NCBI RefSeq assembly: GCF_014207655.1
Contig: NZ_JACHHJ010000001.1
Span: forward strand, 930,001-994,000
Source: Geomicrobium halophilum
GTDB taxonomy: Bacteria; Bacillota; Bacilli; Bacillales; Marinococcaceae
Direction of reading: 5' to 3'
DNA: 64,000 bases
The translations under genes were made by a program, and so were the position numbers. Positions 1 to 64,000 of the stretch are shown here, piece after piece; position 1 is the first letter of the stretch; each line of letters begins with the position of its first letter. The notes below the pieces were generated by a model. It did no database searches. It saw only the letters and a list, made by a program, of their open reading frames with translations, and was not told the DNA's origin.

Positions 1-10
1 TCTTTGTTTG

Positions 11-18
11 CATACATT
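11..18 (+). promoter_or_regulatory. candidate sigma-E -10 element upstream of dacB
   Basis: CATACATT matches the mother-cell sigma-E -10 consensus CATACAMT, about 47 bases before the dacB start. The matching -35 region would lie before base 1, so only half of the promoter can be seen. In B. subtilis the dacB-spmA-spmB operon is sigma-E dependent, which agrees with this reading. Confidence 0.5.
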
Positions 19-64
19 TTCTTAAACCCTAGATTGGACAGCCAGTATGGGAATGAGGTGAGAA

Positions 65-1183
65 ATGAGACGCCGGCTTATTTTACTCATAATGGTCGTT
101 TGCCTATGTATACCGCCTTTGCCTGGGAATGCTGAAGAATCCATTACGGTATCCGCTGAGGCAGCTGCGTTAATTGAAGTTGAAACGGGACGAGTCCTTT
201 GGGAAAAAGACGCATTTAGCGAGAAGCGGATTGCGAGTATTACGAAGGTGATGACCGCAATGGTTGCTATTGAACAAGGAGAGTTGGAAGATTCTGTTGT
301 GATTTCGACAAATGCTGCTGGTACAGAAGGTTCTTCCTTATACTTACAGGCAGGCGAGAAAATGACATTGGAAGATTTATTGTATGGATTAATGCTTCGC
401 TCTGGTAATGATAGTGCGGTTGCGATTGCCGAGCATATTGGTGGGAGCGTTGATGGTTTCGTCTATCTCATGAATGAAAAAGTTCAAGAACTCGGCTTGA
501 CGGATACCGTTTTCGCCAACCCTCACGGCCTTGATGATCATGAAAATCATTTCTCCAGTGCTTATGATATGGCAATGATTATGCAGGCGGCGATGGAAGA
601 TGACATCTTTCGAACGATATCTGCGACAGAAGTGCACCGAGCGCCTAATCAAAACGAAAACTGGGAGCGGGTCTGGAAAAATAAAAATCGTTTGTTAACT
701 GAACGTTATGAATATACAACAGGGGGGAAAACGGGGTACACCGAAAGAGCACGTCGCACGCTGGTCACTTCAGCCGAAAAAGAGGGGATGGAGTTAATAG
801 CAGTAACGTTAAACGCACCTTCCGATTGGGATGATCATATTCGGCTCTTTGAATACGGATTTGATACCTACGATATGTATTCATTGATCCAGGAAGGCAG
901 TCTGGAGCGGACAGGAAGCGAGACATTTGATCACTTAGAAGTACGATCATCTTCCAACTATCCTTTGACAGAAGATGAATATGCACGCGTAACACCAAAT
1001 ATTGAATGGATGAATGAGGGTACACTACCTTTTGCAGGTCATTTACAATTTAAATTAGATGGTGACATTATTTCTGAATTACCGCTTTATTATATAGAAA
1101 AAACGGAAGAAGAAAATGAGGGCCTTTCCTGGTGGGAGCGGTTGAAAAATCGTTTCGGGTTTGGAGTGACGGTACATGATTAA
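65..1183 (+). CDS. dacB: D-alanyl-D-alanine carboxypeptidase, sporulation type (DacB-like)
   Basis: Penicillin-binding-protein family serine carboxypeptidase that removes the terminal D-Ala from peptidoglycan stem peptides; the B. subtilis homologue limits cross-linking of the spore cortex. A signal peptide occupies about residues 1-23 and ends in a GNA-E type cleavage site. The three active-site motifs are visible: SITK near residue 58, SGN near 113 and KTG near 219. A GAGGTGA ribosome site precedes the ATG. The last codons overlap spmA by 8 bases, as in the dacB-spmA-spmB operon. The family contains paralogues (DacA, DacF); assignment to DacB rests on this neighbourhood. Confidence 0.9.
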   Translation: MRRRLILLIMVVCLCIPPLPGNAEESITVSAEAAALIEVETGRVLWEKDAFSEKRIASITKVMTAMVAIEQGELEDSVVISTNAAGTEGSSLYLQAGEKMTLEDLLYGLMLRSGNDSAVAIAEHIGGSVDGFVYLMNEKVQELGLTDTVFANPHGLDDHENHFSSAYDMAMIMQAAMEDDIFRTISATEVHRAPNQNENWERVWKNKNRLLTERYEYTTGGKTGYTERARRTLVTSAEKEGMELIAVTLNAPSDWDDHIRLFEYGFDTYDMYSLIQEGSLERTGSETFDHLEVRSSSNYPLTEDEYARVTPNIEWMNEGTLPFAGHLQFKLDGDIISELPLYYIEKTEEENEGLSWWERLKNRFGFGVTVHD

Positions 1184-1772
1184 TTGGATCTGGATGTCAA
1201 TGCTTATCACTGGTCTGATTTTTGCAATGTTTACAGGCAGGATGGAAGAAGTGAATGAAGCGATTTTTCAAGGTGCTGAAGAAGCGGTTACTCTCTGCTT
1301 AGGAATGATCAGCATCCTTGTTTTTTGGTTAGGCATGATGAGGATTGCTCAAGAAGGAGGGCTTCTCAAATTGCTTTCCAAATTCTTGTCACCGGTTATT
1401 CAACGTTTATTCCCGGAGGTCCCGAAGGATCATCCGGCCATGGGGTATATTTTATCAAATATGACTGCAAATATGTTTGGGCTTGGTAATGCGGCTACAC
1501 CCATGGGCATTAAAGCGATGGAACAGTTAAAAGAATTAAACGGTGGGAAAGATGAAGCTAGTCGTTCTATGGTTACTTTTCTCGCAATAAACACAGCAAG
1601 TTTAACCTTGATTCCGACGACAGTCATTGCGATTCGAATGACGTATGACTCTGCCAACCCTGGCGAGATTATCGGAACTACGATCGCAGCCACGGCTGTA
1701 GGAGTCGCCAGTGCGATATTCATAGACAGAATCTTTCATTGGCGCCGCACGCTGCGGGCGAGGGTGAAATAA
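1176..1772 (+). CDS. spmA: spore maturation protein SpmA
   Basis: Integral membrane protein of 198 residues with the nucleoside-recognition (Gate) type fold, required with SpmB for proper dehydration of the spore core in B. subtilis; the molecular activity is not known. Several hydrophobic helices are visible, with the motif NMFGLGNAATPMG in the middle and a short basic C-terminus. It overlaps the end of dacB by 8 bases and is followed directly by spmB, so all three are expected to be co-transcribed and translationally coupled. Length matches the family (about 196 residues). Confidence 0.93.
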   Translation: MINWIWMSMLITGLIFAMFTGRMEEVNEAIFQGAEEAVTLCLGMISILVFWLGMMRIAQEGGLLKLLSKFLSPVIQRLFPEVPKDHPAMGYILSNMTANMFGLGNAATPMGIKAMEQLKELNGGKDEASRSMVTFLAINTASLTLIPTTVIAIRMTYDSANPGEIIGTTIAATAVGVASAIFIDRIFHWRRTLRARVK

Positions 1773-2309
1773 ATGACAGTTTTATCAGTGTTATCCATGT
1801 ACATCATCCCGTTTTTGCTTTTTGTCATCCTCCTTAGCGCTATCATTAAACAGGTGCCCGCCTATGAAACGTTTATTGAAGGAGCCAAGGATGGCTTTCA
1901 GATGGCCGTATCCATTATTCCTTATCTCGTTGCCATGTTAGTAGCCATCTCTGTGTTTCGTGCTTCAGGGGCGTTGGATTTTTTACTAGAAGGTTTGCGG
2001 CCGGTTTTGACTTTTATTGGTGTGCCTGCTGATATCGTCCCTTTGGCTGTCATGCGACCTCTTTCAGGAACAGGTGCCCTTGGAGTGATGAGTGATTTAC
2101 TCGCTGTCCATGGTCCGGACTCATTTATCGGAAGATTAGCCTCAACGATGCAAGGGAGTACAGATACTACTCTTTACGTCTTGACCGTTTATTTCGGCGC
2201 TGTTGGGATTAAAAAAATCGGGGATTCGTTAAAGGTCGGCCTTCTTTCTGATCTTTGCGGGATCGCGGCAGCGATTGTGTTCGTCACACTTGTTTTCGGA
2301 TCAATGTGA
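1773..2309 (+). CDS. spmB: spore maturation protein SpmB
   Basis: Membrane protein of 178 residues, partner of SpmA in spore core dehydration. It has the same Gate-type fold, with hydrophobic segments and the conserved stretch MRPLSGTGALGVM and the motif GSTDTT. The start codon ATG immediately follows the spmA stop codon, so translation is probably coupled. It is the last gene of the operon; a rho-independent terminator lies 11 bases after the stop. Length equals the B. subtilis protein. Confidence 0.93.
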   Translation: MTVLSVLSMYIIPFLLFVILLSAIIKQVPAYETFIEGAKDGFQMAVSIIPYLVAMLVAISVFRASGALDFLLEGLRPVLTFIGVPADIVPLAVMRPLSGTGALGVMSDLLAVHGPDSFIGRLASTMQGSTDTTLYVLTVYFGAVGIKKIGDSLKVGLLSDLCGIAAAIVFVTLVFGSM

Positions 2310-2319
2310 ATATTGAATG

Positions 2320-2357
2320 ACCTAAGACGTTTATCGGATGACGGCTTAGGTTTTTTT
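2320..2357 (+). terminator. rho-independent terminator after spmB
   Basis: Inverted repeat ACCTAAGACGT / ACGGCTTAGGT (one internal mismatch), 10-base loop, followed by seven T. It closes the dacB-spmA-spmB operon before rluB. Confidence 0.85.
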
Positions 2358-2435
2358 GTAGCTTTTAAGGGATAAAATTCACTCGCTTGAGAAATGATGA
2401 CAGGGAGCGTATGATGGATGCTGAGGTGAGAACAG

Positions 2436-3155
2436 ATGGAACGATTACAGAAAGTGATCGCGCGCGCCGGGATAACTTCTCGTCGAAAAGCAGAAGACTA
2501 TATCGTAGACGGCCGCGTTGCAGTCGATGGGAAACGCGTACAGGAATTGGGCACAAAAGTATCGGAGAAAGCGGTTATTGAAGTAGATGGAGTACCCATT
2601 CAACGCGAAGAACCGGTTTATTTTTTATTGTACAAGCCAGGAAAAGTGATTTCGGCTGTGAAAGATGATAAGGACCGGGCGGTTGTTACTGATTATATCG
2701 AAGACACGGAGGCACGAATCTTTCCAATTGGCCGGTTGGATTATGATACATCCGGATTATTATTGCTAACAAATGACGGTGATTTTGCCAATTTAATGAT
2801 GCACCCTAGGAGTAAAATTAAGAAAACGTATATTGCAAAAGTCAAGGGGAAGCCTTCCAAGGATACATTACGTAAACTTTCCCGTGGTGTAGAACTCGAG
2901 GATGGGAAGACATTACCTGCAAAAGCCTCTTTTAAATCCGGGAACAAGCAGAACGACACATCGATTATAGAACTTGTCATTTCTGAAGGCAGGAATCATC
3001 AAATTCGCAGAATGTTAGAATCTGTCGGGCACCCCGTTTTAAAATTAAAGAGAGAAAGATATGCTTTTTTGACTCTTGAGGGATTGCAGCCTGGAGATTT
3101 TCGTAAGCTAAAGCCGGTGGAAGTCGCACAACTGCGGGAACTTGCTGTCACATAA
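2436..3155 (+). CDS. rluB: 23S rRNA pseudouridine synthase, RluB family
   Basis: Makes pseudouridine in 23S rRNA (position 2605 in E. coli RluB). An N-terminal S4 RNA-binding domain covers about residues 1-60. The RsuA/RluB/RluE/RluF-type catalytic domain follows, with the catalytic aspartate in GRLDYDTSGLLLLTNDG. Length of 239 residues is normal for the short Gram-positive form. A GAGGTGAG ribosome site lies before the ATG. The gene sits between spmB and the res genes exactly as in B. subtilis (ypuL). Confidence 0.93.
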   Translation: MERLQKVIARAGITSRRKAEDYIVDGRVAVDGKRVQELGTKVSEKAVIEVDGVPIQREEPVYFLLYKPGKVISAVKDDKDRAVVTDYIEDTEARIFPIGRLDYDTSGLLLLTNDGDFANLMMHPRSKIKKTYIAKVKGKPSKDTLRKLSRGVELEDGKTLPAKASFKSGNKQNDTSIIELVISEGRNHQIRRMLESVGHPVLKLKRERYAFLTLEGLQPGDFRKLKPVEVAQLRELAVT

Positions 3156-3426
3156 CCGTCATAAAAAATACATCTTGATGGAAGTAAACATTGGCTTTGA
3201 CCGTTATAATAAACATTGGAGAATACCTTAGGAGGATATTCGGAAAGTTAGGGGAACAATCTGTGTGTGCTCGTATGAAGCCATATCTAGGAAAACACAT
3301 CAAACTGCACCTCCTTTTCTAAATGATACATTTTGCCATGAGGTGCTCCTCTAAAACTTCCCGGGCTTTTTGTTCTCCTATGGAAACATGTATCATGAGT
3401 GTTTGTTGTAAATTGGGGTGATCTTT
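3156..3426 (+). promoter_or_regulatory. resB leader with two alternative inverted repeats; resA absent
   Basis: In B. subtilis this position holds resA, the thioredoxin-like reductant of apocytochrome c. Here there are only 271 bases and no ORF with a thioredoxin CxxC motif. A TATAAT sequence occurs near 3207 without a convincing -35 box. GCACCTC (3307-3313) can pair with GAGGTGC (3340-3346). Alternatively ATGATACAT (3323-3331) pairs with ATGTATCAT (3388-3396), and this second stem can extend imperfectly into the segment used by the first. The two pairings would exclude each other, as in an attenuator or RNA switch. This is inference from base pairing alone. Confidence 0.35.
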
Positions 3427-5085
3427 TTGAAAGAAATAAAATGTGATAATTGTGGACATATCAACCCTTATGGTACAGAAGTATGCGGATCATGTGGGAA
3501 GCCATTTGGTAATGAAGATTCTAGTCGTTTGCTGAACATGCGTTATGAAGGAGCTGCCCGGCGTTCACAAACGTATAACAAGTCCATTATAGATAAAATC
3601 TGGAATTTCTTCTCTTCAGTAAAAGTCGGGATAGGAATTATTATCGTTACGCTAATTGCATCATCGATTGGAACCATCTTCCCTCAAGAGATGTTTATCC
3701 CTCCAGGAGAAGATCCTGCAACTTTCTATGCAGAAGAGCATGGTGCCTTAGGTCAAATCTATTATTCCCTCGGACTGCATAACTTGTATGGATCCTGGTG
3801 GTATATGCTGTTGATTGCTGCCCTTGGGACTTCCATAATTATTGCAAGCATTGACCGCTTTTTTCCCTTATATAAGGCGCTAAAACATCAACGTGTGACG
3901 CGTCATCAAAGTTTCATGAAACGCCAGCGTATATTTGGAACAAGTAACGTCAATGAAGTCGATACTACGATGGAAAAGGCACAAGGGATTCTGAAAAAAA
4001 AACGATATAACGTCTTTGAGGAAAACGGGAATATCCTTGCGGAAAAAAATCGTTGGGCACGATGGGGACCCTATGTAAACCACATTGGACTGATCATCTT
4101 CTTGATCGGGGCATCTCTTCGTTTCTTCCCAGGGATGTACATAGATGAGAACGTCTGGGTGCGTGAAGGTGAAACTACTGTCATTCCGGGGACATCAGGG
4201 GATTATTACATCGAAAACCTAGCATTTACGGTTGATTTCTATGATGAAGATGATGAACGGTATCAAGCCGTAATGGAAGAAAATGACGAAGAGCACATCG
4301 AGACTTTTCACACGGATGCTGTTCTCTATACCCCTGCGGAAGGATCTACTGTCGGTTTAGATCAAGAGTTAGAGGAAGTTGATCGGCATGGAATTGAGGT
4401 CAACGATTCCTTCGACTTCGATGGTTATTCTCTCTATCAAGTGGATTATAAGATGAATGAGTTAAAAGAAATGAGTTTTGAAGTTGAGGATAGAGAAACC
4501 AATGATGTTTTAGGCTCTTTTACTGTTGATTTAAATGACCCTGACGATGGCTACACACTTGATGATGAGCAGGTTCGGATTCACAGTTATTTCCCTAACT
4601 TTGTGATCAATGAAGACGGGGTCCCTTCAACAGAAAATAATGTCCCTGATAATCCAGGGTTCATTTTTGAAATGGAAGACCCGGACACCGGTGACTTAGA
4701 ACATACATTTCTTGGAATTCAAGCGAACTATGACGTAAGTCCAGATGATGAAGAGAACCGTTACGAATTCTCATTTGACGGGATTGAAACTAACAACGTA
4801 ACCGGATTGACAGTGCGTAAAGACAACACACTTCCATTTCTCATTGTTGGCGGATCCATTTTCCTTATTGGCCTTGTCCAAGGTTCCTATTGGCCGCACC
4901 GCCGCATTTGGTTACAAAGAAAAAATGATGAGGTTTGGCTGGCTGCTCATACGAATAAAAACTGGGAGTCATTGAAGAAAGATATTGACGCAATATCAGA
5001 AGAGACAGAAGTGACGACACCGCAAGATCAAACAGATGAAGAACATGAAAAGAGTGAAAGTCAAGAGAATAACCTTCATTCTTAA
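3427..5085 (+). CDS. resB: cytochrome c biogenesis protein ResB
   Basis: Subunit of the system II (Ccs) cytochrome c maturation complex; with ResC it moves heme outward and ligates it to apocytochrome c. It begins with a cytoplasmic zinc-ribbon-like segment (CDNCGH...CGSCG), as in other bacillar ResB. Transmembrane helices follow near residues 70 and 125, another near 215, then a large acidic extracytoplasmic domain and a last helix near residue 470. The TTG at 3427 is preferred to the GTG at 3418, because GGGGTG forms the ribosome site six bases upstream. The cytoplasmic C-tail is Glu/Gln rich. resA is not present upstream. Confidence 0.93.
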   Translation: MKEIKCDNCGHINPYGTEVCGSCGKPFGNEDSSRLLNMRYEGAARRSQTYNKSIIDKIWNFFSSVKVGIGIIIVTLIASSIGTIFPQEMFIPPGEDPATFYAEEHGALGQIYYSLGLHNLYGSWWYMLLIAALGTSIIIASIDRFFPLYKALKHQRVTRHQSFMKRQRIFGTSNVNEVDTTMEKAQGILKKKRYNVFEENGNILAEKNRWARWGPYVNHIGLIIFLIGASLRFFPGMYIDENVWVREGETTVIPGTSGDYYIENLAFTVDFYDEDDERYQAVMEENDEEHIETFHTDAVLYTPAEGSTVGLDQELEEVDRHGIEVNDSFDFDGYSLYQVDYKMNELKEMSFEVEDRETNDVLGSFTVDLNDPDDGYTLDDEQVRIHSYFPNFVINEDGVPSTENNVPDNPGFIFEMEDPDTGDLEHTFLGIQANYDVSPDDEENRYEFSFDGIETNNVTGLTVRKDNTLPFLIVGGSIFLIGLVQGSYWPHRRIWLQRKNDEVWLAAHTNKNWESLKKDIDAISEETEVTTPQDQTDEEHEKSESQENNLHS

Positions 5086-5122
5086 CCCCTCTGCAGGGGC
5101 ATTGCTTAGGAGGTAAATGAAA

Positions 5123-6316
5123 ATGGAGCAATTGAGCATGAATCTGCTCGCAGTGGCATTCTTCCTTTATCTAGCTGCTACAATTTTTTATGCTGTTTCG
5201 GTAACAGGTGGAAAATGGCGCAATAAAGAAGGTCGAATGACCGGGAACAACTGGGGGAAATTTGGTTATATTACAGCCATCTTGGGCGTAGTGACTGCTT
5301 TGGGGTATTTCTTTGCAAGATGGGCGGTTGCTGGACATGCTCCGGTCAGCAATATGTTTGAGTACACTGCGTTTTTTGCGATTACACTAAGTCTTGCATT
5401 TGTAATTTTATACGGCATTTACAGAGTGGACGTACTCGGGGTAATTACAATGCCGATCATAATGCTCATGATTGCTTATGCTTCCGTGTTTTCAACAGAA
5501 GTACAACCTCTTCAGCCTTCTTTACAATCACACTGGCTAGAAATTCACGTAATTACTACGGCTATCGGGCAAGGAATTCTTGCTATTAGTTTTGGGGCGG
5601 GATTAATTTACCTTCTCCGTACGATTGATTTGAAAAGTAAAAGCATGACGAAGAAAACATTTGGCGTTGAGTTTATTATGTACGCATTAATGAGCACGCT
5701 TGCTTTTGTCATCGTCACCAATGCTTTTTCAGCTTTCGATTATGAAGCAAACTTTGCTTATATTAATGAGGATGGAGAGCCAGCTGAAAAACTTTATGAA
5801 CTTCCCCCGCTCTTTGGTCCTAATGAAGGTGAGCTGCTCACTGAAGAGCGTATGCAGCCATGGGTGGAAATGCCGGATTGGATTGTAAGTGATGATCTAA
5901 ACACCGTTTTTTGGGCATTAAGTTCCGGCTTAATTCTTTACGGGCTTGTTCGTTTGCTTACGAGAAGACGTGTCGGTGCCTTATTACAGCCTCTTTTTAA
6001 AGGTGTAAAACCACATACGGTGGATGAGATCAGTTATCGCTCCATTGCCATTGGGTTTCCCGTCTTTGCCTTAGGAGGCTTGGCGTTTGCCATGATCTAT
6101 GCCCAAATTGCCTGGACAAGGTTTTGGGGCTGGGATCCAAAAGAAGTGTGGGCGCTTGTCACATTTCTTTTCTATGCCGCCTATCTACACTTAAGGTTGA
6201 ATCGAAATTGGCATGGTGAGCCTTCAGCATGGCTTGCAGTGATTGGTTTTGCGATTATTATATTTAACTTGATATTCGTAAACCTTGTGATTGCAGGTCT
6301 TCATTCGTACGCTTAA
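5123..6316 (+). CDS. resC: cytochrome c biogenesis protein ResC (CcsA/CcsB family)
   Basis: Polytopic membrane heme-handling protein that works with ResB in system II cytochrome c synthesis. The tryptophan-rich heme-binding signature WGWDPKEVW lies near residue 335, with flanking helices and conserved histidines. There are eight or so hydrophobic segments over 397 residues. The ATG at 5123 has GGAGGT eight bases upstream; the in-frame ATG at 5117 is too close to that site. It follows resB by 37 bases and precedes resD, as in the resABCDE operon. The mature cytochromes include QcrC at the other end of this window. Confidence 0.93.
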   Translation: MEQLSMNLLAVAFFLYLAATIFYAVSVTGGKWRNKEGRMTGNNWGKFGYITAILGVVTALGYFFARWAVAGHAPVSNMFEYTAFFAITLSLAFVILYGIYRVDVLGVITMPIIMLMIAYASVFSTEVQPLQPSLQSHWLEIHVITTAIGQGILAISFGAGLIYLLRTIDLKSKSMTKKTFGVEFIMYALMSTLAFVIVTNAFSAFDYEANFAYINEDGEPAEKLYELPPLFGPNEGELLTEERMQPWVEMPDWIVSDDLNTVFWALSSGLILYGLVRLLTRRRVGALLQPLFKGVKPHTVDEISYRSIAIGFPVFALGGLAFAMIYAQIAWTRFWGWDPKEVWALVTFLFYAAYLHLRLNRNWHGEPSAWLAVIGFAIIIFNLIFVNLVIAGLHSYA

Positions 6317-6418
6317 GATAAAAGGGGCGTTGTATAACGTCCCCTCTGTTAGGGTCGGCATGTCGCAGGAGGCAGACTTAGCCGGCTCCATTCTTATAAT
6401 CGGAAAGGAGTGCTAGAG

Positions 6419-7141
6419 ATGGACCATCAATCTAAAATTCTTGTCGTCGATGATGAAGAACGTATCCGCCGATTGTTACGGATGTATTTAGAGCGGGAAG
6501 ATTATGAAATCCACGAGGCTGAGAACGGGGAAGATGCACTTCAAATGGCTGAAGAAGTGGATTACGACCTGATTTTGTTGGATTTAATGATGCCTGGTAT
6601 GGACGGGATCGAGGTCTTAAAAGCTCTTCGTAAAACGAAGGCTACCCCAGTCGCAATATTAACGGCAAAAGGAGAAGAAGCTGAAAGGGTCCAAGGGTTT
6701 GAAGAAGGCACTGATGATTACATTGTAAAACCTTTTAGCCCGAGGGAAGTTATCTTACGGGTGAAAGCCTTATTGCGCCGAACCTCTTCGACGAAGTATC
6801 TACAAACTGATACGCAGGCAAAAAATATACTTTCTTTTAAGCATGTCACTATCGATCATGACGCCCACCGAGTGACCGTAGATGATGAAGAGGTTATGTT
6901 AACACCGAAAGAGTATGAATTACTGCATTATCTTGCAAGTAGTCCTGATAAAGTCTTCTCAAGGGAAAAGTTACTCAAAGATGTTTGGGAGTACGAGTTT
7001 TTTGGTGATCTTCGGACCGTTGATACTCACGTCAAGCGATTGCGTGAGAAATTAAATAGTATTTCCGAAGAAGCAGGGGACATGATAACGACAGTATGGG
7101 GTATAGGCTACAAATTTGAAAATAACCAGAAGCAACAATGA
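6419..7141 (+). CDS. resD: response regulator ResD
   Basis: OmpR/PhoB-type response regulator that in B. subtilis activates genes for aerobic and anaerobic respiration, including its own operon. The receiver domain has the acidic pair near residue 11, phosphoacceptor Asp55 in LLDLMMPG, and the Lys of the IVKPFSPRE motif. The winged-helix DNA-binding domain follows (LTPKEYELL, RTVDTHVKRLREK). The ATG at 6419 has AAAGGAG eight bases upstream; the in-frame GTG at 6410 overlaps that site. The stop overlaps the resE start (ATGA), so translation is coupled. Confidence 0.96.
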   Translation: MDHQSKILVVDDEERIRRLLRMYLEREDYEIHEAENGEDALQMAEEVDYDLILLDLMMPGMDGIEVLKALRKTKATPVAILTAKGEEAERVQGFEEGTDDYIVKPFSPREVILRVKALLRRTSSTKYLQTDTQAKNILSFKHVTIDHDAHRVTVDDEEVMLTPKEYELLHYLASSPDKVFSREKLLKDVWEYEFFGDLRTVDTHVKRLREKLNSISEEAGDMITTVWGIGYKFENNQKQQ

Positions 7142-8916
7142 TCTGGAGAAGTGTCGTTGGTAAGCTTTGGCTTACCATTTTACTGCTCGTTTCATGTGTT
7201 CTCCTTATTCTAACGGTTTTATTGTTTCAGTTTTTTGAGAATATGCATCTGAGCCAAATTGAAGATGAATTAGGTAACCATGCATCATACATCGTCTCCA
7301 TCCTTGAAGGCGAAGAATCTCTCGATGGTATGGAAACAGTCCGCCAGCTCACAGAGACCTCAGGGACACATGCAACCATTTTTCGTGGGGATGTCCCTTA
7401 TTGGACCTCTTTTCAAGGGGCCGTAGAAGAAGAGGTGTATATCCCCCCGATGCAATTAGCGCAATACGAGGAGTTATCCTTGGCTATCAGAGGGGAAGAA
7501 TCTGTCATTACACAACTTTCGTATGAAGACAGAAACCAAAATGAGGCGGAATTTATCGTTGTGGCCGCCCCTTTTGAAATGGCCGATGGGATGAATTATA
7601 CGTTATTATTATATCAATCATTGGCGGCTATGGAAGAGACGACACAGGAGACGAAACGATTAATTTTCCTGGCGGCCGGGATTGGTTTTATAATGACAAC
7701 ATTTTTTGCGTTTTTCCTTTCCTCAAGGATAACTGCACCGTTACGTAAAATGCGTCAATCTGCTTTAGAGGTTGCAAAAGGAAACTTTGATACTCCGGTT
7801 CCGATGATGACACGCGATGAAATTGGACAATTAGCGATTGCATTTAATCGTATGCGCCGTCAGTTAAACAATAACATCGAGGCCTTAAACCGGGAAAAGG
7901 AACAACTGGCACGAGTATTAAGCAGTATGGCTGATGGGGTTATTACGTTGAATCGTATGGGGGATCTGTTAGTGAGTAATCCTCCGGCAGATCGATTTTT
8001 GCGTAGTTATGGCTATGAACATCAAGGTACGGAGCTTGGAGATTGGATTCCCGAAGAAATCCAGGAATTATTTCGAACGGTTGTGGCTCACGAGCAGGAA
8101 GAAACCGCAGAAGTGACCGTCCAAGGAAGAAGTTATGTCGTTTTAATGTCGCCTTTATATGACGCATCATTTGTCCGGGGAGTCGTGGCCGTCATTCGAG
8201 ATATGACAGAAGAACGTCAAAATGATAAGCTACGAAAAGACTTTATTGCGAATGTCTCCCATGAACTGCGTACACCAATTTCCATGTTACAAGGCTATAG
8301 CGAAGCAATGATCGATGATGTTGCCCAAAGCCGTGAAGAGGAACGAGAGATGTCGCAAATTATTTACGATGAATCGTTACGAATGGGAAGACTTGTCAAT
8401 GAGTTATTAGACATGGCCAGAATGGAGACAGGCCAGTTACCCATGCAATTTGAATCTATAGATCTGTTTGCTCTCTCTGAAAAGGTTTTTCGTAAATTTA
8501 AACAAATGGGTGAAGAAATCAATGTAAATTTAAATTATGAAACATTTGGGTCCAATCCATGGGTTGAGGCTGATGCTGATCGTATTGAACAAGTATTGAC
8601 GAATTTGATGCATAATGCTTTACGGCATACGAGCAACGGAGGCAGTGTTACCTTACATGTGATCGATGTAAAAGAAGGTATAAAAATCGAGGTAAAGGAT
8701 ACAGGTTCCGGCATACCGGAGGAAGATCTACCTTTTGTTTTTGAACGCTTTTATAAAGCGGATAAGGCAAGGACAAGGGGCCAAAACAATGGCGGAACGG
8801 GACTTGGGTTAGCAATTGCAAAAAATATTGTCGAGAATCATGACGGTGAGATATCTGTACAAAGCATCGTCGACAGAGGATCGACATTTATGTTCTTTTT
8901 ATATCGAAAATCGTGA
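7138..8916 (+). CDS. resE: sensor histidine kinase ResE
   Basis: Membrane sensor kinase, partner of ResD. Two transmembrane helices (about residues 10-32 and 178-200) flank an extracytoplasmic sensor domain. HAMP and PAS-like domains follow, then the phosphoacceptor histidine in NVSHELRTP near residue 374. The ATPase domain has an N-box (MHNALRHTSNGG) and G-boxes (DTGSGIPEEDLPFVFERFYKAD, GGTGLGLAI). At 592 residues it has the full family length. ATG overlaps the resD stop by four bases. Confidence 0.96.
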   Translation: MIWRSVVGKLWLTILLLVSCVLLILTVLLFQFFENMHLSQIEDELGNHASYIVSILEGEESLDGMETVRQLTETSGTHATIFRGDVPYWTSFQGAVEEEVYIPPMQLAQYEELSLAIRGEESVITQLSYEDRNQNEAEFIVVAAPFEMADGMNYTLLLYQSLAAMEETTQETKRLIFLAAGIGFIMTTFFAFFLSSRITAPLRKMRQSALEVAKGNFDTPVPMMTRDEIGQLAIAFNRMRRQLNNNIEALNREKEQLARVLSSMADGVITLNRMGDLLVSNPPADRFLRSYGYEHQGTELGDWIPEEIQELFRTVVAHEQEETAEVTVQGRSYVVLMSPLYDASFVRGVVAVIRDMTEERQNDKLRKDFIANVSHELRTPISMLQGYSEAMIDDVAQSREEEREMSQIIYDESLRMGRLVNELLDMARMETGQLPMQFESIDLFALSEKVFRKFKQMGEEINVNLNYETFGSNPWVEADADRIEQVLTNLMHNALRHTSNGGSVTLHVIDVKEGIKIEVKDTGSGIPEEDLPFVFERFYKADKARTRGQNNGGTGLGLAIAKNIVENHDGEISVQSIVDRGSTFMFFLYRKS

Positions 8917-8951
8917 ACACGTTATAGTTGTAGAGGGAAAGAGGGGATTTG

Positions 8952-9905
8952 ATGGGAAATATTCGTTCACTCCTCTTCGTCGTAGTGTTCATTATATTGT
9001 CCGCATGCAATGGAGAGGGAGCAAGGGAAGACTCAGACCAAAAGACCACAGGCTCGGAAGACGATGAAGGTCCATATCCAATCGAAGTTCAAGATGCCTA
9101 TGATAACCGTATAGAGATTGAGGAGGAACCTGAAAGGATTGTAAGTCTAATGCCCAGTAATACCGAGATTGTATTTGCACTAGATAAAGGCGGGGATCTC
9201 GTTGGGGTGACGGATTTCGATGACTTTCCCGAAGAAGTGCAAGAAATTGAGACGGTAGGTTCAGGGCTTGAATTTGATGTTGAGCGAGTACTGACGCTTC
9301 GGCCTGATCTTGTACTTCATCATGCCTCAAGCGGTGATGCTGCAAACGAAGGGATACAACAACTGGAAAATGCAGACATCGATGTTCTAACTGTTGGGGA
9401 GCCAACGTCTTTAAGTGAAGCTTATGAGGCGATAGAATTGGTTAGTATGGCGGTGGATAGGCAGCCTCAAGCGAAAGAAATTATCGGCGATATCGAAAAT
9501 AAAGTTGAAGAAATCCAGGAGACCATCGATCATATCCCCGAGGATGAACGTCCCCACGTATGGATGGAAGTATCTTCTGATCCAGAGCTTTATACGACAG
9601 GAGAAAATACGTTCATGGATGATATGTTAACAGCTGTCGGTGCGAAAAATGCAGCTGCAGGAAGTGAAGGCTGGGTACCCTATACAGAAGAAGAGGCGGT
9701 TTCCTTAAATCCAGATGTTATTATTACGACCTATGGGGATGAAGAAATGATTATGGAAAGAGAAGCTTGGCAAGAAGTGACAGCTGTACAGGAAGAGAGG
9801 GTATATAGTCTGGATGGAGACCTGCTGTCCAGGCCAGGTCCGAGGCTTGCTGAAGGACTGAGGTTACTTGCTTCCCATATCTATGAAGATGAACGTACAG
9901 AATAG
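8952..9905 (+). CDS. btuF: ABC transporter substrate-binding lipoprotein, BtuF-like (cobalamin or iron complex)
   Basis: Periplasmic-binding-protein family member of the BtuF/FecB type that delivers a corrinoid, heme or siderophore to the adjacent permease. The N-terminus is a lipoprotein signal with lipobox LSAC (Cys19), followed by an acidic linker. The phrase RIVSLMPSNTEIVFAL is typical of BtuF-like proteins. The order binding protein, permease, ATPase matches B. subtilis yvrC-yvrB-yvrA (btuFCD). It starts only 35 bases after resE and no cobalamin riboswitch fits in that gap, so it may be read from the res operon. Substrate is inferred, not proven. Confidence 0.75.
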   Translation: MGNIRSLLFVVVFIILSACNGEGAREDSDQKTTGSEDDEGPYPIEVQDAYDNRIEIEEEPERIVSLMPSNTEIVFALDKGGDLVGVTDFDDFPEEVQEIETVGSGLEFDVERVLTLRPDLVLHHASSGDAANEGIQQLENADIDVLTVGEPTSLSEAYEAIELVSMAVDRQPQAKEIIGDIENKVEEIQETIDHIPEDERPHVWMEVSSDPELYTTGENTFMDDMLTAVGAKNAAAGSEGWVPYTEEEAVSLNPDVIITTYGDEEMIMEREAWQEVTAVQEERVYSLDGDLLSRPGPRLAEGLRLLASHIYEDERTE

Positions 9906-10926
9906 AAAGCGCCGTCCATTATTCGTTTATGTCGTCGCTTTTCTTTTTTCCATGATTATGATTGTTATGGGTATCTCAGTTGGGAGTCAAGCGATCCTGC
10001 CCAGTGAAGTAATGAAGATCTTCAATGCTTATTTTTTCGATATTGGTTCGGTGGATCCTATACACGCTCAAATTGTTATCGATATTAGGCTTCCCCGTAC
10101 GCTTCTCGCTTTTCTCGTAGGAGCTGCTTTATCTGCTGCAGGTGTTGCTTTTCAAGGGTTTCTGCGTAATCCACTCGCTGATCCTTATACGCTGGGGGTA
10201 TCTTCAGGGGCAGCCTTGGGAGCTGTAATTGTTATTTTTTTTCAATTATCGATTCCTCTTCTCGGAAATTTCACCTTACCAACGATAAGTATCGGAAGCG
10301 GACTTTTGACCCTTTTGTTTTTATTATGGTTTGCCAGAGCGTTGCGCCGCTCTCTCTCAGCAGAAACCATCATTTTAATCGGCATTATTATCAGCGCATT
10401 TTTAGGGGCTTGCCTATCTCTTTTCATTGCACTTGCTGGCGAGGAATTGAGGCAAGCAATTCAGTGGCTGCTCGGCAGTGTCGGTATGCGTGGTTGGGAC
10501 TATGTGTATTTAATGATTCCTTTTTTCCTGTTTGGAACCATTTTGATTGCTTCCTGTCTAAAAGAATTGAATGCTTTTGCCTTCGGACAGGATTTTGCAC
10601 GCCATATTGGTGTAAGTGTGCAAAAAAGAGGTGTCGTGATTTTAATTGGAGCTGCGATTTTGACAGGCACTGCAGTAGCCGTAGCGGGTACGATTGGTTT
10701 CGTAGGACTTGTCGTGCCACATTTTGTGCGGATGTTAATCGGTCCCAATCACGTTCATCTCTTACCTGTTTCTATGTTGACCGGGGGAGGGTTTTTAATT
10801 GCAGCAGATATTTCTGCCCGGACATTACTTGCACCCATGGAATTACCCCTCGGTGTGATCACAGCGATTATTGGCGCTCCCATTTTCGCTTATTTGCTTT
10901 TTGTCCAACAACGTCGCAAGAATTAA
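9883..10926 (+). CDS. btuC: FecCD/BtuC-family ABC transporter permease
   Basis: Polytopic permease of about 347 residues with roughly ten hydrophobic helices. Family signatures are visible: PRTLLAFLVGAALSAAGVAFQGFLRNPLADPYTLG, described here only by its ends PRTLL and DPYTLG, and GFVGLVVPHFVR near the C-terminus, the contact loop to the ATPase. It overlaps the end of the binding-protein gene in another frame, so they are coupled. The start is uncertain: ATG 9883 is used here, but a TTG at 9868 with a close TGAGG and an ATG at 9889 are also possible. It works with the flanking genes in corrinoid or iron-complex uptake. Confidence 0.85.
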   Translation: MKMNVQNRKRRPLFVYVVAFLFSMIMIVMGISVGSQAILPSEVMKIFNAYFFDIGSVDPIHAQIVIDIRLPRTLLAFLVGAALSAAGVAFQGFLRNPLADPYTLGVSSGAALGAVIVIFFQLSIPLLGNFTLPTISIGSGLLTLLFLLWFARALRRSLSAETIILIGIIISAFLGACLSLFIALAGEELRQAIQWLLGSVGMRGWDYVYLMIPFFLFGTILIASCLKELNAFAFGQDFARHIGVSVQKRGVVILIGAAILTGTAVAVAGTIGFVGLVVPHFVRMLIGPNHVHLLPVSMLTGGGFLIAADISARTLLAPMELPLGVITAIIGAPIFAYLLFVQQRRKN

Positions 10927-10937
10927 GGAGCTAACCG

Positions 10938-12248
10938 TTGCTAGATGTAAAGAATGTCACCAGTGGTTATGGCAAAAAAACCGTTGTGCAAGATGTTTCT
11001 TTTAGTATTAACAAGGGAGAAATATTTGGAATTATCGGCCCTAACGGAAGTGGTAAATCGACATTATTGCAGCTATGCTCTGGGACAATGCCGTTAATGT
11101 CGGGAAAAATAAAACTAAATGGAAGGCATTTACACCAATATAAGGATAAAGAACGGGCACGTTTGTTGTCGGTTGTGTCGCAGCAAGCATTTATTTATTT
11201 TGCTTACTCGGTAAAGGAATTTGTGGCACTTGGACGTTATCCTCACTCACGAACGTTATTTTCGGCTGATCAAAAGGAAGATGCAGAAGTCATCTCGAAA
11301 ATCATGAAAGAAATGGATGTATGGAAACACAAAGATCAACTTCTTCAGGCTTTAAGTGGTGGTGAACGTCAGCGGGTATTTTTGGCAAGAGCGCTCGTAC
11401 AAGATCCTGCTATTATCATGCTCGATGAGCCGACCAATCATTTGGATATCTCTTATCAAGTTCAGTTTTTAAATCGCTTACGGGCGTGGACTCTAGCCAA
11501 CCACCGAGCAGTAGGAATTATTTTTCATGACCTGAATTTAGCTTCTCTTTATTGTGACCGAGTTCTTCTTTTAAAGGACGGTAAACGAAAAGCTGTTGGC
11601 ACCCCCCAGGAGGTTTTGACAAAGGAAAATATAGAGTTGCACTACCAAACACGCGTCGATGTTCACATTCATCCCAGTATCCCTAAACAGCAGGTTTTAA
11701 TATCTCCAGAGGTGCAAACGAAGCAGACATTCAACCATGTAGAAGCATTCATTACAGCAAAGGAAATGGTCTGGAAAACACCATTTCAATTAAAAGTGTT
11801 TTCCAGTAAAGCGGTCGAAAGCAGTTATACATGGGCCGAGGACTTGAGGCTTTCTCTCCCATATGAGGAAGCCGGGGAAAAGTCGATCCATTGGGAAAAC
11901 GGCCCTATAAAAGCAGCGAGGGGTACCGTTCTAAAACAAGTAGAATTTCAAGAGAAAGCATTTTTAGGAGTAACCCTTAACAGAGCAAGAAAAGGGGAGG
12001 TAATCATCCTTATCTTTGCAAAACTTCAAGAAGTCGAGTATATCGATTTGTTCATGGAGGTGATGAAAGGGTTAACGGATTTCTTATCGAAAAAAGGGGA
12101 GGATTTAGAACTAAGAGCGGTGACCATCGGAAGTGATCATCGAGAAAGAGCAAAAAACCCTTCTCATTTTTATGATTTAAAGAGAAAAACAGTTACGGAA
12201 TTGCAATCAATGTTTAACCTGCTTATCGGTGATGAGAATAAAGGTTAA
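10938..12248 (+). CDS. btuD: ABC transporter ATPase (BtuD/FhuC type) with long C-terminal extension
   Basis: Residues 1-255 are a complete ABC ATPase: Walker A GPNGSGKST, Q-loop, signature LSGGERQR, Walker B IIMLDEPTNHLD and the switch histidine in FHDLN. About 180 further residues follow, whereas stand-alone FhuC/BtuD ATPases end near 255-270. The extension has no motif I can name with confidence; B. subtilis YvrA is similarly long, and a CbiZ-type amidohydrolase is one possibility I could not confirm. The start is TTG with AAGGAG seven bases before it. It follows the permease by 11 bases, completing an importer operon. Confidence 0.85.
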   Translation: MLDVKNVTSGYGKKTVVQDVSFSINKGEIFGIIGPNGSGKSTLLQLCSGTMPLMSGKIKLNGRHLHQYKDKERARLLSVVSQQAFIYFAYSVKEFVALGRYPHSRTLFSADQKEDAEVISKIMKEMDVWKHKDQLLQALSGGERQRVFLARALVQDPAIIMLDEPTNHLDISYQVQFLNRLRAWTLANHRAVGIIFHDLNLASLYCDRVLLLKDGKRKAVGTPQEVLTKENIELHYQTRVDVHIHPSIPKQQVLISPEVQTKQTFNHVEAFITAKEMVWKTPFQLKVFSSKAVESSYTWAEDLRLSLPYEEAGEKSIHWENGPIKAARGTVLKQVEFQEKAFLGVTLNRARKGEVIILIFAKLQEVEYIDLFMEVMKGLTDFLSKKGEDLELRAVTIGSDHRERAKNPSHFYDLKRKTVTELQSMFNLLIGDENKG

Positions 12249-12250
12249 AG

Positions 12251-12295
12251 AAGCCGTTGGTAAAGGACAGGCCTGTTCTATACAGCCAACGGCTT
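12251..12295. repeat. nested inverted repeat after the ABC operon
   Basis: A perfect 10-base inverted repeat AAGCCGTTGG / CCAACGGCTT encloses a second perfect palindrome ACAGGCCTGT (12267-12276). It lies just after the ATPase stop. There is no T-run on either strand, so it is not a standard intrinsic terminator. It may be an mRNA 3'-end stabilising hairpin or a protein site. Confidence 0.6.
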
Positions 12296-12319
12296 ACATA
12301 TGCTCATATAAAAAGTGAA

Positions 12320-12520
12320 ATGAGGAAAGCGAGGCACTTGAAGCGGATGTTGGATTATATGAAACGTTTTGGTGTTGTATTGCTGTTTTCACTAGTGTTA
12401 TTAACGGTTATGAATGTATTGACAATTGCGATAGACACAGACCAGGAAAATATGACGACATGGGGGATGAATATCGTTAACCCGATATTTAGCAGCGTCT
12501 CCTCGATGATACTAAACTAG
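12320..12520 (+). CDS. small membrane protein of unknown function
   Basis: A 66-residue reading frame with a basic N-terminus (RKARHLKR), one strongly hydrophobic helix (FGVVLLFSLVLLTVMNVLTIAI) and a short polar tail ending in a second mildly hydrophobic stretch. I do not recognise it. The ribosome site is weak; ATG 12320, 12347 and 12359 are all possible starts, while the longer frame opening at 12257 begins inside the preceding hairpin and is unlikely. It lies between the ABC operon and the serA terminator. It may be a real small protein or a chance frame. Confidence 0.4.
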   Translation: MRKARHLKRMLDYMKRFGVVLLFSLVLLTVMNVLTIAIDTDQENMTTWGMNIVNPIFSSVSSMILN

Positions 12521-12683
12521 TGTAGATGGTTTCATGACACCACTTAGAGGAATATTTCACCAAATAATGAAGTGAGAATTGTTGATGTAACAAACATTGT
12601 CGTGAGTGGTCGCCATCGTGCACTAGATTCTTTATGGTAATCGCTAGGAAAATTGCTAAGATAAATTCAGCCATGCTTTTGTA

Positions 12684-12720
12684 GAAAAAGCAGCCGCTTT
12701 CCCTTTATGGCGGCTGCTTT
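12684..12720 (-). terminator. rho-independent terminator of serA
   Basis: Stem AAAGCAGCCGC / GCGGCTGCTTT with a 12-base loop, followed on the minus strand by a five-T run. It lies five bases past the serA stop. The stem also ends in TTT on the + strand, so it could act weakly in both directions. Confidence 0.85.
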
Positions 12721-12725
12721 CAATA

Positions 12726-14324
12726 TTATAATTCAATCATGTCAGCGGCAAGGATTTCGTCAAACGTTGATAGATCATTAATGACCTCGGGGGAAATTTC
12801 CTTATCAACCGCGAGCATCATAATCGCTTCGCCGCCTTCTTCTTTTCTTCCAACTTGCATCGTCGCAATGTTTACATTGTGTTGACCAAGAAGCTGCCCC
12901 ATTTTACCGATCACTCCCGGTTGATCACTATGCCGAATATAAATTAAATGCCCCGTTGGAAATAGATCGACATTAAACTCATTGATTCTTACAATGCGCG
13001 GACCGTAGGCCTCGATATATGTCCCTTGTACAACAAATTCACCAGCATTTCCATGAACCGTTGCTTGTACAAGATTGGCATATCCGTAGGACTCAGAGTT
13101 GTGAGCTTGACTGTAGGAAATTCCCCTTTCTTCAGCAATTACACCGGCATTAACGACATTTACGGGTGCATCCACACGTGGAGATAAAAAACCAGCCATA
13201 AAACTGCGTGCAATGACAGTGGTATCTTCTCTGGAAATGGAACCGCTAAATGAGACATCAATATGCTGGACCGGCGTTTTCACGCATTGACTGACGAAAT
13301 TTCCCATCGTATTCGTTAGTTCATAATAGGGACGTATTTTTTCGTACAATTCTTCAGATATAGCAGGCAAGTTAATCGAGTGAGCAGCAGGTGCACCTTC
13401 CAGTACACTAATCACTTCCTCTGCGACTTGTGTTGCCACACTTTCTTGGGCTTCTACTGTAGAGGCAGCGATATGAGGGGTCACAATTACTTGCGGTAGG
13501 TCAATCAGGCTATAATTCGTTGCCGGTTCATGTTCGAAAACATCAAGAGCTGCTCCGGCTACATGTCCATTTTCAATGGCTGTCTGCAAGGCCTGTTCAT
13601 CGATGATACCTCCGCGCGCGCAATTTAAGATGAAAACACCGGGTTTTGTTTTATTCAGATTTTCTTCATTGAAAAGATTCTTCGTTTCTTTTGTGAGTGG
13701 AGTATGGACGGTGATTACATCAGCTGCTTCCAATAATTCTTCAAAAGATAAGAGAGTTACTCCTACTTTTTTGGCTCGTTCAGCAGTCAGAAAGGGATCA
13801 TAAACGACAACGGGCATTTGGAAAGCCGCTGCACGCTTGGCAAGCTCCGAACCTATGCGGCCAAACCCGACAATCCCCAACGTTTTACCGCGAAGTTCGG
13901 TTCCCTGAAACGCTTTCCGATTCCACTCGTGAGCCTTAACAGAACTATACGCTTGCGGAATATTACGGCACAGTGACATCATCATGGCGAACGTATGCTC
14001 AGCCGTTGAAATCGTATTACCATCGGGTGCATTGATGATAATAACCCCATGTTTTGTCGCTGCATCTAGGTCGATATTATCTGTACCTACGCCAGCCCGG
14101 GCCACAATTTTCAAGTTCGGCATCTGCGCTAGAAGAGCAGCGTCCACTTGCGTAGAGCTTCGTACGAGAAGCGCTGAAAAACGGTTCAAATCATCCCGTT
14201 CACTAGGTTTGGCACGAACTACTTCGAAATTTTCCTTGTTCAACAATGGCGACAGACCATCGTCGCTCATCGCGTCGGCAACTAAGACTGCATGTGCTGT
14301 ATCAACATTCGCTGCAATTGTCAT
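12726..14324 (-). CDS. serA: D-3-phosphoglycerate dehydrogenase
   Basis: Oxidises 3-phosphoglycerate with NAD, the first step of serine synthesis. The 532-residue long form shows the substrate-binding start RAGVGTDNID, the Rossmann motif GFGRIG, catalytic Arg in NCARGG, Glu in DVFEHEP and His in TPHIAAST. A middle intervening domain follows, then a C-terminal ACT domain (HSDQPGVIGKMGQLLGQHNVNIATM) that binds serine in related enzymes. The ribosome site GGGGAG lies before the ATG. It is on the minus strand, downstream of ferredoxin but separated from it by a terminator. Confidence 0.96.
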   Translation of the reverse strand: MTIAANVDTAHAVLVADAMSDDGLSPLLNKENFEVVRAKPSERDDLNRFSALLVRSSTQVDAALLAQMPNLKIVARAGVGTDNIDLDAATKHGVIIINAPDGNTISTAEHTFAMMMSLCRNIPQAYSSVKAHEWNRKAFQGTELRGKTLGIVGFGRIGSELAKRAAAFQMPVVVYDPFLTAERAKKVGVTLLSFEELLEAADVITVHTPLTKETKNLFNEENLNKTKPGVFILNCARGGIIDEQALQTAIENGHVAGAALDVFEHEPATNYSLIDLPQVIVTPHIAASTVEAQESVATQVAEEVISVLEGAPAAHSINLPAISEELYEKIRPYYELTNTMGNFVSQCVKTPVQHIDVSFSGSISREDTTVIARSFMAGFLSPRVDAPVNVVNAGVIAEERGISYSQAHNSESYGYANLVQATVHGNAGEFVVQGTYIEAYGPRIVRINEFNVDLFPTGHLIYIRHSDQPGVIGKMGQLLGQHNVNIATMQVGRKEEGGEAIMMLAVDKEISPEVINDLSTFDEILAADMIEL

Positions 14325-14372
14325 CGCTCCAACTCCCCTTTTTTACTATAAAGTATAAAAGCCCTGTTATGT

Positions 14373-14392
14373 AAAAATCCCCCAAGAGGGGG
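14373..14392 (-). terminator. rho-independent terminator of ferredoxin gene
   Basis: On the minus strand a five-base GC stem (CCCCC/GGGGG, loop TCTT) is followed by ATTTTT, 27 bases after the ferredoxin stop. It separates fer from serA. Confidence 0.7.
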
Positions 14393-14418
14393 CGGCTTCT
14401 AATCATTACCTGTCACTC

Positions 14419-14766
<348 letters not shown>

Positions 14767-14917
14767 TCAATCATTAGTTAATTGTAGTTCTCTAAATTCT
14801 TAAGTTGTAAAAAGAAATCATAGCATGAGTGGGTTGGAAAAAGATGATAAAATATCAGTTGTCAAAGTGTAACTGTTCAGTTAATGTACAGGTAGAGGAA
14901 GTCGGGAGTGATGTATT

Positions 14918-15187
14918 ATGGTTGATATACAAAAGGAAAAAGAAGATATGAACAGAAATGAAAACAACACAGAAGAGGCAGCGGCTACATCTTTACCATC
15001 AAGGTTGGATAAACATGGAACTCGAAAAAAGCAAAAAAGTTTGCAGCCTAAACGGGCAGAACAAAAAAAGGAAAGCTTCCATGTAGAGGCAAAGGATTAC
15101 AATAAAAGCCCGATGATTGCAAATGTGCTGCTCATTCTTTTTATCATGCTCGTGATGATAATATTTTCGTTCGCGCTTAGCCCATAA
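14918..15187 (+). CDS. small single-pass membrane protein at the ypbE position
   Basis: An 89-residue protein: a charged, low-complexity cytoplasmic N-terminal part rich in Lys, Glu and Asn (TRKKQKSLQPKRAEQKK) and one C-terminal transmembrane helix (MIANVLLILFIMLVMIIFSFAL). The ATG has GGGAGTG upstream. In B. subtilis the gene next to ypbF is ypbE, which has a similar charged start and a transmembrane helix but continues into a LysM domain. This protein stops after the helix, so it may be a shortened relative or an unrelated protein. No function can be assigned. Confidence 0.65.
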   Translation: MVDIQKEKEDMNRNENNTEEAAATSLPSRLDKHGTRKKQKSLQPKRAEQKKESFHVEAKDYNKSPMIANVLLILFIMLVMIIFSFALSP

Positions 15188-15220
15188 ATGATTGAGACAA
15201 GGAATGCCTGAGTTTGAGTA

Positions 15221-15250
15221 TACATACATATCCTTATGGAGGTGTATGTA
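15221..15250 (+). promoter_or_regulatory. hairpin around the ypbF ribosome site
   Basis: TACATACA (15221-15228) and TGTATGTA (15243-15250) are perfectly complementary. The 14-base loop contains the GGAGG ribosome site, and the right arm ends on the first base of the ATG. The stem is AT-rich, so it is weak at warm temperature, but it could modulate initiation. Confidence 0.35.
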
Positions 15251-15681
15251 TGAAAAACGATAAAAAGCAATACATGACGCCGTTTGCTGAACGAATCATT
15301 CGCGAATTAATTAAACGGAAAAAAGAGGAAAAGAAGAGGGAAAGGTTAGTTAGGATCAGTGGTTGGATAACGACATCGGCATGTGCCCTTATCCTTATAT
15401 CCTTGCTCACAATCGGGAGTTCGAACGATGAAATCACTTTATTTCAAATGTTTACATCGAACGTTGGGTTCATTGTAGTTGCTATTTGCATATCTGCTGC
15501 TGCGTTCCTCGTTTTTGAAAAGAAAAAACTTGACGAAGCGGAAAAAGAGTATCAGGAACTGAGAAATGAAGTTGTCGATCGGTACGAAGAAATTTGGCAT
15601 ACCGAGCAATTACGCAAGCAAAGTTATATCCTTTATGATTGGTTGGAAAAGGAACACGATGTAAATTTGTTTCACCGTTAA
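15250..15681 (+). CDS. ypbF: YpbF-like membrane protein (DUF2663)
   Basis: A 143-residue protein with a basic N-terminal helix (RELIKRKKEEKKRERL), two transmembrane helices (about residues 38-57 and 70-90) and a charged, probably coiled-coil cytoplasmic tail. Length, topology and position between fer and ypbH-gudB fit the DUF2663 protein YpbF of B. subtilis. The ATG at 15250 has GGAGGTG six bases upstream; the longer frame from 15214 lacks one. Function is unknown. Confidence 0.7.
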   Translation: MKNDKKQYMTPFAERIIRELIKRKKEEKKRERLVRISGWITTSACALILISLLTIGSSNDEITLFQMFTSNVGFIVVAICISAAAFLVFEKKKLDEAEKEYQELRNEVVDRYEEIWHTEQLRKQSYILYDWLEKEHDVNLFHR

Positions 15682-15733
15682 GGTAATAACAGAAAATTGA
15701 ATATAATCAAAAGATGGATGGAAAACCACCCAT

Positions 15734-15946
15734 TCAACGTCTGATATCAAGCGTCGAGGTTTGATTGGGAAAAGCTTCCTCTGTTAAAGGTTCCGCGATG
15801 ATAAGTCCAATAAAACAAAGGACAACCCCTATCCCCATAAAGACAAATGGAGCTGTCAGCTTTTTTTTAAAATAAAGCAGAAGCAATAATAAAATAAAAC
15901 CCAATCCAAAGAAAGCAGCCCCCGAAACAAATATGATGTAATCCAT
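15734..15946 (-). CDS. small two-helix membrane protein, function unknown
   Basis: A 70-residue protein with two hydrophobic helices (about residues 3-26 and 33-51) joined by a basic turn (FKKKLTAP) and a polar C-terminal tail. On the minus strand a GAGGTGA ribosome site lies six bases before the ATG, which supports a real gene. It is convergent with ypbF and divergent from the sirtuin gene. I do not recognise a family. Confidence 0.65.
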   Translation of the reverse strand: MDYIIFVSGAAFFGLGFILLLLLLYFKKKLTAPFVFMGIGVVLCFIGLIIAEPLTEEAFPNQTSTLDIRR

Positions 15947-16137
15947 AACTTCACCTCATTGGATTCAATAATGCATGTAGACTCTAATTCGGATGTCAAT
16001 AAGATGGGAAAGAAAGGAAAAGCCAGCCCCAGTTTAGTAGTTGCAACGGATATTAATGATCCCCTAACATTATAAATAAAATATTTGTCGGTTGCCATTA
16101 TTGTCTATGGCAATTTGTCGAACTTTGGAGGTTTTCC

Positions 16138-16824
16138 ATGAACACTTATCCCAAACGCATAGCCATTTTAACAGGTGCAGGAATGTCAACAGAAAGCGGT
16201 GTTCCGGATTTTCGCTCTCAAACTGGCCTGTGGGCAAAACATGACCCGATGAAAACAGCGACAGTAGAGGCTTTAGAGAACGATTATGAACACTTCCATG
16301 AGTTTTATAGAAATCGTATTGAAAGCCTGAAATCAATTGATCCCCACCAGGGGCACGAAATCATCACAAATTGGCAAAGGGCCGGGATGATTTCAGTGAT
16401 AGCGACACAAAATGTAGATGGACTGCATCAGAAAAGTGGGAGTCAAAATGTCGCTGAACTCCATGGAAACCTCCGTGAGTTCAGGTGTTATGGTTGTGAA
16501 TCTACCTTGGAGGAAGCGGATTTTATCTCGAAAAAAAGCTGTGAACACTGTGGTGGTAAAATTCGTCCAAATATCGTATTATTTGGCGAGCAGTTACCCA
16601 TTGATACGTGGGAATATGCGATGGAAAAAATACGTGAATCGGATGTTTTAGTCGTTTTAGGGACAAGCTTGCAAGTGTCACCTGTTAACCAACTGCCTGA
16701 CCTTGCTCCTGCGGAAAAAATATACATCAATGATGATCTCCATACAGACATTCACTTTACACGTACGATTCAGGGGAAAGCAAGCGAAGGGTTGAGCATT
16801 TTATCCCGAGAGTGGGGAGTATAG
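16138..16824 (+). CDS. cobB: NAD-dependent protein deacylase, sirtuin family
   Basis: Removes acyl groups from protein lysines using NAD, releasing nicotinamide. The 228-residue protein has the NAD motif GAGMSTESGVPDFRS near the start, TQNVDGLH, and the catalytic histidine in ELHGNLREF. The zinc-ribbon cysteines are CYGC and CEHC. GTSLQVSPVN closes the NAD site. GGAGG lies eight bases before the ATG. It is slightly short for the family but complete. Its neighbours are not functionally related; in B. subtilis the homologue is SrtN. Confidence 0.93.
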   Translation: MNTYPKRIAILTGAGMSTESGVPDFRSQTGLWAKHDPMKTATVEALENDYEHFHEFYRNRIESLKSIDPHQGHEIITNWQRAGMISVIATQNVDGLHQKSGSQNVAELHGNLREFRCYGCESTLEEADFISKKSCEHCGGKIRPNIVLFGEQLPIDTWEYAMEKIRESDVLVVLGTSLQVSPVNQLPDLAPAEKIYINDDLHTDIHFTRTIQGKASEGLSILSREWGV

Positions 16825-17464
16825 GTTAAGGAATAAGACAGAATCACTAGAAACGAATGTTTACATCATCCTTACAATCGTATATTTCCCCCTGCCGAGA
16901 ACGTTTGTCATAAGAGCAAAATTCTCGGCGCACATGTTTCAACGAGTATAGAAGAAGATTGATGTGCCAATGATCAGCGGGTACTTTTCGGAAATAGGAA
17001 AGAAGTCAATGACAAATATGAGCGGAATGGATCGTTCATTTTCTGTTTACATATACGTATTTATTCCTGCCGCAAAAGAAGATTCGGTTCATCTTCTCGC
17101 ATGACCCTTCTTATCCTTTAACAATTCCACCACTCAGAAGTATGATCTCATCTCACGGCACAATTCTAGTGGAGAATAGTTAGGCATATGACCTGAAGGT
17201 GCTTTTACCAAGAATGGTCGGAGTTGTAAGCAAAGAGGTGGGACAAGATCGCTCTGCTTCGTATAGGTGCGTATCCAAATCCACGTTATTACTTGAAGGA
17301 GTGACGGTTTTGAATAATGACTGAAAAAGGGGCAGGAGATATCAAGTTTTTAAAGAACACGATAAGGATTCGTTGAATAGCGTATAGAAACGACCAGTAT
17401 TTCAGCAGGTGATTAAGCCACCTGCAAAGCTGGGTCCCACAAGGACAAAAAAGGAGGGGCGGTT
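16825..17464. other. 640-base region without a convincing gene
   Basis: No reading frame with plausible codon use or start signal is seen on either strand. A perfect 8-base inverted repeat GCCGAGAA (16894-16901) / TTCTCGGC (16922-16929) follows the sirtuin gene, without a T-run. A second hairpin GCAGGTG/CACCTGC (17405-17411/17419-17425) lies 40 bases before the next gene. A ribosome-site-like GGAGTG near 17300 leads into a frame that stops after four codons. This may be a decayed gene or a long leader of the downstream gene. Confidence 0.5.
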
Positions 17465-18082
17465 ATGCGTCTGGAACGGATTGCCGCTAATAAAATTAAA
17501 GTGTTTCTCACCTTTGACGATTTACAAGAGCGTGGTTTAACGAAAGAGGATCTATGGCTGGATCGCCCACGGGTACACCAATTATTCCGCGACCTTGTCA
17601 TGGAGGCAGACACTTCATTGGGCTTTAAGGCTGATGGGACTTTGTCTGTTGAAGTGTTCGCATTACCTGCACAAGGAATGGTCATCCATATATCGAAAAA
17701 TGAGACGGAAAATGAAGAAGATGATATGATAGAAATGGATATTACTGTAGATGAGCGATTGGATTTATTTTATAAATTCCAGGATTTCGAGGCGGTCTTG
17801 CAACTTGTTGCCATATTTACGCGTCTTGGCGTAAAAAGCGGGAAGTTAATGTCTATGGACGGTTACTACTATCTCCATTTTCCGGCAAGGATACGTTACG
17901 ATTTAGGGTATGATCGTTGTGTTGCGCTTATTTCAGAATTCGGGGAAGCCTGTCCACATTCCCCGGTTGTTGTCGAAGAACATGGTTCGATATTAATTAA
18001 GAAACAAGCGGTTACTAAATTAGCATCAGCTTTTAGTCTTCGTAAAGAAGCCGAAAATGTGGAAAAAGAAGCCGATTTTTAA
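17465..18082 (+). CDS. ypbH: MecA-family adaptor protein (YpbH/MecB)
   Basis: Adaptor of 205 residues expected to deliver substrates to the ClpC-ClpP protease. The N-terminal domain (MRLERIAANKIKVFLTFDDLQERG) is very close to MecA/YpbH and binds target proteins. An acidic linker near residues 79-92 leads to the C-terminal ClpC-binding domain. AAGGAGGG precedes the ATG. The position before gudB and ypdA is that of B. subtilis ypbH, the MecA paralogue, so that name is preferred over mecA. In MecA itself the function is control of ComK. Confidence 0.88.
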   Translation: MRLERIAANKIKVFLTFDDLQERGLTKEDLWLDRPRVHQLFRDLVMEADTSLGFKADGTLSVEVFALPAQGMVIHISKNETENEEDDMIEMDITVDERLDLFYKFQDFEAVLQLVAIFTRLGVKSGKLMSMDGYYYLHFPARIRYDLGYDRCVALISEFGEACPHSPVVVEEHGSILIKKQAVTKLASAFSLRKEAENVEKEADF

Positions 18083-18198
18083 TATAGTTAAAGGGAGACG
18101 ATTCAAGCGAGAATCGGAAGAATGAAATGTTAACTCATTGGGTTTGGGTTGTAACATCTAAACCCGAATCCAATCGAACATATGGAGGTGTCCCTTAC

Positions 18199-19476
18199 AT
18201 GGGGGAGAACGGAAAAGAGCAAGCGGTGGCTGATTCAAAAGGTCATCGTCATGAATTTACAAAAGCGCAAGAGGTTATCCATTATGCGTTAGAGCAATGG
18301 GGTTACCCATTTGAAGTCTATGAACTATTACGTGAGCCACTTCGAACATTAACCGTCCGTATTCCAGTGAAGATGGATGATGGAAGGACTGAGGTATTCA
18401 CGGGCTACCGTGTACAACATAATGACGCTGTAGGTCCTGCCCTTGGAGGTGTTCGTTTTCATCCAGAAGTGATGGAAGATGATGTTAAATCTGCCGCGAT
18501 ATGGGCGTCTCTGCAATCAGGGCTCGTGGATATTCCCTACGGAGGCGCAAGCGGCGCGATCGTATGTAATCCAACGAAGCTTTCATTCCGGGAGTTGGAA
18601 GCTTTGAGCCGCGGTTATATTCGGGCGATTATCCCATCCATTGGCTCAACGAAAGACGTAATCACCCCGGACGCTGTTACGAATACACAAGTGATGGCAT
18701 GGATGCTTGATGAATACAGTCAGTTCAGTGCGTTGGACCCCTCAGGTTTCATGACTGGAAAACCCGTTCTAGGCGGATCTTTAGGACGGGAAGTTGCGCT
18801 CGCTAAAGGGGCCGCCATCATAGCCAAAGAAGCAGCAAAACAGGAAAACATACAGTTAAAAAATGGCCGGGTCGTCATCCATGGCTTTGGGAATGTAGGT
18901 ACTTATGTGGCCAAGGAATTAGTAGAGCAAGGGGTAAAAATCGTCGGTGTTTCCGATGGGTATGGAGCTCTGCATGATGAAGACGGGTTAGATGTTGATT
19001 ACTTACTGGATCGTCGTGATAGCTTTGGTATGGTTACAAATCTGTTCAAAAACTCGATCTCCAAAGAACAGTTGCTCGGTGTTGATTGCGACCTGATCAT
19101 TGATGCTTCAAGGGATCGCGTAATGACGCCAAAAACGGTTAAATCAATAAAGGCTGATCTTCTCGTGGAAACGGGCAAACGCACGATTTCTGAAGAAGCT
19201 TCTGCACAGTTGCATGAGCAAGGAACAACTGTTATTCCTCATGTTCTTACGAGTGCTGGTAATAAAGTGCTTTCTTACTTGGAAGGTGTACAAAACCACC
19301 AAGGATATTACTGGATGGAAGAAGAAGTGAATGAGAAATTACAACAAATAATGGAAAATGCATTATCTGTGGTCTATGAGCATTCACGTAAACGCAAAAT
19401 GGACATGCAACAAGCTGCCTACATGATTGGCATTCACAAACACGCTGAATCCTGCCGTTTACGGGGATGGATCTAA
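18199..19476 (+). CDS. gudB: glutamate dehydrogenase homologue (GudB position) lacking active-site lysines
   Basis: Length (425 residues) and sequence follow GudB/RocG along the whole chain, and the order ypbH-gudB-ypdA is that of B. subtilis. The NAD fold is intact (GFGNVG) and the active-site aspartate (Asp158) is kept. The three lysines that bind glutamate and catalyse the reaction (Clostridium symbiosum K89, K113, K125) are replaced: PALGG has Leu82, ASLQSG has Gln106 and GGASGA has Ser118. The conserved PAAIENQ and EAANGPT loops are also changed (IDASRDRV, ETGKRTIS). Ordinary glutamate oxidation is therefore unlikely. ATG 18199 is chosen for GGAGGTG eight bases upstream. A regulatory or structural role is inference. 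Confidence 0.85.
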   Translation: MGENGKEQAVADSKGHRHEFTKAQEVIHYALEQWGYPFEVYELLREPLRTLTVRIPVKMDDGRTEVFTGYRVQHNDAVGPALGGVRFHPEVMEDDVKSAAIWASLQSGLVDIPYGGASGAIVCNPTKLSFRELEALSRGYIRAIIPSIGSTKDVITPDAVTNTQVMAWMLDEYSQFSALDPSGFMTGKPVLGGSLGREVALAKGAAIIAKEAAKQENIQLKNGRVVIHGFGNVGTYVAKELVEQGVKIVGVSDGYGALHDEDGLDVDYLLDRRDSFGMVTNLFKNSISKEQLLGVDCDLIIDASRDRVMTPKTVKSIKADLLVETGKRTISEEASAQLHEQGTTVIPHVLTSAGNKVLSYLEGVQNHQGYYWMEEEVNEKLQQIMENALSVVYEHSRKRKMDMQQAAYMIGIHKHAESCRLRGWI

Positions 19477-19534
19477 TTTTATTAGGTATATTGTATGGTG
19501 ATCTTGGAGATCGTAAGGGTTGGAGGAATCAAAC

Positions 19535-20530
19535 TTGATACACGAAAAAATCGTCATTATCGGTGCCGGTCCCTGCGGTTTAGCAGCAGCAATTGCATGT
19601 AAGGAAAAAGGATATGACCCGTTGGTCATAGAGAAAGAAAATGTCGTTTCCGCGATTTATCACTATCCGACACATCAAACCTTTTTCAGTACTGCAGCTA
19701 AATTGGAAATCGGTGACGTGCCTTTTATTACCGTTGATCGCAAACCGAGACGTAATGAGGCACTTGCGTATTACAGAGATGTGGTGGAGCGTAAACAATT
19801 ACGTATCCACACGTATGAAACCGTTAAGGGTGTACAAAAATCAGCCGATGGGACGTTTGAATTGTATACAACTACGGCTAAAGGAGAGCCGAAAGAATAC
19901 TTTGCAACGTATGTCATTATGGCGACCGGATACTATGATCACCCTAATAAACTTGGATGTGAAGGAGAGCACCTTCCACACGTTTATCATTATTTTAAAG
20001 AAGCCCATCCTTTTCATCATCAAGACGTTGTCGTGATTGGTGGGAAAAATTCAGCTGTTGATGCAACACTGGCTTTGGAGAAAGCAGGAGCAAATGTGAC
20101 CGTTTTATATCGTGGAGGTACGTACTCATCGAGTATAAAACCATGGATTTTACCAGAATTTGAAGGACTTGTACGGAAGAATAACGTTGATATGATCTTT
20201 GATGCTGAAGTCACAAGGATCACCAAAAATAAGGTATATTACGAGAAGAATGGGGAAAAGGCCGATATCGACGCTGATTTTGTTTTTGCCATGGTTGGTT
20301 ATCATCCCGATCACTCTTTTTTATCTGCAGCTGGTGTAACGATTGACCAAGAAACGGGGAGACCGCACTATGATCCTGAGACCTTAGAAACGGACATATC
20401 AGGATTATTCATTGCCGGAGTATTGGCCGCTGGTAATAATGCTAATGAAATCTTTATTGAAACGGGAAGATACCACGGCAGCCGCATAGTTGAAGCGATC
20501 AAATCCGCTGAAAACGTCCAGCAGACGTAA
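19535..20530 (+). CDS. ypdA: bacillithiol disulfide reductase YpdA (Bdr)
   Basis: FAD/NADPH-dependent reductase that regenerates bacillithiol from its disulfide. The FAD-binding start GAGPCGLAAAIA contains Cys14, the conserved cysteine of Bdr proteins. The NADPH motif GGKNSAVDATLALEKAG lies near residue 170 and the C-terminal FAD motif near residue 290. Length is 331 residues. The start is the TTG at 19535, eight bases after GGAGG; the in-frame TTG at 19520 overlaps that site. It lies downstream of the gudB-like gene, as in B. subtilis, and just before ansA. Confidence 0.92.
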   Translation: MIHEKIVIIGAGPCGLAAAIACKEKGYDPLVIEKENVVSAIYHYPTHQTFFSTAAKLEIGDVPFITVDRKPRRNEALAYYRDVVERKQLRIHTYETVKGVQKSADGTFELYTTTAKGEPKEYFATYVIMATGYYDHPNKLGCEGEHLPHVYHYFKEAHPFHHQDVVVIGGKNSAVDATLALEKAGANVTVLYRGGTYSSSIKPWILPEFEGLVRKNNVDMIFDAEVTRITKNKVYYEKNGEKADIDADFVFAMVGYHPDHSFLSAAGVTIDQETGRPHYDPETLETDISGLFIAGVLAAGNNANEIFIETGRYHGSRIVEAIKSAENVQQT

Positions 20531-20540
20531 GGGGCACAAA

Positions 20541-21512
20541 ATGAAAAAGATTGCACTAATCACTACCGGAGGAACGATTGCGAGCAGGGAAACGAAAGAG
20601 GGTCGTTTACGCGCAGGAGAACGATCGGGGCAAGAACTTATTGAGAAGTGTGACGTCCCTTTTGACTTGGATTTAAAGGTTATTTCTCTTTTAAATAAGC
20701 CATCCGTTCATATTGCTTATGAAGACTTATGGTTGTTAAGATCAACGATAGTGGACGTGCTCCATCATAAAGACATTGCCGGTGTTGTTGTTACATCAGG
20801 AACGGATACACTTGAAGAAGTGGCCTATTTTCTGGATTTAACTATAGAAAATAAAAAGCCCGTGGTGGTGACTGGTTCCCAACGGGGGCCAGACCAAGTG
20901 GGTAGTGACGCATTTGTTAATTTACGAAATGCAATGATCGCTGCAGCTGATGAACGGGTGACCGCGCTTGGACCAGTCGTGATTTTTAATGAACGTATTT
21001 TCTCAGCAAGGTATGTACGGAAAGCCCATGCTTCCAATGTACAAGGATTTAATACCTTAGGGTACGGTTACTTTGGTATTATTGATAACGATCGTGTTAA
21101 CCTTTATCAGCGCCCACTGTCCCGCGATATATATGAACCAAAAAGTGAAATCGCGAAAGTCCGTCATCAAGTGGAAATTATAAAAGTACACTTAGGAACC
21201 TCACCTTTTCTGTTAGAACACCTTTTACAATTAGAGACGATTGACGCTATAGTCATTGAAGGGTTAGGCAGGGGACAAGTCCCTGCTACTTTCATGCCGG
21301 CAATTGCAAATGCGCATATCCCTATTGTGATTACAACGAGCGCTGAAGAGGGAAAAGTATATCCAACGTATGATTATGCTGGCAGTACTTATGATTTGCT
21401 TAATCATGGGGTGATTTTAGGAAAAGACTACAGTAGCCGAAAAGCAAAAATAAAACTGTATGTATTATTAGAAACCGGTGAAACTAATTTCCAAGAAGCA
21501 TTTCAAAGATAA
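20541..21512 (+). CDS. ansA: type I L-asparaginase
   Basis: Hydrolyses L-asparagine to aspartate and ammonia in the cytoplasm. The two catalytic threonine motifs are present: TTGGTIAS near residue 10 and TSGTDTLEE near residue 84, with the downstream VVTGSQRGPDQVGSD region. Length is 323 residues with no signal peptide, matching cytoplasmic AnsA rather than the exported type II enzyme. The ATG at 20541 follows an AAGGGGC ribosome site ten bases after the ypdA stop, so the two genes are probably co-transcribed. Confidence 0.93.
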   Translation: MKKIALITTGGTIASRETKEGRLRAGERSGQELIEKCDVPFDLDLKVISLLNKPSVHIAYEDLWLLRSTIVDVLHHKDIAGVVVTSGTDTLEEVAYFLDLTIENKKPVVVTGSQRGPDQVGSDAFVNLRNAMIAAADERVTALGPVVIFNERIFSARYVRKAHASNVQGFNTLGYGYFGIIDNDRVNLYQRPLSRDIYEPKSEIAKVRHQVEIIKVHLGTSPFLLEHLLQLETIDAIVIEGLGRGQVPATFMPAIANAHIPIVITTSAEEGKVYPTYDYAGSTYDLLNHGVILGKDYSSRKAKIKLYVLLETGETNFQEAFQR

Positions 21513-21584
21513 GTTTCTATTCGGATTACACGCCACTGGCTGGTGATTAGTTGCAGTTATAGAGCAATAAAGGAGGGAGTCTCA

Positions 21585-21752
21585 ATGCCAACGGATACGA
21601 GGTATCGCATCGTGATTCGTTGCCCGAATTGTGGAGAGAAGTATATCTTGCGTGGCCGGCAAAAAGGAAATGGAGAATATGAAACAGGATTTAAACAATG
21701 TGTATGCGGGAATGAAGATCAACTCGTCGTTGAAGCTTCTCCGGAGACATGA
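21585..21752 (+). CDS. small zinc-ribbon protein
   Basis: A 55-residue protein with CPNCG near residue 12 and CVCG near residue 39, spaced as in a small rubredoxin-like zinc ribbon. The rest is polar and includes a basic, glycine-rich loop (RGRQKGNGEYETG). AAGGAGGG precedes the ATG at 21585. It follows ansA and is closed by a terminator 16 bases downstream. No specific function can be named; nucleic acid binding is a guess from size and fold. Confidence 0.7.
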   Translation: MPTDTRYRIVIRCPNCGEKYILRGRQKGNGEYETGFKQCVCGNEDQLVVEASPET

Positions 21753-21767
21753 TGATGTTTAAGTTGG

Positions 21768-21797
21768 AAAAGGTGACTCTGTAAGGGCACCTTTTTG
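21768..21797 (+). terminator. rho-independent terminator after the zinc-ribbon gene
   Basis: Stem AAAAGGTG / CACCTTTT with a 12-base loop and a run of five T in all. Confidence 0.75.
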
Positions 21798-21826
21798 TAC
21801 TATAGGAAGTTTAACTACGTTTCAGG

Positions 21827-21916
21827 GTTCAAAAAGTCCGGGAGAAATAGCTTTCGCACCTCTGCGTCGTCTTCTATCCTCGATCTACCCGGCTCTTTTT
21901 CTCCTTCTTTTTGAGC
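21827..21916. repeat. dispersed element A with imperfect terminal inverted repeats
   Basis: The left end reads GTTCAAAAAGTCCGGGAGAA. The reverse complement of the right end reads GCTCAAAAAGAAGGAGAAAA. The 90-base element has no coding capacity. A related but longer element with nearly the same ends lies at 53691-53854. The arrangement resembles a small non-autonomous mobile element or a conserved hairpin-forming intergenic repeat. Confidence 0.5.
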
Positions 21917-21943
21917 AAGCACTTTAAGGAGAAAAAAGACTAT

Positions 21944-21977
21944 GGCTTTCGCTATTTTGCGAAAGCCGAGTATTTTT
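21944..21977 (+). terminator. strong hairpin with T-run upstream of the metI control region
   Basis: Perfect 9-base stem GGCTTTCGC / GCGAAAGCC with loop TATTTT, followed shortly by TATTTTT. It may be a second terminator that insulates the met operon from upstream transcription. Confidence 0.65.
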
Positions 21978-22087
21978 AATGCCTAGAATTATTTAAATAC
22001 TATTAACCATCTTCTAATGACTATTTATTTTTGGTGAAAACCAAATCCTGCAAATCTATCCTACCGTAAGTACAGAAACAAAAACGG

Positions 22088-22116
22088 TTGATAGAATTTT
22101 TATTTTCCTGTATTGT
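22088..22116 (+). promoter_or_regulatory. sigma-A promoter of the metI operon
   Basis: TTGATA, 17-base spacer, TATTGT, about 33 bases before the SAM riboswitch aptamer. Confidence 0.6.
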
Positions 22117-22149
22117 TAATGAAAAGTAAAAACTTAGTCAAATGTATTT

Positions 22150-22251
22150 CTTATCTAGAGAGACTGAGGGAAAGGGCCCTAAGATGTCTCAGCAACCAGC
22201 TCTTTTGAGTCAGGTGCTACTTCCTGCGGAACGATGGTTCCGAAAGATAAG
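22150..22251 (+). promoter_or_regulatory. SAM-I (S-box) riboswitch aptamer
   Basis: The sequence carries the S-box hallmarks in order: P1 strand CTTATCTA, AGAGAGACTGAGGGA, GGCCCTAAGA, CAGCAACC, a variable arm and the P1 partner AGATAAG. It binds S-adenosylmethionine and in this family turns off downstream sulfur and methionine genes when SAM is abundant. The next genes are metI and the homocysteine methyltransferase, in agreement. Confidence 0.95.
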
Positions 22252-22362
22252 AAGAGGCTCTCATGCAGAATGCTTTCTTCTTACGATAGGGAGGCGCTAG
22301 GGTAGCGTTATAAAGGAATGACGCTTCTTAGAGTTACTTTCGATAAGGAGGAGGCTTTTTTT
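22248..22362 (+). promoter_or_regulatory. expression platform of the SAM riboswitch
   Basis: TAAGAAGA (22248-22255, overlapping the 3' strand of P1) is perfectly complementary to TCTTCTTA (22276-22283), a probable antiterminator that excludes P1. A run of seven T ends at 22362, preceded by CTTCTTA / TAAGGAG, a weak stem with one wobble pair. A canonical strong terminator was not resolved by eye, and the T-run lies about 110 bases after the aptamer, further than usual. Confidence 0.5.
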
Positions 22363-22458
22363 ATACGATAAAAAATATTTCATGACAGTATAGATTACAC
22401 GGCTAAGTTTTTGATGTTAGGCATGTCAAGAAAAGGCAACGAGAGGAGAGAAGGTCAT

Positions 22459-23580
22459 ATGGAACGAAACTATACAAGAGAGACGAGGCTCGTGCAAGCT
22501 GGCAACCGAAAGGATCCACGTACGGGAGCGGTCAACGCGCCTATTTATATGAGCACAGCTTTTCAACATACAGGGGTTGGAGAATCAACAGGATATGACT
22601 ATGCCCGGACAGGGAATCCGACGAGGGAAGTCCTTGAAGAGACCATTGCTGATTTAGAAAACGGTCGTTTCGGGTTCGCCTGTAGTTCTGGTATGGCTGC
22701 TATTCAGGCTGTGTTCAGTCTGTTTTCCCAAGGAGATGATGTGATTGCTTCCGTTGACTTGTATGGAGGTACATATCGGTTGTTTCGTGAGTACTGGCCG
22801 CAGTGGGGGATAGATGTTCGTTATCAGGATCCCAGAGACCTTGAATCTGTCAGGGCTTCGATCAAGGAAAACACAAAGGCTCTCTTTATTGAAACGCCGA
22901 CGAACCCATTAATGCAAGAAGCAGATTTAGATGCGCTTGGGAACATTGCAAAAGAGCACAATTTGCTCATGATTGTTGATAATACATTTTACACCCCTTT
23001 ATTACAGCAACCCCTTGAACAGGGTGCCGATATCGTGATTCATAGCGCTACCAAGTACTTAGGTGGGCATAATGATCTCGTTGCCGGATTGGTGGTTACG
23101 GATGATGAGAAGTTAGGGGAGCGGTTATTTCATATCCAAAATGGGATTGGCATGACACTTGGTGCGTTTGATTCCTGGCTTTTAACCCGAGGAATGAAAA
23201 CTCTATCTCTGCGGATGGAGAAACATCAGCAAAATGCTGCTGCTGTCAGCGAGGTGCTCTCCACGCATCCACTGATTACAGAGGTCCTTTATCCCGGAAA
23301 GGGAGGAATGCTTTCGTTTAAGGTGCAGGATGAACGCCTTGTTGACCCTTTACTTCGACATTTACAAGTGGTCACATTTGCAGAGAGTCTTGGTGGTGTG
23401 GAAAGTTTAATGACATACCCATCCGTTCAAACACATGCGGATATTCCTGAAGATGTAAGAATCGCAAATGGTGTCACGAATGAGTTAATGCGATTGTCCT
23501 GTGGAATTGAGAACCATGAGGATATTATTTCTGACATTAAGTTAGCCCTGGAGGAAGCGGAGCGAACGATTCAAACATAA
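22459..23580 (+). CDS. metI: cystathionine gamma-synthase / O-acetylhomoserine sulfhydrylase MetI
   Basis: PLP enzyme that joins acetylhomoserine with cysteine (or sulfide) on the route to methionine. At 373 residues it has the same length as B. subtilis MetI. The PLP lysine lies in IHSATKYLGGHND, with the substrate-contact phrases YDYARTGNPTR and ETPTNPLM. The ATG at 22459 follows GAGGAGAGAAGG; the longer frame from 22411 has no ribosome site. It is the first gene after the SAM riboswitch and is followed within 20 bases by the methyltransferase/reductase gene. Confidence 0.93.
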   Translation: MERNYTRETRLVQAGNRKDPRTGAVNAPIYMSTAFQHTGVGESTGYDYARTGNPTREVLEETIADLENGRFGFACSSGMAAIQAVFSLFSQGDDVIASVDLYGGTYRLFREYWPQWGIDVRYQDPRDLESVRASIKENTKALFIETPTNPLMQEADLDALGNIAKEHNLLMIVDNTFYTPLLQQPLEQGADIVIHSATKYLGGHNDLVAGLVVTDDEKLGERLFHIQNGIGMTLGAFDSWLLTRGMKTLSLRMEKHQQNAAAVSEVLSTHPLITEVLYPGKGGMLSFKVQDERLVDPLLRHLQVVTFAESLGGVESLMTYPSVQTHADIPEDVRIANGVTNELMRLSCGIENHEDIISDIKLALEEAERTIQT

Positions 23581-23600
23581 TCGAAGTAAGGAAAGGAGAG

Positions 23601-25442
23601 ATGAGGGTGAACTTCCTAGAAAGGATTAAGAATGATATTTTAATTGCTGATGGAGCGATTGGTACCCTTTTGTATGCTCGGGATATAACAGGATCGATTG
23701 AGCATGCTAATCTATATGCGGAGGACAAGGTAATTGCTGCTCATAAAGAGTACATCAAAGCGGGTGCAGATTTTATACAGTCGAACACATATGCAGCGAA
23801 TGCGCTTAAGCTCGAACGTTATGGATTAGAGCAGGAAGTAACGACAATTAATCGCCGCGGAATGCAGATGGCTAAACAGGCTGCGGTTGGAGAAAATGTG
23901 CATGTAGCGGGTACCATCGGGGGAATCAGGGATGGAAGAGCCACCCAATTTAGCAATGATGAAGTAAAGGCTGCTACAGAAAAGCAAGCAGAAGCGCTTT
24001 TGTCAGAAGATCCCGACGCAATCCTTTTGGAAACGTATTATGATCTCCAAGAACTTGTGCAGGCGTTAAGGATCATTAAGCGACTATCTCCTGAAATGCC
24101 AGTCGTCAGTAATGTTTCTCTTGGAGATGTAGGTATATTGCATGGAGGCATACCGATTAATCATGCACTTGTGCGGCTTTTAAACGAAGGGGCTGATGTC
24201 GTTGGTATCAATTGCCGGATGGGGCCCGCACAGACCATTGCATCACTGGAGGAAGTTGCTCTACCCGAAGGCGCCTTTCTCTCCGCATATCCGAATGCAA
24301 GCTTACCAGGCATTCAGGATGGCCGACTTGTCTATCAATCGAATCCGGATTATTTTAAAAATAAAGCAGAAGCGTTTCAAGAGCAGGGTGTACAGTTGTT
24401 AGGCGGTTGTTGCGGAACAACGCCTGACCATATTCGTTCCTTTAAGGAAGCGCTGAAAAACAAGTCTCCCAAACGAAAAACACATGCGAAAGTTTCTAAT
24501 GTCCAACAACAGCAGGAAGCGGAAATCGGGCATACCATTAGCCTGGATAAAACAGATCCATCCGTTATCGTAGAGCTTGACCCTCCGAAATCGCTAACAA
24601 AAATGGACAAATTTTTAAAAGGGTCCCAAGCACTTCATGATGCAGGGGTTGATGCGGTCACGCTTGCGGATAACTCCCTTGCTACTTCGCGGGTGGATAA
24701 TCTAGCTTCTGCCACAATGATTAAGCAACAGTCGGGGGCGCACCCGCTTTTGCACATTGCTTGTCGTGATCGTAATTTAATTGGGATGCAATCCCACCTT
24801 CTCGGTCTGCATGCTTTAGGGATGCGAGACATCCTCGCGATTACAGGTGATCCAACCAAGGTAGGCGATTTTCCAGGAGCGACGTCCGTGTATGATTTGA
24901 CCTCTTTTGATTTGATCAGATTAATTAAGACGATGAATGAAGGTTTCAGCCATTCCGGGCGTCCACTAGGATTACAAACTCAATTTACCGTCGGAGCAGC
25001 ATTTAACCCAAATGTTAGTTCAATGGAAAAAGCGGTAAAACGTTTAGAGAAAAAAATTGTAGCAGGAGCAGATTTTGTAATGACACAGCCGATTTACGAT
25101 GTTGGGACATTGGAGAGGTTGAGGGAAGCAACTAACCATTTGGATATCCCGATTTACGTAGGTATTATGCCTCTTATTAATGGGAGGAATGCTGAATTTC
25201 TTCATAATGAAGTTCCGGGTATACAACTTACCGATCAAGTATTGGCGAAAATGGCAGCTTGTGGGAATGATGTCCAAAAGGGAGAAGAAGAGGGGATCGC
25301 TATTGCGAAAGAATTACAAGAAGCGAGCTTAGATCTTTTTGGTCGTTTGTATCTCATTACTCCCTTTTTACGCTATCATATTACGGTATCATTAACGAAT
25401 GATGCCCTTGTTTACAATACTAAAAAGTCCTTCACCTCTTAA
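23601..25442 (+). CDS. yitJ: bifunctional homocysteine S-methyltransferase / 5,10-methylenetetrahydrofolate reductase
   Basis: Two-domain enzyme of 613 residues that makes methyl-THF and homocysteine methyl transfer in one chain. Residues 1-290 are a Pfam S-methyl_trans domain with zinc ligands in GINCR and GGCCGTTP. Residues 325-613 are a MetF-like FAD domain (VELDPPKS, ITGDPTKVGDFPGA, FVMTQPIYD). B. subtilis YitJ has the same architecture. AAAGGAG lies before the start; both ATG 23601 and GTG 23607 are possible. Control by the upstream SAM riboswitch is expected through co-transcription with metI. Confidence 0.93.
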   Translation: MRVNFLERIKNDILIADGAIGTLLYARDITGSIEHANLYAEDKVIAAHKEYIKAGADFIQSNTYAANALKLERYGLEQEVTTINRRGMQMAKQAAVGENVHVAGTIGGIRDGRATQFSNDEVKAATEKQAEALLSEDPDAILLETYYDLQELVQALRIIKRLSPEMPVVSNVSLGDVGILHGGIPINHALVRLLNEGADVVGINCRMGPAQTIASLEEVALPEGAFLSAYPNASLPGIQDGRLVYQSNPDYFKNKAEAFQEQGVQLLGGCCGTTPDHIRSFKEALKNKSPKRKTHAKVSNVQQQQEAEIGHTISLDKTDPSVIVELDPPKSLTKMDKFLKGSQALHDAGVDAVTLADNSLATSRVDNLASATMIKQQSGAHPLLHIACRDRNLIGMQSHLLGLHALGMRDILAITGDPTKVGDFPGATSVYDLTSFDLIRLIKTMNEGFSHSGRPLGLQTQFTVGAAFNPNVSSMEKAVKRLEKKIVAGADFVMTQPIYDVGTLERLREATNHLDIPIYVGIMPLINGRNAEFLHNEVPGIQLTDQVLAKMAACGNDVQKGEEEGIAIAKELQEASLDLFGRLYLITPFLRYHITVSLTNDALVYNTKKSFTS

Positions 25443-25472
25443 TAACACAAGTTATTTGCTTTTTTCATACCG

Positions 25473-25500
25473 GTCTACCCTAAAAAAGGGTAGACTTTTT
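25473..25500 (+). terminator. rho-independent terminator of the met operon
   Basis: Stem GTCTACCC(T) / (A)GGGTAGAC, A-rich loop, followed by five T and a further T-run. Confidence 0.9.
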
Positions 25501-25594
25501 AGTTTTTTACGTATAAATTCTCGTTTTCATCTAAAAATAAAGGCAATGAAAGACATTCCTTTCAAAACGAGTTAGAAAAAAGGAGGTAGGGCAA

Positions 25595-26566
25595 ATGAGA
25601 AGTGGCATCCGATACTTATTTACTGCCACTATCGTATCGTGTGGCGTTCTTGGGTTTGCCACTCAGAGTGGTGAAGCCTTTAGTGATCAAGTGATCCAAC
25701 AAGGTGCCACAGGCGATGATGTTGTTGAACTACAGGCTAGGCTTCAATATATTGGTTATTTTGATAATACGATTGATGGCGTATTCGGATGGGGGACCTA
25801 TTGGGGAGCCCGTGAGTATCAGGAAGAATTTGGGATGGAAGTTGATGGGTTGGTTGGTTCAGAGATGAAAGAAAAACTTGAACAAACGACGGAGTACGAT
25901 CAGGAGCACGTACAGGACGCATTAGAAAATGCCCGTGAGTTTACGCATTACGGAGACACACCGAAAGAGCAGCAAAAAGGTCCAAAAGGAAGTGCTGATG
26001 AAGAAGGGCAGGAAAGAGGACAAGATGGTGAGGAACAACAACCTGCCGAACCAGCACCACCCGAAGGTGAACAACCAGAAGCAGATCCCGAGCAAGCACA
26101 AGAAGAGGCTCCTCAAGAGGGTGAACAGCCGGATACAGGAGAAGAAGTTCCCGATGATGAACAAGGGAATGAACCAAATGTACAAAAAGCAATGAATACC
26201 CCTGATGGCTATTCAGATAACGACATTCAAATTATGGCAAACGCAGTTCATGGTGAAGCTAGAGGAGAACCTTATGAGGGGAAAGTGGCGGTAGCGGCGG
26301 TTATTATTAATCGTACTGAGGACGCAGAGTTTCCTGATACCGCCAACGAAGTCATTTTCGAACCAAGAGCTTTTACAGCTGTGGCGGATGGACAGATCTA
26401 TTTGGAACCTGATGAGGAATCACGAGAGGCAGTTCTTGATGCTATTAATGGTCAAGATCCGTCGAATGGAGCCATTTATTATTACAACCCGGTAACAGCT
26501 ACTTCTGAATGGATATTCTCTCGTGATGTTCATACAGAAATTGGAAAACATTTATTTGCAGATTAA
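25595..26566 (+). CDS. sleB: spore cortex-lytic enzyme SleB
   Basis: Lytic transglycosylase deposited in the dormant spore that degrades cortex peptidoglycan at germination. It has a signal peptide (about residues 1-30, GEA-FS site) and a PG_binding_1 domain (GATGDDVVELQARLQYIGY...DGVFG). The C-terminal Hydrolase_2 domain starts near residue 208 (IMANAVHGEARGEPYEGK) and holds the catalytic glutamate in HGEARGE. Between them lies an unusually long Glu/Gln/Pro-rich linker of about 85 residues. AAAGGAGG precedes the ATG. The gene is followed by ypeB, which protects SleB in the spore. Confidence 0.94.
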   Translation: MRSGIRYLFTATIVSCGVLGFATQSGEAFSDQVIQQGATGDDVVELQARLQYIGYFDNTIDGVFGWGTYWGAREYQEEFGMEVDGLVGSEMKEKLEQTTEYDQEHVQDALENAREFTHYGDTPKEQQKGPKGSADEEGQERGQDGEEQQPAEPAPPEGEQPEADPEQAQEEAPQEGEQPDTGEEVPDDEQGNEPNVQKAMNTPDGYSDNDIQIMANAVHGEARGEPYEGKVAVAAVIINRTEDAEFPDTANEVIFEPRAFTAVADGQIYLEPDEESREAVLDAINGQDPSNGAIYYYNPVTATSEWIFSRDVHTEIGKHLFAD

Positions 26567-26581
26567 CTAGGAGGTGATTCG

Positions 26582-27994
26582 ATGATTCGGTCGATTATCA
26601 TTGCAGTACTGTCGGTTGCGTTGATAGGCACGGCTGTATTTGCATACAATGAACACCAGGAAAAGGAGAATTTGGGTCAACAAGGTGAAGGTTTTAACCA
26701 AGAACAAGAGGGTTTCGATCAAGAACAGTTGGCGATCAATAACGAAAATAATTATCAAAGGTCGTTTAACCAATTAGCCTTTCATTTAGACCATATGCAA
26801 GATGAATTAGGCGCATCTTTAGCAACGAACGGATTAACCAATATGACAGGTTCTTTAGCTGAGGTGTGGCGTATTTCTTCAATGGCTCATAGTGAAATGG
26901 GGCACCTCCCCCTTGGGATCGTTCCCATTAGGGAGACAGAACAATATTTATCAAATGTTGCCGAGTTCACCCACGATGTGGCCATACGAGATCGAGCTGA
27001 TGAACCGTTAACGGATGAAGAGTATGAACAGCTGGAAACATTTTATGAGCAAGCAGGCGAGATCTCTCAGGATTTGCGTACTGTTCAAGCAAAGATGCAA
27101 TCTGAAGATATTCGTTGGACAGATATTGAGGCTGAACTTGTCAGTAACACGGATCCTGGTGAAGGGACAGCGATCGATGGCCTGCAGGGAATTGATGAAA
27201 AGGCAAAAGGATTTTCCGAGAACAACTGGAATGATGACACCGGTTTTCCCGAGGATGTAGAAGATCGTATCGCAAGTGTAGTGGATGATGAAACAGCTTT
27301 GGATGAGGAGGAAGTTGTCGAAAAGGCGAAGGATTTTCTTAACCTCTCGGATGAAGCAGATGTAGAAGTTGATCGATTGGGCGAAGGGTTACCATATGAG
27401 GGTTATCAAATTATGGTTGACGATAATGACGGGGAAAGCAAGTACAGATTGAATATGACCGAAAAAGGCGGGCTGCCAATTTGGGCTTTACAGGATCGCC
27501 CCATATCGGATGAAGTTAACGTCAGTTTAAATGAAGCTTCCGATATTGCGGCAGATTTTCTAGAAGATAAAGGATTTGAAGATCTGCAACTCGTTGATAG
27601 TAAACAATACAACTCGGTTGGCACCTTTCAGTTTGCTCCTACCGCTAACGATGTTCGTTTATACCCTGACGCTGTGGTCATGGAGGTTGCTCTTGATGAC
27701 GGCGATATCATTGGCTATAAAGGGTCTGACTATATAGCTAATCACCGCGAGCGGCATGACCTAGAGCCAGAAATAGATCTTGAGGAGGCGCTTGATGAGG
27801 TACACGAAAACTTAGAAGTAAGAGAAGATCATATGGCTGTCATTGAAAATCAAAACGGCGATGAAGTCTTGACCTATGAACTGTATGGAACGATGAACAA
27901 TGACACGTATCGCCTCTATATCAATGCAGAAGATGGTACAGAGGAAGAAGTAAAGCGTATGCAAGAGGCAGAACCCATCTATCATACAATGTGA
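26582..27994 (+). CDS. ypeB: germination protein YpeB
   Basis: Required for SleB to accumulate and stay stable in the spore. A signal-anchor helix covers residues 1-22. A polar segment with a small internal repeat (GEGFNQEQ / EGFDQEQ) follows, then the helical N-terminal YpeB domain. PepSY-type repeats are visible in the C-terminal half (EEVVEKAKDFLNL, NEASDIAADFLEDKGF, DLEEALDEVHENLEV). Length is 470 residues, close to the family norm of 450. GGAGGTG lies before the ATG, 15 bases after sleB, so the pair is one operon. Confidence 0.95.
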   Translation: MIRSIIIAVLSVALIGTAVFAYNEHQEKENLGQQGEGFNQEQEGFDQEQLAINNENNYQRSFNQLAFHLDHMQDELGASLATNGLTNMTGSLAEVWRISSMAHSEMGHLPLGIVPIRETEQYLSNVAEFTHDVAIRDRADEPLTDEEYEQLETFYEQAGEISQDLRTVQAKMQSEDIRWTDIEAELVSNTDPGEGTAIDGLQGIDEKAKGFSENNWNDDTGFPEDVEDRIASVVDDETALDEEEVVEKAKDFLNLSDEADVEVDRLGEGLPYEGYQIMVDDNDGESKYRLNMTEKGGLPIWALQDRPISDEVNVSLNEASDIAADFLEDKGFEDLQLVDSKQYNSVGTFQFAPTANDVRLYPDAVVMEVALDDGDIIGYKGSDYIANHRERHDLEPEIDLEEALDEVHENLEVREDHMAVIENQNGDEVLTYELYGTMNNDTYRLYINAEDGTEEEVKRMQEAEPIYHTM

Positions 27995-27997
27995 ATT

Positions 27998-28039
27998 AAA
28001 GCCAGTGAATAGTGACCCTGTTCGCTGGCTTTTTCTTTT
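27998..28039 (+). terminator. rho-independent terminator of sleB-ypeB
   Basis: Twelve-base stem AAAGCCAGTGAA / TTCGCTGGCTTT with one G-T pair, followed by TTTTTC and more T. Confidence 0.9.
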
Positions 28040-28142
28040 TATAAAGTATGGAGCAAACCATAGCCATTCTTTGCGAGCAAAAAACGTTTTTACAAATTTT
28101 CCTAAAAACAAGATTCATTTTTCTTTTTTTGACTAATGGTCT

Positions 28143-28171
28143 TTGAACGTTTGTCTTGTACACCTTATTAT
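28143..28171 (+). promoter_or_regulatory. sigma-A promoter of cmk
   Basis: TTGAAC, 17-base spacer, TATTAT, about 70 bases before the cmk start. The ypfA and ypfB genes that precede cmk in B. subtilis are absent here, so cmk has its own leader. Confidence 0.6.
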
Positions 28172-28239
28172 GGTAAGCTTTAAGCAGTGTTCGGGTTGCC
28201 CTGACATATCCATACCAGTTTCTACATACGGGGTGTAAT

Positions 28240-28923
28240 ATGCACAAGATCAACATCGCCATTGATGGACCAGCAGGTTCAGGAAAGAGTACGGTCGCAA
28301 GAAAAGCAGCAGAACAATTATTTTATTTATATCTCGATACGGGCGCAATGTATCGCTTTCTTACATTTCGTGCATTAAGAGAAGGAATTCCTGAACACGA
28401 TGAAGAAGCCCTTCTCCAATTATTAACGAATATAGAATTTTCGCTTGTCAATGAGGGCGAAAAAGGGGTAAAATTGAGTGTCAATGGAGGACCGCTCGGA
28501 GAGGGAATACGGTCTCAGGCGGTGACTGAAAAAGTTTCTGCAATATCCGCCCATGAAAAGATTAGAAAAGAGATGGTGACAAGGCAACAGCAGCTAGCAA
28601 AGGAAAAAGGGGTTGTTCTCGACGGCAGGGATATTGGTACCTTCGTATTACCGGAGGCTGAGTTGAAAATATATCTGTATGCATCTGTTGATGAAAGATC
28701 GAGGCGAAGATACTTGGAAAATCTTGAAAACCATCGGCCCTCCGATATTGACGTGATTAAAGAAGAGATTACAAGAAGAGATCACCTTGACAGTACACGG
28801 CAGATTGCACCGCTCACACAAGCAAAGGATGCTTTCCCCCTGGATACAACAAACCTGACAATTGAAGAGGCAGTTGCCCATATTTGTCACCTCGCACGGG
28901 AAAAGGAGAAAAAAGGGCAATGA
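28240..28923 (+). CDS. cmk: (d)CMP kinase
   Basis: Phosphorylates CMP and dCMP with ATP. The P-loop IDGPAGSGKST is at residues 6-16, and the family motifs DTGAMYR and DGRDIGT (CMP binding) and RSRRRY (lid) are all visible. At 227 residues it is full length. The last base triplet overlaps the start of plsC (ATGA), so the two genes are translationally coupled, as cmk and an acyltransferase gene often are in Bacillaceae. Confidence 0.95.
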   Translation: MHKINIAIDGPAGSGKSTVARKAAEQLFYLYLDTGAMYRFLTFRALREGIPEHDEEALLQLLTNIEFSLVNEGEKGVKLSVNGGPLGEGIRSQAVTEKVSAISAHEKIRKEMVTRQQQLAKEKGVVLDGRDIGTFVLPEAELKIYLYASVDERSRRRYLENLENHRPSDIDVIKEEITRRDHLDSTRQIAPLTQAKDAFPLDTTNLTIEEAVAHICHLAREKEKKGQ

Positions 28924-29510
28924 TATACAGGATCGGTCAATTTATCTGCCGCATTGTATTATCGATGGTTTTTTTCGCTAAGATAGAGGGAAAAGAACAT
29001 ATACCGGCAAATGGGCCCGTCATTATTTGCAGCAATCACAAAAGCAATTTTGACCCACCGTTACTCGGTTCTTACATTAAGCGTCCGTTGCGATTTATGG
29101 CAAAGGAGGAATTGTTTACCTCCAAATGGTTTGGTCCTTTAATTACAAAGTTGGGAGCTTTTCCTGTTAAACGAGGAACCGGTGATCGCGGCGCTTTACG
29201 GAAAGGTACCCAAATACTTCGTGACAACGAAGTATTGCTGTTATTTCCGGAAGGAAACCGTAGTAAAACAGAAGAAATTGAGGATGGACTCGCTGGGGCA
29301 GGGTATTTTGCATTGAAAAGTAGTGCGACTGTTATTCCTGCTTATATCAAAGGGAAATATAAACCTTTTCGTAGGGTCACAGCCTTCTATGGGCCGCCGG
29401 TCCCGTTGGATGACTTGAGAAATGAGAAAGCATCATCTCAAGAGGTAACGGATCACATTATGACCCATATTCGCATGCTCCGGGATGATGTGGAAGAGAA
29501 CAATCGTTAA
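28920..29510 (+). CDS. plsC: 1-acyl-sn-glycerol-3-phosphate acyltransferase
   Basis: Transfers a second acyl chain to lysophosphatidic acid to make phosphatidic acid. The acyltransferase box NHKSNFDP (HX4D) is near residue 38, and the FPEGNRS box lies near residue 111. One N-terminal hydrophobic helix anchors it to the membrane. Length is 196 residues. The ATG at 28920 overlaps the cmk stop; the longer frame from 28884 runs inside cmk. Together with plsY and gpsA at 33 kb it gives three steps of phospholipid synthesis in this window. Confidence 0.9.
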   Translation: MIYRIGQFICRIVLSMVFFAKIEGKEHIPANGPVIICSNHKSNFDPPLLGSYIKRPLRFMAKEELFTSKWFGPLITKLGAFPVKRGTGDRGALRKGTQILRDNEVLLLFPEGNRSKTEEIEDGLAGAGYFALKSSATVIPAYIKGKYKPFRRVTAFYGPPVPLDDLRNEKASSQEVTDHIMTHIRMLRDDVEENNR

Positions 29511-29592
29511 CAACATTCTTTCATCATTTGTTGAAAGAGTTTTGTATAAAAAATTGAGTAATGTTCCAGAAGGGTAAGGAGGAAAATGGGCA

Positions 29593-30747
29593 ATGGTTGA
29601 AGATATGAATAACGAAATGGCCAATGTCAAAGAATTCCATGTTGATGATATCGTCAGTGGAAAAGTGACGAAAGTAGAGGAAAAGCAAGCGTTTGTAGAC
29701 GCTGGTTACAAAGTAGACGGAATTATTCCGATAAGTGAACTATCAAGTCTGCATGTAGAAAAGGTAAGCGATGTATTAAACGAAGGTGACGAAGTGGAGC
29801 TGAAAGTGATTAAAGTTGAGGATGATGAGCTCGTTCTCTCACTTCGTGGTGCGCGCGCCGAAAAAGCTTGGCAGTCGTTACAGGAAACATTTGAATCAGG
29901 AAGCTTAATCGAGGCAGAAGTTGCTGAAGTCGTTAAAGGGGGACTTGTCGTCGATGTAGGTGTACGCGGTTTCATTCCGGCTTCCCTCGTTGAGCAGCAT
30001 TTTGTTGAAGACTTCTCGGACTATAAAGGGAAACAATTGGAATTAAAAATTGTTGAAATCGACCCTGAGGATAACAAGTTGATTCTTTCAAGACGTGCCG
30101 TTCTTGATGAAGAAGCGGAACACAAGAAAAAAGAAGTCCTCGAAAACCTTGAAGTAGGTTCTGAGGTATTGGGGACTGTTCAACGGTTAACTTCGTTTGG
30201 TGCCTTTGTGGATGTGGGCGGAGTGGATGGCCTTGTGCACATTTCGCAAATGGCTCATCATCGTGTTGAATCACCGGGCGAAATTGTAAAAGAAGGTGAA
30301 GAAATCAACGTGAAAATCCTCGCGGTTGATTCTGAGAATGAGCGTGTTTCATTATCAATTAAAGATACACTTCCAGGGCCTTGGACCGTGATTGAAGGTC
30401 AATTTCAGCCAGGAGATGTCATCGATGGGCAAGTAAAAAGACTTGTATCCTTTGGCGCTTTTGTCGAGGTTGCCCCTGGCGTTGAAGGACTCGTTCATAT
30501 TTCACAAATTGCAAACCGTCATATTGGCACCCCTGATGAAGTACTTGAAGAAGGACAAGCGGTGCAAGTTAAGGTACTTGATATCAATCCATCTGAACAA
30601 AGAATTTCCTTGAGCATTCGTGAACTTGAAGATGAGGCTACACCCGAAAACAAAGTACAGCGAGAATATGAAGCTCCTGAAGAAGATCACTCCGGGTTCT
30701 CCCTTGGAGATATGATTGGGGATCAGTTAGATAAATATCGCAATTAA
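29593..30747 (+). CDS. ypfD: ribosomal protein S1 homologue YpfD
   Basis: RNA-binding protein of 384 residues made of four S1 domains (about residues 14-80, 97-166, 184-252 and 269-337), each with the typical start (for example GSEVLGTVQRLTSFGAFVDVGGVDGLVHISQ, given here as its ends GSEVLG and LVHISQ). The C-terminal tail is short and acidic. Bacillar YpfD is shorter than the six-domain E. coli S1, and is annotated as an S1 homologue that may aid translation. GGAGG lies ten bases before the ATG. A strong terminator follows directly. Confidence 0.92.
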   Translation: MVEDMNNEMANVKEFHVDDIVSGKVTKVEEKQAFVDAGYKVDGIIPISELSSLHVEKVSDVLNEGDEVELKVIKVEDDELVLSLRGARAEKAWQSLQETFESGSLIEAEVAEVVKGGLVVDVGVRGFIPASLVEQHFVEDFSDYKGKQLELKIVEIDPEDNKLILSRRAVLDEEAEHKKKEVLENLEVGSEVLGTVQRLTSFGAFVDVGGVDGLVHISQMAHHRVESPGEIVKEGEEINVKILAVDSENERVSLSIKDTLPGPWTVIEGQFQPGDVIDGQVKRLVSFGAFVEVAPGVEGLVHISQIANRHIGTPDEVLEEGQAVQVKVLDINPSEQRISLSIRELEDEATPENKVQREYEAPEEDHSGFSLGDMIGDQLDKYRN

Positions 30748-30756
30748 GGAGTATGA

Positions 30757-30792
30757 ACAATCGGCGAATCCTGCGATTCGCCGATTGTTTTC
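30757..30792 (+). terminator. rho-independent terminator after ypfD
   Basis: Perfect 14-base stem ACAATCGGCGAATC / GATTCGCCGATTGT with loop CTGC, followed by TTTTCC. Confidence 0.9.
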
Positions 30793-30860
30793 CGCTCATA
30801 CGTTTGTGTAAGTATGAATGTTCTTGTCTATACTGTTGAAGAATAGGCAGGAGGGTTCGT

Positions 30861-31475
30861 ATGGATTATTTATTATTTTTCTGGTTTGCTTGGATGCTTT
30901 GGGTTGTGGTTACATTCTTATGGCAGAAAACGGTTCGTCAAGTATCACTTGCAGTAACCATATTGCTAATCGTCATAGGTGCGCCGATCACTTTAAACGG
31001 GGATGGTTTTGAAATCTCGTTGGCTTACGGGTTTGTTTTATTTTTGGCTTGTGTTTGGACAGGTTCGTTCCGAATGAAGCGAAAGTGGAGCATGGCTCTG
31101 TCAGTTATTGCACTCACGTTTTTGTATGCGAGCTTCCAGCTGATGGTCTGGTATAGTCCAGTTATCTTTTTACTTGGTGATATATGGGTTCCTGTAATTG
31201 TGATTGCATTTGTGACTGTTTTCATACATCGTCATACCGAAAGCCGTTATCCGCTTGTTCTGCTGGCATGTAGTTTTGGCGAAGTGCTAGCGGCCATCAC
31301 TATTTTACCATTAACAGGTGGGCTGTACGTGGGCGATGCTTTATTTTATAATGTTTTGGCTGCTGCGATGGTTCTGATCTTGTTATGGCAAACATTGGAG
31401 CAAGCAACGAAGAAATGGGCGAATGCGTATGGAGCCACTCGTTACAAGCGAACAACCGGGAGACTTTCATTATAA
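30861..31475 (+). CDS. yphA: YphA-like integral membrane protein
   Basis: A 204-residue protein with about six or seven hydrophobic helices, short loops and a basic C-terminal tail (YGATRYKRTTGR). It lies between ypfD and der, where B. subtilis has yphA, a membrane protein of similar size. I infer the family from position and topology; no motif gives a biochemical function. A GCAGGAGG ribosome site precedes the ATG. Confidence 0.7.
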   Translation: MDYLLFFWFAWMLWVVVTFLWQKTVRQVSLAVTILLIVIGAPITLNGDGFEISLAYGFVLFLACVWTGSFRMKRKWSMALSVIALTFLYASFQLMVWYSPVIFLLGDIWVPVIVIAFVTVFIHRHTESRYPLVLLACSFGEVLAAITILPLTGGLYVGDALFYNVLAAAMVLILLWQTLEQATKKWANAYGATRYKRTTGRLSL

Positions 31476-31554
31476 TGAGGAGGCCTTTTTTCGAAGGCTT
31501 CCCATATATGTTAATACATACATAGATTGAACAGATAGGGGGCATGTATACCAC

Positions 31555-32871
31555 ATGTCGAAGCCAGTTGTTGCCATTGTTGGCCGCCCAAATGTAGGAA
31601 AATCAACGATTTTTAATCGCTTTGTCGGTGAGCGTATTGCCATTGTAGAAGATATCCCTGGTGTAACGCGCGATCGCATATATGGCGAGGCAGAATGGTT
31701 GAACCATATGTTTAATGTTATAGACACGGGCGGAATTATGATCGGTGATGAACCATTAAGCGAACAGATGAGGGTTCAAGCTGAAATCGCGATTGAAGAA
31801 GCGGATGTGATTATTTTAATCGTGAATGGCCGGGATGGATTAACGGCTGCTGATGAAGACGTTTCGAAAATTTTGTTACGCTCTAATAAACCAGTAATTG
31901 TTGGCGTAAACAAAGTGGATAACTTAGAAATGGAAGAGCAAATTTATGATTTTTATTCGTTAGGGTTTGGTCAACCTTTTCCGATTTCTGGTTCTCACGG
32001 ACGTGGGACTGGTGATCTTCTGGATGAAGTTTTTAATCATTTTCCTTCTGATGCTTGGGATGAAATTGAACCGGATACGATTCACTTTGCTGTAGTTGGG
32101 CGTCCGAACGTCGGAAAATCTTCATTGGTCAACTCCATACTCGGGGAAGAACGGGTGATTGTAAGTGAACGGGCAGGAACGACACGTGATGCTATTGACA
32201 CGAGCTTTGTGAGCGATAAACAAAAATATCGTATTGTCGACACGGCTGGTATGAGAAAACGGGGAAAAATCTACGAAAACACGGAGAAGTATAGCGTGTT
32301 ACGGGCGATGAGGGCGCTTGAACGAGCGAATGTCGTCCTTGTCGTTCTTGATGGAGAAGAAGGCATCATTGAACAGGATAAAAAAGTTGCCGGCTATGCC
32401 CATGAGTCAGGCCGTGGTGTGGTCATTGTTGTGAACAAGTGGGATGCTGTAGAAAAAGACGATCGTACAATGAACGAATTTACAGAACGCATCCGTGAGG
32501 AGTTCAGTTTTATTGCCTACGCGCCGATTATCTTTGTATCTGCTAAAACAAAACAACGGGTTCAAAAGGTGCTCCCTGTTGTAAAACTTGTATCAGACAA
32601 CCATCAAATGCGAATGCCGACGCATGTAATTAACGATGTAATTATGGATGCCGTAGCGATGAATCCTACACCTACAGCGTCTGGGATGAAACGATTGCGC
32701 ATTAATTATGCAACACAAGTAGCGGTGGCTCCACCAACATTTGTCGTGTTTGTAAACGATCCAGAGCTTCTCCATTTTTCATATCGCAGATATTTAGAAA
32801 ATAAATTAAGAGAAGCTTTTTCATTAGAAGGATCACCTTTGAAGGTGATTGCCCGTAGAAAGAATGAATGA
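31555..32871 (+). CDS. der: ribosome biogenesis GTPase Der (EngA)
   Basis: Essential GTPase with two tandem G domains, needed for 50S ribosomal subunit assembly. Walker A motif GRPNVGKST occurs near residue 8 and GRPNVGKSS near residue 183. Each domain has its DxxG (DTGG, DTAGM) and NKxD (NKVD, NKWD) motifs. The C-terminal KH-like domain starts near residue 350. At 438 residues it is the normal length. The ATG at 31555 has GGGGGCATG upstream, a weak ribosome site. Confidence 0.97.
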
Positions 32872-32921
32872 AAATTTGCTGAGCTGATCATCGTTTCAGA
32901 CTTTGGGGAGAGGAGAAACCG

Positions 32922-33563
32922 ATGGATGTACTTATTGCTGGCTTGTTAGCCTACCTACTTGGGTCGATCAGTTTCAGTTATGTGATCACAAAAAAAGTGA
33001 AAAAGATTGATATCCGTCAACATGGAAGCGGTAATGCAGGGGCAACAAATACGTTAAGGGTTTTAGGTAAAGGCCCTGCGATTGTTGTCCTGGCTTTAGA
33101 CAGCCTCAAAGGGGTCATAGCTGTATGGTTTGGTTTTTGGTCGGAATCAATGTTTATGGGTACAGGTCTTGCTCTATTCGAAGGATATCCAGGCTGGGCT
33201 CCAGCTATCAGTGGTTTATTGGCAATTTTCGGGCACAATTGGCCCATCTATTACCGGTTCCGGGGTGGAAAAGGGGTCGCGACCACAGCTGGTGTCATCG
33301 GAGCTTTAATCTTTTTCCCAGCAATCTACATTGGTATTGTTGCGATTTTAACTGTTGCGATTACTCGCTTTGTATCGTTAGGATCCCTTATTTTTGCAAT
33401 TACAACCCCTTTTCTTGTCTTATTAACATTAGATCATTATGGTCATCCGTGGCCTTATTTTTATTTAGCATGCGTGGTTGGAGGAATGTCTCTCTGGCGA
33501 CATCGTACGAATATAAAAAGGTTGATCCAAGGTAATGAAAGTAAATTAGGGCAAAAAGATTAA
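32922..33563 (+). CDS. plsY: acylphosphate:glycerol-3-phosphate acyltransferase PlsY
   Basis: Membrane enzyme that moves an acyl group from acyl phosphate to glycerol-3-phosphate, the first committed acylation of phospholipid synthesis. The family motifs GSGNAGATNTLR (near residue 38) and GGKGVATTAG (near residue 115) are present within about five hydrophobic helices. GAGGAG precedes the ATG. It sits between der and gpsA. In B. subtilis plsY is elsewhere, so here the maker (GpsA) and the user (PlsY) of glycerol-3-phosphate are paired, 19 bases apart. Confidence 0.94.
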   Translation: MDVLIAGLLAYLLGSISFSYVITKKVKKIDIRQHGSGNAGATNTLRVLGKGPAIVVLALDSLKGVIAVWFGFWSESMFMGTGLALFEGYPGWAPAISGLLAIFGHNWPIYYRFRGGKGVATTAGVIGALIFFPAIYIGIVAILTVAITRFVSLGSLIFAITTPFLVLLTLDHYGHPWPYFYLACVVGGMSLWRHRTNIKRLIQGNESKLGQKD

Positions 33564-33582
33564 TATCCAAAGGAGCTGGCTT

Positions 33583-34626
33583 ATGGAGAGAAAAAAACTA
33601 GCAGTTCTTGGTGCGGGAAGTTGGGGGACGGCACTTTCAATCGTTTTGGCAGATAACGGACATGACGTAACCATTTGGGCACGCCGAGAAGCTCAAGCAA
33701 GGGAAATGAATGAAGAGAAAACGAATGAGCATTATTTGAGTGATATCCGTTTACCTGATAACATCACCGTGACGAACCGTTTGCATCAGGCTGTCGAGGG
33801 ATGTGATGCGCTACTCATAAGCGTACCGACCTCCAGCATTCGAGAAACAGTACAGCTGTTGGCTCAGTCTGATGTCCACATTCCACTCGTTATTCATGCG
33901 ACAAAAGGAATTGAACCAGATACGCTCCTGCGCATTTCAGAAATGATGGAAGAGGAAAATGTCTACAATTTTACATCAGATGTCGTGGCATTATCAGGCC
34001 CTAGCCACGCCGAAGAAGTAGCCAGGAGGCAGCCAACGACCGTAACGGTATCCTCCCTGAGTAGGGAGGCTTGTGATCGTGCGCAGGTATTGTTTATGAA
34101 CGAAAAGTTCCGTGTGTATACGAGCCAGGATATTGTCGGGGTGGAACTAGGGGGCTCTTTAAAAAATGTGATGGCGCTCGGGGTGGGATTAACCGAGGGA
34201 TTAGGGTATGGAGATAACGCCCGTGCGGCTATTATGACAAGAGGTCTGGCGGAAATGACGCGTTTAGGTACGAAACTAGGAGCTGACCCGCTAACATTTG
34301 CGGGTTTATCAGGTTTAGGAGATTTGATTGTTACCTGTACGAGTGAGCATAGTCGAAACTGGCGTGCAGGTTATCAACTAGGTCAAGGCATTCCACTTAC
34401 TGAGGTACTTGAACAAATGGGGATGGTCGTTGAAGGTGTGAAAACGACGCAAGCTGTTGCCCAGTTGGCGAAAAAAGAGGGCATTGAAGTACCGATTACA
34501 ATGGCCATATATGACGTACTTTTTAATGGACAATCGCCCCTTCAAGCAGCAGAATACCTAATGGGGCGTGTTCGTAAGCACGAAGCTGAACAACTCAACT
34601 TCACAAAAGTACAGAAAAAGGATTAA
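33583..34626 (+). CDS. gpsA: glycerol-3-phosphate dehydrogenase [NAD(P)+]
   Basis: Reduces dihydroxyacetone phosphate to sn-glycerol-3-phosphate for phospholipid synthesis. The Rossmann motif GAGSWGTALS is at residues 8-17, the conserved KG phrase is ATKGIEP, and the catalytic lysine lies in LGGSLKNVMALG near residue 193. GDNARAAIMTRG and GLSGLGDLIVTC follow. The 347-residue length is normal. AAAGGAG lies before the ATG. Product is likely passed to PlsY encoded immediately upstream. Confidence 0.96.
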   Translation: MERKKLAVLGAGSWGTALSIVLADNGHDVTIWARREAQAREMNEEKTNEHYLSDIRLPDNITVTNRLHQAVEGCDALLISVPTSSIRETVQLLAQSDVHIPLVIHATKGIEPDTLLRISEMMEEENVYNFTSDVVALSGPSHAEEVARRQPTTVTVSSLSREACDRAQVLFMNEKFRVYTSQDIVGVELGGSLKNVMALGVGLTEGLGYGDNARAAIMTRGLAEMTRLGTKLGADPLTFAGLSGLGDLIVTCTSEHSRNWRAGYQLGQGIPLTEVLEQMGMVVEGVKTTQAVAQLAKKEGIEVPITMAIYDVLFNGQSPLQAAEYLMGRVRKHEAEQLNFTKVQKKD

Positions 34627-34794
34627 ATTCAAAAACTGTTCTGACAGATACCTTCTGAAGGATTCTTGCTTACTGTTATCTATATCTGAATAATGATTCG
34701 TTTGGGTTCCGAGGTTCGAAGGGCTTTGCCCCTATTCTCAGCTTTCTTTGATATATACTTAAGGAATAAAAGCTCTCTTGCTTCTCTAAAAGGC

Positions 34795-34821
34795 ACATCT
34801 TTTCTGATCAGTCATAGAATA
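34795..34821 (+). promoter_or_regulatory. candidate sigma-K promoter of spoVIF
   Basis: An AC dinucleotide (34795-34796, in CACA) is followed after 16 bases by CATAGAATA, matching the sigma-K pattern AC-N16/17-CATANNNTA. It lies about 30 bases before the spoVIF start, and the B. subtilis gene is controlled by sigma-K. Confidence 0.55.
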
Positions 34822-34851
34822 CATGTGAGCACAGATTTGAAAGGGTGAAAA

Positions 34852-35112
34852 ATGATGAGCTATAATGATTCAATCTTCGATCATATTCAAAAGAAGGCAA
34901 ATGTCAATCAGGAAGACTTGCAGGATCTTGCTAATTCAGCGGAGGGTGCAAACTTCCAGGATGAGGAAACCGTTCGTCAGCTTATTTATGATGTGGCCCA
35001 AATGGCAGGTGTCCATGTCTCAAGAGAAAAGGAAGAACAGTTAGTACATTCTATAACTAACAATCAAATCCCCCTTGATTTTGCATCATTAAGCAACCTA
35101 TTCCGAGAATAG
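34852..35112 (+). CDS. spoVIF: sporulation protein of the SpoVIF family
   Basis: An 86-residue protein needed, in B. subtilis, for late spore coat assembly and resistance. It is recognised from the family pattern: a start FDHIQKKANVNQEDLQDLANS, then NFQDEETVRQLIYDVAQ, and a C-terminal half with EEQLVHSITNNQIPLDFASL. AAAGGGTG lies before two adjacent ATG codons (34852 and 34855). The gene lies alone between gpsA and the DUF2768 gene, with a candidate sigma-K promoter and a terminator. Confidence 0.85.
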   Translation: MMSYNDSIFDHIQKKANVNQEDLQDLANSAEGANFQDEETVRQLIYDVAQMAGVHVSREKEEQLVHSITNNQIPLDFASLSNLFRE

Positions 35113-35221
35113 TTGCTGCAAGCTAGGCTATCGCCAGCGCGTTACGGCTAAGTGACGCATAGAATATGGAGAGCCAGATCCAAGAAAGGTACCACCTTAT
35201 TTTTGGAAGAAAGGTTTAGTC

Positions 35222-35246
35222 ACCGGAGGTTTTCACCTCCGGTTTT
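35222..35246 (+). terminator. rho-independent terminator after spoVIF
   Basis: Eight-base stem ACCGGAGG / CCTCCGGT with a six-base loop, followed by TTTT. Confidence 0.85.
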
Positions 35247-35335
35247 AACGTGATTTTTCCTAGGGTTCTCCGTTCTCAATATTCCTTCATGCGTACATGC
35301 TATGCTATAATGAAGGGTGTTTAGAAGGAGGGTAA

Positions 35336-35539
35336 ATGGTGAGTGCACTTGATATGATGTGGCTTTCTTTTTTGGGCATATTCCTGATGTTTGTCTCGGC
35401 CATTACGGCATTATTTGGCCGTGAGAAATTGTCGGGATTTATAAGGTTTATAGTACTTTCATTTTCATTTACCTGTTTAGTGGTTGCAGGCCTTATTGTG
35501 TTGTTTGTCGTTGTGCCAGGTCCAAGAGCTGATTTATAA
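35336..35539 (+). CDS. yphE: DUF2768 small membrane protein (YphE-like)
   Basis: A 67-residue protein with two transmembrane helices (about residues 6-26 and 38-60) joined by a short basic loop. Size, topology and the position before yphF-spoIVA match YphE, a DUF2768 protein of unknown function. AAGGAGGG lies before the ATG, and a TATAAT sequence near 35305 may be its promoter. It is followed closely by the yphF-like lipoprotein gene. Confidence 0.8.
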   Translation: MVSALDMMWLSFLGIFLMFVSAITALFGREKLSGFIRFIVLSFSFTCLVVAGLIVLFVVVPGPRADL

Positions 35540-35590
35540 AATCAGTTGGATGAGGTGTTGTCATGGATTAAAGGAGGACGAGCTTGAGAG

Positions 35591-36325
35591 GTGTTGGATT
35601 TGCTACGAAGCCTGAGGCTATGTTTAACCACTGGTTTTTTATTGATCGTACTAACAGGTTGTCTTTACCCCCAAGATTCGGGTACAGACCCCGGAGGGCA
35701 TCCTCATTCGGAACAGCTGCAATCTGTGCAAACAGCTGTTGATGAATATCAACAGCAATACGGAGTTCCGCCGATTCAGGATTTTGACGAGCATACCAAT
35801 CTTTACGAACGTTACCAGGTAGATTTTCAGGAATTGATTCCCGGATTTATGCAAGAAGCGCCTTCAAGTGCGTTTGAAAATGGCGGCGAATATTACTATA
35901 CATTGATTAACGTTGAAGAAGACCCGGAAGTACGTGTTATAGATGCAACCATTTTGCAGGAAGCGCGGGATTTTGAACGTGATATCCGAGAATATAAACG
36001 TTCGAATGAATTTCCCCCGATTGATGATATGGTAGGCCCCGGTGTATTTTCAATAGATTACGAACGCTTGGGATATGAGGATCAGCCTACGGTTGAGAGC
36101 CCTTATTATGCCACGAGCTTACCGTTGTTCCTTGATGAGACTGGACAAGTGATAATTGATTACAGCAGTGATTTAAATCGGATCCTTCAAGAGGTGAATC
36201 CGAATATCGAGGACGAAGAGGATATCCGCTCGATCTTAACCGATGAATTTGTCGTTGTTCCTGTTTTATCAAGGCCTTATACGATTGAAAACGGAGAACC
36301 GGCCTTTACAGATGTAAGAGAATAG
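35591..36325 (+). CDS. yphF: YphF-like lipoprotein
   Basis: A 244-residue predicted lipoprotein with a signal of the form LLIVLTGC (lipobox LTGC near residue 23), followed by an acidic, soluble domain. It lies between yphE and spoIVA, and its length equals that given for B. subtilis YphF; function is unknown. The start is uncertain: GTG 35591 is 13 bases after AAAGGAGG, while the in-frame TTG codons at 35594 and 35600 are other options. A terminator follows. Confidence 0.78.
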   Translation: MLDLLRSLRLCLTTGFLLIVLTGCLYPQDSGTDPGGHPHSEQLQSVQTAVDEYQQQYGVPPIQDFDEHTNLYERYQVDFQELIPGFMQEAPSSAFENGGEYYYTLINVEEDPEVRVIDATILQEARDFERDIREYKRSNEFPPIDDMVGPGVFSIDYERLGYEDQPTVESPYYATSLPLFLDETGQVIIDYSSDLNRILQEVNPNIEDEEDIRSILTDEFVVVPVLSRPYTIENGEPAFTDVRE

Positions 36326-36329
36326 TTCT

Positions 36330-36376
36330 AAACCTCTTTTTTTCTATCTATATATAGAGAGAAAGGGGTTTTTGTA
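36330..36376 (+). terminator. rho-independent terminator after yphF
   Basis: Long AT-rich stem with CCTCTTTTTTTCTAT pairing imperfectly to the right arm ending AGAGAAAGGGG, followed by five T. Confidence 0.75.
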
Positions 36377-36463
36377 TGACCGCTGATAATCTGTAATGAA
36401 AGGAATTAACTACGCTTATGCCATTATATCTTGGCTATAAGCTAGGTTTTTCTCATGGAAAGC

Positions 36464-36493
36464 GTCATAAAAATATGGACAACATCATACGCT
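36464..36493 (+). promoter_or_regulatory. candidate sigma-E promoter of spoIVA
   Basis: GTCATAA, 15-base spacer, CATACGCT. This fits the sigma-E pattern (-35 KMATATT-like, -10 CATACAMT) with a normal spacer. It lies 57 bases before the spoIVA start; spoIVA is a sigma-E gene in B. subtilis. Confidence 0.6.
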
Positions 36494-36549
36494 GTAGCGA
36501 TCACACTCAAATGTAACGATAGCGTCAATTATAGAACGGAGGGGATCTC

Positions 36550-38031
36550 GTGGAAAAAGTGGATATCTTTAAAGATATCGCGGAACGCACAGGAGGGGAT
36601 ATTTACTTAGGCGTTGTCGGCGCTGTACGTACGGGGAAGTCAACGTTTATTAAAAAGTTTATGGAACTAGCTGTTATCCCCCATATGGACGATGAAACCA
36701 GTCGAATCCGGACAAAGGATGAACTACCACAAAGTGCTGCCGGGAAACAAATCATGACCACTGAACCCAAATTTGTACCTAATCATGCAGTAGAGCTCAA
36801 CGTTGATGAAGGGCTAGATGTGAACGTAAGGCTTGTAGATTGTGTCGGTTATGCCGTGTCCGGAGCGAAAGGATATGAAGATGAACATGGGCCCCGCATG
36901 ATTAATACCCCATGGTATGAAGAGCCGATTCCATTTCAGGAAGCTGCTGAAATCGGTACCCGGAAGGTGATTCAGGAACATTCGACTTTAGGGGTGGTGG
37001 TAACTTCAGATGGTACGATTGGGGAACTCCCGCGCGAGGAATATGTGGAGGCAGAAGAACGGGTGATTGAAGAGTTAAAAGAGGTCGGCAAACCTTTTAT
37101 CGTCATTGTAAACTCCGTTCGTCCTCACCACCCGGATACGCAAGCTCTTCGAAGCAGTATTGAGGAAACCCATGACGTTCCTGTAATCCCGTTAAGTGTA
37201 GAAAGTATGACTGAACAAGATATTCATCGCGTACTAAGAGAAGTTCTGTTTGAATTCCCAGTTCATGAAGTAAACGTCAACCTGCCGAGTTGGGTGATGG
37301 TTTTAAGGGATAATCACTGGCTTCGTAATGAATATGAACAATCAGTAAAAAACACGGTAAAAGATATCAAAAGACTCCGTGATGTTGATCGAGTCGTGGG
37401 TCAATTTGGCCAAGATTTTGATTTTATTGACTCGGCTTCACTTGCCGGAATAGAAATGGGGCAAGGGGTCGCGGATATCGATTTGTATGCCCCTGATGAC
37501 CTGTATGATCGAATTCTTAAAGAAGTTGTCGGCGTTGATATACGCGGTAAAGATCATCTTCTGCAATTAATGCAGGATTTTGCTCACGCAAAAAGAGAAT
37601 ATGACCAAGTATCCGATGCCTTAACAATGGTGAAACAAACGGGATACGGGATTGCTGCCCCTGCGTTAGAGGATATGAGCTTAGATGAACCAGAGATCAT
37701 TCGACAAGGATCACGTTTTGGCGTCCGACTTCGGGCTGTCGCTCCCTCGGTTCATATGGTCAAAGTCGATGTTGAATCTGAATTCGCCCCGATTATTGGT
37801 ACGGAGAAGCAAAGCGAAGAACTCGTGCGTTATCTCATGCAAGATTTTGAGGAAAATCCTCTTTCCATTTGGAATTCGGATATATTTGGAAGGTCTTTAA
37901 GTTCCATTGTTCGGGAAGGGATTCAGGCGAAGATCTCGCTCATGCCTGAGAATGCACGCTATAAATTAAAAGAAACCCTTGAGCGTATTATCAATGAAGG
38001 TTCAGGTGGATTAATTGCAATTATTCTTTAA
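36550..38031 (+). CDS. spoIVA: stage IV sporulation protein A (coat morphogenetic ATPase)
   Basis: Builds the basement layer of the spore coat on the forespore surface by ATP-driven polymerisation. The Walker A motif GAVRTGKST is at residues 24-32, and a Walker-B-like region RLVDCVGY lies near residue 96. The conserved C-terminal region, ending in SGGLIAIIL, targets the protein to the membrane with SpoVM. At 493 residues it is full length and close to the B. subtilis sequence. The start is GTG with GGAGGGG upstream. Confidence 0.97.
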   Translation: MEKVDIFKDIAERTGGDIYLGVVGAVRTGKSTFIKKFMELAVIPHMDDETSRIRTKDELPQSAAGKQIMTTEPKFVPNHAVELNVDEGLDVNVRLVDCVGYAVSGAKGYEDEHGPRMINTPWYEEPIPFQEAAEIGTRKVIQEHSTLGVVVTSDGTIGELPREEYVEAEERVIEELKEVGKPFIVIVNSVRPHHPDTQALRSSIEETHDVPVIPLSVESMTEQDIHRVLREVLFEFPVHEVNVNLPSWVMVLRDNHWLRNEYEQSVKNTVKDIKRLRDVDRVVGQFGQDFDFIDSASLAGIEMGQGVADIDLYAPDDLYDRILKEVVGVDIRGKDHLLQLMQDFAHAKREYDQVSDALTMVKQTGYGIAAPALEDMSLDEPEIIRQGSRFGVRLRAVAPSVHMVKVDVESEFAPIIGTEKQSEELVRYLMQDFEENPLSIWNSDIFGRSLSSIVREGIQAKISLMPENARYKLKETLERIINEGSGGLIAIIL

Positions 38032-38033
38032 TT

Positions 38034-38066
38034 GCGAGCCTCCGTTATTCGGGGGTTCGTTTTTTA
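38034..38066 (+). terminator. rho-independent terminator of spoIVA
   Basis: Ten-base stem CGAGCCTCCG / CGGGGGTTCG (two wobble pairs), loop TTATT, followed by six T. Confidence 0.88.
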
Positions 38067-38276
38067 TTTCAGCATGTGCTTCAAAGTGGGTAAGTCCCTA
38101 AGCTTCGGTGCTTGAAGGATACATCTTCCTGAGGTATAAAAGTAATTCTAAGTGTATATTCAACTTCATTTAGACTTTAGATGTTACACTAGATAAGAGT
38201 GCTCATACATTGCTTTTCAGCAGGCGCTGTGCTAAAATTTCTAGCGATTCATATAGCTGGACAGGGGGTTCAACTA

Positions 38277-38840
38277 GTGACTAAACTAGATCATGATAAA
38301 ATACAATCCGCAGTTCGTCAATTGCTTGAAGCGATAGGCGATGACCCAGATCGTGAAGGCGTCCAGGATACGCCCGCCCGAGTCGCGAGAATGTACGAGG
38401 AAGTATTTAGCGGACTGAATGAAAATCCAGAAACCCATTTACAAACGATTTTCGGCGAAGAGCATGAGGAACTTGTTCTTGTTAAGGATATTACGTTTTA
38501 TTCCATGTGCGAGCATCACCTTCTTCCTTTTTTTGGGAAAGCACATATCGGTTATATTCCAAGAAACGGGATCGTTACAGGTCTCAGTAAGCTGGCGCGC
38601 GTAGTAGAAACGATCTCACGAAAGCCACAGCTTCAGGAAAGGATTACATCAAGTGTCGCCAATGCACTCGTCGAGACGCTCAATCCGCATGGTGTGATCG
38701 TCGTGGTTGAAGCTGAACATATGTGTATGACCATGCGCGGGATTCAGAAACCGGGAAGCACGACAGTAACATCAGCTGTACGTGGCGTCTTTGAACACGA
38801 TGCTGCATCGCGGGCAGAAGTATTGTCTTTAATTCAATAA
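38277..38840 (+). CDS. folE: GTP cyclohydrolase I (MtrA)
   Basis: Converts GTP to dihydroneopterin triphosphate, the first step of folate synthesis. The zinc ligands are in MCEHHLLPF near residue 77 and in MCMTMRG near residue 148. GTG 38277 has a GGGGG ribosome site upstream and gives 187 residues; the longer frame from 38199 adds an implausible N-terminus. It is followed after 16 bases by mtrB, the same pair as B. subtilis mtrA-mtrB. The hbs gene that lies before this pair in B. subtilis is not here. Confidence 0.95.
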
Positions 38841-38856
38841 GGGAGGGGATCCATTC

Positions 38857-39075
38857 GTGCGTGAAAATGATTTCTTTGTGATCAAAGCCGAGGAACAAGG
38901 TGTGAATGTCATTGGACTTACGAGGGGAGATACCACACGTTTTCATCATTCTGAAAAGCTTGATGAGGGCGAAATCATGATTGCCCAATTTACTGAGCAC
39001 ACCTCTGCTGTTAAGGTCCGCGGAAAAGCGACGATTCAAACGAGTCATGGCGAAATTAAAACAGAAGGTTCATGA
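38857..39075 (+). CDS. mtrB: trp RNA-binding attenuation protein (TRAP)
   Basis: An 11-subunit ring that, when loaded with tryptophan, binds (G/U)AG repeats in RNA and causes termination in the trp leader. The 72 residues match TRAP throughout ([43 protein letters not shown]); the KVRG segment holds the RNA-contact Lys and Arg known in B. subtilis TRAP. The start is GTG. Its likely target is the leader at 47551-47758 in this same window. Confidence 0.96.
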
Positions 39076-39217
39076 AGAATTGGGATCGTCTTAACCTATA
39101 GCTAAGAACAATATCGCTGTATTCAAGAAATATCTATCACTCGTGTTTTTCGAAGTTAGAGGTGATATATGCTATAATGGACAAGATGATCCCTTTTCAA
39201 GTTCGGGGGGAACAAGT

Positions 39218-40006
39218 ATGGAGAGTGTGACTACAGAACGAAAACAACTCGAATGGGTCGTGGATCAATTTAATGAAATTATTCGTCATCGATTTCTGGC
39301 TAAATACGTAAGTAAACCAAAGTTTGATGAAGATAAGACGGTTTTTTTGATTCATGCACTCCGGACACCGAAGCTTGATGAAACCGAGCAATTGGAACGG
39401 GTAACTTCTGCTTTGCTCGTTGATGCGGCACTTACCACTCATCAATATATTCCTTTACATAATGACCAGAGCTATGATGGCAAACAAGAACAACTTACGG
39501 TTCTGGCGGGGGATTTATATAGCAGTTTATACTATAAAAGGCTGACGAAAATGGCGGATATTCCGCTTATGCGTGTGTTTAGCGAATCCATTCAGACGAT
39601 GAATAACGCGAAAGTGCGATTACATAATCGTGATTGGAACACTATTGAAGAGTTGGAACAATTAGTAGCTGAGATGGAATCGATGCTCATTACTAACCTT
39701 GCTGCCTTTTATCAGCAATCCCTCATACAGCGAATCGCTTCTGTGTTTTTGACGTTAAGGCGAATAAGGTCTATATTATTTTCGATGGAGAGTGGTCAGG
39801 AAAGTTGGGGATCGGCCGTGCTATCCCCGATGTTAGCGAATGAACCTTTGGATAAATCTCCGGAGGAAGAGAAACAACTCCTAGCCGATCATTTACGCCA
39901 GCTCATTAAGAAAAAACAGGTAGAGTTGCAGGATATTTTAAATGAAGTGAAAGGCACACTCCCTGCTCCACTCATGGAACGTCTAAAAACCGTTATCGAT
40001 GAGTAA
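39218..40006 (+). CDS. hepS: heptaprenyl diphosphate synthase component I
   Basis: Small subunit of the two-part enzyme that makes the C35 chain of menaquinone-7; HepT carries the catalytic site. The 262-residue protein has the family features DQFNEIIRHRF and ALLVDAALTTHQYIPLH. The ATG at 39218 follows GGGGGG; the longer frame from 39143 is rejected because it runs through a TATAAT-like promoter region (39173). It begins the quinone operon hepS-menG-mqnP-ubiX-mqnA-hepT. In B. subtilis it was named gerCA. Confidence 0.9.
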   Translation: MESVTTERKQLEWVVDQFNEIIRHRFLAKYVSKPKFDEDKTVFLIHALRTPKLDETEQLERVTSALLVDAALTTHQYIPLHNDQSYDGKQEQLTVLAGDLYSSLYYKRLTKMADIPLMRVFSESIQTMNNAKVRLHNRDWNTIEELEQLVAEMESMLITNLAAFYQQSLIQRIASVFLTLRRIRSILFSMESGQESWGSAVLSPMLANEPLDKSPEEEKQLLADHLRQLIKKKQVELQDILNEVKGTLPAPLMERLKTVIDE

Positions 40007-40034
40007 GAAAGCAGTATAAAAAGGGTGAAGCCGA

Positions 40035-40760
40035 ATGAATACTAGAAAAGAAAAGCGCGTCCACGAAGTGTTTGAATCGATTTCAAGCCATTATGATCGT
40101 ATGAATGGCGTGATCAGCTTTAACATGCATAATCGCTGGCGGAAAGACATGATGAAGCGAACGAATTTAACCCGTCATGCGAATGTATTAGATGTTTGTG
40201 CAGGTACTGCTGATTGGACAATCGCCAATGCAAAGCAAATTCAGGAGGGAAGTGCGGTCGGACTTGATTTTAGCGAGCGAATGCTTGAAGTTGGACGTGA
40301 AAAAATCAAGAACGCTGGATTAAACAATGTACAATTGATACAAGGAAATGCGAATGCATTACCTTTTGAGGACCATTCGTTTGATGTTGTAACGATTGGG
40401 TTTGGGCTTAGAAACGTTCCTGATCCCCACTGTACACTTGAAGAGATGATACGTGTGCTTAAACCAGGTGGACAAGCACTCTGCTTAGAAACCTCTCAGC
40501 CGGAAAACGTGTTATTTAAACCTGTATATCATCTCTATTTTCAACATGTCATGCCTAGGCTTGGGCAATGGTTTGCTAAAAGTGATAAATACCGGTGGTT
40601 GAATGAATCTACAGTTATGTTCCCGAACAAACGAAAGCTTGCTCACTGGTTCGAAGTTGCGGGATTCGAAAGGGTCGGTTATTGTAGTTATGCCGGCGGA
40701 GCGGCCGCAGGCCATTGGGGGTTTAAACCGAGTGAAGGTGCAGGGAGGGGAATGCTGTGA
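40035..40760 (+). CDS. menG: demethylmenaquinone methyltransferase
   Basis: SAM-dependent methyltransferase that performs the last step of menaquinone synthesis (UbiE family). The SAM-binding motif is VLDVCAGTADWTI near residue 52, followed by the UbiE signatures ERMLEVGREK and GFGLRNV. Length is 241 residues. GGGTGAAG precedes the ATG. The last four bases overlap the next gene. It lies between hepS and the prenyltransferase gene; in B. subtilis it lies directly between hepS and hepT. Confidence 0.95.
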   Translation: MNTRKEKRVHEVFESISSHYDRMNGVISFNMHNRWRKDMMKRTNLTRHANVLDVCAGTADWTIANAKQIQEGSAVGLDFSERMLEVGREKIKNAGLNNVQLIQGNANALPFEDHSFDVVTIGFGLRNVPDPHCTLEEMIRVLKPGGQALCLETSQPENVLFKPVYHLYFQHVMPRLGQWFAKSDKYRWLNESTVMFPNKRKLAHWFEVAGFERVGYCSYAGGAAAGHWGFKPSEGAGRGML

Positions 40761-41620
40761 TACGTAAAATTCGAATCATCATGGAAATGATAAAGTTTGA
40801 ACACACTATTTTTGCGTTGCCTTTTGCTTTTTTAGGTATGATTCTTGGCAGTTTTGAAATCAATGGAACCTGGCCTACGCTTTCCCAGTGGATTTGGATT
40901 ACAGTTGCCATGTTTGGGGCAAGAAGTGCAGCAATGAGTTTGAACCGACTCATTGATGCTGCCATTGATAAGCGTAATCCCCGTACAGCTGAGCGCGCCA
41001 TACCTGCTGGATTGATTACATACGCCGAAATCACGATTTTTATTATATTGTCTTTTGCCTTGCTGTTTCTAGCCGCGTTTCAGTTGAACATGCTAGCTGT
41101 TTATTTACTCCCGGTTGCGGTTTTCTTTCTCGTCATATATTCGTATACGAAAAGGTTTACATGGCTTTGCCATTTCATTTTAGGGATGACAATTGCGATT
41201 GCCCCCTTAGGCGGGTGGGTAGGCGCAACCGGCGGTTTGCAGCCGGAAGCATTTCTCCTTTTTCTTGTTGTTATGTTTTGGACCTCGGGCTTTGATATTA
41301 TTTATGCAACCCAGGATGCTGAATATGATAGCAACGTAGGGTTGTATTCAATCCCTGCCCGCTTTGGAATCGCGAGAGCTTTGCAGGTAGCAAGAGGCAG
41401 TCATATTGTTAGCGTTATCTCGCTTTTTACGCTCTTTTTCGTCTCTGAATTAGGTCTTATCTATTTTATCGGGGCATGTATATCAGCAGTGATTATGATC
41501 TATGAACATTCCCTTGTTTCTGCAAATGATCTATCAAAAGTAAACGTCGCTTTCTTTCCGATGAATGGAATTGTAAGTATGGTTATGCTCGTATTTACGA
41601 TTGGGGATTTTATTATATGA
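40757..41620 (+). CDS. mqnP: UbiA-family prenyltransferase, probable MqnP
   Basis: Membrane prenyltransferase of 287 residues with about eight helices. The first aspartate motif is NRLIDAAID near residue 74 and the second is DAEYD near residue 191, as in UbiA enzymes. In the futalosine menaquinone route, MqnP attaches the polyprenyl chain to the naphthoate intermediate. The adjacent ubiX-like and mqnA genes support this role rather than 4-hydroxybenzoate prenylation, because this lineage uses menaquinone. The genes on both sides overlap by four bases, so translation is coupled. Confidence 0.85.
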   Translation: MIRKIRIIMEMIKFEHTIFALPFAFLGMILGSFEINGTWPTLSQWIWITVAMFGARSAAMSLNRLIDAAIDKRNPRTAERAIPAGLITYAEITIFIILSFALLFLAAFQLNMLAVYLLPVAVFFLVIYSYTKRFTWLCHFILGMTIAIAPLGGWVGATGGLQPEAFLLFLVVMFWTSGFDIIYATQDAEYDSNVGLYSIPARFGIARALQVARGSHIVSVISLFTLFFVSELGLIYFIGACISAVIMIYEHSLVSANDLSKVNVAFFPMNGIVSMVMLVFTIGDFII

Positions 41621-42213
41621 GGAAAAATCAACTCGTTTATACGGTAGCTATGACAGGTGCAAGCGGTGCGGTATATGGTGTTCGGCTGGTACAGGCTTTA
41701 TTAAAACGTGGGGTGAAAGTTCATTTCTTGATGTCAGGAGCAGCCTGGCAAGTTTTTGAGCAGGAGCTTCAACTGGATACAACAGATCAAGAGGCCTGTT
41801 TACGGTATTTATTTCCGGAGGGAGATTTGCATATTCACGGATTGCGAAATTTTTCCGCGCCGGTAGCAAGCGGTTCATATCGCAATGATGGGATGATTAT
41901 CGTCCCTTGTTCAATGGGGACATTATCAAAAATCGCGAACGGTAATTCTGGCAGCTTGTTGGAACGAAGTGCTGATGTTGCTTTGAAAGAAGGACGAAAA
42001 TTACTGATTGTTCCTCGAGAGACGCCGCTACATTCCATTCATCTTGGTAATATGAAGACGGTATCGGAAGCAGGCGCCATTATTATTCCGGCGATGCCCG
42101 GTTTTTATCACATGCCAAAAACCATGGACGATCTCGTGGATTTTGTTGTCGGTAAAATATTAGATCGATTGGAGGTCGATCATGAGCTATTTACACGCTG
42201 GGGAGATGATTAG
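41617..42213 (+). CDS. ubiX: UbiX-family flavin prenyltransferase (probable MqnM)
   Basis: Makes prenylated FMN, the cofactor for UbiD-type decarboxylases. The FMN-binding start GASGAVYGVRL is near residue 14, with VPCSMGTLSKIANG near residue 96 and the PRETPLHSIHL segment near residue 132, all typical of UbiX. Length is 198 residues. In futalosine gene sets this protein supports the UbiD-like MqnL decarboxylase, which is not in this window. It overlaps mqnP and abuts mqnA. Confidence 0.9.
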   Translation: MRKNQLVYTVAMTGASGAVYGVRLVQALLKRGVKVHFLMSGAAWQVFEQELQLDTTDQEACLRYLFPEGDLHIHGLRNFSAPVASGSYRNDGMIIVPCSMGTLSKIANGNSGSLLERSADVALKEGRKLLIVPRETPLHSIHLGNMKTVSEAGAIIIPAMPGFYHMPKTMDDLVDFVVGKILDRLEVDHELFTRWGDD

Positions 42214-43071
42214 ATGGTTCGAATCGGTGAGATTTTGTATACCAATGTCCACCCCTTCTTTTTCTACATTGATCGGGAGAAATTAAGTGCACATAGCCGT
42301 TTCATCCCAAGCATTCCTGCACGGTTAAATTCAGCTATGGCAAATGGGGACATTGACGTTGGAGCAATTTCATCTTTTGCCTACGGAAAAAATCACGAAG
42401 ATTATATTCTGATGCCTGATTTAGCTGTTGCTTCTCAAGGTTCTGTTGGGTCGATTTTTCTGTTTTCGAAGATACCGATTGAACACTTGGATGGCAAAAA
42501 AATTGCGCTCACCCATAGTTCTGCGACGTCTATTCATCTTTTGAAGATTATTCTCCGTCGTTTTTATGGTCACTTGAATATTGAGTATACAACAATGGCA
42601 CCCGTGTATCAGGAAATGCTGAAGGAGCATGATGCCTGCCTGCTCATTGGTGATGATGCGATCCAAGCACGTTGGCGCGAACGAGATAACATGTACATTT
42701 ATGATTTAGGAGAAAGATGGTATCATTTCACAAGGCTGCCGATGACATTTGCTGTTTTTGCTATACGCAAACAGGCGCTTGATGAGGAACCCCAAGCATT
42801 AAAAGAGCTTCACCATGACTGGAAGAAGAGTGAAGAGCGTGCACGTGCGAACGGATACAATCAACTTGCGCGTACCGTTGTTGAAGACCATGGCGGGGAC
42901 AGCATCTTTTGGCAAGCGTACTTTCGGAATTTGCGGTACCAGTTTAATACAAAAGAACAACAGGGGCTTCTGTATTTTTATCAGCTCGCCTATGAAGAAG
43001 GATATTTAGATACACGCGTCGATCAGTTAAATATCTGGGATATTGGCGCAGACATATACTCCATAAATTGA
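42214..43071 (+). CDS. mqnA: chorismate dehydratase MqnA
   Basis: Dehydrates chorismate to 3-enolpyruvylbenzoate, the entry step of the futalosine pathway of menaquinone synthesis. The 285-residue protein has the periplasmic-binding-protein-like fold of MqnA (NVHPFFFYI, PSIPARLNSAMANGDIDVGAISSFAY). The ATG immediately follows the ubiX stop. Classical B. subtilis uses the MenFDHCEB route instead, so this gene points to a different quinone pathway in the organism. The aroC product nearby supplies its substrate. Confidence 0.92.
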   Translation: MVRIGEILYTNVHPFFFYIDREKLSAHSRFIPSIPARLNSAMANGDIDVGAISSFAYGKNHEDYILMPDLAVASQGSVGSIFLFSKIPIEHLDGKKIALTHSSATSIHLLKIILRRFYGHLNIEYTTMAPVYQEMLKEHDACLLIGDDAIQARWRERDNMYIYDLGERWYHFTRLPMTFAVFAIRKQALDEEPQALKELHHDWKKSEERARANGYNQLARTVVEDHGGDSIFWQAYFRNLRYQFNTKEQQGLLYFYQLAYEEGYLDTRVDQLNIWDIGADIYSIN

Positions 43072-43087
43072 AGGGAAAGGACCGGTC

Positions 43088-44062
43088 ATGAAGTTAACGG
43101 ACCTTTACATGTATTTACGAGGGGACATTCACCAAATCGAAAAGGAAATGCAGAATACCGTTTCAGATGCACATCCTGTGCTTCAAGAAGCGACTTTGCA
43201 GCTGCTTCAAGCAGGTGGAAAACGCATCCGTCCTGTTTTTGTGCTGCTTGGGGCGAAATTTGGAGACTATGATATTCAAAAGCTCAAACACATTGGTGTC
43301 ACTCTGGAGATTATACATATGGCATCACTCGTTCATGATGATGTGATTGATAACTCTGAAATGCGGCGTGGCAAGCTAACCATTAAAGCAAAGTGGGATA
43401 ACCGGGTTGCCATGTACACGGGTGATTATATGTTGGCAAAGGCGATTGGTACTGTTGCTTACTTTGATGATCCAGCGATTCACGAAACAATGTCACGGGC
43501 GATTCATGAAATGGTGGTTGGTGAAATTGAGCAAATTCGTTTTCAATACCAATGGGAACAGAATATAAAAACGTATTTGAGGCGGATTAAGAGGAAAACG
43601 GCCGTTCTCATCGCTTGTAGTTGTGAAATGGGAGCTCAAGCAGCTGGTGTTCCCCGTGAACATCAAAAAGCTCTTTATCGTTTCGGGTATCAAGTCGGAA
43701 TGGCCTTTCAAATTACGGATGACATATTAGATTTTACCGGTTCTGAAGAGGATCTTGGAAAACCTGCAGGGGGTGATTTATTACAGGGAAACGTCACGCT
43801 TCCTGCTCTTTATGCTATGAAACAAAGGCCGGAATTAAGGGGAGAAATAGAAGCTGCATTTAGCGATGGAAGAGTTCCGTCTCAAGAGCATCTAGCTCGA
43901 TTGCTCGAAACAATTAACACTAGCGGTGGTATTGAGTACGCAAAGTCCATAAATGACCGTTATTTAAAAAAAGCCTATCAAACGCTTGAAACGTTGCCTG
44001 ATATTCCCGCTCGTCGCTCCCTTTATGAAATCGCGGCGTATATAGGTGAGCGGCATTATTAA
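43088..44062 (+). CDS. hepT: heptaprenyl diphosphate synthase component II
   Basis: Catalytic subunit that extends farnesyl diphosphate to C35. Both aspartate-rich motifs are present: HDDVIDNSEMRRG (first, near residue 84) and QITDDILDFTG (second, near residue 210). The chain-length region and the GGKRIRP start motif are normal. Length of 324 residues matches GerCC/HepT. AAGGGAAAGGA precedes the ATG. It closes the quinone operon. Confidence 0.94.
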   Translation: MKLTDLYMYLRGDIHQIEKEMQNTVSDAHPVLQEATLQLLQAGGKRIRPVFVLLGAKFGDYDIQKLKHIGVTLEIIHMASLVHDDVIDNSEMRRGKLTIKAKWDNRVAMYTGDYMLAKAIGTVAYFDDPAIHETMSRAIHEMVVGEIEQIRFQYQWEQNIKTYLRRIKRKTAVLIACSCEMGAQAAGVPREHQKALYRFGYQVGMAFQITDDILDFTGSEEDLGKPAGGDLLQGNVTLPALYAMKQRPELRGEIEAAFSDGRVPSQEHLARLLETINTSGGIEYAKSINDRYLKKAYQTLETLPDIPARRSLYEIAAYIGERHY

Positions 44063-44163
44063 TATACCCACTCCGTGAAAGTGCATGTTCAAAGAAGAAG
44101 ACAAAAAGAGCTGAGATGTAAGCTGAGGTATAGATTCGACTGCATTTTCCCTTGAAATTAAGT

Positions 44164-44192
44164 TTCGACAAGTGGACAAAGGATGATATACT
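44164..44192 (+). promoter_or_regulatory. sigma-A promoter of ndk
   Basis: TTCGAC (44164-44169), 17-base spacer, TATACT (44187-44192), about 58 bases before the ndk start. Confidence 0.6.
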
Positions 44193-44249
44193 AACAACGG
44201 GTAACGCCTGAGAATATTAGGAAATGACGAAAAGAGGAGTGCAAAAATC

Positions 44250-44645
44250 ATGGAAAAAACATTTATTATGGTTAAGCCAGACGGCGTAAAACGCCAATTA
44301 GTAGGAGAAATTGTCTCACGTTTTGAAAAGCGTGGATATACGTTAGCTGACGCGAAATTGATGACCATATCCCGTGAAACGGCAGAAAGCCACTATGGGG
44401 AACATAGCGATAAACCATTTTTTGGCGAATTGGTAGATTTCATCACTTCTGGACCTGTTTTTGCAATGGTTTGGGAAGGTGAGAATGTAATTGAGAATGC
44501 ACGTACAATGATGGGTGCAACGAATCCTAAGGATGCTGCTCCTGGGTCAATCCGTGGGGACTATGCGGTTAACGTTGGGCAAAATATCGTTCATGGTTCG
44601 GATTCACCAGAAAGTGCTGAAAGAGAAATTGCTTTGTTTTTCTAA
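44250..44645 (+). CDS. ndk: nucleoside diphosphate kinase
   Basis: Transfers the gamma-phosphate between nucleoside triphosphates and diphosphates. The phosphohistidine is in NIVHGSDS near residue 115, and the start [17 protein letters not shown] is typical. At 131 residues it is short: the B. subtilis protein continues about 17 residues beyond the equivalent of the final ALFF. All catalytic residues are present, so activity is expected. AAGAGGAG precedes the ATG. The cheR gene that follows ndk in B. subtilis is absent. Confidence 0.95.
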
Positions 44646-44650
44646 ACCAG

Positions 44651-44682
44651 AATGACCGGCCAGGGATGGTCGGTCATTTTTC
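44651..44682 (+). terminator. rho-independent terminator of ndk
   Basis: Eleven-base stem AATGACCGGCC / GGTCGGTCATT with one G-T pair, followed by TTTTTCC. Confidence 0.88.
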
Positions 44683-44808
44683 CATAGGTGGTAAATCTAT
44701 CATATATCTTTTGGTGGCAGTTGTTTGTCGACATTACTAAACAAATGATTCAAGCGTTTTGAATATGAGGACATATTTTAATCGGAAGAAGTGAAACATT
44801 CGTTTATC

Positions 44809-44837
44809 TTCACGGAAAAGATGATATATGATACAAT
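44809..44837 (+). promoter_or_regulatory. sigma-A promoter of the aro supraoperon
   Basis: TTCACG, 17-base spacer, TACAAT, about 58 bases before the aroC start. Confidence 0.6.
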
Positions 44838-44894
44838 TTACTGCATAAAAGCGATAAAGGAAAAAGTATAAAAAGTATTTTGGAGGGGAGCCGT

Positions 44895-46067
44895 ATGCGT
44901 TATCTAACTGCCGGTGAATCTCACGGTCCCGGTTTAACAACCATTATCGAAGGGGTGCCAGCCCATCTATCGTTATCGACTTCTGATATAAATAATGAAC
45001 TTCAGCGCCGTCAAGGCGGATACGGTCGCGGAAGACGTATGAAAATTGAAAAAGATCTCGTTGAAATTACAAGCGGTGTTCGTCACGGATTAACAACAGG
45101 GGCTCCTATTGCTCTTTCTGTAACCAATGATGATTTTAAACACTGGACAAAAGTCATGGGTATTGATGCTTTGCATCCAGAAGATGAAAGAAGTGTTCGT
45201 AACAAGACCCTTACCCGTCCACGTCCAGGCCATGCTGATTTAAACGGAGCGGTGAAGTATAATCATCGTGATATGCGAAATGTACTTGAGCGTTCGTCAG
45301 CAAGGGAAACGACGATGCGGGTGGCGGCAGGCAGTGTAGCAAAAAAGCTTTTAAAATCGTTAGGGATCACCGTTGGGGTTCATGTACTAAATATCGGCGG
45401 TGTGAAGGCGAATGCTAATTACCGTGATGTCCATGACCTTATTGAACGAGCAGAAGCATCTGATGTTCGTTGCGTGGATGAAACGGCTAGCGAGAAGATG
45501 AAGGAAGCGATTGATGAGGCGAAGAAAAATGGGGATTCCATTGGTGGTGTCGTACAGGTTGTTGTTGAAGGCATGCCTATCGGTGTGGGCAGCCACGTTC
45601 ACTATGACCATAAGCTGGATGGTAAACTCGCTGGTGCAGTGATGAGTATTAATGCTTTTAAAGGCGTTGAAGTGGGGATTGGATTCGAAGCTGCTAATCT
45701 GCCGGGCAGCCAGGTTCACGACGAAATTACATGGGATGCGAATAAAGGATTTTATCGGAAAAGCAATCGTCTTGGCGGTTTTGAGGGCGGGATGACGAAT
45801 GGCATGCCTCTCAAAATTAATGGGGTAATGAAACCAATTGCTACCCTTTATAAACCGTTGGAGAGTGTAGAAATCGAATCCAAAGAAACAGTATCAGCCT
45901 CTATTGAGCGTTCTGATAGTTGCGCCGTTCCTGCAGCCGCAGTGGTTTGTGAAAATGTCATTGCATTTGAGGTCGCCAATGCGATCGTTCATATGTTTGG
46001 GCATGACCGATTTGACCGTATTCAAGAAGCCGTTGAGCGCCACCGTACAGAAGCGAGGGAGTTTTAA
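44895..46067 (+). CDS. aroC: chorismate synthase (AroC; aroF in B. subtilis naming)
   Basis: Converts EPSP to chorismate with reduced FMN as cofactor. The start [13 protein letters not shown] and the internal motifs [25 protein letters not shown] and [12 protein letters not shown] are family hallmarks. ATG 44895 has GGAGGGG upstream and gives 390 residues. It is the first gene of the supraoperon and its stop overlaps aroB by one base. Its product is the branch point for tryptophan, phenylalanine/tyrosine and, through MqnA, menaquinone. Confidence 0.96.
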
Positions 46068-47188
46068 TGAAAACGGTCAAGGTCAAATCTTCCTCTTATT
46101 CTTATACGATCACGATTGGCCGTCACCTCCGCAAAGACCCCTGTCGATATTTACCAAATGGGTGGCTTCAGAAAAAAAATTGTGTGTTCATCATTACCGA
46201 TGAAAACGTAGCCCCGCTATATTTAGAAGATGTACAAACTTCATTTAGTGAAGCGTGTACTGTGAAGACGTTTACGATCCCTGCGGGTGAACAATCGAAA
46301 TCATTTTCAATTTATGAAAAGGCATTGACGGCATGCCTTCGTGCCGGACTTGATCGAAACAGCGCGATTGTTGCTCTTGGGGGCGGGGTTGTTGGGGATT
46401 TGGCCGGCTTTGTGGCAGCTACATATATGCGTGGAATTTCATTAATTCAAATGCCAACAACGCTACTGGCGCATGACAGCAGTGTCGGTGGAAAAACCGG
46501 TATTAATCACCCCGAAGGAAAGAATATGATTGGTGCCTTTCATCAACCCGATGCTGTCTTATATGATGTGGGTATGCTTGACAGTCTTTCAAGAAAGGAA
46601 TGGCTGTCAGGGCTTGGAGAGGTAATTAAGCATGGGTATATTGCAGATCAGACTCTCATTAAGCAGATTAGACGAATGGAAGATTTCTCACCGGAGTCAT
46701 TGACAATTCCAGAGTCACTTCTCGCGTCATCGATTGTTGTCAAAAAGGAAATCGTTAATCAAGATGAAAGAGAGAAGGATGTTCGTGCCTATTTGAATTT
46801 TGGGCACACACTGGCTCATGCGTTGGAACAGACGGTTGGATATGGTGTTCTTACGCATGGAGAAGCCGTCGTGAATGGAATGGTGTTTGCCCTGTATGTC
46901 GCAAAAAAACTCGGATACAATGGTCCCGACGCGTTTGAGGAAATAAAGTGGCTGCAGCGCCTCGGCTATTCATTTACTGCATTAGAGAACATGGAGCCAT
47001 CACAGATCCTGTCAGTGATGAAAAAAGACAAGAAAACAAGCGCGGGAAATATTCGCTACGTCGTACTTACAGAGATTGAAAAACCAACGATCGTAGCCCT
47101 TGAGGATGAACATCTGTTAACTTGTATGGATACGTTCAAGGAGGAACTGCATGTCAATGAGAGGAATTCGCGGAGCAACCACCATTGA
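46067..47188 (+). CDS. aroB: 3-dehydroquinate synthase
   Basis: Second step of the shikimate pathway, NAD- and metal-dependent. The NAD motif GGGVVGDLAGFVAATYMRG, the phrase PTTLLAHDSSVGGKTGIN, and metal-ligand residues in GEVIKHG and FGHTLAHALE are present. Length of 373 residues is normal. The ATG overlaps the aroC stop, and the last 38 bases overlap aroH in another frame, so the three aro genes are translationally coupled. Confidence 0.95.
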   Translation: MKTVKVKSSSYSYTITIGRHLRKDPCRYLPNGWLQKKNCVFIITDENVAPLYLEDVQTSFSEACTVKTFTIPAGEQSKSFSIYEKALTACLRAGLDRNSAIVALGGGVVGDLAGFVAATYMRGISLIQMPTTLLAHDSSVGGKTGINHPEGKNMIGAFHQPDAVLYDVGMLDSLSRKEWLSGLGEVIKHGYIADQTLIKQIRRMEDFSPESLTIPESLLASSIVVKKEIVNQDEREKDVRAYLNFGHTLAHALEQTVGYGVLTHGEAVVNGMVFALYVAKKLGYNGPDAFEEIKWLQRLGYSFTALENMEPSQILSVMKKDKKTSAGNIRYVVLTEIEKPTIVALEDEHLLTCMDTFKEELHVNERNSRSNHH

Positions 47189-47534
47189 TCAAAACGAAGC
47201 TGAACATATTTGGGAACGAGCGAAGCAATTATTGATAGAAATGATTGATCAAAACGATGTAGTACCTGACCAAGTCGTTCATATCTGGTTCACAGTTACC
47301 ACTGATATTAATGCTGCATTTCCGGCGAAAGCCACTCGGATGCTCTCGGGAGACTGGTCCGTCGTACCGGTGATGTGTGCCACGGAAATTCCAGTACCCA
47401 ACAGTTTGCCGAACTGCATACGAGTGATGATGACCGTAAACACAGAAAAAACTGCCGAAGAAATTCAACATGTCTTCCGTGAAAAAGCAGTGCAGTTACG
47501 ACCAGATTTAGTTATTGACAAAACACGTAAATAA
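47151..47534 (+). CDS. aroH: monofunctional chorismate mutase AroH
   Basis: Rearranges chorismate to prephenate. The 127-residue protein has the trimeric AroH-type sequence: RGIRGATTIDQNE at the start, the active-site RMLSGDWSVVPVMCATEIPVP region (described by its ends), and INKTRK-like basic C-terminus. AAGGAGG lies before the ATG. The gene overlaps the end of aroB. Its last codons contain the -35 box of the trp promoter. Confidence 0.95.
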   Translation: MSMRGIRGATTIDQNEAEHIWERAKQLLIEMIDQNDVVPDQVVHIWFTVTTDINAAFPAKATRMLSGDWSVVPVMCATEIPVPNSLPNCIRVMMTVNTEKTAEEIQHVFREKAVQLRPDLVIDKTRK

Positions 47535-47544
47535 GGAGTATTCT
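47515..47544 (+). promoter_or_regulatory. sigma-A promoter of the trp genes
   Basis: TTGACA (47515-47520), 18-base spacer, TATTCT (47539-47544), at the end of aroH. Transcripts would start near 47551, just before the TRAP site, giving a leader of about 208 bases, similar to the 203-base B. subtilis leader. Confidence 0.6.
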
Positions 47545-47555
47545 TGAACTAAGAT

Positions 47556-47625
47556 TAGAGAGTTTTATTTGAGTTAGAGATCACTAGAGTTGAGTGGAGA
47601 AGAGCAGGAGCAGAGAAGAGCCTAG
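47556..47625 (+). promoter_or_regulatory. TRAP-binding site in the trp leader, eleven (G/U)AG triplets
   Basis: Eleven GAG or TAG triplets can be counted at 47558, 47571, 47577, 47587, 47592, 47597, 47602, 47608, 47613, 47618 and 47623 (first bases). Most spacers are two to three bases; the first triplet is ten bases from the second. Eleven matches the 11-subunit TRAP ring. TGAGTGGA (47591-47598) inside the site is complementary to TCCACTCA (47642-47649) at the terminator base, so TRAP binding would block the antiterminator. Confidence 0.92.
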
Positions 47626-47644
47626 CTGACGTATATGGATATCC

Positions 47645-47680
47645 ACTCATCCCAAAGCAATGGGGTGAGTTTTATATTTT
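47645..47680 (+). terminator. trp leader attenuator terminator
   Basis: Nine-base stem ACTCATCCC / GGGGTGAGT with one wobble pair, eight-base loop, followed by TTTATATTTT. It overlaps the antiterminator partner at 47642-47649, so it forms only when TRAP occupies the upstream triplets. Confidence 0.9.
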
Positions 47681-47758
47681 ATATCTCCATCGTACCCCCC
47701 TTCTATCCATCTTCCTGATCCTCCAAAGCTTCTCCCAGAGGAGAGGAGTATCAAACCT

Positions 47759-49285
47759 ATGGCGACTTCCTTTGATTCCTTTGTAGAAGAAACCAATGAC
47801 TACCGACTCGTTCCTGTTATTAAGCGTATTTTTGCAGACACGACGACACCCATCCAAATTTTTCAGCAATTAAATGAAGATGCAGTGTGTTTGCTCGAAG
47901 GGAATGATCATACGTCGGAGTGGTCGCGCTATTCCTTTGTTGGCTTACACGCCGCTTATGAATTGAAAGAAAGTGATAATGGTTTTGAGTTAACAACTTC
48001 TGATGGAGAGACCGTTGTTAACGCGGCCGATGTACAAACGGCATTTCAACGGACTTTTGAGACCTTAAAGCCTTCTCCGGCGGCAGAAAGTGATGTCCCA
48101 TTTCCGGGAGGTGCGGTCGGTGTTATCCCCTATGATGCGGTTCGTCATCAGGAAAAAACGATTAAGTTAGATAAAGGAATTACGCCGGATCCTGTTCATT
48201 TTCTCTTTTGTGAAACGATGATTGCGTTTGATCATAAACAGTCAACAATGACGATTGTTCATTATAAAGATTGCAGAGACAAAGAAGCTGAGGACGTATA
48301 TAAAGAAGCATTGGACTATATCGATGGGCTCATCATGCGTATGGAAGAGCGCGTTGCTGTAAACTTTTCGAATGAGATGCCCGAGCGCAAAGAACCAAAT
48401 TTTGCAAAAGTCCATTCGAATTATACAAAAAGTGAGTTTCAAGACGCTGTTAATAAAATCAAAGCGTATATTAGGCAGGGGGATGTTTTTCAAACCGTCA
48501 TCTCTCAACGGTTTGAAGCAGAGATTGAGACATCGGCATTTATGATTTACCGAGTGTTAAGGCGCCTGAATCCTTCTCCGTACATGTTCTTTTTGAAGCT
48601 TGGAGAAAAGGAAATTGTGGGCAGTTCTCCAGAACGTCTCGTAGAGGTGAAAAACGGGAAAGTTGAAGTTCATCCAATTGCGGGAACGAGAAAAAGAGGG
48701 AACTCGGCTGAGGAAGATGATGAACTCGCTGAAGAAATGCTCGCTTCCCCGAAAGAACGGGCAGAACATCAAATGTTAATTGATTTAGCGAGAAATGATG
48801 TTGGCCGTGTTGCCCGATATGGGACAGTCCAAACCCCGAAATTCATGGAAGTGGGGAAGTTTTCCCATGTCATGCATCTCGTTTCAAAAGTTTCCGGTGA
48901 ATTACAACGGGACGTTCCCCCTTTAACGGCTCTCCTTTCTGGCTTTCCAGCAGGGACGTTATCAGGAGCGCCAAAGGTGAGGGCCATGGAAATCCTTCAA
49001 GAACTTGAGCCAACCCCCCGGGGCATATATGCGGGTGGAATTGGCTACATTGCATATAATGGACACATCGACTCTTGTATCGCGATCCGAACGATGGTTA
49101 TCGAGAATAATAAGGTCCGTGTCCAGGCTGGAGCTGGTGTTGTCGCTGACTCTGTTCCAGAAGAAGAATATGAAGAAACGATCAATAAGGCAGCTGCTCT
49201 TTTTAGCGCCATTGAAACAGCAGAAGAGATGAGTGTAGAGGAGATGAGAAAAGATGATCAAAAACGTATTGAGGTCAGTGATTAA
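47759..49285 (+). CDS. trpE: anthranilate synthase component I
   Basis: Makes anthranilate from chorismate with ammonia supplied by a glutaminase subunit. The 508-residue protein has the N-terminal regulatory domain and the chorismate-binding domain with GDVFQTVISQRF, NPSPYMFFL, PIAGTRKRG and LIDLARND motifs. AGAGGAG precedes the ATG. No trpG lies in this operon. This is as in B. subtilis, where the shared glutaminase PabA is in the folate operon. Expression is expected to be set by the TRAP attenuator just upstream. Confidence 0.96.
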   Translation: MATSFDSFVEETNDYRLVPVIKRIFADTTTPIQIFQQLNEDAVCLLEGNDHTSEWSRYSFVGLHAAYELKESDNGFELTTSDGETVVNAADVQTAFQRTFETLKPSPAAESDVPFPGGAVGVIPYDAVRHQEKTIKLDKGITPDPVHFLFCETMIAFDHKQSTMTIVHYKDCRDKEAEDVYKEALDYIDGLIMRMEERVAVNFSNEMPERKEPNFAKVHSNYTKSEFQDAVNKIKAYIRQGDVFQTVISQRFEAEIETSAFMIYRVLRRLNPSPYMFFLKLGEKEIVGSSPERLVEVKNGKVEVHPIAGTRKRGNSAEEDDELAEEMLASPKERAEHQMLIDLARNDVGRVARYGTVQTPKFMEVGKFSHVMHLVSKVSGELQRDVPPLTALLSGFPAGTLSGAPKVRAMEILQELEPTPRGIYAGGIGYIAYNGHIDSCIAIRTMVIENNKVRVQAGAGVVADSVPEEEYEETINKAAALFSAIETAEEMSVEEMRKDDQKRIEVSD

Positions 49286-50276
49286 CGGGGAGACACTCTC
49301 CGAAGAAACCTCAGAAGCGGTCATGAATGAGATTATGCGTGGAGAAGCAGAGGAGAGCCAGATTGGCAGCTTGCTAACAATACTGCGGTATCGAAACGAG
49401 ACAGTCGAGGAGTTAACAGGTTTCGTTCGTTCTATGCGAAAACATGCAACGGCTGTATCCCGTCCTAAACATATACCATTACTTGACACGTGCGGGACGG
49501 GAGGCGATCAGTTGTCAACGTTTAACATTTCCACCGCGGCAGCTATTGGGGTGAGTGCGTGTGGTGTCCCCGTTGCCAAGCATGGCAATCGTTTCGTCTC
49601 TTCAAAAAGTGGAAGCGCCGACGTGTTAGAACACCTTCATATTCCCATCGACACTGATCCGGTAGAATTGGAGACAGTGATCAATGATTATGGTCTTTCC
49701 TTTATGTTCGCTCCCCTTTACCATAGTGCGATGAAACATGTAGTCAAGACGCGAAAATCATTGGGCTTTCGAACGATCTTTAATGTACTGGGTCCTTTGA
49801 CGAATCCTGCCAATGCTGATTATCAGGTTGTCGGTGTATTTAACAAAGAGTATGGAAAAATGATGGCTGAAGTGCTGCGAAGATTGGGCACAAGGCGTGC
49901 CCTATTTGTTACGGGTGAAGATGGCATTGATGAAATTACGATTACCGGGAAAACGTATGTGACAGAATTGAACGGAGAAGAAATAAAGTCTTATACGATC
50001 GATCCAGAAATGTTTGGCATTCAAAAAGGGAAGCTTTCTGACATTCAAGTGAATTCAATTGCCGAAAGTGCAACGATGATTCATAATATATTTAAGGACC
50101 AAGCTTTAGAAAGCGCAAAGCAAATCTTTTTGCTTAATATGGCTGCCGGCTTGTATGTGAGTAGCAATGAGAGCTGGGAAGAAGCCTACAAGCGTGCATG
50201 TGAAGCATTGGAAGACAGAACGGTCTTAACACACTTTCATCAGTTGCAAGGAAAGGCAGGAAAAATTTATGCTTGA
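49254..50276 (+). CDS. trpD: anthranilate phosphoribosyltransferase
   Basis: Joins anthranilate and PRPP. The PRPP-binding motif is CGTGGD near residue 81, followed by FNISTAAAIG and the KHGNRFVSSKSGSADVLE region, described here by its ends KHGNR and DVLE. Length of 340 residues is normal. Its start overlaps the last 32 bases of trpE, and its end overlaps trpC by eight bases. Confidence 0.96.
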   Translation: MIKNVLRSVINGETLSEETSEAVMNEIMRGEAEESQIGSLLTILRYRNETVEELTGFVRSMRKHATAVSRPKHIPLLDTCGTGGDQLSTFNISTAAAIGVSACGVPVAKHGNRFVSSKSGSADVLEHLHIPIDTDPVELETVINDYGLSFMFAPLYHSAMKHVVKTRKSLGFRTIFNVLGPLTNPANADYQVVGVFNKEYGKMMAEVLRRLGTRRALFVTGEDGIDEITITGKTYVTELNGEEIKSYTIDPEMFGIQKGKLSDIQVNSIAESATMIHNIFKDQALESAKQIFLLNMAAGLYVSSNESWEEAYKRACEALEDRTVLTHFHQLQGKAGKIYA

Positions 50277-51039
50277 AGAAATTGTGAATCGAAAAAAGAC
50301 GGACTTGAAATTTTTCCAAATGCCCCGCCAGGAATATGTTCCTCATTATTCATTGCAAAAGTCGCTCGCGTTTGCTGGTATTCATGATGGTATTGGCTTA
50401 ATCGCCGAGATTAAGCGAGCATCTCCGTCGAAGGGGGAGTTTGCCTCGGATCTTGATATCATCTCGAGAGCAAAGGCATATGAAGCCGGGGGTGCCGATG
50501 CGATCTCGGTACTTACAGATCAGCCTTATTTTCAAGGAGCGCTCACCGATTTAATTACCGTTAAAAAAGCCGTCGGGTTGCCGGTTCTTCGAAAAGATTT
50601 TATTATTGATGAAAGACAAATTGAAGAAAGCGCGCGAATCGGTGCCGATGCGATCTTGTTAATTGCCTCAATTCTAGAACCCAATCAAATATTGGAGTTT
50701 TCCAAGCTTGCGAAAAATTATGGTCTTGAAAGTCTGGTGGAAGTGCATACTAAAAACGAACTTGATCGTCTATTAGATGTTTATGAGCCGCCGCTGATCG
50801 GTATTAATAACCGTAATCTGAAAACATTTAAGACGGATCTAAACCAAACCATTGAATTGTTCAGCCATGTTCCTGAACAAAGCCTTGTCATTAGTGAAAG
50901 TGGGATTCATACAGCTGAAGATGTTTCGACCATTACACGTGCTGGAGCAAAAGCAATGCTAATGGGAGAAAGACTCGTTACGGATGGTGATCCCGAAACG
51001 GTTATTCCCGAGCTTAAGAAAGGTGCGCAATTGGCATGA
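50269..51039 (+). CDS. trpC: indole-3-glycerol phosphate synthase
   Basis: Closes the indole ring. The conserved IAEIKRASPSKG is near residue 45, with SVLTDQPYFQG, PVLRKDFI and the C-terminal SESGI and GERL motifs of this TIM barrel. Length is 256 residues. It overlaps both neighbours (trpD by 8 bases, trpF by 4), so the operon is tightly coupled. Confidence 0.96.
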   Translation: MLEEIVNRKKTDLKFFQMPRQEYVPHYSLQKSLAFAGIHDGIGLIAEIKRASPSKGEFASDLDIISRAKAYEAGGADAISVLTDQPYFQGALTDLITVKKAVGLPVLRKDFIIDERQIEESARIGADAILLIASILEPNQILEFSKLAKNYGLESLVEVHTKNELDRLLDVYEPPLIGINNRNLKTFKTDLNQTIELFSHVPEQSLVISESGIHTAEDVSTITRAGAKAMLMGERLVTDGDPETVIPELKKGAQLA

Positions 51040-51689
51040 TTGATATCAAATTTTGTGGGCTTCAATCAGATCAAGATGTAAGGAATGCGGTAAAAACAGG
51101 TGCGGATACACTCGGCTTTGTATTTGCAAGGAGCAAACGAAAAGTAGCCCCTGAAGCCGTACAACATTGGCTTGCCTCCGTTTCTTTAAATGAACATCAG
51201 AAAACCGCTGCGGTAATGGTTGATCCAAGTCATGAGGACATTCATAATCTTTTAGAATCGGTATCTTTAGATATTCTGCAATTTCATGGTAATGAATCAC
51301 CGCAATTTTTATTGGAAGTAAAAAAGGCGACTGGAAAACAAATCATCAAGGCTTTGCGCCATCGCAAAGGGACTTTGGATCAGTTGAGTGCATTTTCTCC
51401 CTTTGTTGATGGTTTCATTGTAGATGCCGGTAGTGAAGAGCAAAAAGGTGGTACCGGCCGACGTTTTAATTGGGGCACGGTGCCCGTGTACATTCATTTC
51501 GCCCGGCAGTTAAACCGTCCATTGTGGATTGCGGGCGGCATCTCACCCGAAAATGTGGATGAGCTTCTCGCTTATAATCCCGATGGAATCGACGTTTCAA
51601 GTGGAATTGAGAATGAAGGGTGTAAAGATCAAACAAAAATGGAAGCAATCGTAAAGCAGGTGAGCAAAGATGAGTACGTCCTATCCTGA
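51036..51689 (+). CDS. trpF: phosphoribosylanthranilate isomerase
   Basis: TIM-barrel isomerase acting between TrpD and TrpC. The start [12 protein letters not shown] contains the catalytic cysteine; the catalytic aspartate is in [28 protein letters not shown] forms the phosphate site. Length is 217 residues. It starts on the trpC stop (ATGA) and its end overlaps the start of trpB by 20 bases. Confidence 0.94.
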
Positions 51690-52863
51690 TACCCGCGGTC
51701 GTTATGGAGCTTTTGGCGGGAAATATGTTCCAGAGACAGTGATGGCTGCACTTGAAGAGCTTGAAGCAGGTTTACACGAAGCATTGGCAGATCCGGATTT
51801 TATGCAAAATTATCGTGAAGCACTTCAAGAATATGCAGGCAGACGCACGCCACTAACGTATGCAGATCGTTTAACGGAACATGTCGGTGGTGCCCGCATC
51901 TATTTGAAAAGGGAGGACCTTCTGCACACGGGCGCTCACAAGATCAATAATGCGATTGGTCAAGCACTTCTTGCAATTCGAATGGGGAAGAAAAAAATCG
52001 TTGCAGAAACAGGTGCGGGTCAGCATGGAGTAGCCACCGCTACAGTGGCTGCAAAGTATGGATTGGAATGTAAAATTTATATGGGTGCCAAAGATATGGA
52101 AAGGCAGCGTCTGAATGTTTTTCGGATGGAGTTGTTAGGTGCTGAGGTGGTTCCGGCGAAAAGTGGCAGCCAAACATTAAAAGATGCTACTAATGAAGCG
52201 ATTCGTTACTGGGTGTCTAACGTTGATGATACGGTATATTTGATAGGGTCAGTTGTTGGTCCTCACCCATATCCGCTAATGGTACGAGAGTTTCAGCGCG
52301 TGATCGGAGATGAGGCGAAAGGACAATTAGAAGATCAACCAGATGCGGTCGTCGCCTGCGTAGGCGGCGGGAGTAACGCAATGGGAATCTTTACTGCATT
52401 TCTTGAGGATGAGGATGTTTCTTTGTACGCAGCAGAGGCAGCAGGACATGGTATTGATACAGATGAGCATGCCGCAAGTCTTGCAAAAGGAGATCCAGGT
52501 GTCATCCATGGTGCGCTTACCTACTTGCTTCAAGATGAGTCGGGGCAGATAACGGAGCCATATTCGATCTCTGCTGGGCTTGATTATCCGGGAATCGGAC
52601 CAGAACATGCGCATTTATCCGATTCTGAGCGAGTTAGCTACGAAGCAATCAGCGATAAAGAGGCGCTGGATGCTCTTGTACTGTTGACGAAAACAGAGGG
52701 GATACTGCCGGCACTGGAAAGCGCACATGCGCTTGCATTGGCTGTTAAAAAGGCAAAGACCATGACCCCTTCAGATAACATTCTTCTTTGCTTGTCAGGG
52801 CGCGGGGATAAAGATGTGGAAACGGTGAGGCGTGAACTAGGTGGAAAGGAAGAGCAGTCATGA
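51670..52863 (+). CDS. trpB: tryptophan synthase beta chain
   Basis: PLP enzyme that joins indole and serine. The PLP lysine is in [16 protein letters not shown] near residue 86, and the phosphate-binding loop is [10 protein letters not shown]. The start [18 protein letters not shown] is the classic TrpB1 opening. Length is 397 residues. It overlaps trpF and trpA. It forms the alpha2-beta2 complex with TrpA. Confidence 0.97.
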
Positions 52864-53657
52864 AGAGAGTAGAAAAAGCTGCGCGCGAAGCGGGAAATCA
52901 CTTGTTTATTCCATATATGATGGCCGGCGATCCGTCTTTTGATGCAGCTGTTGATATTGCTGTGCAACTTGAAGAAAGCGGTTCTCATATTCTTGAACTA
53001 GGTGTTCCTTACTCCGATCCTTTAGCTGATGGCCCTGTCATTCAGGAAGCTGGTCTACGAGCTCTGAATGAAGGGATGACGCTAGAAAAAACGTTTTCAC
53101 TCGTACGAGCGATTCGCGAGCGGGGGGTAACGATCCCGATTGTTTTGTTTTGCTATATGAACCCACTCCTTCGATATGGTGTTGAGGAAGGGATTGAGGA
53201 AGCTGGAAAGGTTGGAGCAGACGGTTGGCTAATTCCTGATCTGCCGTATGAAGAGAATGATGAGGTACGAACGAGTTGTCACCGTCATGAGCTCTCCCTT
53301 GTCTCTCTCGTTGCTCCTACATCCAATCAACGTATACAAACGATCGCCAGTCAAGCGGAAGGGTTTTTGTATTGTGTATCAAGTCTGGGGGTCACAGGTG
53401 TAAGGAAAAATTTTGATGAGCGGTTGGACGAATTTCTCGAAAAGACTGAGGCCTATAGTAAGGTTCCATTAGCAGTAGGATTTGGTATTTCTACAAATGA
53501 ACAGGTAAATATTATTCATGCAAAGGGATACGGAGCTGTGGTGGGAAGTGCGATTGTTCGAGAAATTGGAAACCTCCAAGAAAGTCTTCTTGATCCTTCA
53601 TCACGCCCACAGGCGATAAGGGACATAAAAGCCTTTGTCGAGACGCTTATTTCGTAG
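52860..53657 (+). CDS. trpA: tryptophan synthase alpha chain
   Basis: Cleaves indole-3-glycerol phosphate and passes indole to TrpB. The catalytic Glu and Asp are in [18 protein letters not shown] near residue 45, with the phosphate loop GVTGVRK and GFGIST downstream. Length is 265 residues. The ATG overlaps the trpB stop by four bases. A 216-base gap containing repeat element B separates it from hisC. Confidence 0.96.
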
Positions 53658-53690
53658 CAAGATGGTCACACATCATTAACTAAAAGATAA

Positions 53691-53854
53691 TGTTCAAAAG
53701 GCTGGGACAATAGAAACGTAGATCTTCCATTAAAAAAACCATCAGATCCTGTGCATCTTATACGCCGCTCCCTCTACGTATCGAAATGAAAGGTCTCTCA
53801 CGGAACGTCGCTTTTTTAGCCGCCTTCGTCTCTTTTCACCCTCCTTTTTGAACA
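53691..53854. repeat. dispersed element B with imperfect terminal inverted repeats
   Basis: The left end reads TGTTCAAAAGGCTGGGACAA. The reverse complement of the right end reads TGTTCAAAAAGGAGGGTGAA. The 164-base element fills most of the gap between trpA and hisC and has no reading frame of note. Its ends match those of element A (21827-21916), although the interiors differ in length and sequence. Confidence 0.55.
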
Positions 53855-53873
53855 TTCAGTAAAAGGTGATTCT

Positions 53874-54974
53874 ATGAATATTAAGTTTAAACCCGTTGTT
53901 CACGGGTTAAAACCATATGAACCGGGAAAACCAATCGAAGAAGTGAAAGCGGATTTTGGCCTCGAAGAAGTGATTAAATTAGCTTCTAATGAGAACCCAT
54001 ATGGTTCCTCGTTAAAGGTGACAAAATTACTCAATCAAACAGGAACACAACAATTGTACCCAGATGGCCATGCCAGTGCATTGCGTAAAGAACTGGCTCG
54101 CCGCTTGCAGGTGAAAGAGGAACAATTACTATTTGGTGCTGGCTCTGATGAAGTGATTTTACTCGTATGCCGAGCTTTACTTTCGGAAAACACGAATACG
54201 GTGATGGCGACTCCCACATTTTCGCAATATAAACATAACGCTGTTATCGAAGGAGCCGAAATTATAGAAGTGCCTTTACGGGATGGTTTACATGACCTGA
54301 AAGCGATGGCTGATCATATTAATGAAAATACGCAGATCGTTTGGGTATGTAATCCGAACAACCCTTCTGGAACATATAACAATGCTGATGATTTTGTGCG
54401 CTTCATGGAACGAGTACCAAGCGACGTACTGGTCGTAAGTGATGAGGCATACATGGAATATGTAGAAGCAAGTGATTATCCAGACACTCTTTCGATGCTA
54501 AAGACGTACGATAACTTGTTAATATTACGTACATTTTCCAAAATGTATGGATTAGCGGGCTTAAGAATAGGGTATGGGGTTGGAGCGGAATCCTTCATCT
54601 CTAAAGTTGAACCGTTGAGACCCCCCTTTAACACTACGAAGTTGGCTCAAGAAGCAGCGCTTACAGCCCTTGATGATCAAACATTTATTAACGATTGTTA
54701 TGAAAAAAACTTAACGGAAAAAAACAAACTGGAAGTATTTTTTCATGAGAACGGCTGTATTTGTTACCCAAGTGAAACGAATTTCATCCTTGTTGATGTA
54801 GGAACTAGCGGGGATGATGTGTTTAACGCTCTCATACGCCAGGGGGTCATTGTACGTTCTGGTGAAGCACTCGGTTTTCCACATTGTATACGAATATCTG
54901 TCGGGACCGAAAGTGAAAACGCAGAATTAATGCGTGCCTTTACTCGCTGGAGTAAAGATCAGGTAAAGGTATAG
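53874..54974 (+). CDS. hisC: histidinol-phosphate aminotransferase
   Basis: PLP aminotransferase of histidine synthesis; in B. subtilis this enzyme also serves as aromatic aminotransferase for tyrosine and phenylalanine, which explains its place in the supraoperon. The PLP lysine is in RTFSKMYGLAGLRIGY near residue 222, and NPNNPSGTY and DEAYMEY are present. Length is 366 residues. AAAAGGTGA precedes the ATG at the right edge of repeat element B. Confidence 0.94.
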   Translation: MNIKFKPVVHGLKPYEPGKPIEEVKADFGLEEVIKLASNENPYGSSLKVTKLLNQTGTQQLYPDGHASALRKELARRLQVKEEQLLFGAGSDEVILLVCRALLSENTNTVMATPTFSQYKHNAVIEGAEIIEVPLRDGLHDLKAMADHINENTQIVWVCNPNNPSGTYNNADDFVRFMERVPSDVLVVSDEAYMEYVEASDYPDTLSMLKTYDNLLILRTFSKMYGLAGLRIGYGVGAESFISKVEPLRPPFNTTKLAQEAALTALDDQTFINDCYEKNLTEKNKLEVFFHENGCICYPSETNFILVDVGTSGDDVFNALIRQGVIVRSGEALGFPHCIRISVGTESENAELMRAFTRWSKDQVKV

Positions 54975-54983
54975 GTGAAAGAT

Positions 54984-56114
54984 ATGGTGCAACCATCAAA
55001 CAAGACAAACGTTTCGAAAAAAGTCGTCGTTATTGGCTTGGGCTTAATTGGCGGTTCAGTCGCCCTAGCCATTCGTAATTCCCATTACGTGCAGATGATC
55101 GGCATTGACGTTCATGAACCATCTTTAAAGATGGCAACATCTTTGCAAATTATCGATTATGGAGATACGAGTGCGGAAGAGAATGTAGGGGACGCAGATG
55201 TCATTATCATTGCGACCCCGGTTTCTAAAACGTTAGAGGTTTTAGAAATTCTGGCTCAAGAGCCTTTAAAGCCTGGAGTCATTATTACTGACGTTGGCAG
55301 TACGAAGAAAACGGTATTATCAGAAAGTGAACGTTTGCTTTCTGAAAGAGAAGTCAAGTTCATTGGTGGACATCCGATGGCGGGTTCACATAAAAGTGGT
55401 GTTCAAGGTTCGAGAGCTGATCTATTCGAAAATGCTTTCTATGTTTTAACGACCGGCGTTGGTGCTGACTCAGCGGATGTGGAAGAATTAAAACGGTGGT
55501 TGATTGGTACGAACGCTCGTTTCATTGAATTAGATGCCAGTCTGCATGATTTATTTGCAGGCAGTGTTAGCCACCTCCCGCACATTGTGGCAGCTTCACT
55601 CGTTCACCAATTATCGCGATTGGGACAGCAGTACCCCCTTATCGGTGAGCTCGCTGCTGGAGGTTTCCGGGATATCACCCGTATAGCCTCTGCCAACCCT
55701 GTGATGTGGCGAGATATTTTATTGCATAACAAAGATGTACTGATTCCAATGATAGAGCGTTGGCAATCGGATATGCAGAAGGTACAGGGCCTGATTGAAG
55801 CTGAAGATGATCGTGGTTTGCAATCATTTTTTTCTGATGCGAAGCAATACCGTGACGGCTTGCCATCCAAAAAGAAAGGAGCAATTCCTGCCTTCTATGA
55901 CTTGTTCGTGGATGTTCCGGATCGCCCAGGTGTGATCTCGGAGGTCACGGGAATACTTGCGAATCATAATATTAGCATTACAAATATCCAAATTATAGAA
56001 GCAAGGGAAGATATTATGGGCGTGCTTCGGCTTTCGTTTCGAAGAGAGACCGATCGTCAACGAGGTCTTGACTGCTTAGAAGCCGAACAGTTTAGTACAT
56101 ACATTAGTGAGTGA
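54984..56114 (+). CDS. tyrA: prephenate dehydrogenase with ACT domain
   Basis: Oxidises prephenate to 4-hydroxyphenylpyruvate for tyrosine. The NAD motif GLGLIGGSVALAI is near residue 18, and GGHPMAGSHKSG near residue 129 holds the active-site histidine. A C-terminal ACT domain starts near residue 303 (DVPDRPGVISEVTGIL) and probably binds tyrosine. ATG 54984 is preferred because AGGTGAAAG precedes it; the in-frame GTG at 54975 directly abuts the hisC stop. Length is 376 residues. Confidence 0.94.
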   Translation: MVQPSNKTNVSKKVVVIGLGLIGGSVALAIRNSHYVQMIGIDVHEPSLKMATSLQIIDYGDTSAEENVGDADVIIIATPVSKTLEVLEILAQEPLKPGVIITDVGSTKKTVLSESERLLSEREVKFIGGHPMAGSHKSGVQGSRADLFENAFYVLTTGVGADSADVEELKRWLIGTNARFIELDASLHDLFAGSVSHLPHIVAASLVHQLSRLGQQYPLIGELAAGGFRDITRIASANPVMWRDILLHNKDVLIPMIERWQSDMQKVQGLIEAEDDRGLQSFFSDAKQYRDGLPSKKKGAIPAFYDLFVDVPDRPGVISEVTGILANHNISITNIQIIEAREDIMGVLRLSFRRETDRQRGLDCLEAEQFSTYISE

Positions 56115-56126
56115 GGGGGGCAGGGC

Positions 56127-57419
56127 ATGGATAAAGAAGCAATCGTTGCTAGTGGTGCCCTACAAGGAAGCACGACAGTTCCAGGAGATAAGTCTATTTC
56201 GCATCGTGCGGTCATGCTTGGAGCAATAGCGAAAGGGAAGACAACAGTAAAAGGGTTTCTGGACGGTGAGGACTGTAAACAAACCATTCGCTGCTTTCAG
56301 AAAATGGGAGTCTCTATTTACCATGGTCAAGAGTCGGTTACGATCGAGGGGTGTGGCTTAGATGGTTTGAAAGAACCTTCGGAAGTGCTTGATGTCGGAA
56401 ACTCCGGAACGACGATCCGTCTTATGCTTGGTATTATGGCAGGGAACCCGCACTTTAGCGTTGTCTCCGGAGATGAATCGATCGCGAAACGACCGATGGC
56501 AAGAGTCACAAATCCGCTTATGCAAATGGGGGCGCGCCTATGGGGCAGAGAGAACGGGAATCGCACGCCCATTGCCGTCAACGGTGATACGAAACTTACA
56601 GCCATCGATTATCGCTCCCCTGTGGCGAGTGGACAAGTGAAAAGCGCGCTGTTGCTTGCTGGATTGCAGGCGGAAGGAAAGACGACGGTTCAGGAACCTT
56701 ACCGTTCAAGGGATCATACAGAACGAATGCTAAGCGCTTTCGGTGTAGATGTGGACGTTTATGAAAATGGAGTCGCGATTACCGGGGGTCAGACCTTGTC
56801 CGGGCAGAACGTGGAGATACCGGGCGACATCTCTTCTGCTGCATTTTTACTTACAGCTGCAGCCACCGTAAAAGACAGCCATCTACGTGTTAATAATGTC
56901 GGTGTCAATCCTACACGTACGGGCGTTATTGACGCTTTGCTTGCCATGGGAGCGGATGTATCTCTACAAGAGGAACGAATTGTGAACGGTGAACCAGTCG
57001 CTGATATTGTAGTGAAAGAAAGGCCGCTGCACGGGGCTGTAATTTCTGGTGCCCTGATTCCACGCTTAATCGATGAGTTGCCTGTACTAGCGGTCGTTGC
57101 CACCCAAGCCAAAGGAGAAACGGTCATTAAGGATGCAGTAGAGCTTAAATATAAAGAAACCAATCGCATCGATACAACAGTGAATCAATTAAAGCAACTA
57201 GGAGCGAATATTAGAGCTACAGAAGATGGCATGGTGATCACAGGACCGACACCACTTACTGGCGGAGAAGTCAATAGCTTTCAGGATCATCGAATAGGAA
57301 TGGCCTTTACCATTGCGGGACTCATTGCCGATGGAGAAACCGTTATTCATGGTGCTAAAGCCAGCGACATTTCTTACCCAGGATTTTATGAGAAACTGAA
57401 ATCATTAAGTCAATCATAG
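56127..57419 (+). CDS. aroA: 3-phosphoshikimate 1-carboxyvinyltransferase (EPSP synthase; aroE in B. subtilis naming)
   Basis: Joins shikimate-3-phosphate and PEP. The family motif PGDKSISHRAVMLGA is near residue 19, with GNSGTTIRLMLG near residue 91 and the C-terminal DHRIGMAFTIAG near residue 392. The GNSGTTIRL form without an alanine after the first glycine is usual for the class II enzymes of Bacillaceae. Length is 430 residues. GGGGGGCAGGG lies before the ATG. It is the last gene of the supraoperon; a terminator follows 20 bases later. Confidence 0.95.
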   Translation: MDKEAIVASGALQGSTTVPGDKSISHRAVMLGAIAKGKTTVKGFLDGEDCKQTIRCFQKMGVSIYHGQESVTIEGCGLDGLKEPSEVLDVGNSGTTIRLMLGIMAGNPHFSVVSGDESIAKRPMARVTNPLMQMGARLWGRENGNRTPIAVNGDTKLTAIDYRSPVASGQVKSALLLAGLQAEGKTTVQEPYRSRDHTERMLSAFGVDVDVYENGVAITGGQTLSGQNVEIPGDISSAAFLLTAAATVKDSHLRVNNVGVNPTRTGVIDALLAMGADVSLQEERIVNGEPVADIVVKERPLHGAVISGALIPRLIDELPVLAVVATQAKGETVIKDAVELKYKETNRIDTTVNQLKQLGANIRATEDGMVITGPTPLTGGEVNSFQDHRIGMAFTIAGLIADGETVIHGAKASDISYPGFYEKLKSLSQS

Positions 57420-57438
57420 TTACATGATATAAGTATAT

Positions 57439-57466
57439 AGGAAGCGTTTGGACGACGCTTCCTTTT
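57439..57466 (+). terminator. rho-independent terminator of the aro-trp supraoperon
   Basis: Perfect nine-base stem AGGAAGCGT / ACGCTTCCT, seven-base loop, followed by TTTTC. Confidence 0.88.
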
Positions 57467-57506
57467 CTCGGCTGAAATTTTCTTTTTATATTTTTATGAA
57501 AAAACC

Positions 57507-57534
57507 TTGACGAGAAATAGAAATGATTTATAAT
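57507..57534 (+). promoter_or_regulatory. sigma-A promoter upstream of ypiA
   Basis: TTGACG (57507-57512), 16-base spacer, TATAAT (57529-57534). Transcription would start near 57541 and run first into the terminator at 57594-57645. Confidence 0.65.
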
Positions 57535-57593
57535 AGTATTTAGCGTATGGTTTCTCTCCACTCCTATCCATAACCTTAGAGCGATTTTGCTCG

Positions 57594-57645
57594 ACCTGAA
57601 TTGTAAGCGTTTACGCGCGTTGCATTCAGGTTTTTTTATTTTTTT
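57594..57645 (+). terminator. terminator inside the ypiA leader with cre-like site
   Basis: Stem ACCTGAAT / ATTCAGGT extended inward with a bulge, followed by seven T and a further T-rich run. The 5' strand includes TTGTAAGCGTTTACG (57601-57615), which matches the CcpA cre pattern WTGNAAGCGNWWWCA at 14 of 15 positions. From the promoter at 57507 this would give a terminated transcript of about 95 bases. Either an attenuated leader or a small RNA is possible; the cre match may simply come from the stem. Confidence 0.5.
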
Positions 57646-57724
57646 AGAGCGTTTTGCTATACTAAAATAGCGTATGGAGATGTGGATACGTTAACTAAAA
57701 AATTAGGCAAAAGGAGGTTTCGCT

Positions 57725-58993
57725 ATGCCTGCTGATATAGAGCAAGCCATGAGTCTTATTGAGAACGGGGATGTTAAGGCAGGTTTGGACAAGCTCGAGG
57801 AAATTGAGAAGGTTGCAAGCGACGATGAAACCCTTGAACTCGCCGCTGCTTATCAATCTCTTGGTCACCCCCATGAGGTGATTAGAATCGTTGATCGCCT
57901 TTTGCAGTCGTACCCCAACGAAGGCAGTTTGCTCACTTTAAAAGCGGAAGCGGCAGTTGATTTAGATCGAGAGGAAGAAGCTATTGATTTGCTTGAATCC
58001 GTGACTGTTGAGGATGAGTCTTTTTTAGAAGCACAGATGTTACTTGCTGACCTTTACCAAACACAAGGGTTAGAGGAAGTGGCGGAACGGAAATTGTTTA
58101 TGGCACTCGAGCAAGCACCGGATGAACCGATTTTATTAGCGGGTCTTGGCAGTTATTACGTGGAACAGGGGAATTATCAAAATGCCATTCCCTATTTAAA
58201 GCAGGCCATTCAACAAGGGTTTGATCCTTCTGAGGCAAATGTAAATGTACTGCTCGCGGAAGCCTATAGTAATACAGGGGCTTTTGAGACGGCGATCCCT
58301 TATTATGCTGAAGCCGTAGAAGAAGACGAGGACCCGCGAGCGCTTTTTGGATATGGTTTCACTGCGTTGCAGCTTAACGACTACTCGACAGCAATAGAAC
58401 AATTAGAAAATCTGAAAAAGCTTGATCCAGAATATAGCAGTCTGTACTCGCCTTTAATCGAAGCATATGAAGCTGAGCGGCAATTTGAAAACGCCTTACA
58501 AACAGCAGAAGCAGGGCTGGAGGTGGATCGTCATAATGAGCACCTCTACGCTGAAACGGGACGCCTCCAACAAGCACTCGGGCAATTTGAACACGCGGAA
58601 CAATCCTTAAAGCAGGCTCTTGAGTACCATCCTGGAAATCTAGGTGCCAGTGCTGCGCTGCTTCGCATGTATGCGGATGAAGAGCGAAGTGATGATATCA
58701 AAACGTTAATTGACCAGTTACGTGCAGCTGGAGAAGAAGATCCATTATTCACTTTCTATGAGGGAAAAGCTCATTATATCGACGACGAAGTCGAGGAAGC
58801 GTTACCTTTCTATGAACAGGCATATGCATATATAGAAACAGATGGGGGAGCCTTGGAAGAGTATGGTCATCTTTTACTGGAAAATGGAAGGCAGAAAGAT
58901 GCGAAGATGATCTTCAGCCGGGCAGCCCAATTACAACCGGAGAACCACGAGCTTCAACTGTTTGTAGAAGAATTACAATCTCGTGAACAATAA
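57725..58993 (+). CDS. ypiA: TPR-repeat protein YpiA
   Basis: A soluble 422-residue protein composed of about ten tetratricopeptide-type helical repeats (for example YLKQAIQQGFDPSE, YYAEAVEEDEDPRALFGYGF, SLKQALEYHPGN). It is acidic and has no signal peptide. It lies directly after aroA, as in B. subtilis. TPR proteins act as protein-interaction scaffolds; the partner is unknown. AAAGGAGG precedes the ATG. B. subtilis ypiB, which normally follows, is missing here. Confidence 0.88.
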   Translation: MPADIEQAMSLIENGDVKAGLDKLEEIEKVASDDETLELAAAYQSLGHPHEVIRIVDRLLQSYPNEGSLLTLKAEAAVDLDREEEAIDLLESVTVEDESFLEAQMLLADLYQTQGLEEVAERKLFMALEQAPDEPILLAGLGSYYVEQGNYQNAIPYLKQAIQQGFDPSEANVNVLLAEAYSNTGAFETAIPYYAEAVEEDEDPRALFGYGFTALQLNDYSTAIEQLENLKKLDPEYSSLYSPLIEAYEAERQFENALQTAEAGLEVDRHNEHLYAETGRLQQALGQFEHAEQSLKQALEYHPGNLGASAALLRMYADEERSDDIKTLIDQLRAAGEEDPLFTFYEGKAHYIDDEVEEALPFYEQAYAYIETDGGALEEYGHLLLENGRQKDAKMIFSRAAQLQPENHELQLFVEELQSREQ

Positions 58994-59096
58994 CTTCTTT
59001 GGCGATTGGAACTGGCTTTTTTTAGCTAGATTCCTTATAATGTGGGAAGGGTTTGTCTCCTTCGATTAGAAGTATATGGGGAAAAGGAGTTTTTTT

Positions 59097-59570
59097 ATGC
59101 GGTGGCAAACAACAGATATTGATACGTACCAACAATCCCAAAGTTATGTCGATACCGCCCTCATCCCCCTTTTACCTGTATCACTTGGGGAAGAGATGAA
59201 AATGAAAGTGGCAATGGGGGAATACATATCGTTGATTGCAATGGAAATGGAAAAGCAATTTCGCGGAAGAATGATGCAGCTCCCTCCCCTTAGTTATCCT
59301 CAAAATGAAGGGGTGGAAGAGCTTCTTCAACACTTAAATGCCTGGGTAGAAGAGCTAAAAGCCAACGGAAAAAACCACATCATCTGGCTAACTAGCGATC
59401 CTATGTGGAAAAAATATGAAGATGAAATCCCGGGTGGTTTGCTATTATGGCTCCCGCATTTGCCGATCGAGCACTTGGACCCGCAATTACGGCAAAAAAC
59501 CATCAATGATCAAATGAAAGAAATTTTGCCAACTATTATGAAGGAGTGGCGACAGGATAAAGGTTCATAA
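59097..59570 (+). CDS. ypiF: YpiF-like protein (DUF2487)
   Basis: A 157-residue cytoplasmic protein without membrane segments. The opening MRWQTTDIDTYQQSQSYVDTALIPL is of the DUF2487 type. ATG 59097 has AAAGGAG upstream; the longer frame from 59076 overlaps that site. It lies immediately before qcrA, where B. subtilis has ypiF, and ypiB is absent. Function is unknown; the steady link with qcrABC suggests a part in making or assembling the complex, but this is inference. Confidence 0.8.
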   Translation: MRWQTTDIDTYQQSQSYVDTALIPLLPVSLGEEMKMKVAMGEYISLIAMEMEKQFRGRMMQLPPLSYPQNEGVEELLQHLNAWVEELKANGKNHIIWLTSDPMWKKYEDEIPGGLLLWLPHLPIEHLDPQLRQKTINDQMKEILPTIMKEWRQDKGS

Positions 59571-59754
59571 AATACCTTTGCAAAATGGCAGTCTTGAAAA
59601 GATTGACATGCTCTGAACCGCTAGGCTATCATATATATGTCTTAGTTTTGTTTGTCTATTCTTTGCGGTTCTACAAAATAGTTGCAAAAATTCAACCGCT
59701 GTTTCAGAGAGGTCTTAATACAAGAGTGATTTTTTGAGGTAGGAGGAGAGTGTA

Positions 59755-60255
59755 GTGGAAAAAAACCACAACGTATCTAGAAGACAGTTTCTAACGTATA
59801 CATTAACCGGCGTTGGCGGTTTTATGGCAGCGGGGGTCGTTATGCCAATGGTGCGTTTTGCCGTTGACCCGCTCTTGCAAGCCGATGCGGCAGACGACAT
59901 GGTTGATGTTGCGGCTGTCGATGAATTAACAGAGGTGCCACAAGCCTATGATCTGGAGTATGAGCAAGATCAAGGCTGGCACATAGAACAAGTCAGTGAA
60001 ACGGTTTGGCTCTTTTTAGAGGGGGATGAAGTCGTAGCCTTATCTTCTGTGTGCACACATTTGGGTTGTACGGTGAACTGGGGGACGGATCCGGATAACC
60101 CGGAACAATTCTTTTGTCCTTGCCACTTAGGACGATTTGAAAGAGATGGTAATAATGTGCCTGGCACACCACCGACCGAACCGCTTCATCGTTACCCACT
60201 CGAAGTGCGAGACGGCAGGGTCTTTCTCGGCACGAATGCACAACCACAAATCTAG
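59755..60255 (+). CDS. qcrA: menaquinol:cytochrome c reductase Rieske iron-sulfur subunit
   Basis: Rieske [2Fe-2S] protein of the bc complex. The cluster motifs are CTHLGC near residue 101 and CPCHLG near residue 122. The N-terminus carries SRRQFL followed by a hydrophobic helix, a twin-arginine signal anchor; QcrA is a Tat substrate in B. subtilis. At 166 residues it is full length. The start is GTG with AGGAGGAG upstream. It is followed by qcrB after eight bases. Confidence 0.96.
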   Translation: MEKNHNVSRRQFLTYTLTGVGGFMAAGVVMPMVRFAVDPLLQADAADDMVDVAAVDELTEVPQAYDLEYEQDQGWHIEQVSETVWLFLEGDEVVALSSVCTHLGCTVNWGTDPDNPEQFFCPCHLGRFERDGNNVPGTPPTEPLHRYPLEVRDGRVFLGTNAQPQI

Positions 60256-60269
60256 GAGGGGCATTGATC

Positions 60270-60941
60270 ATGTTACAACGTATCTACGATTGGATTGACG
60301 ATCGTGTAGATGTCACACCGCTTTGGCGCGACGTGGCTGATCATGAGGTGCCCGAGCATGTAAACCCAGGGCACCATTTCTCGGCATTTGTTTACTGCTT
60401 TGGCGGTTTGACTTTTTTCACGGTTGTTATCCAAATATTATCTGGCATGTTTTTAACGATGTATTATGTACCGGATATTGTGAACGCCCACGCATCTGTG
60501 GAGTACTTACAAAGTGATGTCGCCTATGGAATGATTGTTCGAGGCATGCACCATTGGGGCGCCAGTGTCGTCATTGTTATGGTTTTCTTACATACCTTAA
60601 GAGTATTTTTTACCGGTTCTTATAAGAAGCCCCGTGAGATTAACTGGGTAGTAGGTGTACTTCTCTTTTTCATTATCTTAGGTTTAGGCTTTACCGGATA
60701 CTTGCTGCCGTGGGATATGAAAGCTTATTTCGCCACACAGGTCGGTCTGGAGATTGCCGAAACTGTTCCCGTCATTGGGGAGCTGCTATACACCTTGCTA
60801 GCTGGAGGAGAATTTATCGGTGCACAGACGCTTACCCGCTTCTTTGCGATTCACGTATTCTTCCTGCCAGGGGCATTGTTAGCTTTAGTCGCTGTTCACT
60901 TTATTATGATTCGTAGACAAGGCATTTCTGGACCTCTATAG
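60270..60941 (+). CDS. qcrB: menaquinol:cytochrome c reductase cytochrome b subunit
   Basis: Cytochrome b6-type subunit of 223 residues with four transmembrane helices that bind two b hemes and one covalently attached c-type heme. The helix-B histidines lie in RGMHHWGAS and the helix-D pair in AIHVFFLPG and ALVAVHFI. The Cys in AFVYCFGG near residue 43 is the family's heme c attachment residue. ATG 60270 has GGAGGGG upstream; the TTG at 60264 is less likely. Confidence 0.96.
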   Translation: MLQRIYDWIDDRVDVTPLWRDVADHEVPEHVNPGHHFSAFVYCFGGLTFFTVVIQILSGMFLTMYYVPDIVNAHASVEYLQSDVAYGMIVRGMHHWGASVVIVMVFLHTLRVFFTGSYKKPREINWVVGVLLFFIILGLGFTGYLLPWDMKAYFATQVGLEIAETVPVIGELLYTLLAGGEFIGAQTLTRFFAIHVFFLPGALLALVAVHFIMIRRQGISGPL

Positions 60942-60975
60942 GGTCTAGGATTGCCTCACCTTAGGAGGGGAACCG

Positions 60976-61836
60976 ATGCGTCGAGGAAAAGGAATGAAGT
61001 ATGTTACCGATTCCAGGATACCTGCGCGCGAACATCGCATGCAGAATATACCTAAAGATTACTCGGAATATCCCGGCAAGACAGAAGCTTTTTTTCCGAA
61101 CTATTTGCTGAAAGAATGGCTTGTCGGTGCGGTATTTCTTATTGGCTTTCTTTGTTTAACGGTGGCCCATCCAGCCCCACTCGAACGAGAAGCTGATCCA
61201 AACGATACAGGATATGTTCCATTACCAGACTGGTTTTTCTTATTCCTTTATCAGTTACTTAAGTATGAATACGCTGCTGGTGATTACGTTGTTTTGGGGA
61301 CGGTTGTGCTTCCTGGACTTGCATTCGGGGCGTTACTACTCGCTCCATGGCTTGATAAAGGCCCGGAACGGAGACTATCTCAGCGCCCAATCGCGACCGC
61401 TATGATGACTCTGGGTGTCATCTCCACGATCTATCTTACCTGGGAGTCTGTTGAACAGCATGACTGGGAAGCAGATGCGGAACAGGCAGCAATGGATGAT
61501 GAGGATATAAGGGAAGTCGATCAAAGCCACGAGGGTTATGAGATCTATCAGGAACAAGGCTGTATATCATGTCACGGTGATAATCTAGAGGGGAACCCGG
61601 GTGTACAGGGACCGGACCTTTATGATCTGGCATACGACGTTGAAGGGGTCGCTGAGATTTCTGTAAACGGGATTGGAGAAATGCCAGGGGATATGTTTGA
61701 TGGCACTGAAGAAGAACTTCAAATCTTATCTGAATACATCGTAGCTGGCGGCGGTGCTAATGAAGATGAAGATGTAAATGGAGACGACGAAGAAGAAACT
61801 GAAGAAGACGAAGAAAATGATGAAGAGGATGCCTAA
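60976..61836 (+). CDS. qcrC: menaquinol:cytochrome c reductase cytochrome b/c subunit, with acidic tail
   Basis: Fusion of a subunit-IV-like membrane part (three helices, with PDWFFLFLYQLLKYE) and a C-terminal cytochrome c domain with heme site CISCH near residue 195 and a methionine ligand probably in GEMPGDMF. Heme attachment depends on ResB and ResC. The chain is 286 residues, about 30 longer than B. subtilis QcrC; the extra part is a tail made almost only of Asp, Glu and Asn on the outer side of the membrane. GGAGGGG precedes the ATG. A terminator follows. Confidence 0.95.
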   Translation: MRRGKGMKYVTDSRIPAREHRMQNIPKDYSEYPGKTEAFFPNYLLKEWLVGAVFLIGFLCLTVAHPAPLEREADPNDTGYVPLPDWFFLFLYQLLKYEYAAGDYVVLGTVVLPGLAFGALLLAPWLDKGPERRLSQRPIATAMMTLGVISTIYLTWESVEQHDWEADAEQAAMDDEDIREVDQSHEGYEIYQEQGCISCHGDNLEGNPGVQGPDLYDLAYDVEGVAEISVNGIGEMPGDMFDGTEEELQILSEYIVAGGGANEDEDVNGDDEEETEEDEENDEEDA

Positions 61837-61854
61837 GAAGAATAATACGGTGAT

Positions 61855-61884
61855 GAAAAAAGCTGACTGTTGTCAGCTTTTTTC
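61855..61884 (+). terminator. rho-independent terminator of the qcr operon
   Basis: Perfect 13-base stem GAAAAAAGCTGAC / GTCAGCTTTTTTC with loop TGTT; the T-run is part of the stem. Confidence 0.9.
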
Positions 61885-61923
61885 ATACTCAAGGTATCAA
61901 TGCTCTTTAAAGGAGTGGCTGCT

Positions 61924-62520
61924 GTGCGAATGTTCGCTGAATTTTTAGCTCGACCCTCGATATTGTGGGCGCTGTTATTGGTTAATGGCGCCGGCACGTT
62001 ATACGGGTTTTATTGGTATGAAGGCCAATTAGCTCAAACCCCTGTTATTTTTCTTCCGTTTGTTCCCGATAGCCCTACAGCAAGTTTATTTTTTACAGGG
62101 GTACTTGCGGCTTTTCTTTTGAGAAAAAATATAGGTTTGCTTGAAGCATTCGCAGCAGTTACGCTTATTAAATATGGAGTGTGGGCCGTTGTCATAAATC
62201 TCGGTCAAGACATTTTGGGGGGGCAGGTCGGTTGGCAAAATTACATGCTTATCGCATCGCACTTTGGAATGGCTTTACAGGCTGTGCTGTTCTTGCCTTA
62301 CTATCGTATCAAACCTTGGCACCTTGTCGTTGTTGGGATTTGGACCGTACATAACGATATCATTGATTATGTGTATGGGATGCATCCGTGGGTAAGTCCG
62401 GTACTCGAGCCTTATATTGATCACATTGGTTATTTCACATTTTGGCTCGGCATGGCGGCGATCGCGATTGTTTATTTCTACAACGTTCGCCATAGGAAAT
62501 ATCGTCTAGACTTGCCATGA
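61924..62520 (+). CDS. ypjA: YpjA-like membrane protein (DUF1405)
   Basis: A 198-residue integral membrane protein with about six helices and the conserved phrases LLLVNGAGTLYGFYWY near the start, and VHNDIIDYVYGMHPWV near residue 145. It belongs to the DUF1405 family and lies after qcrC as in B. subtilis. GTG 61924 is eight bases after AAAGGAG; ATG 61930 is a possible alternative, while the longer frame from 61870 starts inside the qcr terminator. Function is unknown. Confidence 0.88.
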   Translation: MRMFAEFLARPSILWALLLVNGAGTLYGFYWYEGQLAQTPVIFLPFVPDSPTASLFFTGVLAAFLLRKNIGLLEAFAAVTLIKYGVWAVVINLGQDILGGQVGWQNYMLIASHFGMALQAVLFLPYYRIKPWHLVVVGIWTVHNDIIDYVYGMHPWVSPVLEPYIDHIGYFTFWLGMAAIAIVYFYNVRHRKYRLDLP

Positions 62521-62590
62521 TGAATGATGGTCTACTCTTGTCCTTTTATTCATAGGCTTGGATTAAGAGGACAAGGGAGGAGGCTGTTCG

Positions 62591-63373
62591 GTGCGTGGCT
62601 GGTTGATATTGGTTATGGCTATAATCTTTTTAATAGGTCTCGCTGCAGATCAAGAAGAGCGTGAAGAAGAAGTTTGGGCACACATCGATGCCGAAGCCGG
62701 TGAAATTCTGCAGCTCGTACAATCTGGAAAATATGAGGACGGGCGTGCACGCCTGAGGGCGCTCACGGATGAACTTACGAGCGCAAATTATCAGGTGATG
62801 GATTTAGATGTTCATGATATGGGAACGATTATCATGAGTTACGAGCGTCTGTTAGGAGCATTGACAGAAGCATCAATGGAACATGATGAACGGGTCAGGG
62901 AAGCGATGCGTTTTCACTATGTGGTGGATGCAGTGATGCATACAGAGCGCCCAAAATGGAAAGAAACAGAAAATGACGTCAAAGAACAATTACAAGAGTT
63001 AAGAGAATCAGCTTCCGAGGGCGGGGCTTCCTTTCAACATGCTTGGAATGAATGGAAGCGAACTTTTGAAATGATTTACCCGGCAGCAACATTGAAGCTA
63101 TCATTGCCCGAGCGTGAAGAACTTCGCTCCCTTGTTAACTTTATGAGCGAACACAGCCATCGTTTAAAGGACGAAAATGAAGCTCGGCCGTTTTTTGATG
63201 CTTTGGAATTCGAAATCGATCGTTTATATGATGGAGAAATGAATGAAAATGACCCTTCACTCATGATCGTCATTGCGATCATAAGCGGATCGATTTTATT
63301 GTCACTCTCTTACGCTGGTTGGAAAAAATACCAGGGTGAGAAAAAGCGTGCCCGGGCAAGGCGTGAGCGTTGA
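62591..63373 (+). CDS. ypjB: sporulation protein YpjB
   Basis: A 260-residue protein with an N-terminal signal peptide (residues 1-19), a helical, charged extracytoplasmic domain, and a C-terminal transmembrane helix (PSLMIVIAIISGSILLSLSY) followed by a very basic tail (KKYQGEKKRARARRER). Position after ypjA and architecture match the YpjB family, linked to sporulation in B. subtilis. The start is GTG with GGGAGGAGG upstream. Confidence 0.85.
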   Translation: MRGWLILVMAIIFLIGLAADQEEREEEVWAHIDAEAGEILQLVQSGKYEDGRARLRALTDELTSANYQVMDLDVHDMGTIIMSYERLLGALTEASMEHDERVREAMRFHYVVDAVMHTERPKWKETENDVKEQLQELRESASEGGASFQHAWNEWKRTFEMIYPAATLKLSLPEREELRSLVNFMSEHSHRLKDENEARPFFDALEFEIDRLYDGEMNENDPSLMIVIAIISGSILLSLSYAGWKKYQGEKKRARARRER

Positions 63374-63433
63374 CGTAGACGCCATGATTCAATAAAATAG
63401 ATATAGAGTAGAGAGAGGTGTGGAGGTGAAATT

Positions 63434-64000
63434 ATGAGTTTAACGGCATTTTTGATCTATTTTGCGTTGTTGATGATTATCCCGATTTGGGCACAAATGC
63501 GTGTGAAATCCACGTACAAAAAATATTCTCAAGTAAGTAATAGCTCGGGAATGACTGGCGCTCAAGTGGCAAGCAAGATCATGCAGGATAACGGTATCCA
63601 TGATGTGAATGTGGAGCCGGTAAAAGGGCAATTGAGTGATCATTATGATCCTCGTTCGAAAACGGTACGTTTGTCCGAAGATAACTACTACGGGAGTTCC
63701 GTTGCTGGAACTTCGGTGGCGGCCCACGAAGTTGGGCACGTCCTTCAAGATGCGGAAGATTATAGCTTTATGCGTTTTCGCAGTGCTCTTGTTCCAGTAG
63801 CGAACTTTGGATCGAATGCAGCTATTTTCTTGATTATTGGCGGCGCACTTATGCAATTAAGTGGCCTGATGCTTTTAGGGATTATTGCGATGGCAGCAGC
63901 TGTATTATTTCAGCTCGTAACCTTGCCTGTGGAATTTAACGCAAGTAACCGGGCCATGACGCAAATGATTTCAAGCGGAATTATTCGTAATGATGAGGAA
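63434..64000 (+). CDS. zinc metallopeptidase, YugP family (partial, cut by window end)
   Basis: The first 189 residues of a membrane zinc peptidase; the gene runs off the end of the window. A helix at residues 3-21 is followed by a soluble segment with the metal-binding motif AAHEVGHVLQD near residue 97, then two further helices. DHYDPRSKTVRLSEDNY lies ahead of it, as in the YugP/DUF zinc_peptidase_2 family. GGAGGTG precedes the ATG at 63434. Substrate is unknown. The location after ypjB differs from B. subtilis yugP, so the name is withheld. Confidence 0.9.
   Translation, partial: MSLTAFLIYFALLMIIPIWAQMRVKSTYKKYSQVSNSSGMTGAQVASKIMQDNGIHDVNVEPVKGQLSDHYDPRSKTVRLSEDNYYGSSVAGTSVAAHEVGHVLQDAEDYSFMRFRSALVPVANFGSNAAIFLIIGGALMQLSGLMLLGIIAMAAAVLFQLVTLPVEFNASNRAMTQMISSGIIRNDEE

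Follow-up and report, generated by a model that had tools for sequence, protein, structure and literature searches.

The pseudo-GudB locus

The window (the whole stretch of 64,000 nucleotides that was analysed) encodes, in an open frame at 18199-19476 confirmed by direct translation, a glutamate dehydrogenase (GDH) homologue, hereafter pseudo-GudB. The gene and its surroundings comprise the following features.

17465..18082, + strand: MecA-family gene (mecB/ypbH-like), the conserved upstream neighbour in genomes with pseudo-GudB
18184..18190, + strand: probable ribosome-binding site GGAGGTG, read directly, before the ATG at 18199
18199..19476, + strand: pseudo-GudB gene, a gudB orthologue whose 425-aa product lacks the three active-site lysines
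19520..20530, + strand: ypdA-like pyridine nucleotide-disulphide oxidoreductase gene, the conserved downstream neighbour
20490..21512, + strand: ansA-like asparaginase gene, on the same strand as pseudo-GudB, with a likelier start at ATG 20541
21943..21968, + strand: terminator-like stem-loop 3' of ansA, from a consensus scan that found 5 against 4.1 expected by chance

The same gene order, with fer or serA upstream, then mecB, the GDH gene, ypdA and ansA, and yjcJ-type and yitJ-type genes further downstream, is repeated in eight other regions from genomes with pseudo-GudB (L143-L148, L154 and L155), and the part of the G010 region that was covered holds mecB, ypdA and part of ansA. In 5/5 relatives whose gudB keeps the lysines wholly or in part, ypdA likewise follows gudB. 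The window gene sits at this conserved gudB locus, which is orthologous to the gudB locus of Bacillus subtilis. A SAM riboswitch (RF00162, 89 bits) was detected at window positions 22148-22253 (+), before genes at 22411 and 23601 that were taken as cystathionine-synthase type and yitJ type.

A GudB-like protein without the active-site lysines

Both Glu/Leu/Phe/Val (ELFV) dehydrogenase domains, PF00208 and PF02812, were found in the window protein with 180.9 and 153.6 bits against curated Pfam cut-offs of 23.4 and 25.3, which places it in that superfamily. The closest solved chains are B. subtilis GudB (7mfm, 3k8z) and RocG (3k92) and the GDHs 8ysw and 8i83; the alignments start at residue 13-22 and run to the end (E 3e-145 to 4e-151). 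The initial annotation had described a GudB/RocG match along the whole length, with the GFGNVG motif and Asp158 kept, and this was confirmed.

At residues 82, 106, 118 and 158 the window protein reads L, Q, S and D, against K, K, K and D (KKKD) in the RocG-like protein of the same genome and in most family members. They correspond to K89, K113, K125 and D165 of Clostridium symbiosum GDH in the numbering of the initial annotation; the coordinates and spacings which it gave for Leu82, Gln106 and Ser118 were right. It had also called the PAAIENQ and ANGPT loops altered, and they indeed read DASRDRV in place of PAAIENQ and ETGKRTIS in place of EAANGPTT. The positions of interest within the gene are as follows.

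18442..18444, + strand: codon 82, Leu, equivalent to C. symbiosum GDH K89 (place computed from 18199)
18514..18516, + strand: codon 106, Gln, K113 equivalent
18547..18558, + strand: codons 117-120, A-S-G-A (G-K-G-G in active enzymes), S118 being the K125 equivalent; A117, S118 and A120 are fixed in 8/8 complete pseudo-copies
18568..18570, + strand: codon 124, Asn, equivalent to RocG D122
18670..18672, + strand: codon 158, Asp, kept, D165 equivalent
18883..18900, + strand: codons 229-234, GFGNVG, the dinucleotide-binding motif, kept
19009..19053, + strand: codons 271-285, DRRDSFGMVTNLFKN, the DRRDSFG segment; no other 15-residue block is as well kept over the deepest division of the pseudo-clade
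19102..19110, + strand: codons 302-304, D-A-S in place of the PAA of active enzymes, with D302 and S304 fixed in 8/8 pseudo-copies

The lysines of a catalytic GDH at the K89, K113 and K125 places are missing from the window protein and from every other pseudo-copy, and the aspartate at the D165 place is present in the window protein and replaced by Glu in copies L012 and L066. Leucine and phenylalanine dehydrogenases also have Leu or Ile in place of K89, a change of side-chain specificity, and keep the K113 and K125 equivalents, which ELFV amino-acid dehydrogenases require. The K89 replacement could by itself mean a new specificity; the pseudo-copies have Gln or His at 106 and Ser at 118, and this loss of the K113 and K125 equivalents argues against any deamination of the ELFV type.

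An AlphaFold2 model of the window protein, built with 21 of our own sequences, had a pLDDT of 79.8 and a pTM of 0.80, with pLDDT below 50 at residues 1-16, 158-164 and 176-194; its best PDB matches were GudB in 9a5j and 7mfm (TM 0.90). One residue of the GKPxxLGG stretch near residue 190 is missing from the window copy alone and present in the other 15 sequences aligned.

Distribution and origin of the pseudo-copies

To describe the distribution, we used a family set of 29 genomes, in which G000 is the window's genome. Complete copies without all three lysines were found in G000, G016, G021-G024, G007 and G010, and broken ones in the Geomicrobium drafts G008 and G009; the copy lacks the lysines in 10/10 genomes of four genera (g1, g5, g7 and g9) of one family, g9 being at a guess Salicibibacter. 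I/Q/S was read at the lysine sites in g7 and four g9 genomes, of which one also carries D158E; three Geomicrobium-type genomes have I/H/S, and a fourth has I/Q/S with D158E. Sequencing error at the lysine codons was ruled out, since the same losses occur in independently sequenced genomes. The Marinococcaceae listing in the available part of PMC10408702 includes Geomicrobium, Natribacillus, Salicibibacter and Salsuginibacillus, among others.

Among 33 named loci from a collection of 84,980 species, obtained by an exact-peptide search that is no census and holds no g9 locus, five were pseudo-copies (Natribacillus halophilus and four Geomicrobium-type) and 28 kept the lysines. In a scan of 397 genomes of the order that scored at most four candidates per genome and sampled no g9 genome, just four genomes reached profile scores of 750-801 bits, each of them a member of this family; the next best among the matches listed was 605 bits. 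In a scan of 398 genomes of the class, the two that passed 1e-190 were both of this family. Mobile spread was considered and rejected: the GDHs of 292 plasmid records, as judged from the 8 listed, are all less than 60% identical.

In the tree, the pseudo-copies (nine rows, one of them partial) lie on one side of a branch with support of 100/99, and with the active-site columns removed the support was 97/96 (eight rows, with a bootstrap that had not fully settled). The pseudo-clade nests in the GudB/RocG part of the tree, apart from the outgroup GDHs, and the tree does not settle its sister group. By its best solved matches, the shared gene order and the tree, the window gene is a member of the GudB/RocG orthologue group, and pseudo-GudB is very probably the gudB orthologue of one Bacillota lineage turned pseudoenzyme.

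One relative, L019 of G001, has only the K113 equivalent changed, to Gln, together with an ETGKR loop like that of the window, and is possibly intermediate to the pseudo-copies. Its placement as sister of the pseudo-clade had support of 98/97 with all columns; this was lost without the active-site columns, yet the placement was not rejected (p-AU 0.41). The G001 genome has a GltC orthologue, and a full-length gltA match was not found there.

Residues lost and residues newly fixed

Conservation was counted over eight complete pseudo-copies and 76 non-identical active GudB/RocG sequences. The count leaves out L018/L021 (Asp158Glu), L019, the broken L030, duplicate or partial copies, and other GDH groups (L003, L004, L032, L034, L081, L082, L084, L085, L089-L092 and L096). 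There are 175 positions at least 95% conserved in the active sequences; 65 of them remain unchanged in 8/8 pseudo-copies and 28 differ in every one, with a mixed pattern at the remainder. At ten of the 28 changed positions all eight pseudo-copies share one new residue (D95, A100, A117, S118, A120, I155, V266, D302, S304 and T351), and seven of these ten fall in motifs that line the GDH cleft. With ten residues newly fixed, the cleft looks re-made rather than drifting. Overall, the pseudo-alignment has 125 invariant positions among 425, so that the former catalytic sites show no more freedom than other positions.

S359 is kept in 8/8 pseudo-copies and D158 in 7/8. Across the deepest split within the pseudo-clade, with 43% identity overall, the DRRDSFG segment (271-285) is 97% conserved; it was not found in the other GDH groups aligned. 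Positions 307, 308 and 328 of the nicotinamide-side loops vary within the pseudo-clade, and 19 residues kept by both the active enzymes and the other pseudo-copies are changed in the Geomicrobium copies.

These residues bear on the idea of a re-purposed pocket, in which the altered cleft (I/L82, Q/H106, A117-S118-x-A120, I155, D302-x-S304 and T351) would bind a new small ligand or run a new reaction, as a sensor or a new enzyme acting alone and without GltAB. The ten residues fixed across the 43%-identity split, the retained dinucleotide motif, the presence of D158 in all but two copies and the Leu/Phe dehydrogenase-like replacement of K89 would all fit it, whereas the variable loop positions and the missing K113 and K125 equivalents speak against it, the latter because any reaction would need other chemistry. 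We regard a re-purposed pocket as a serious but rather doubtful alternative.

Selection on pseudo-GudB

To ask whether the gene is kept or decaying, we estimated dN/dS by the NG86 method; a value for GDH was obtained for 9/13 genome pairs, and synonymous sites were saturated in G000/G016, G005/G006, G002/G003 and G028/G003. GDH dN/dS was 0.041 and 0.042 in two Geomicrobium pairs, 0.095 for G016/G023 (at a synonymous distance of 1.9) and 0.14-0.26 in five g9 pairs, in which neighbouring genes had 0.05-0.19; for comparison, the active GudB gave 0.045 in G002/G004. With values of 0.04-0.26, not near 1, pseudo-GudB is under purifying selection, which in g9 is for the most part weaker than that acting on neighbouring genes. 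By dN/dS, the GDH gene of the pair G007/G010 is constrained equally with ansA and more than ypdA.

By identity, GDH is less conserved than most of its neighbours, except in a close Geomicrobium pair in which ypdA and ansA are less alike than GDH. Between the pseudo-copy genomes G016 and G007, GDH is 43% identical against 50-73% for the eight neighbours compared, and between G028 and G003, with active enzymes, it is 87% identical against 35-76% for the four compared. The locus also holds a small DUF2663 gene that in two pairs is even less conserved than GDH, and low identity alone is therefore no sign of decay. The drafts G008 and G009 (L155 and L154) have broken frames in GDH, and also in gltA and some neighbours of yjcJ or yitJ type, which makes sequencing error likely there; the GDH pieces of G009 overlap by a few bases.

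Slow decay would make pseudo-GudB a relic under weak selection, retained through its gene cluster and a harmless fold. The low identity relative to neighbours in G016/G007, opposite to that in the active pair, the mostly higher dN/dS than that of neighbours in g9 and the broken Geomicrobium frames are in its favour. Against it are the dN/dS of 0.04 in two Geomicrobium pairs, the newly fixed residues, the presence of the copy in 10/10 genomes of four genera, the breakage of other genes in the same drafts and the still lower conservation of the DUF2663 gene, and we judge decay improbable. The view of the initial annotation that this is a retained pseudoenzyme rather than a decaying gene is supported by its single clade, conserved locus, dN/dS well below 1 and newly fixed residues.

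Other GDHs, mixed hexamers and GltC

The window's genome encodes a RocG-like GDH with KKKD, 52% identical to pseudo-GudB, whose gene adjoins a 401-aa ORF that is presumably an ornithine aminotransferase. Two further GDHs, one GdhA-like and one of 460 aa, also have intact lysines, and the activity of all three is inferred from these residues. A GDH remnant with stops lies at C1:74960-75948 (pieces L005, L006 and L008) and is a real decaying GDH.

The initial annotation had suggested that pseudo-GudB might form mixed hexamers with an active GDH; it would then be a regulatory subunit beside active GudB or RocG. This is possible in the window's genome, given its RocG-like enzyme, and the available part of PMC9570180 describes such a case in Thermus, where GdhA is an inactive regulatory subunit acting with GdhB. 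It would not extend to the other 9/10 genomes with pseudo-GudB: there the search turned up GdhA-like proteins (~30-33%), proteins of the 460-aa type and remoter relatives, but not a further GudB/RocG-type protein with intact lysines. A candidate active partner from the same GDH group was seen in 1/10 genomes, the window's own. A role in mixed hexamers is very improbable. It is also hard to credit that pseudo-GudB is still an active GDH using other residues: S359 in 8/8 copies, D158 in 7/8 and the intact predicted fold would allow it, but the three lysines and the nicotinamide-side loops have all changed together.

The proposal least likely to hold, which we practically dismiss, is that pseudo-GudB is a dedicated controller of the transcription factor GltC, a role raised in the initial annotation that the genomes contradict. 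GudB and RocG do bind GltC in B. subtilis, as stated in the available part of PMC6794564. A GltC orthologue was found in 0/10 genomes with pseudo-GudB (two had only a 28-29% match and eight had none at 1e-45) against 11/19 other family genomes, at 50-60% identity; the search started from a LysR gene elsewhere in the order that was assumed to be GltC from its position next to gltA, and we attach no probability to these counts since the genomes are related. By eye, no LysR-like ORF lies beside gltAB in seven regions from genomes with pseudo-GudB, and the same was seen for regions from relatives whose GudB is active; one region (G104), which held the gudB locus instead of gltA, was excluded. Position 124 is Asn in 8/8 pseudo-copies, the same change as RocG D122N, which reportedly abolishes GltC control in the 2010 work of Gunka; among the active GudB/RocG sequences it is Asp in 66/76 and also Asn in 10/76.

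A probable non-catalytic role and a possible link to GltAB

Pseudo-GudB probably retains a non-catalytic role. It would still form a GudB-like hexamer, neither making nor breaking glutamate, and would work by binding, most plausibly to glutamate synthase GltAB or to a small ligand. In B. subtilis, GltAB binds and inactivates GudB, according to the available part of PMC10938345. The dead hexamer could hold or tune GltAB rather than oppose the synthase, and its re-made cleft might report a ligand to it. Taken on its own, GltAB as the partner is possible, though with some doubt, and the full reading, a dead GudB hexamer acting by binding and most plausibly on GltAB, is the one that we tentatively prefer. 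A more elaborate and unlikely version would have the cleft rebuilt as a ligand sensor, making the hexamer a stand-alone GltAB regulatory subunit that replaces the GltC/GudB arrangement of B. subtilis.

In favour of the dead-hexamer reading, the predicted fold, GFGNVG and the DRRDSFG segment are retained while the lysines and the nicotinamide-side loops are changed, and the GDH remnant in the window's genome shows, by contrast, what decay looks like; the single clade, the conserved locus, the low dN/dS and the newly fixed residues also count for it. Points against it are the lower conservation of the gene compared with most of its neighbours, the 19 residues changed in the Geomicrobium copies, and the broken frames of two Geomicrobium drafts, in which further genes are broken as well.

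The GltAB part of this reading was compared with the occurrence of gltA, which is present in 9/10 genomes with pseudo-GudB (its frame is broken in two drafts, G008 and G009) and absent from G024. There, gltAB has been lost and ~225 bp of the 5' end of gltA are left between conserved neighbours (L209, G024:C1:366000-384000). The G024 pseudo-GudB alone changes R71, D153, D158, T161 and A416, five residues that the other pseudo-copies retain; each of the other five non-Geomicrobium copies has 0-1 such breaks. The loss of gltAB together with these changes is suggestive of a link between pseudo-GudB and GltAB, in one genome; as worked out by hand from pairwise values, dN/dS is higher on the G021 branch, where gltA is present, than on that of G024. 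Because gltA was found by domain search in 28/29 family genomes, in some as shorter relatives only, its presence is weak evidence for the link.

The DRRDSFG segment was considered as a GltAB-specific dock and rejected, as it is equally conserved in 18 active GudBs from genomes with gltA and in 23 sequences (22 KKKD and one KKKE) from genomes taken as gltA-negative. One of the latter genomes is 62% complete, and for 14/23 the lack of gltA was read from no match at 1e-120, a threshold that hides divergent copies.

Comparison with known systems

Pseudo-GudB resembles B. subtilis GudB and RocG in its full-length homology, predicted fold (TM 0.90), DRRDSFG segment, dinucleotide motif and locus, and differs from them in the K89, K113 and K125 equivalents, in the PAAIENQ and ANGPT loops and in the lack of GltC from its genomes. 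Another inactive GudB at the same locus is GudB-CR of B. subtilis 168. According to the available parts of PMC4285742 and PMC6794564, respectively, GudB-CR owes its inactivity to an 18-bp direct repeat and is unstable and rapidly degraded, and it can revert, whereas the changes in pseudo-GudB are scattered and fixed across four genera. Thermus thermophilus GdhA (in the GdhA-GdhB hetero-hexamer, PDB 3aoe) is likewise a GDH homologue without catalytic activity that serves in regulation (PMC9570180, available part), but acts with active GdhB, for which no counterpart was found in 9/10 genomes with pseudo-GudB. Staphylococcus aureus YwlG is discussed as a possible GDH-related pseudoenzyme in the available part of PMC9522360. 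No description of the pseudo-GudB of this lineage was found in the titles and abstract starts of the open-access literature searched; a lineage-wide, stand-alone pseudo-GudB appears undescribed, and inactive GDH homologues as such are already known.

In Bacillus, GudB has been studied in depth, as a catabolic enzyme that also moonlights. A lineage without GudB chemistry and without GltC that nevertheless keeps the protein would be a natural separation of function, in which the residues still conserved point to what GudB does apart from catalysis. Should the lineage be salt-loving like its named members, as we guess for the window's genus, it may also illustrate how a cell in great need of glutamate gave up glutamate breakdown by GudB without losing the protein.

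Other GDH changes in relatives

In genus g4, the GudB proteins L018 and L021 (of G006 and G005) have Glu in place of the catalytic Asp as well as altered GGSKGG and AASGS loops, and they keep the lysines. They lie on a branch other than the pseudo-clade, and the Asp-to-Glu change is a second and separate one in the same family. In 12 loci of Salinicoccus and relatives (L045-L049, L052-L054 and L058-L061) a second GDH gene lies close to the first, and the second GDH of Salinicoccus (L045) keeps the lysines and has no DRRDSFG segment.
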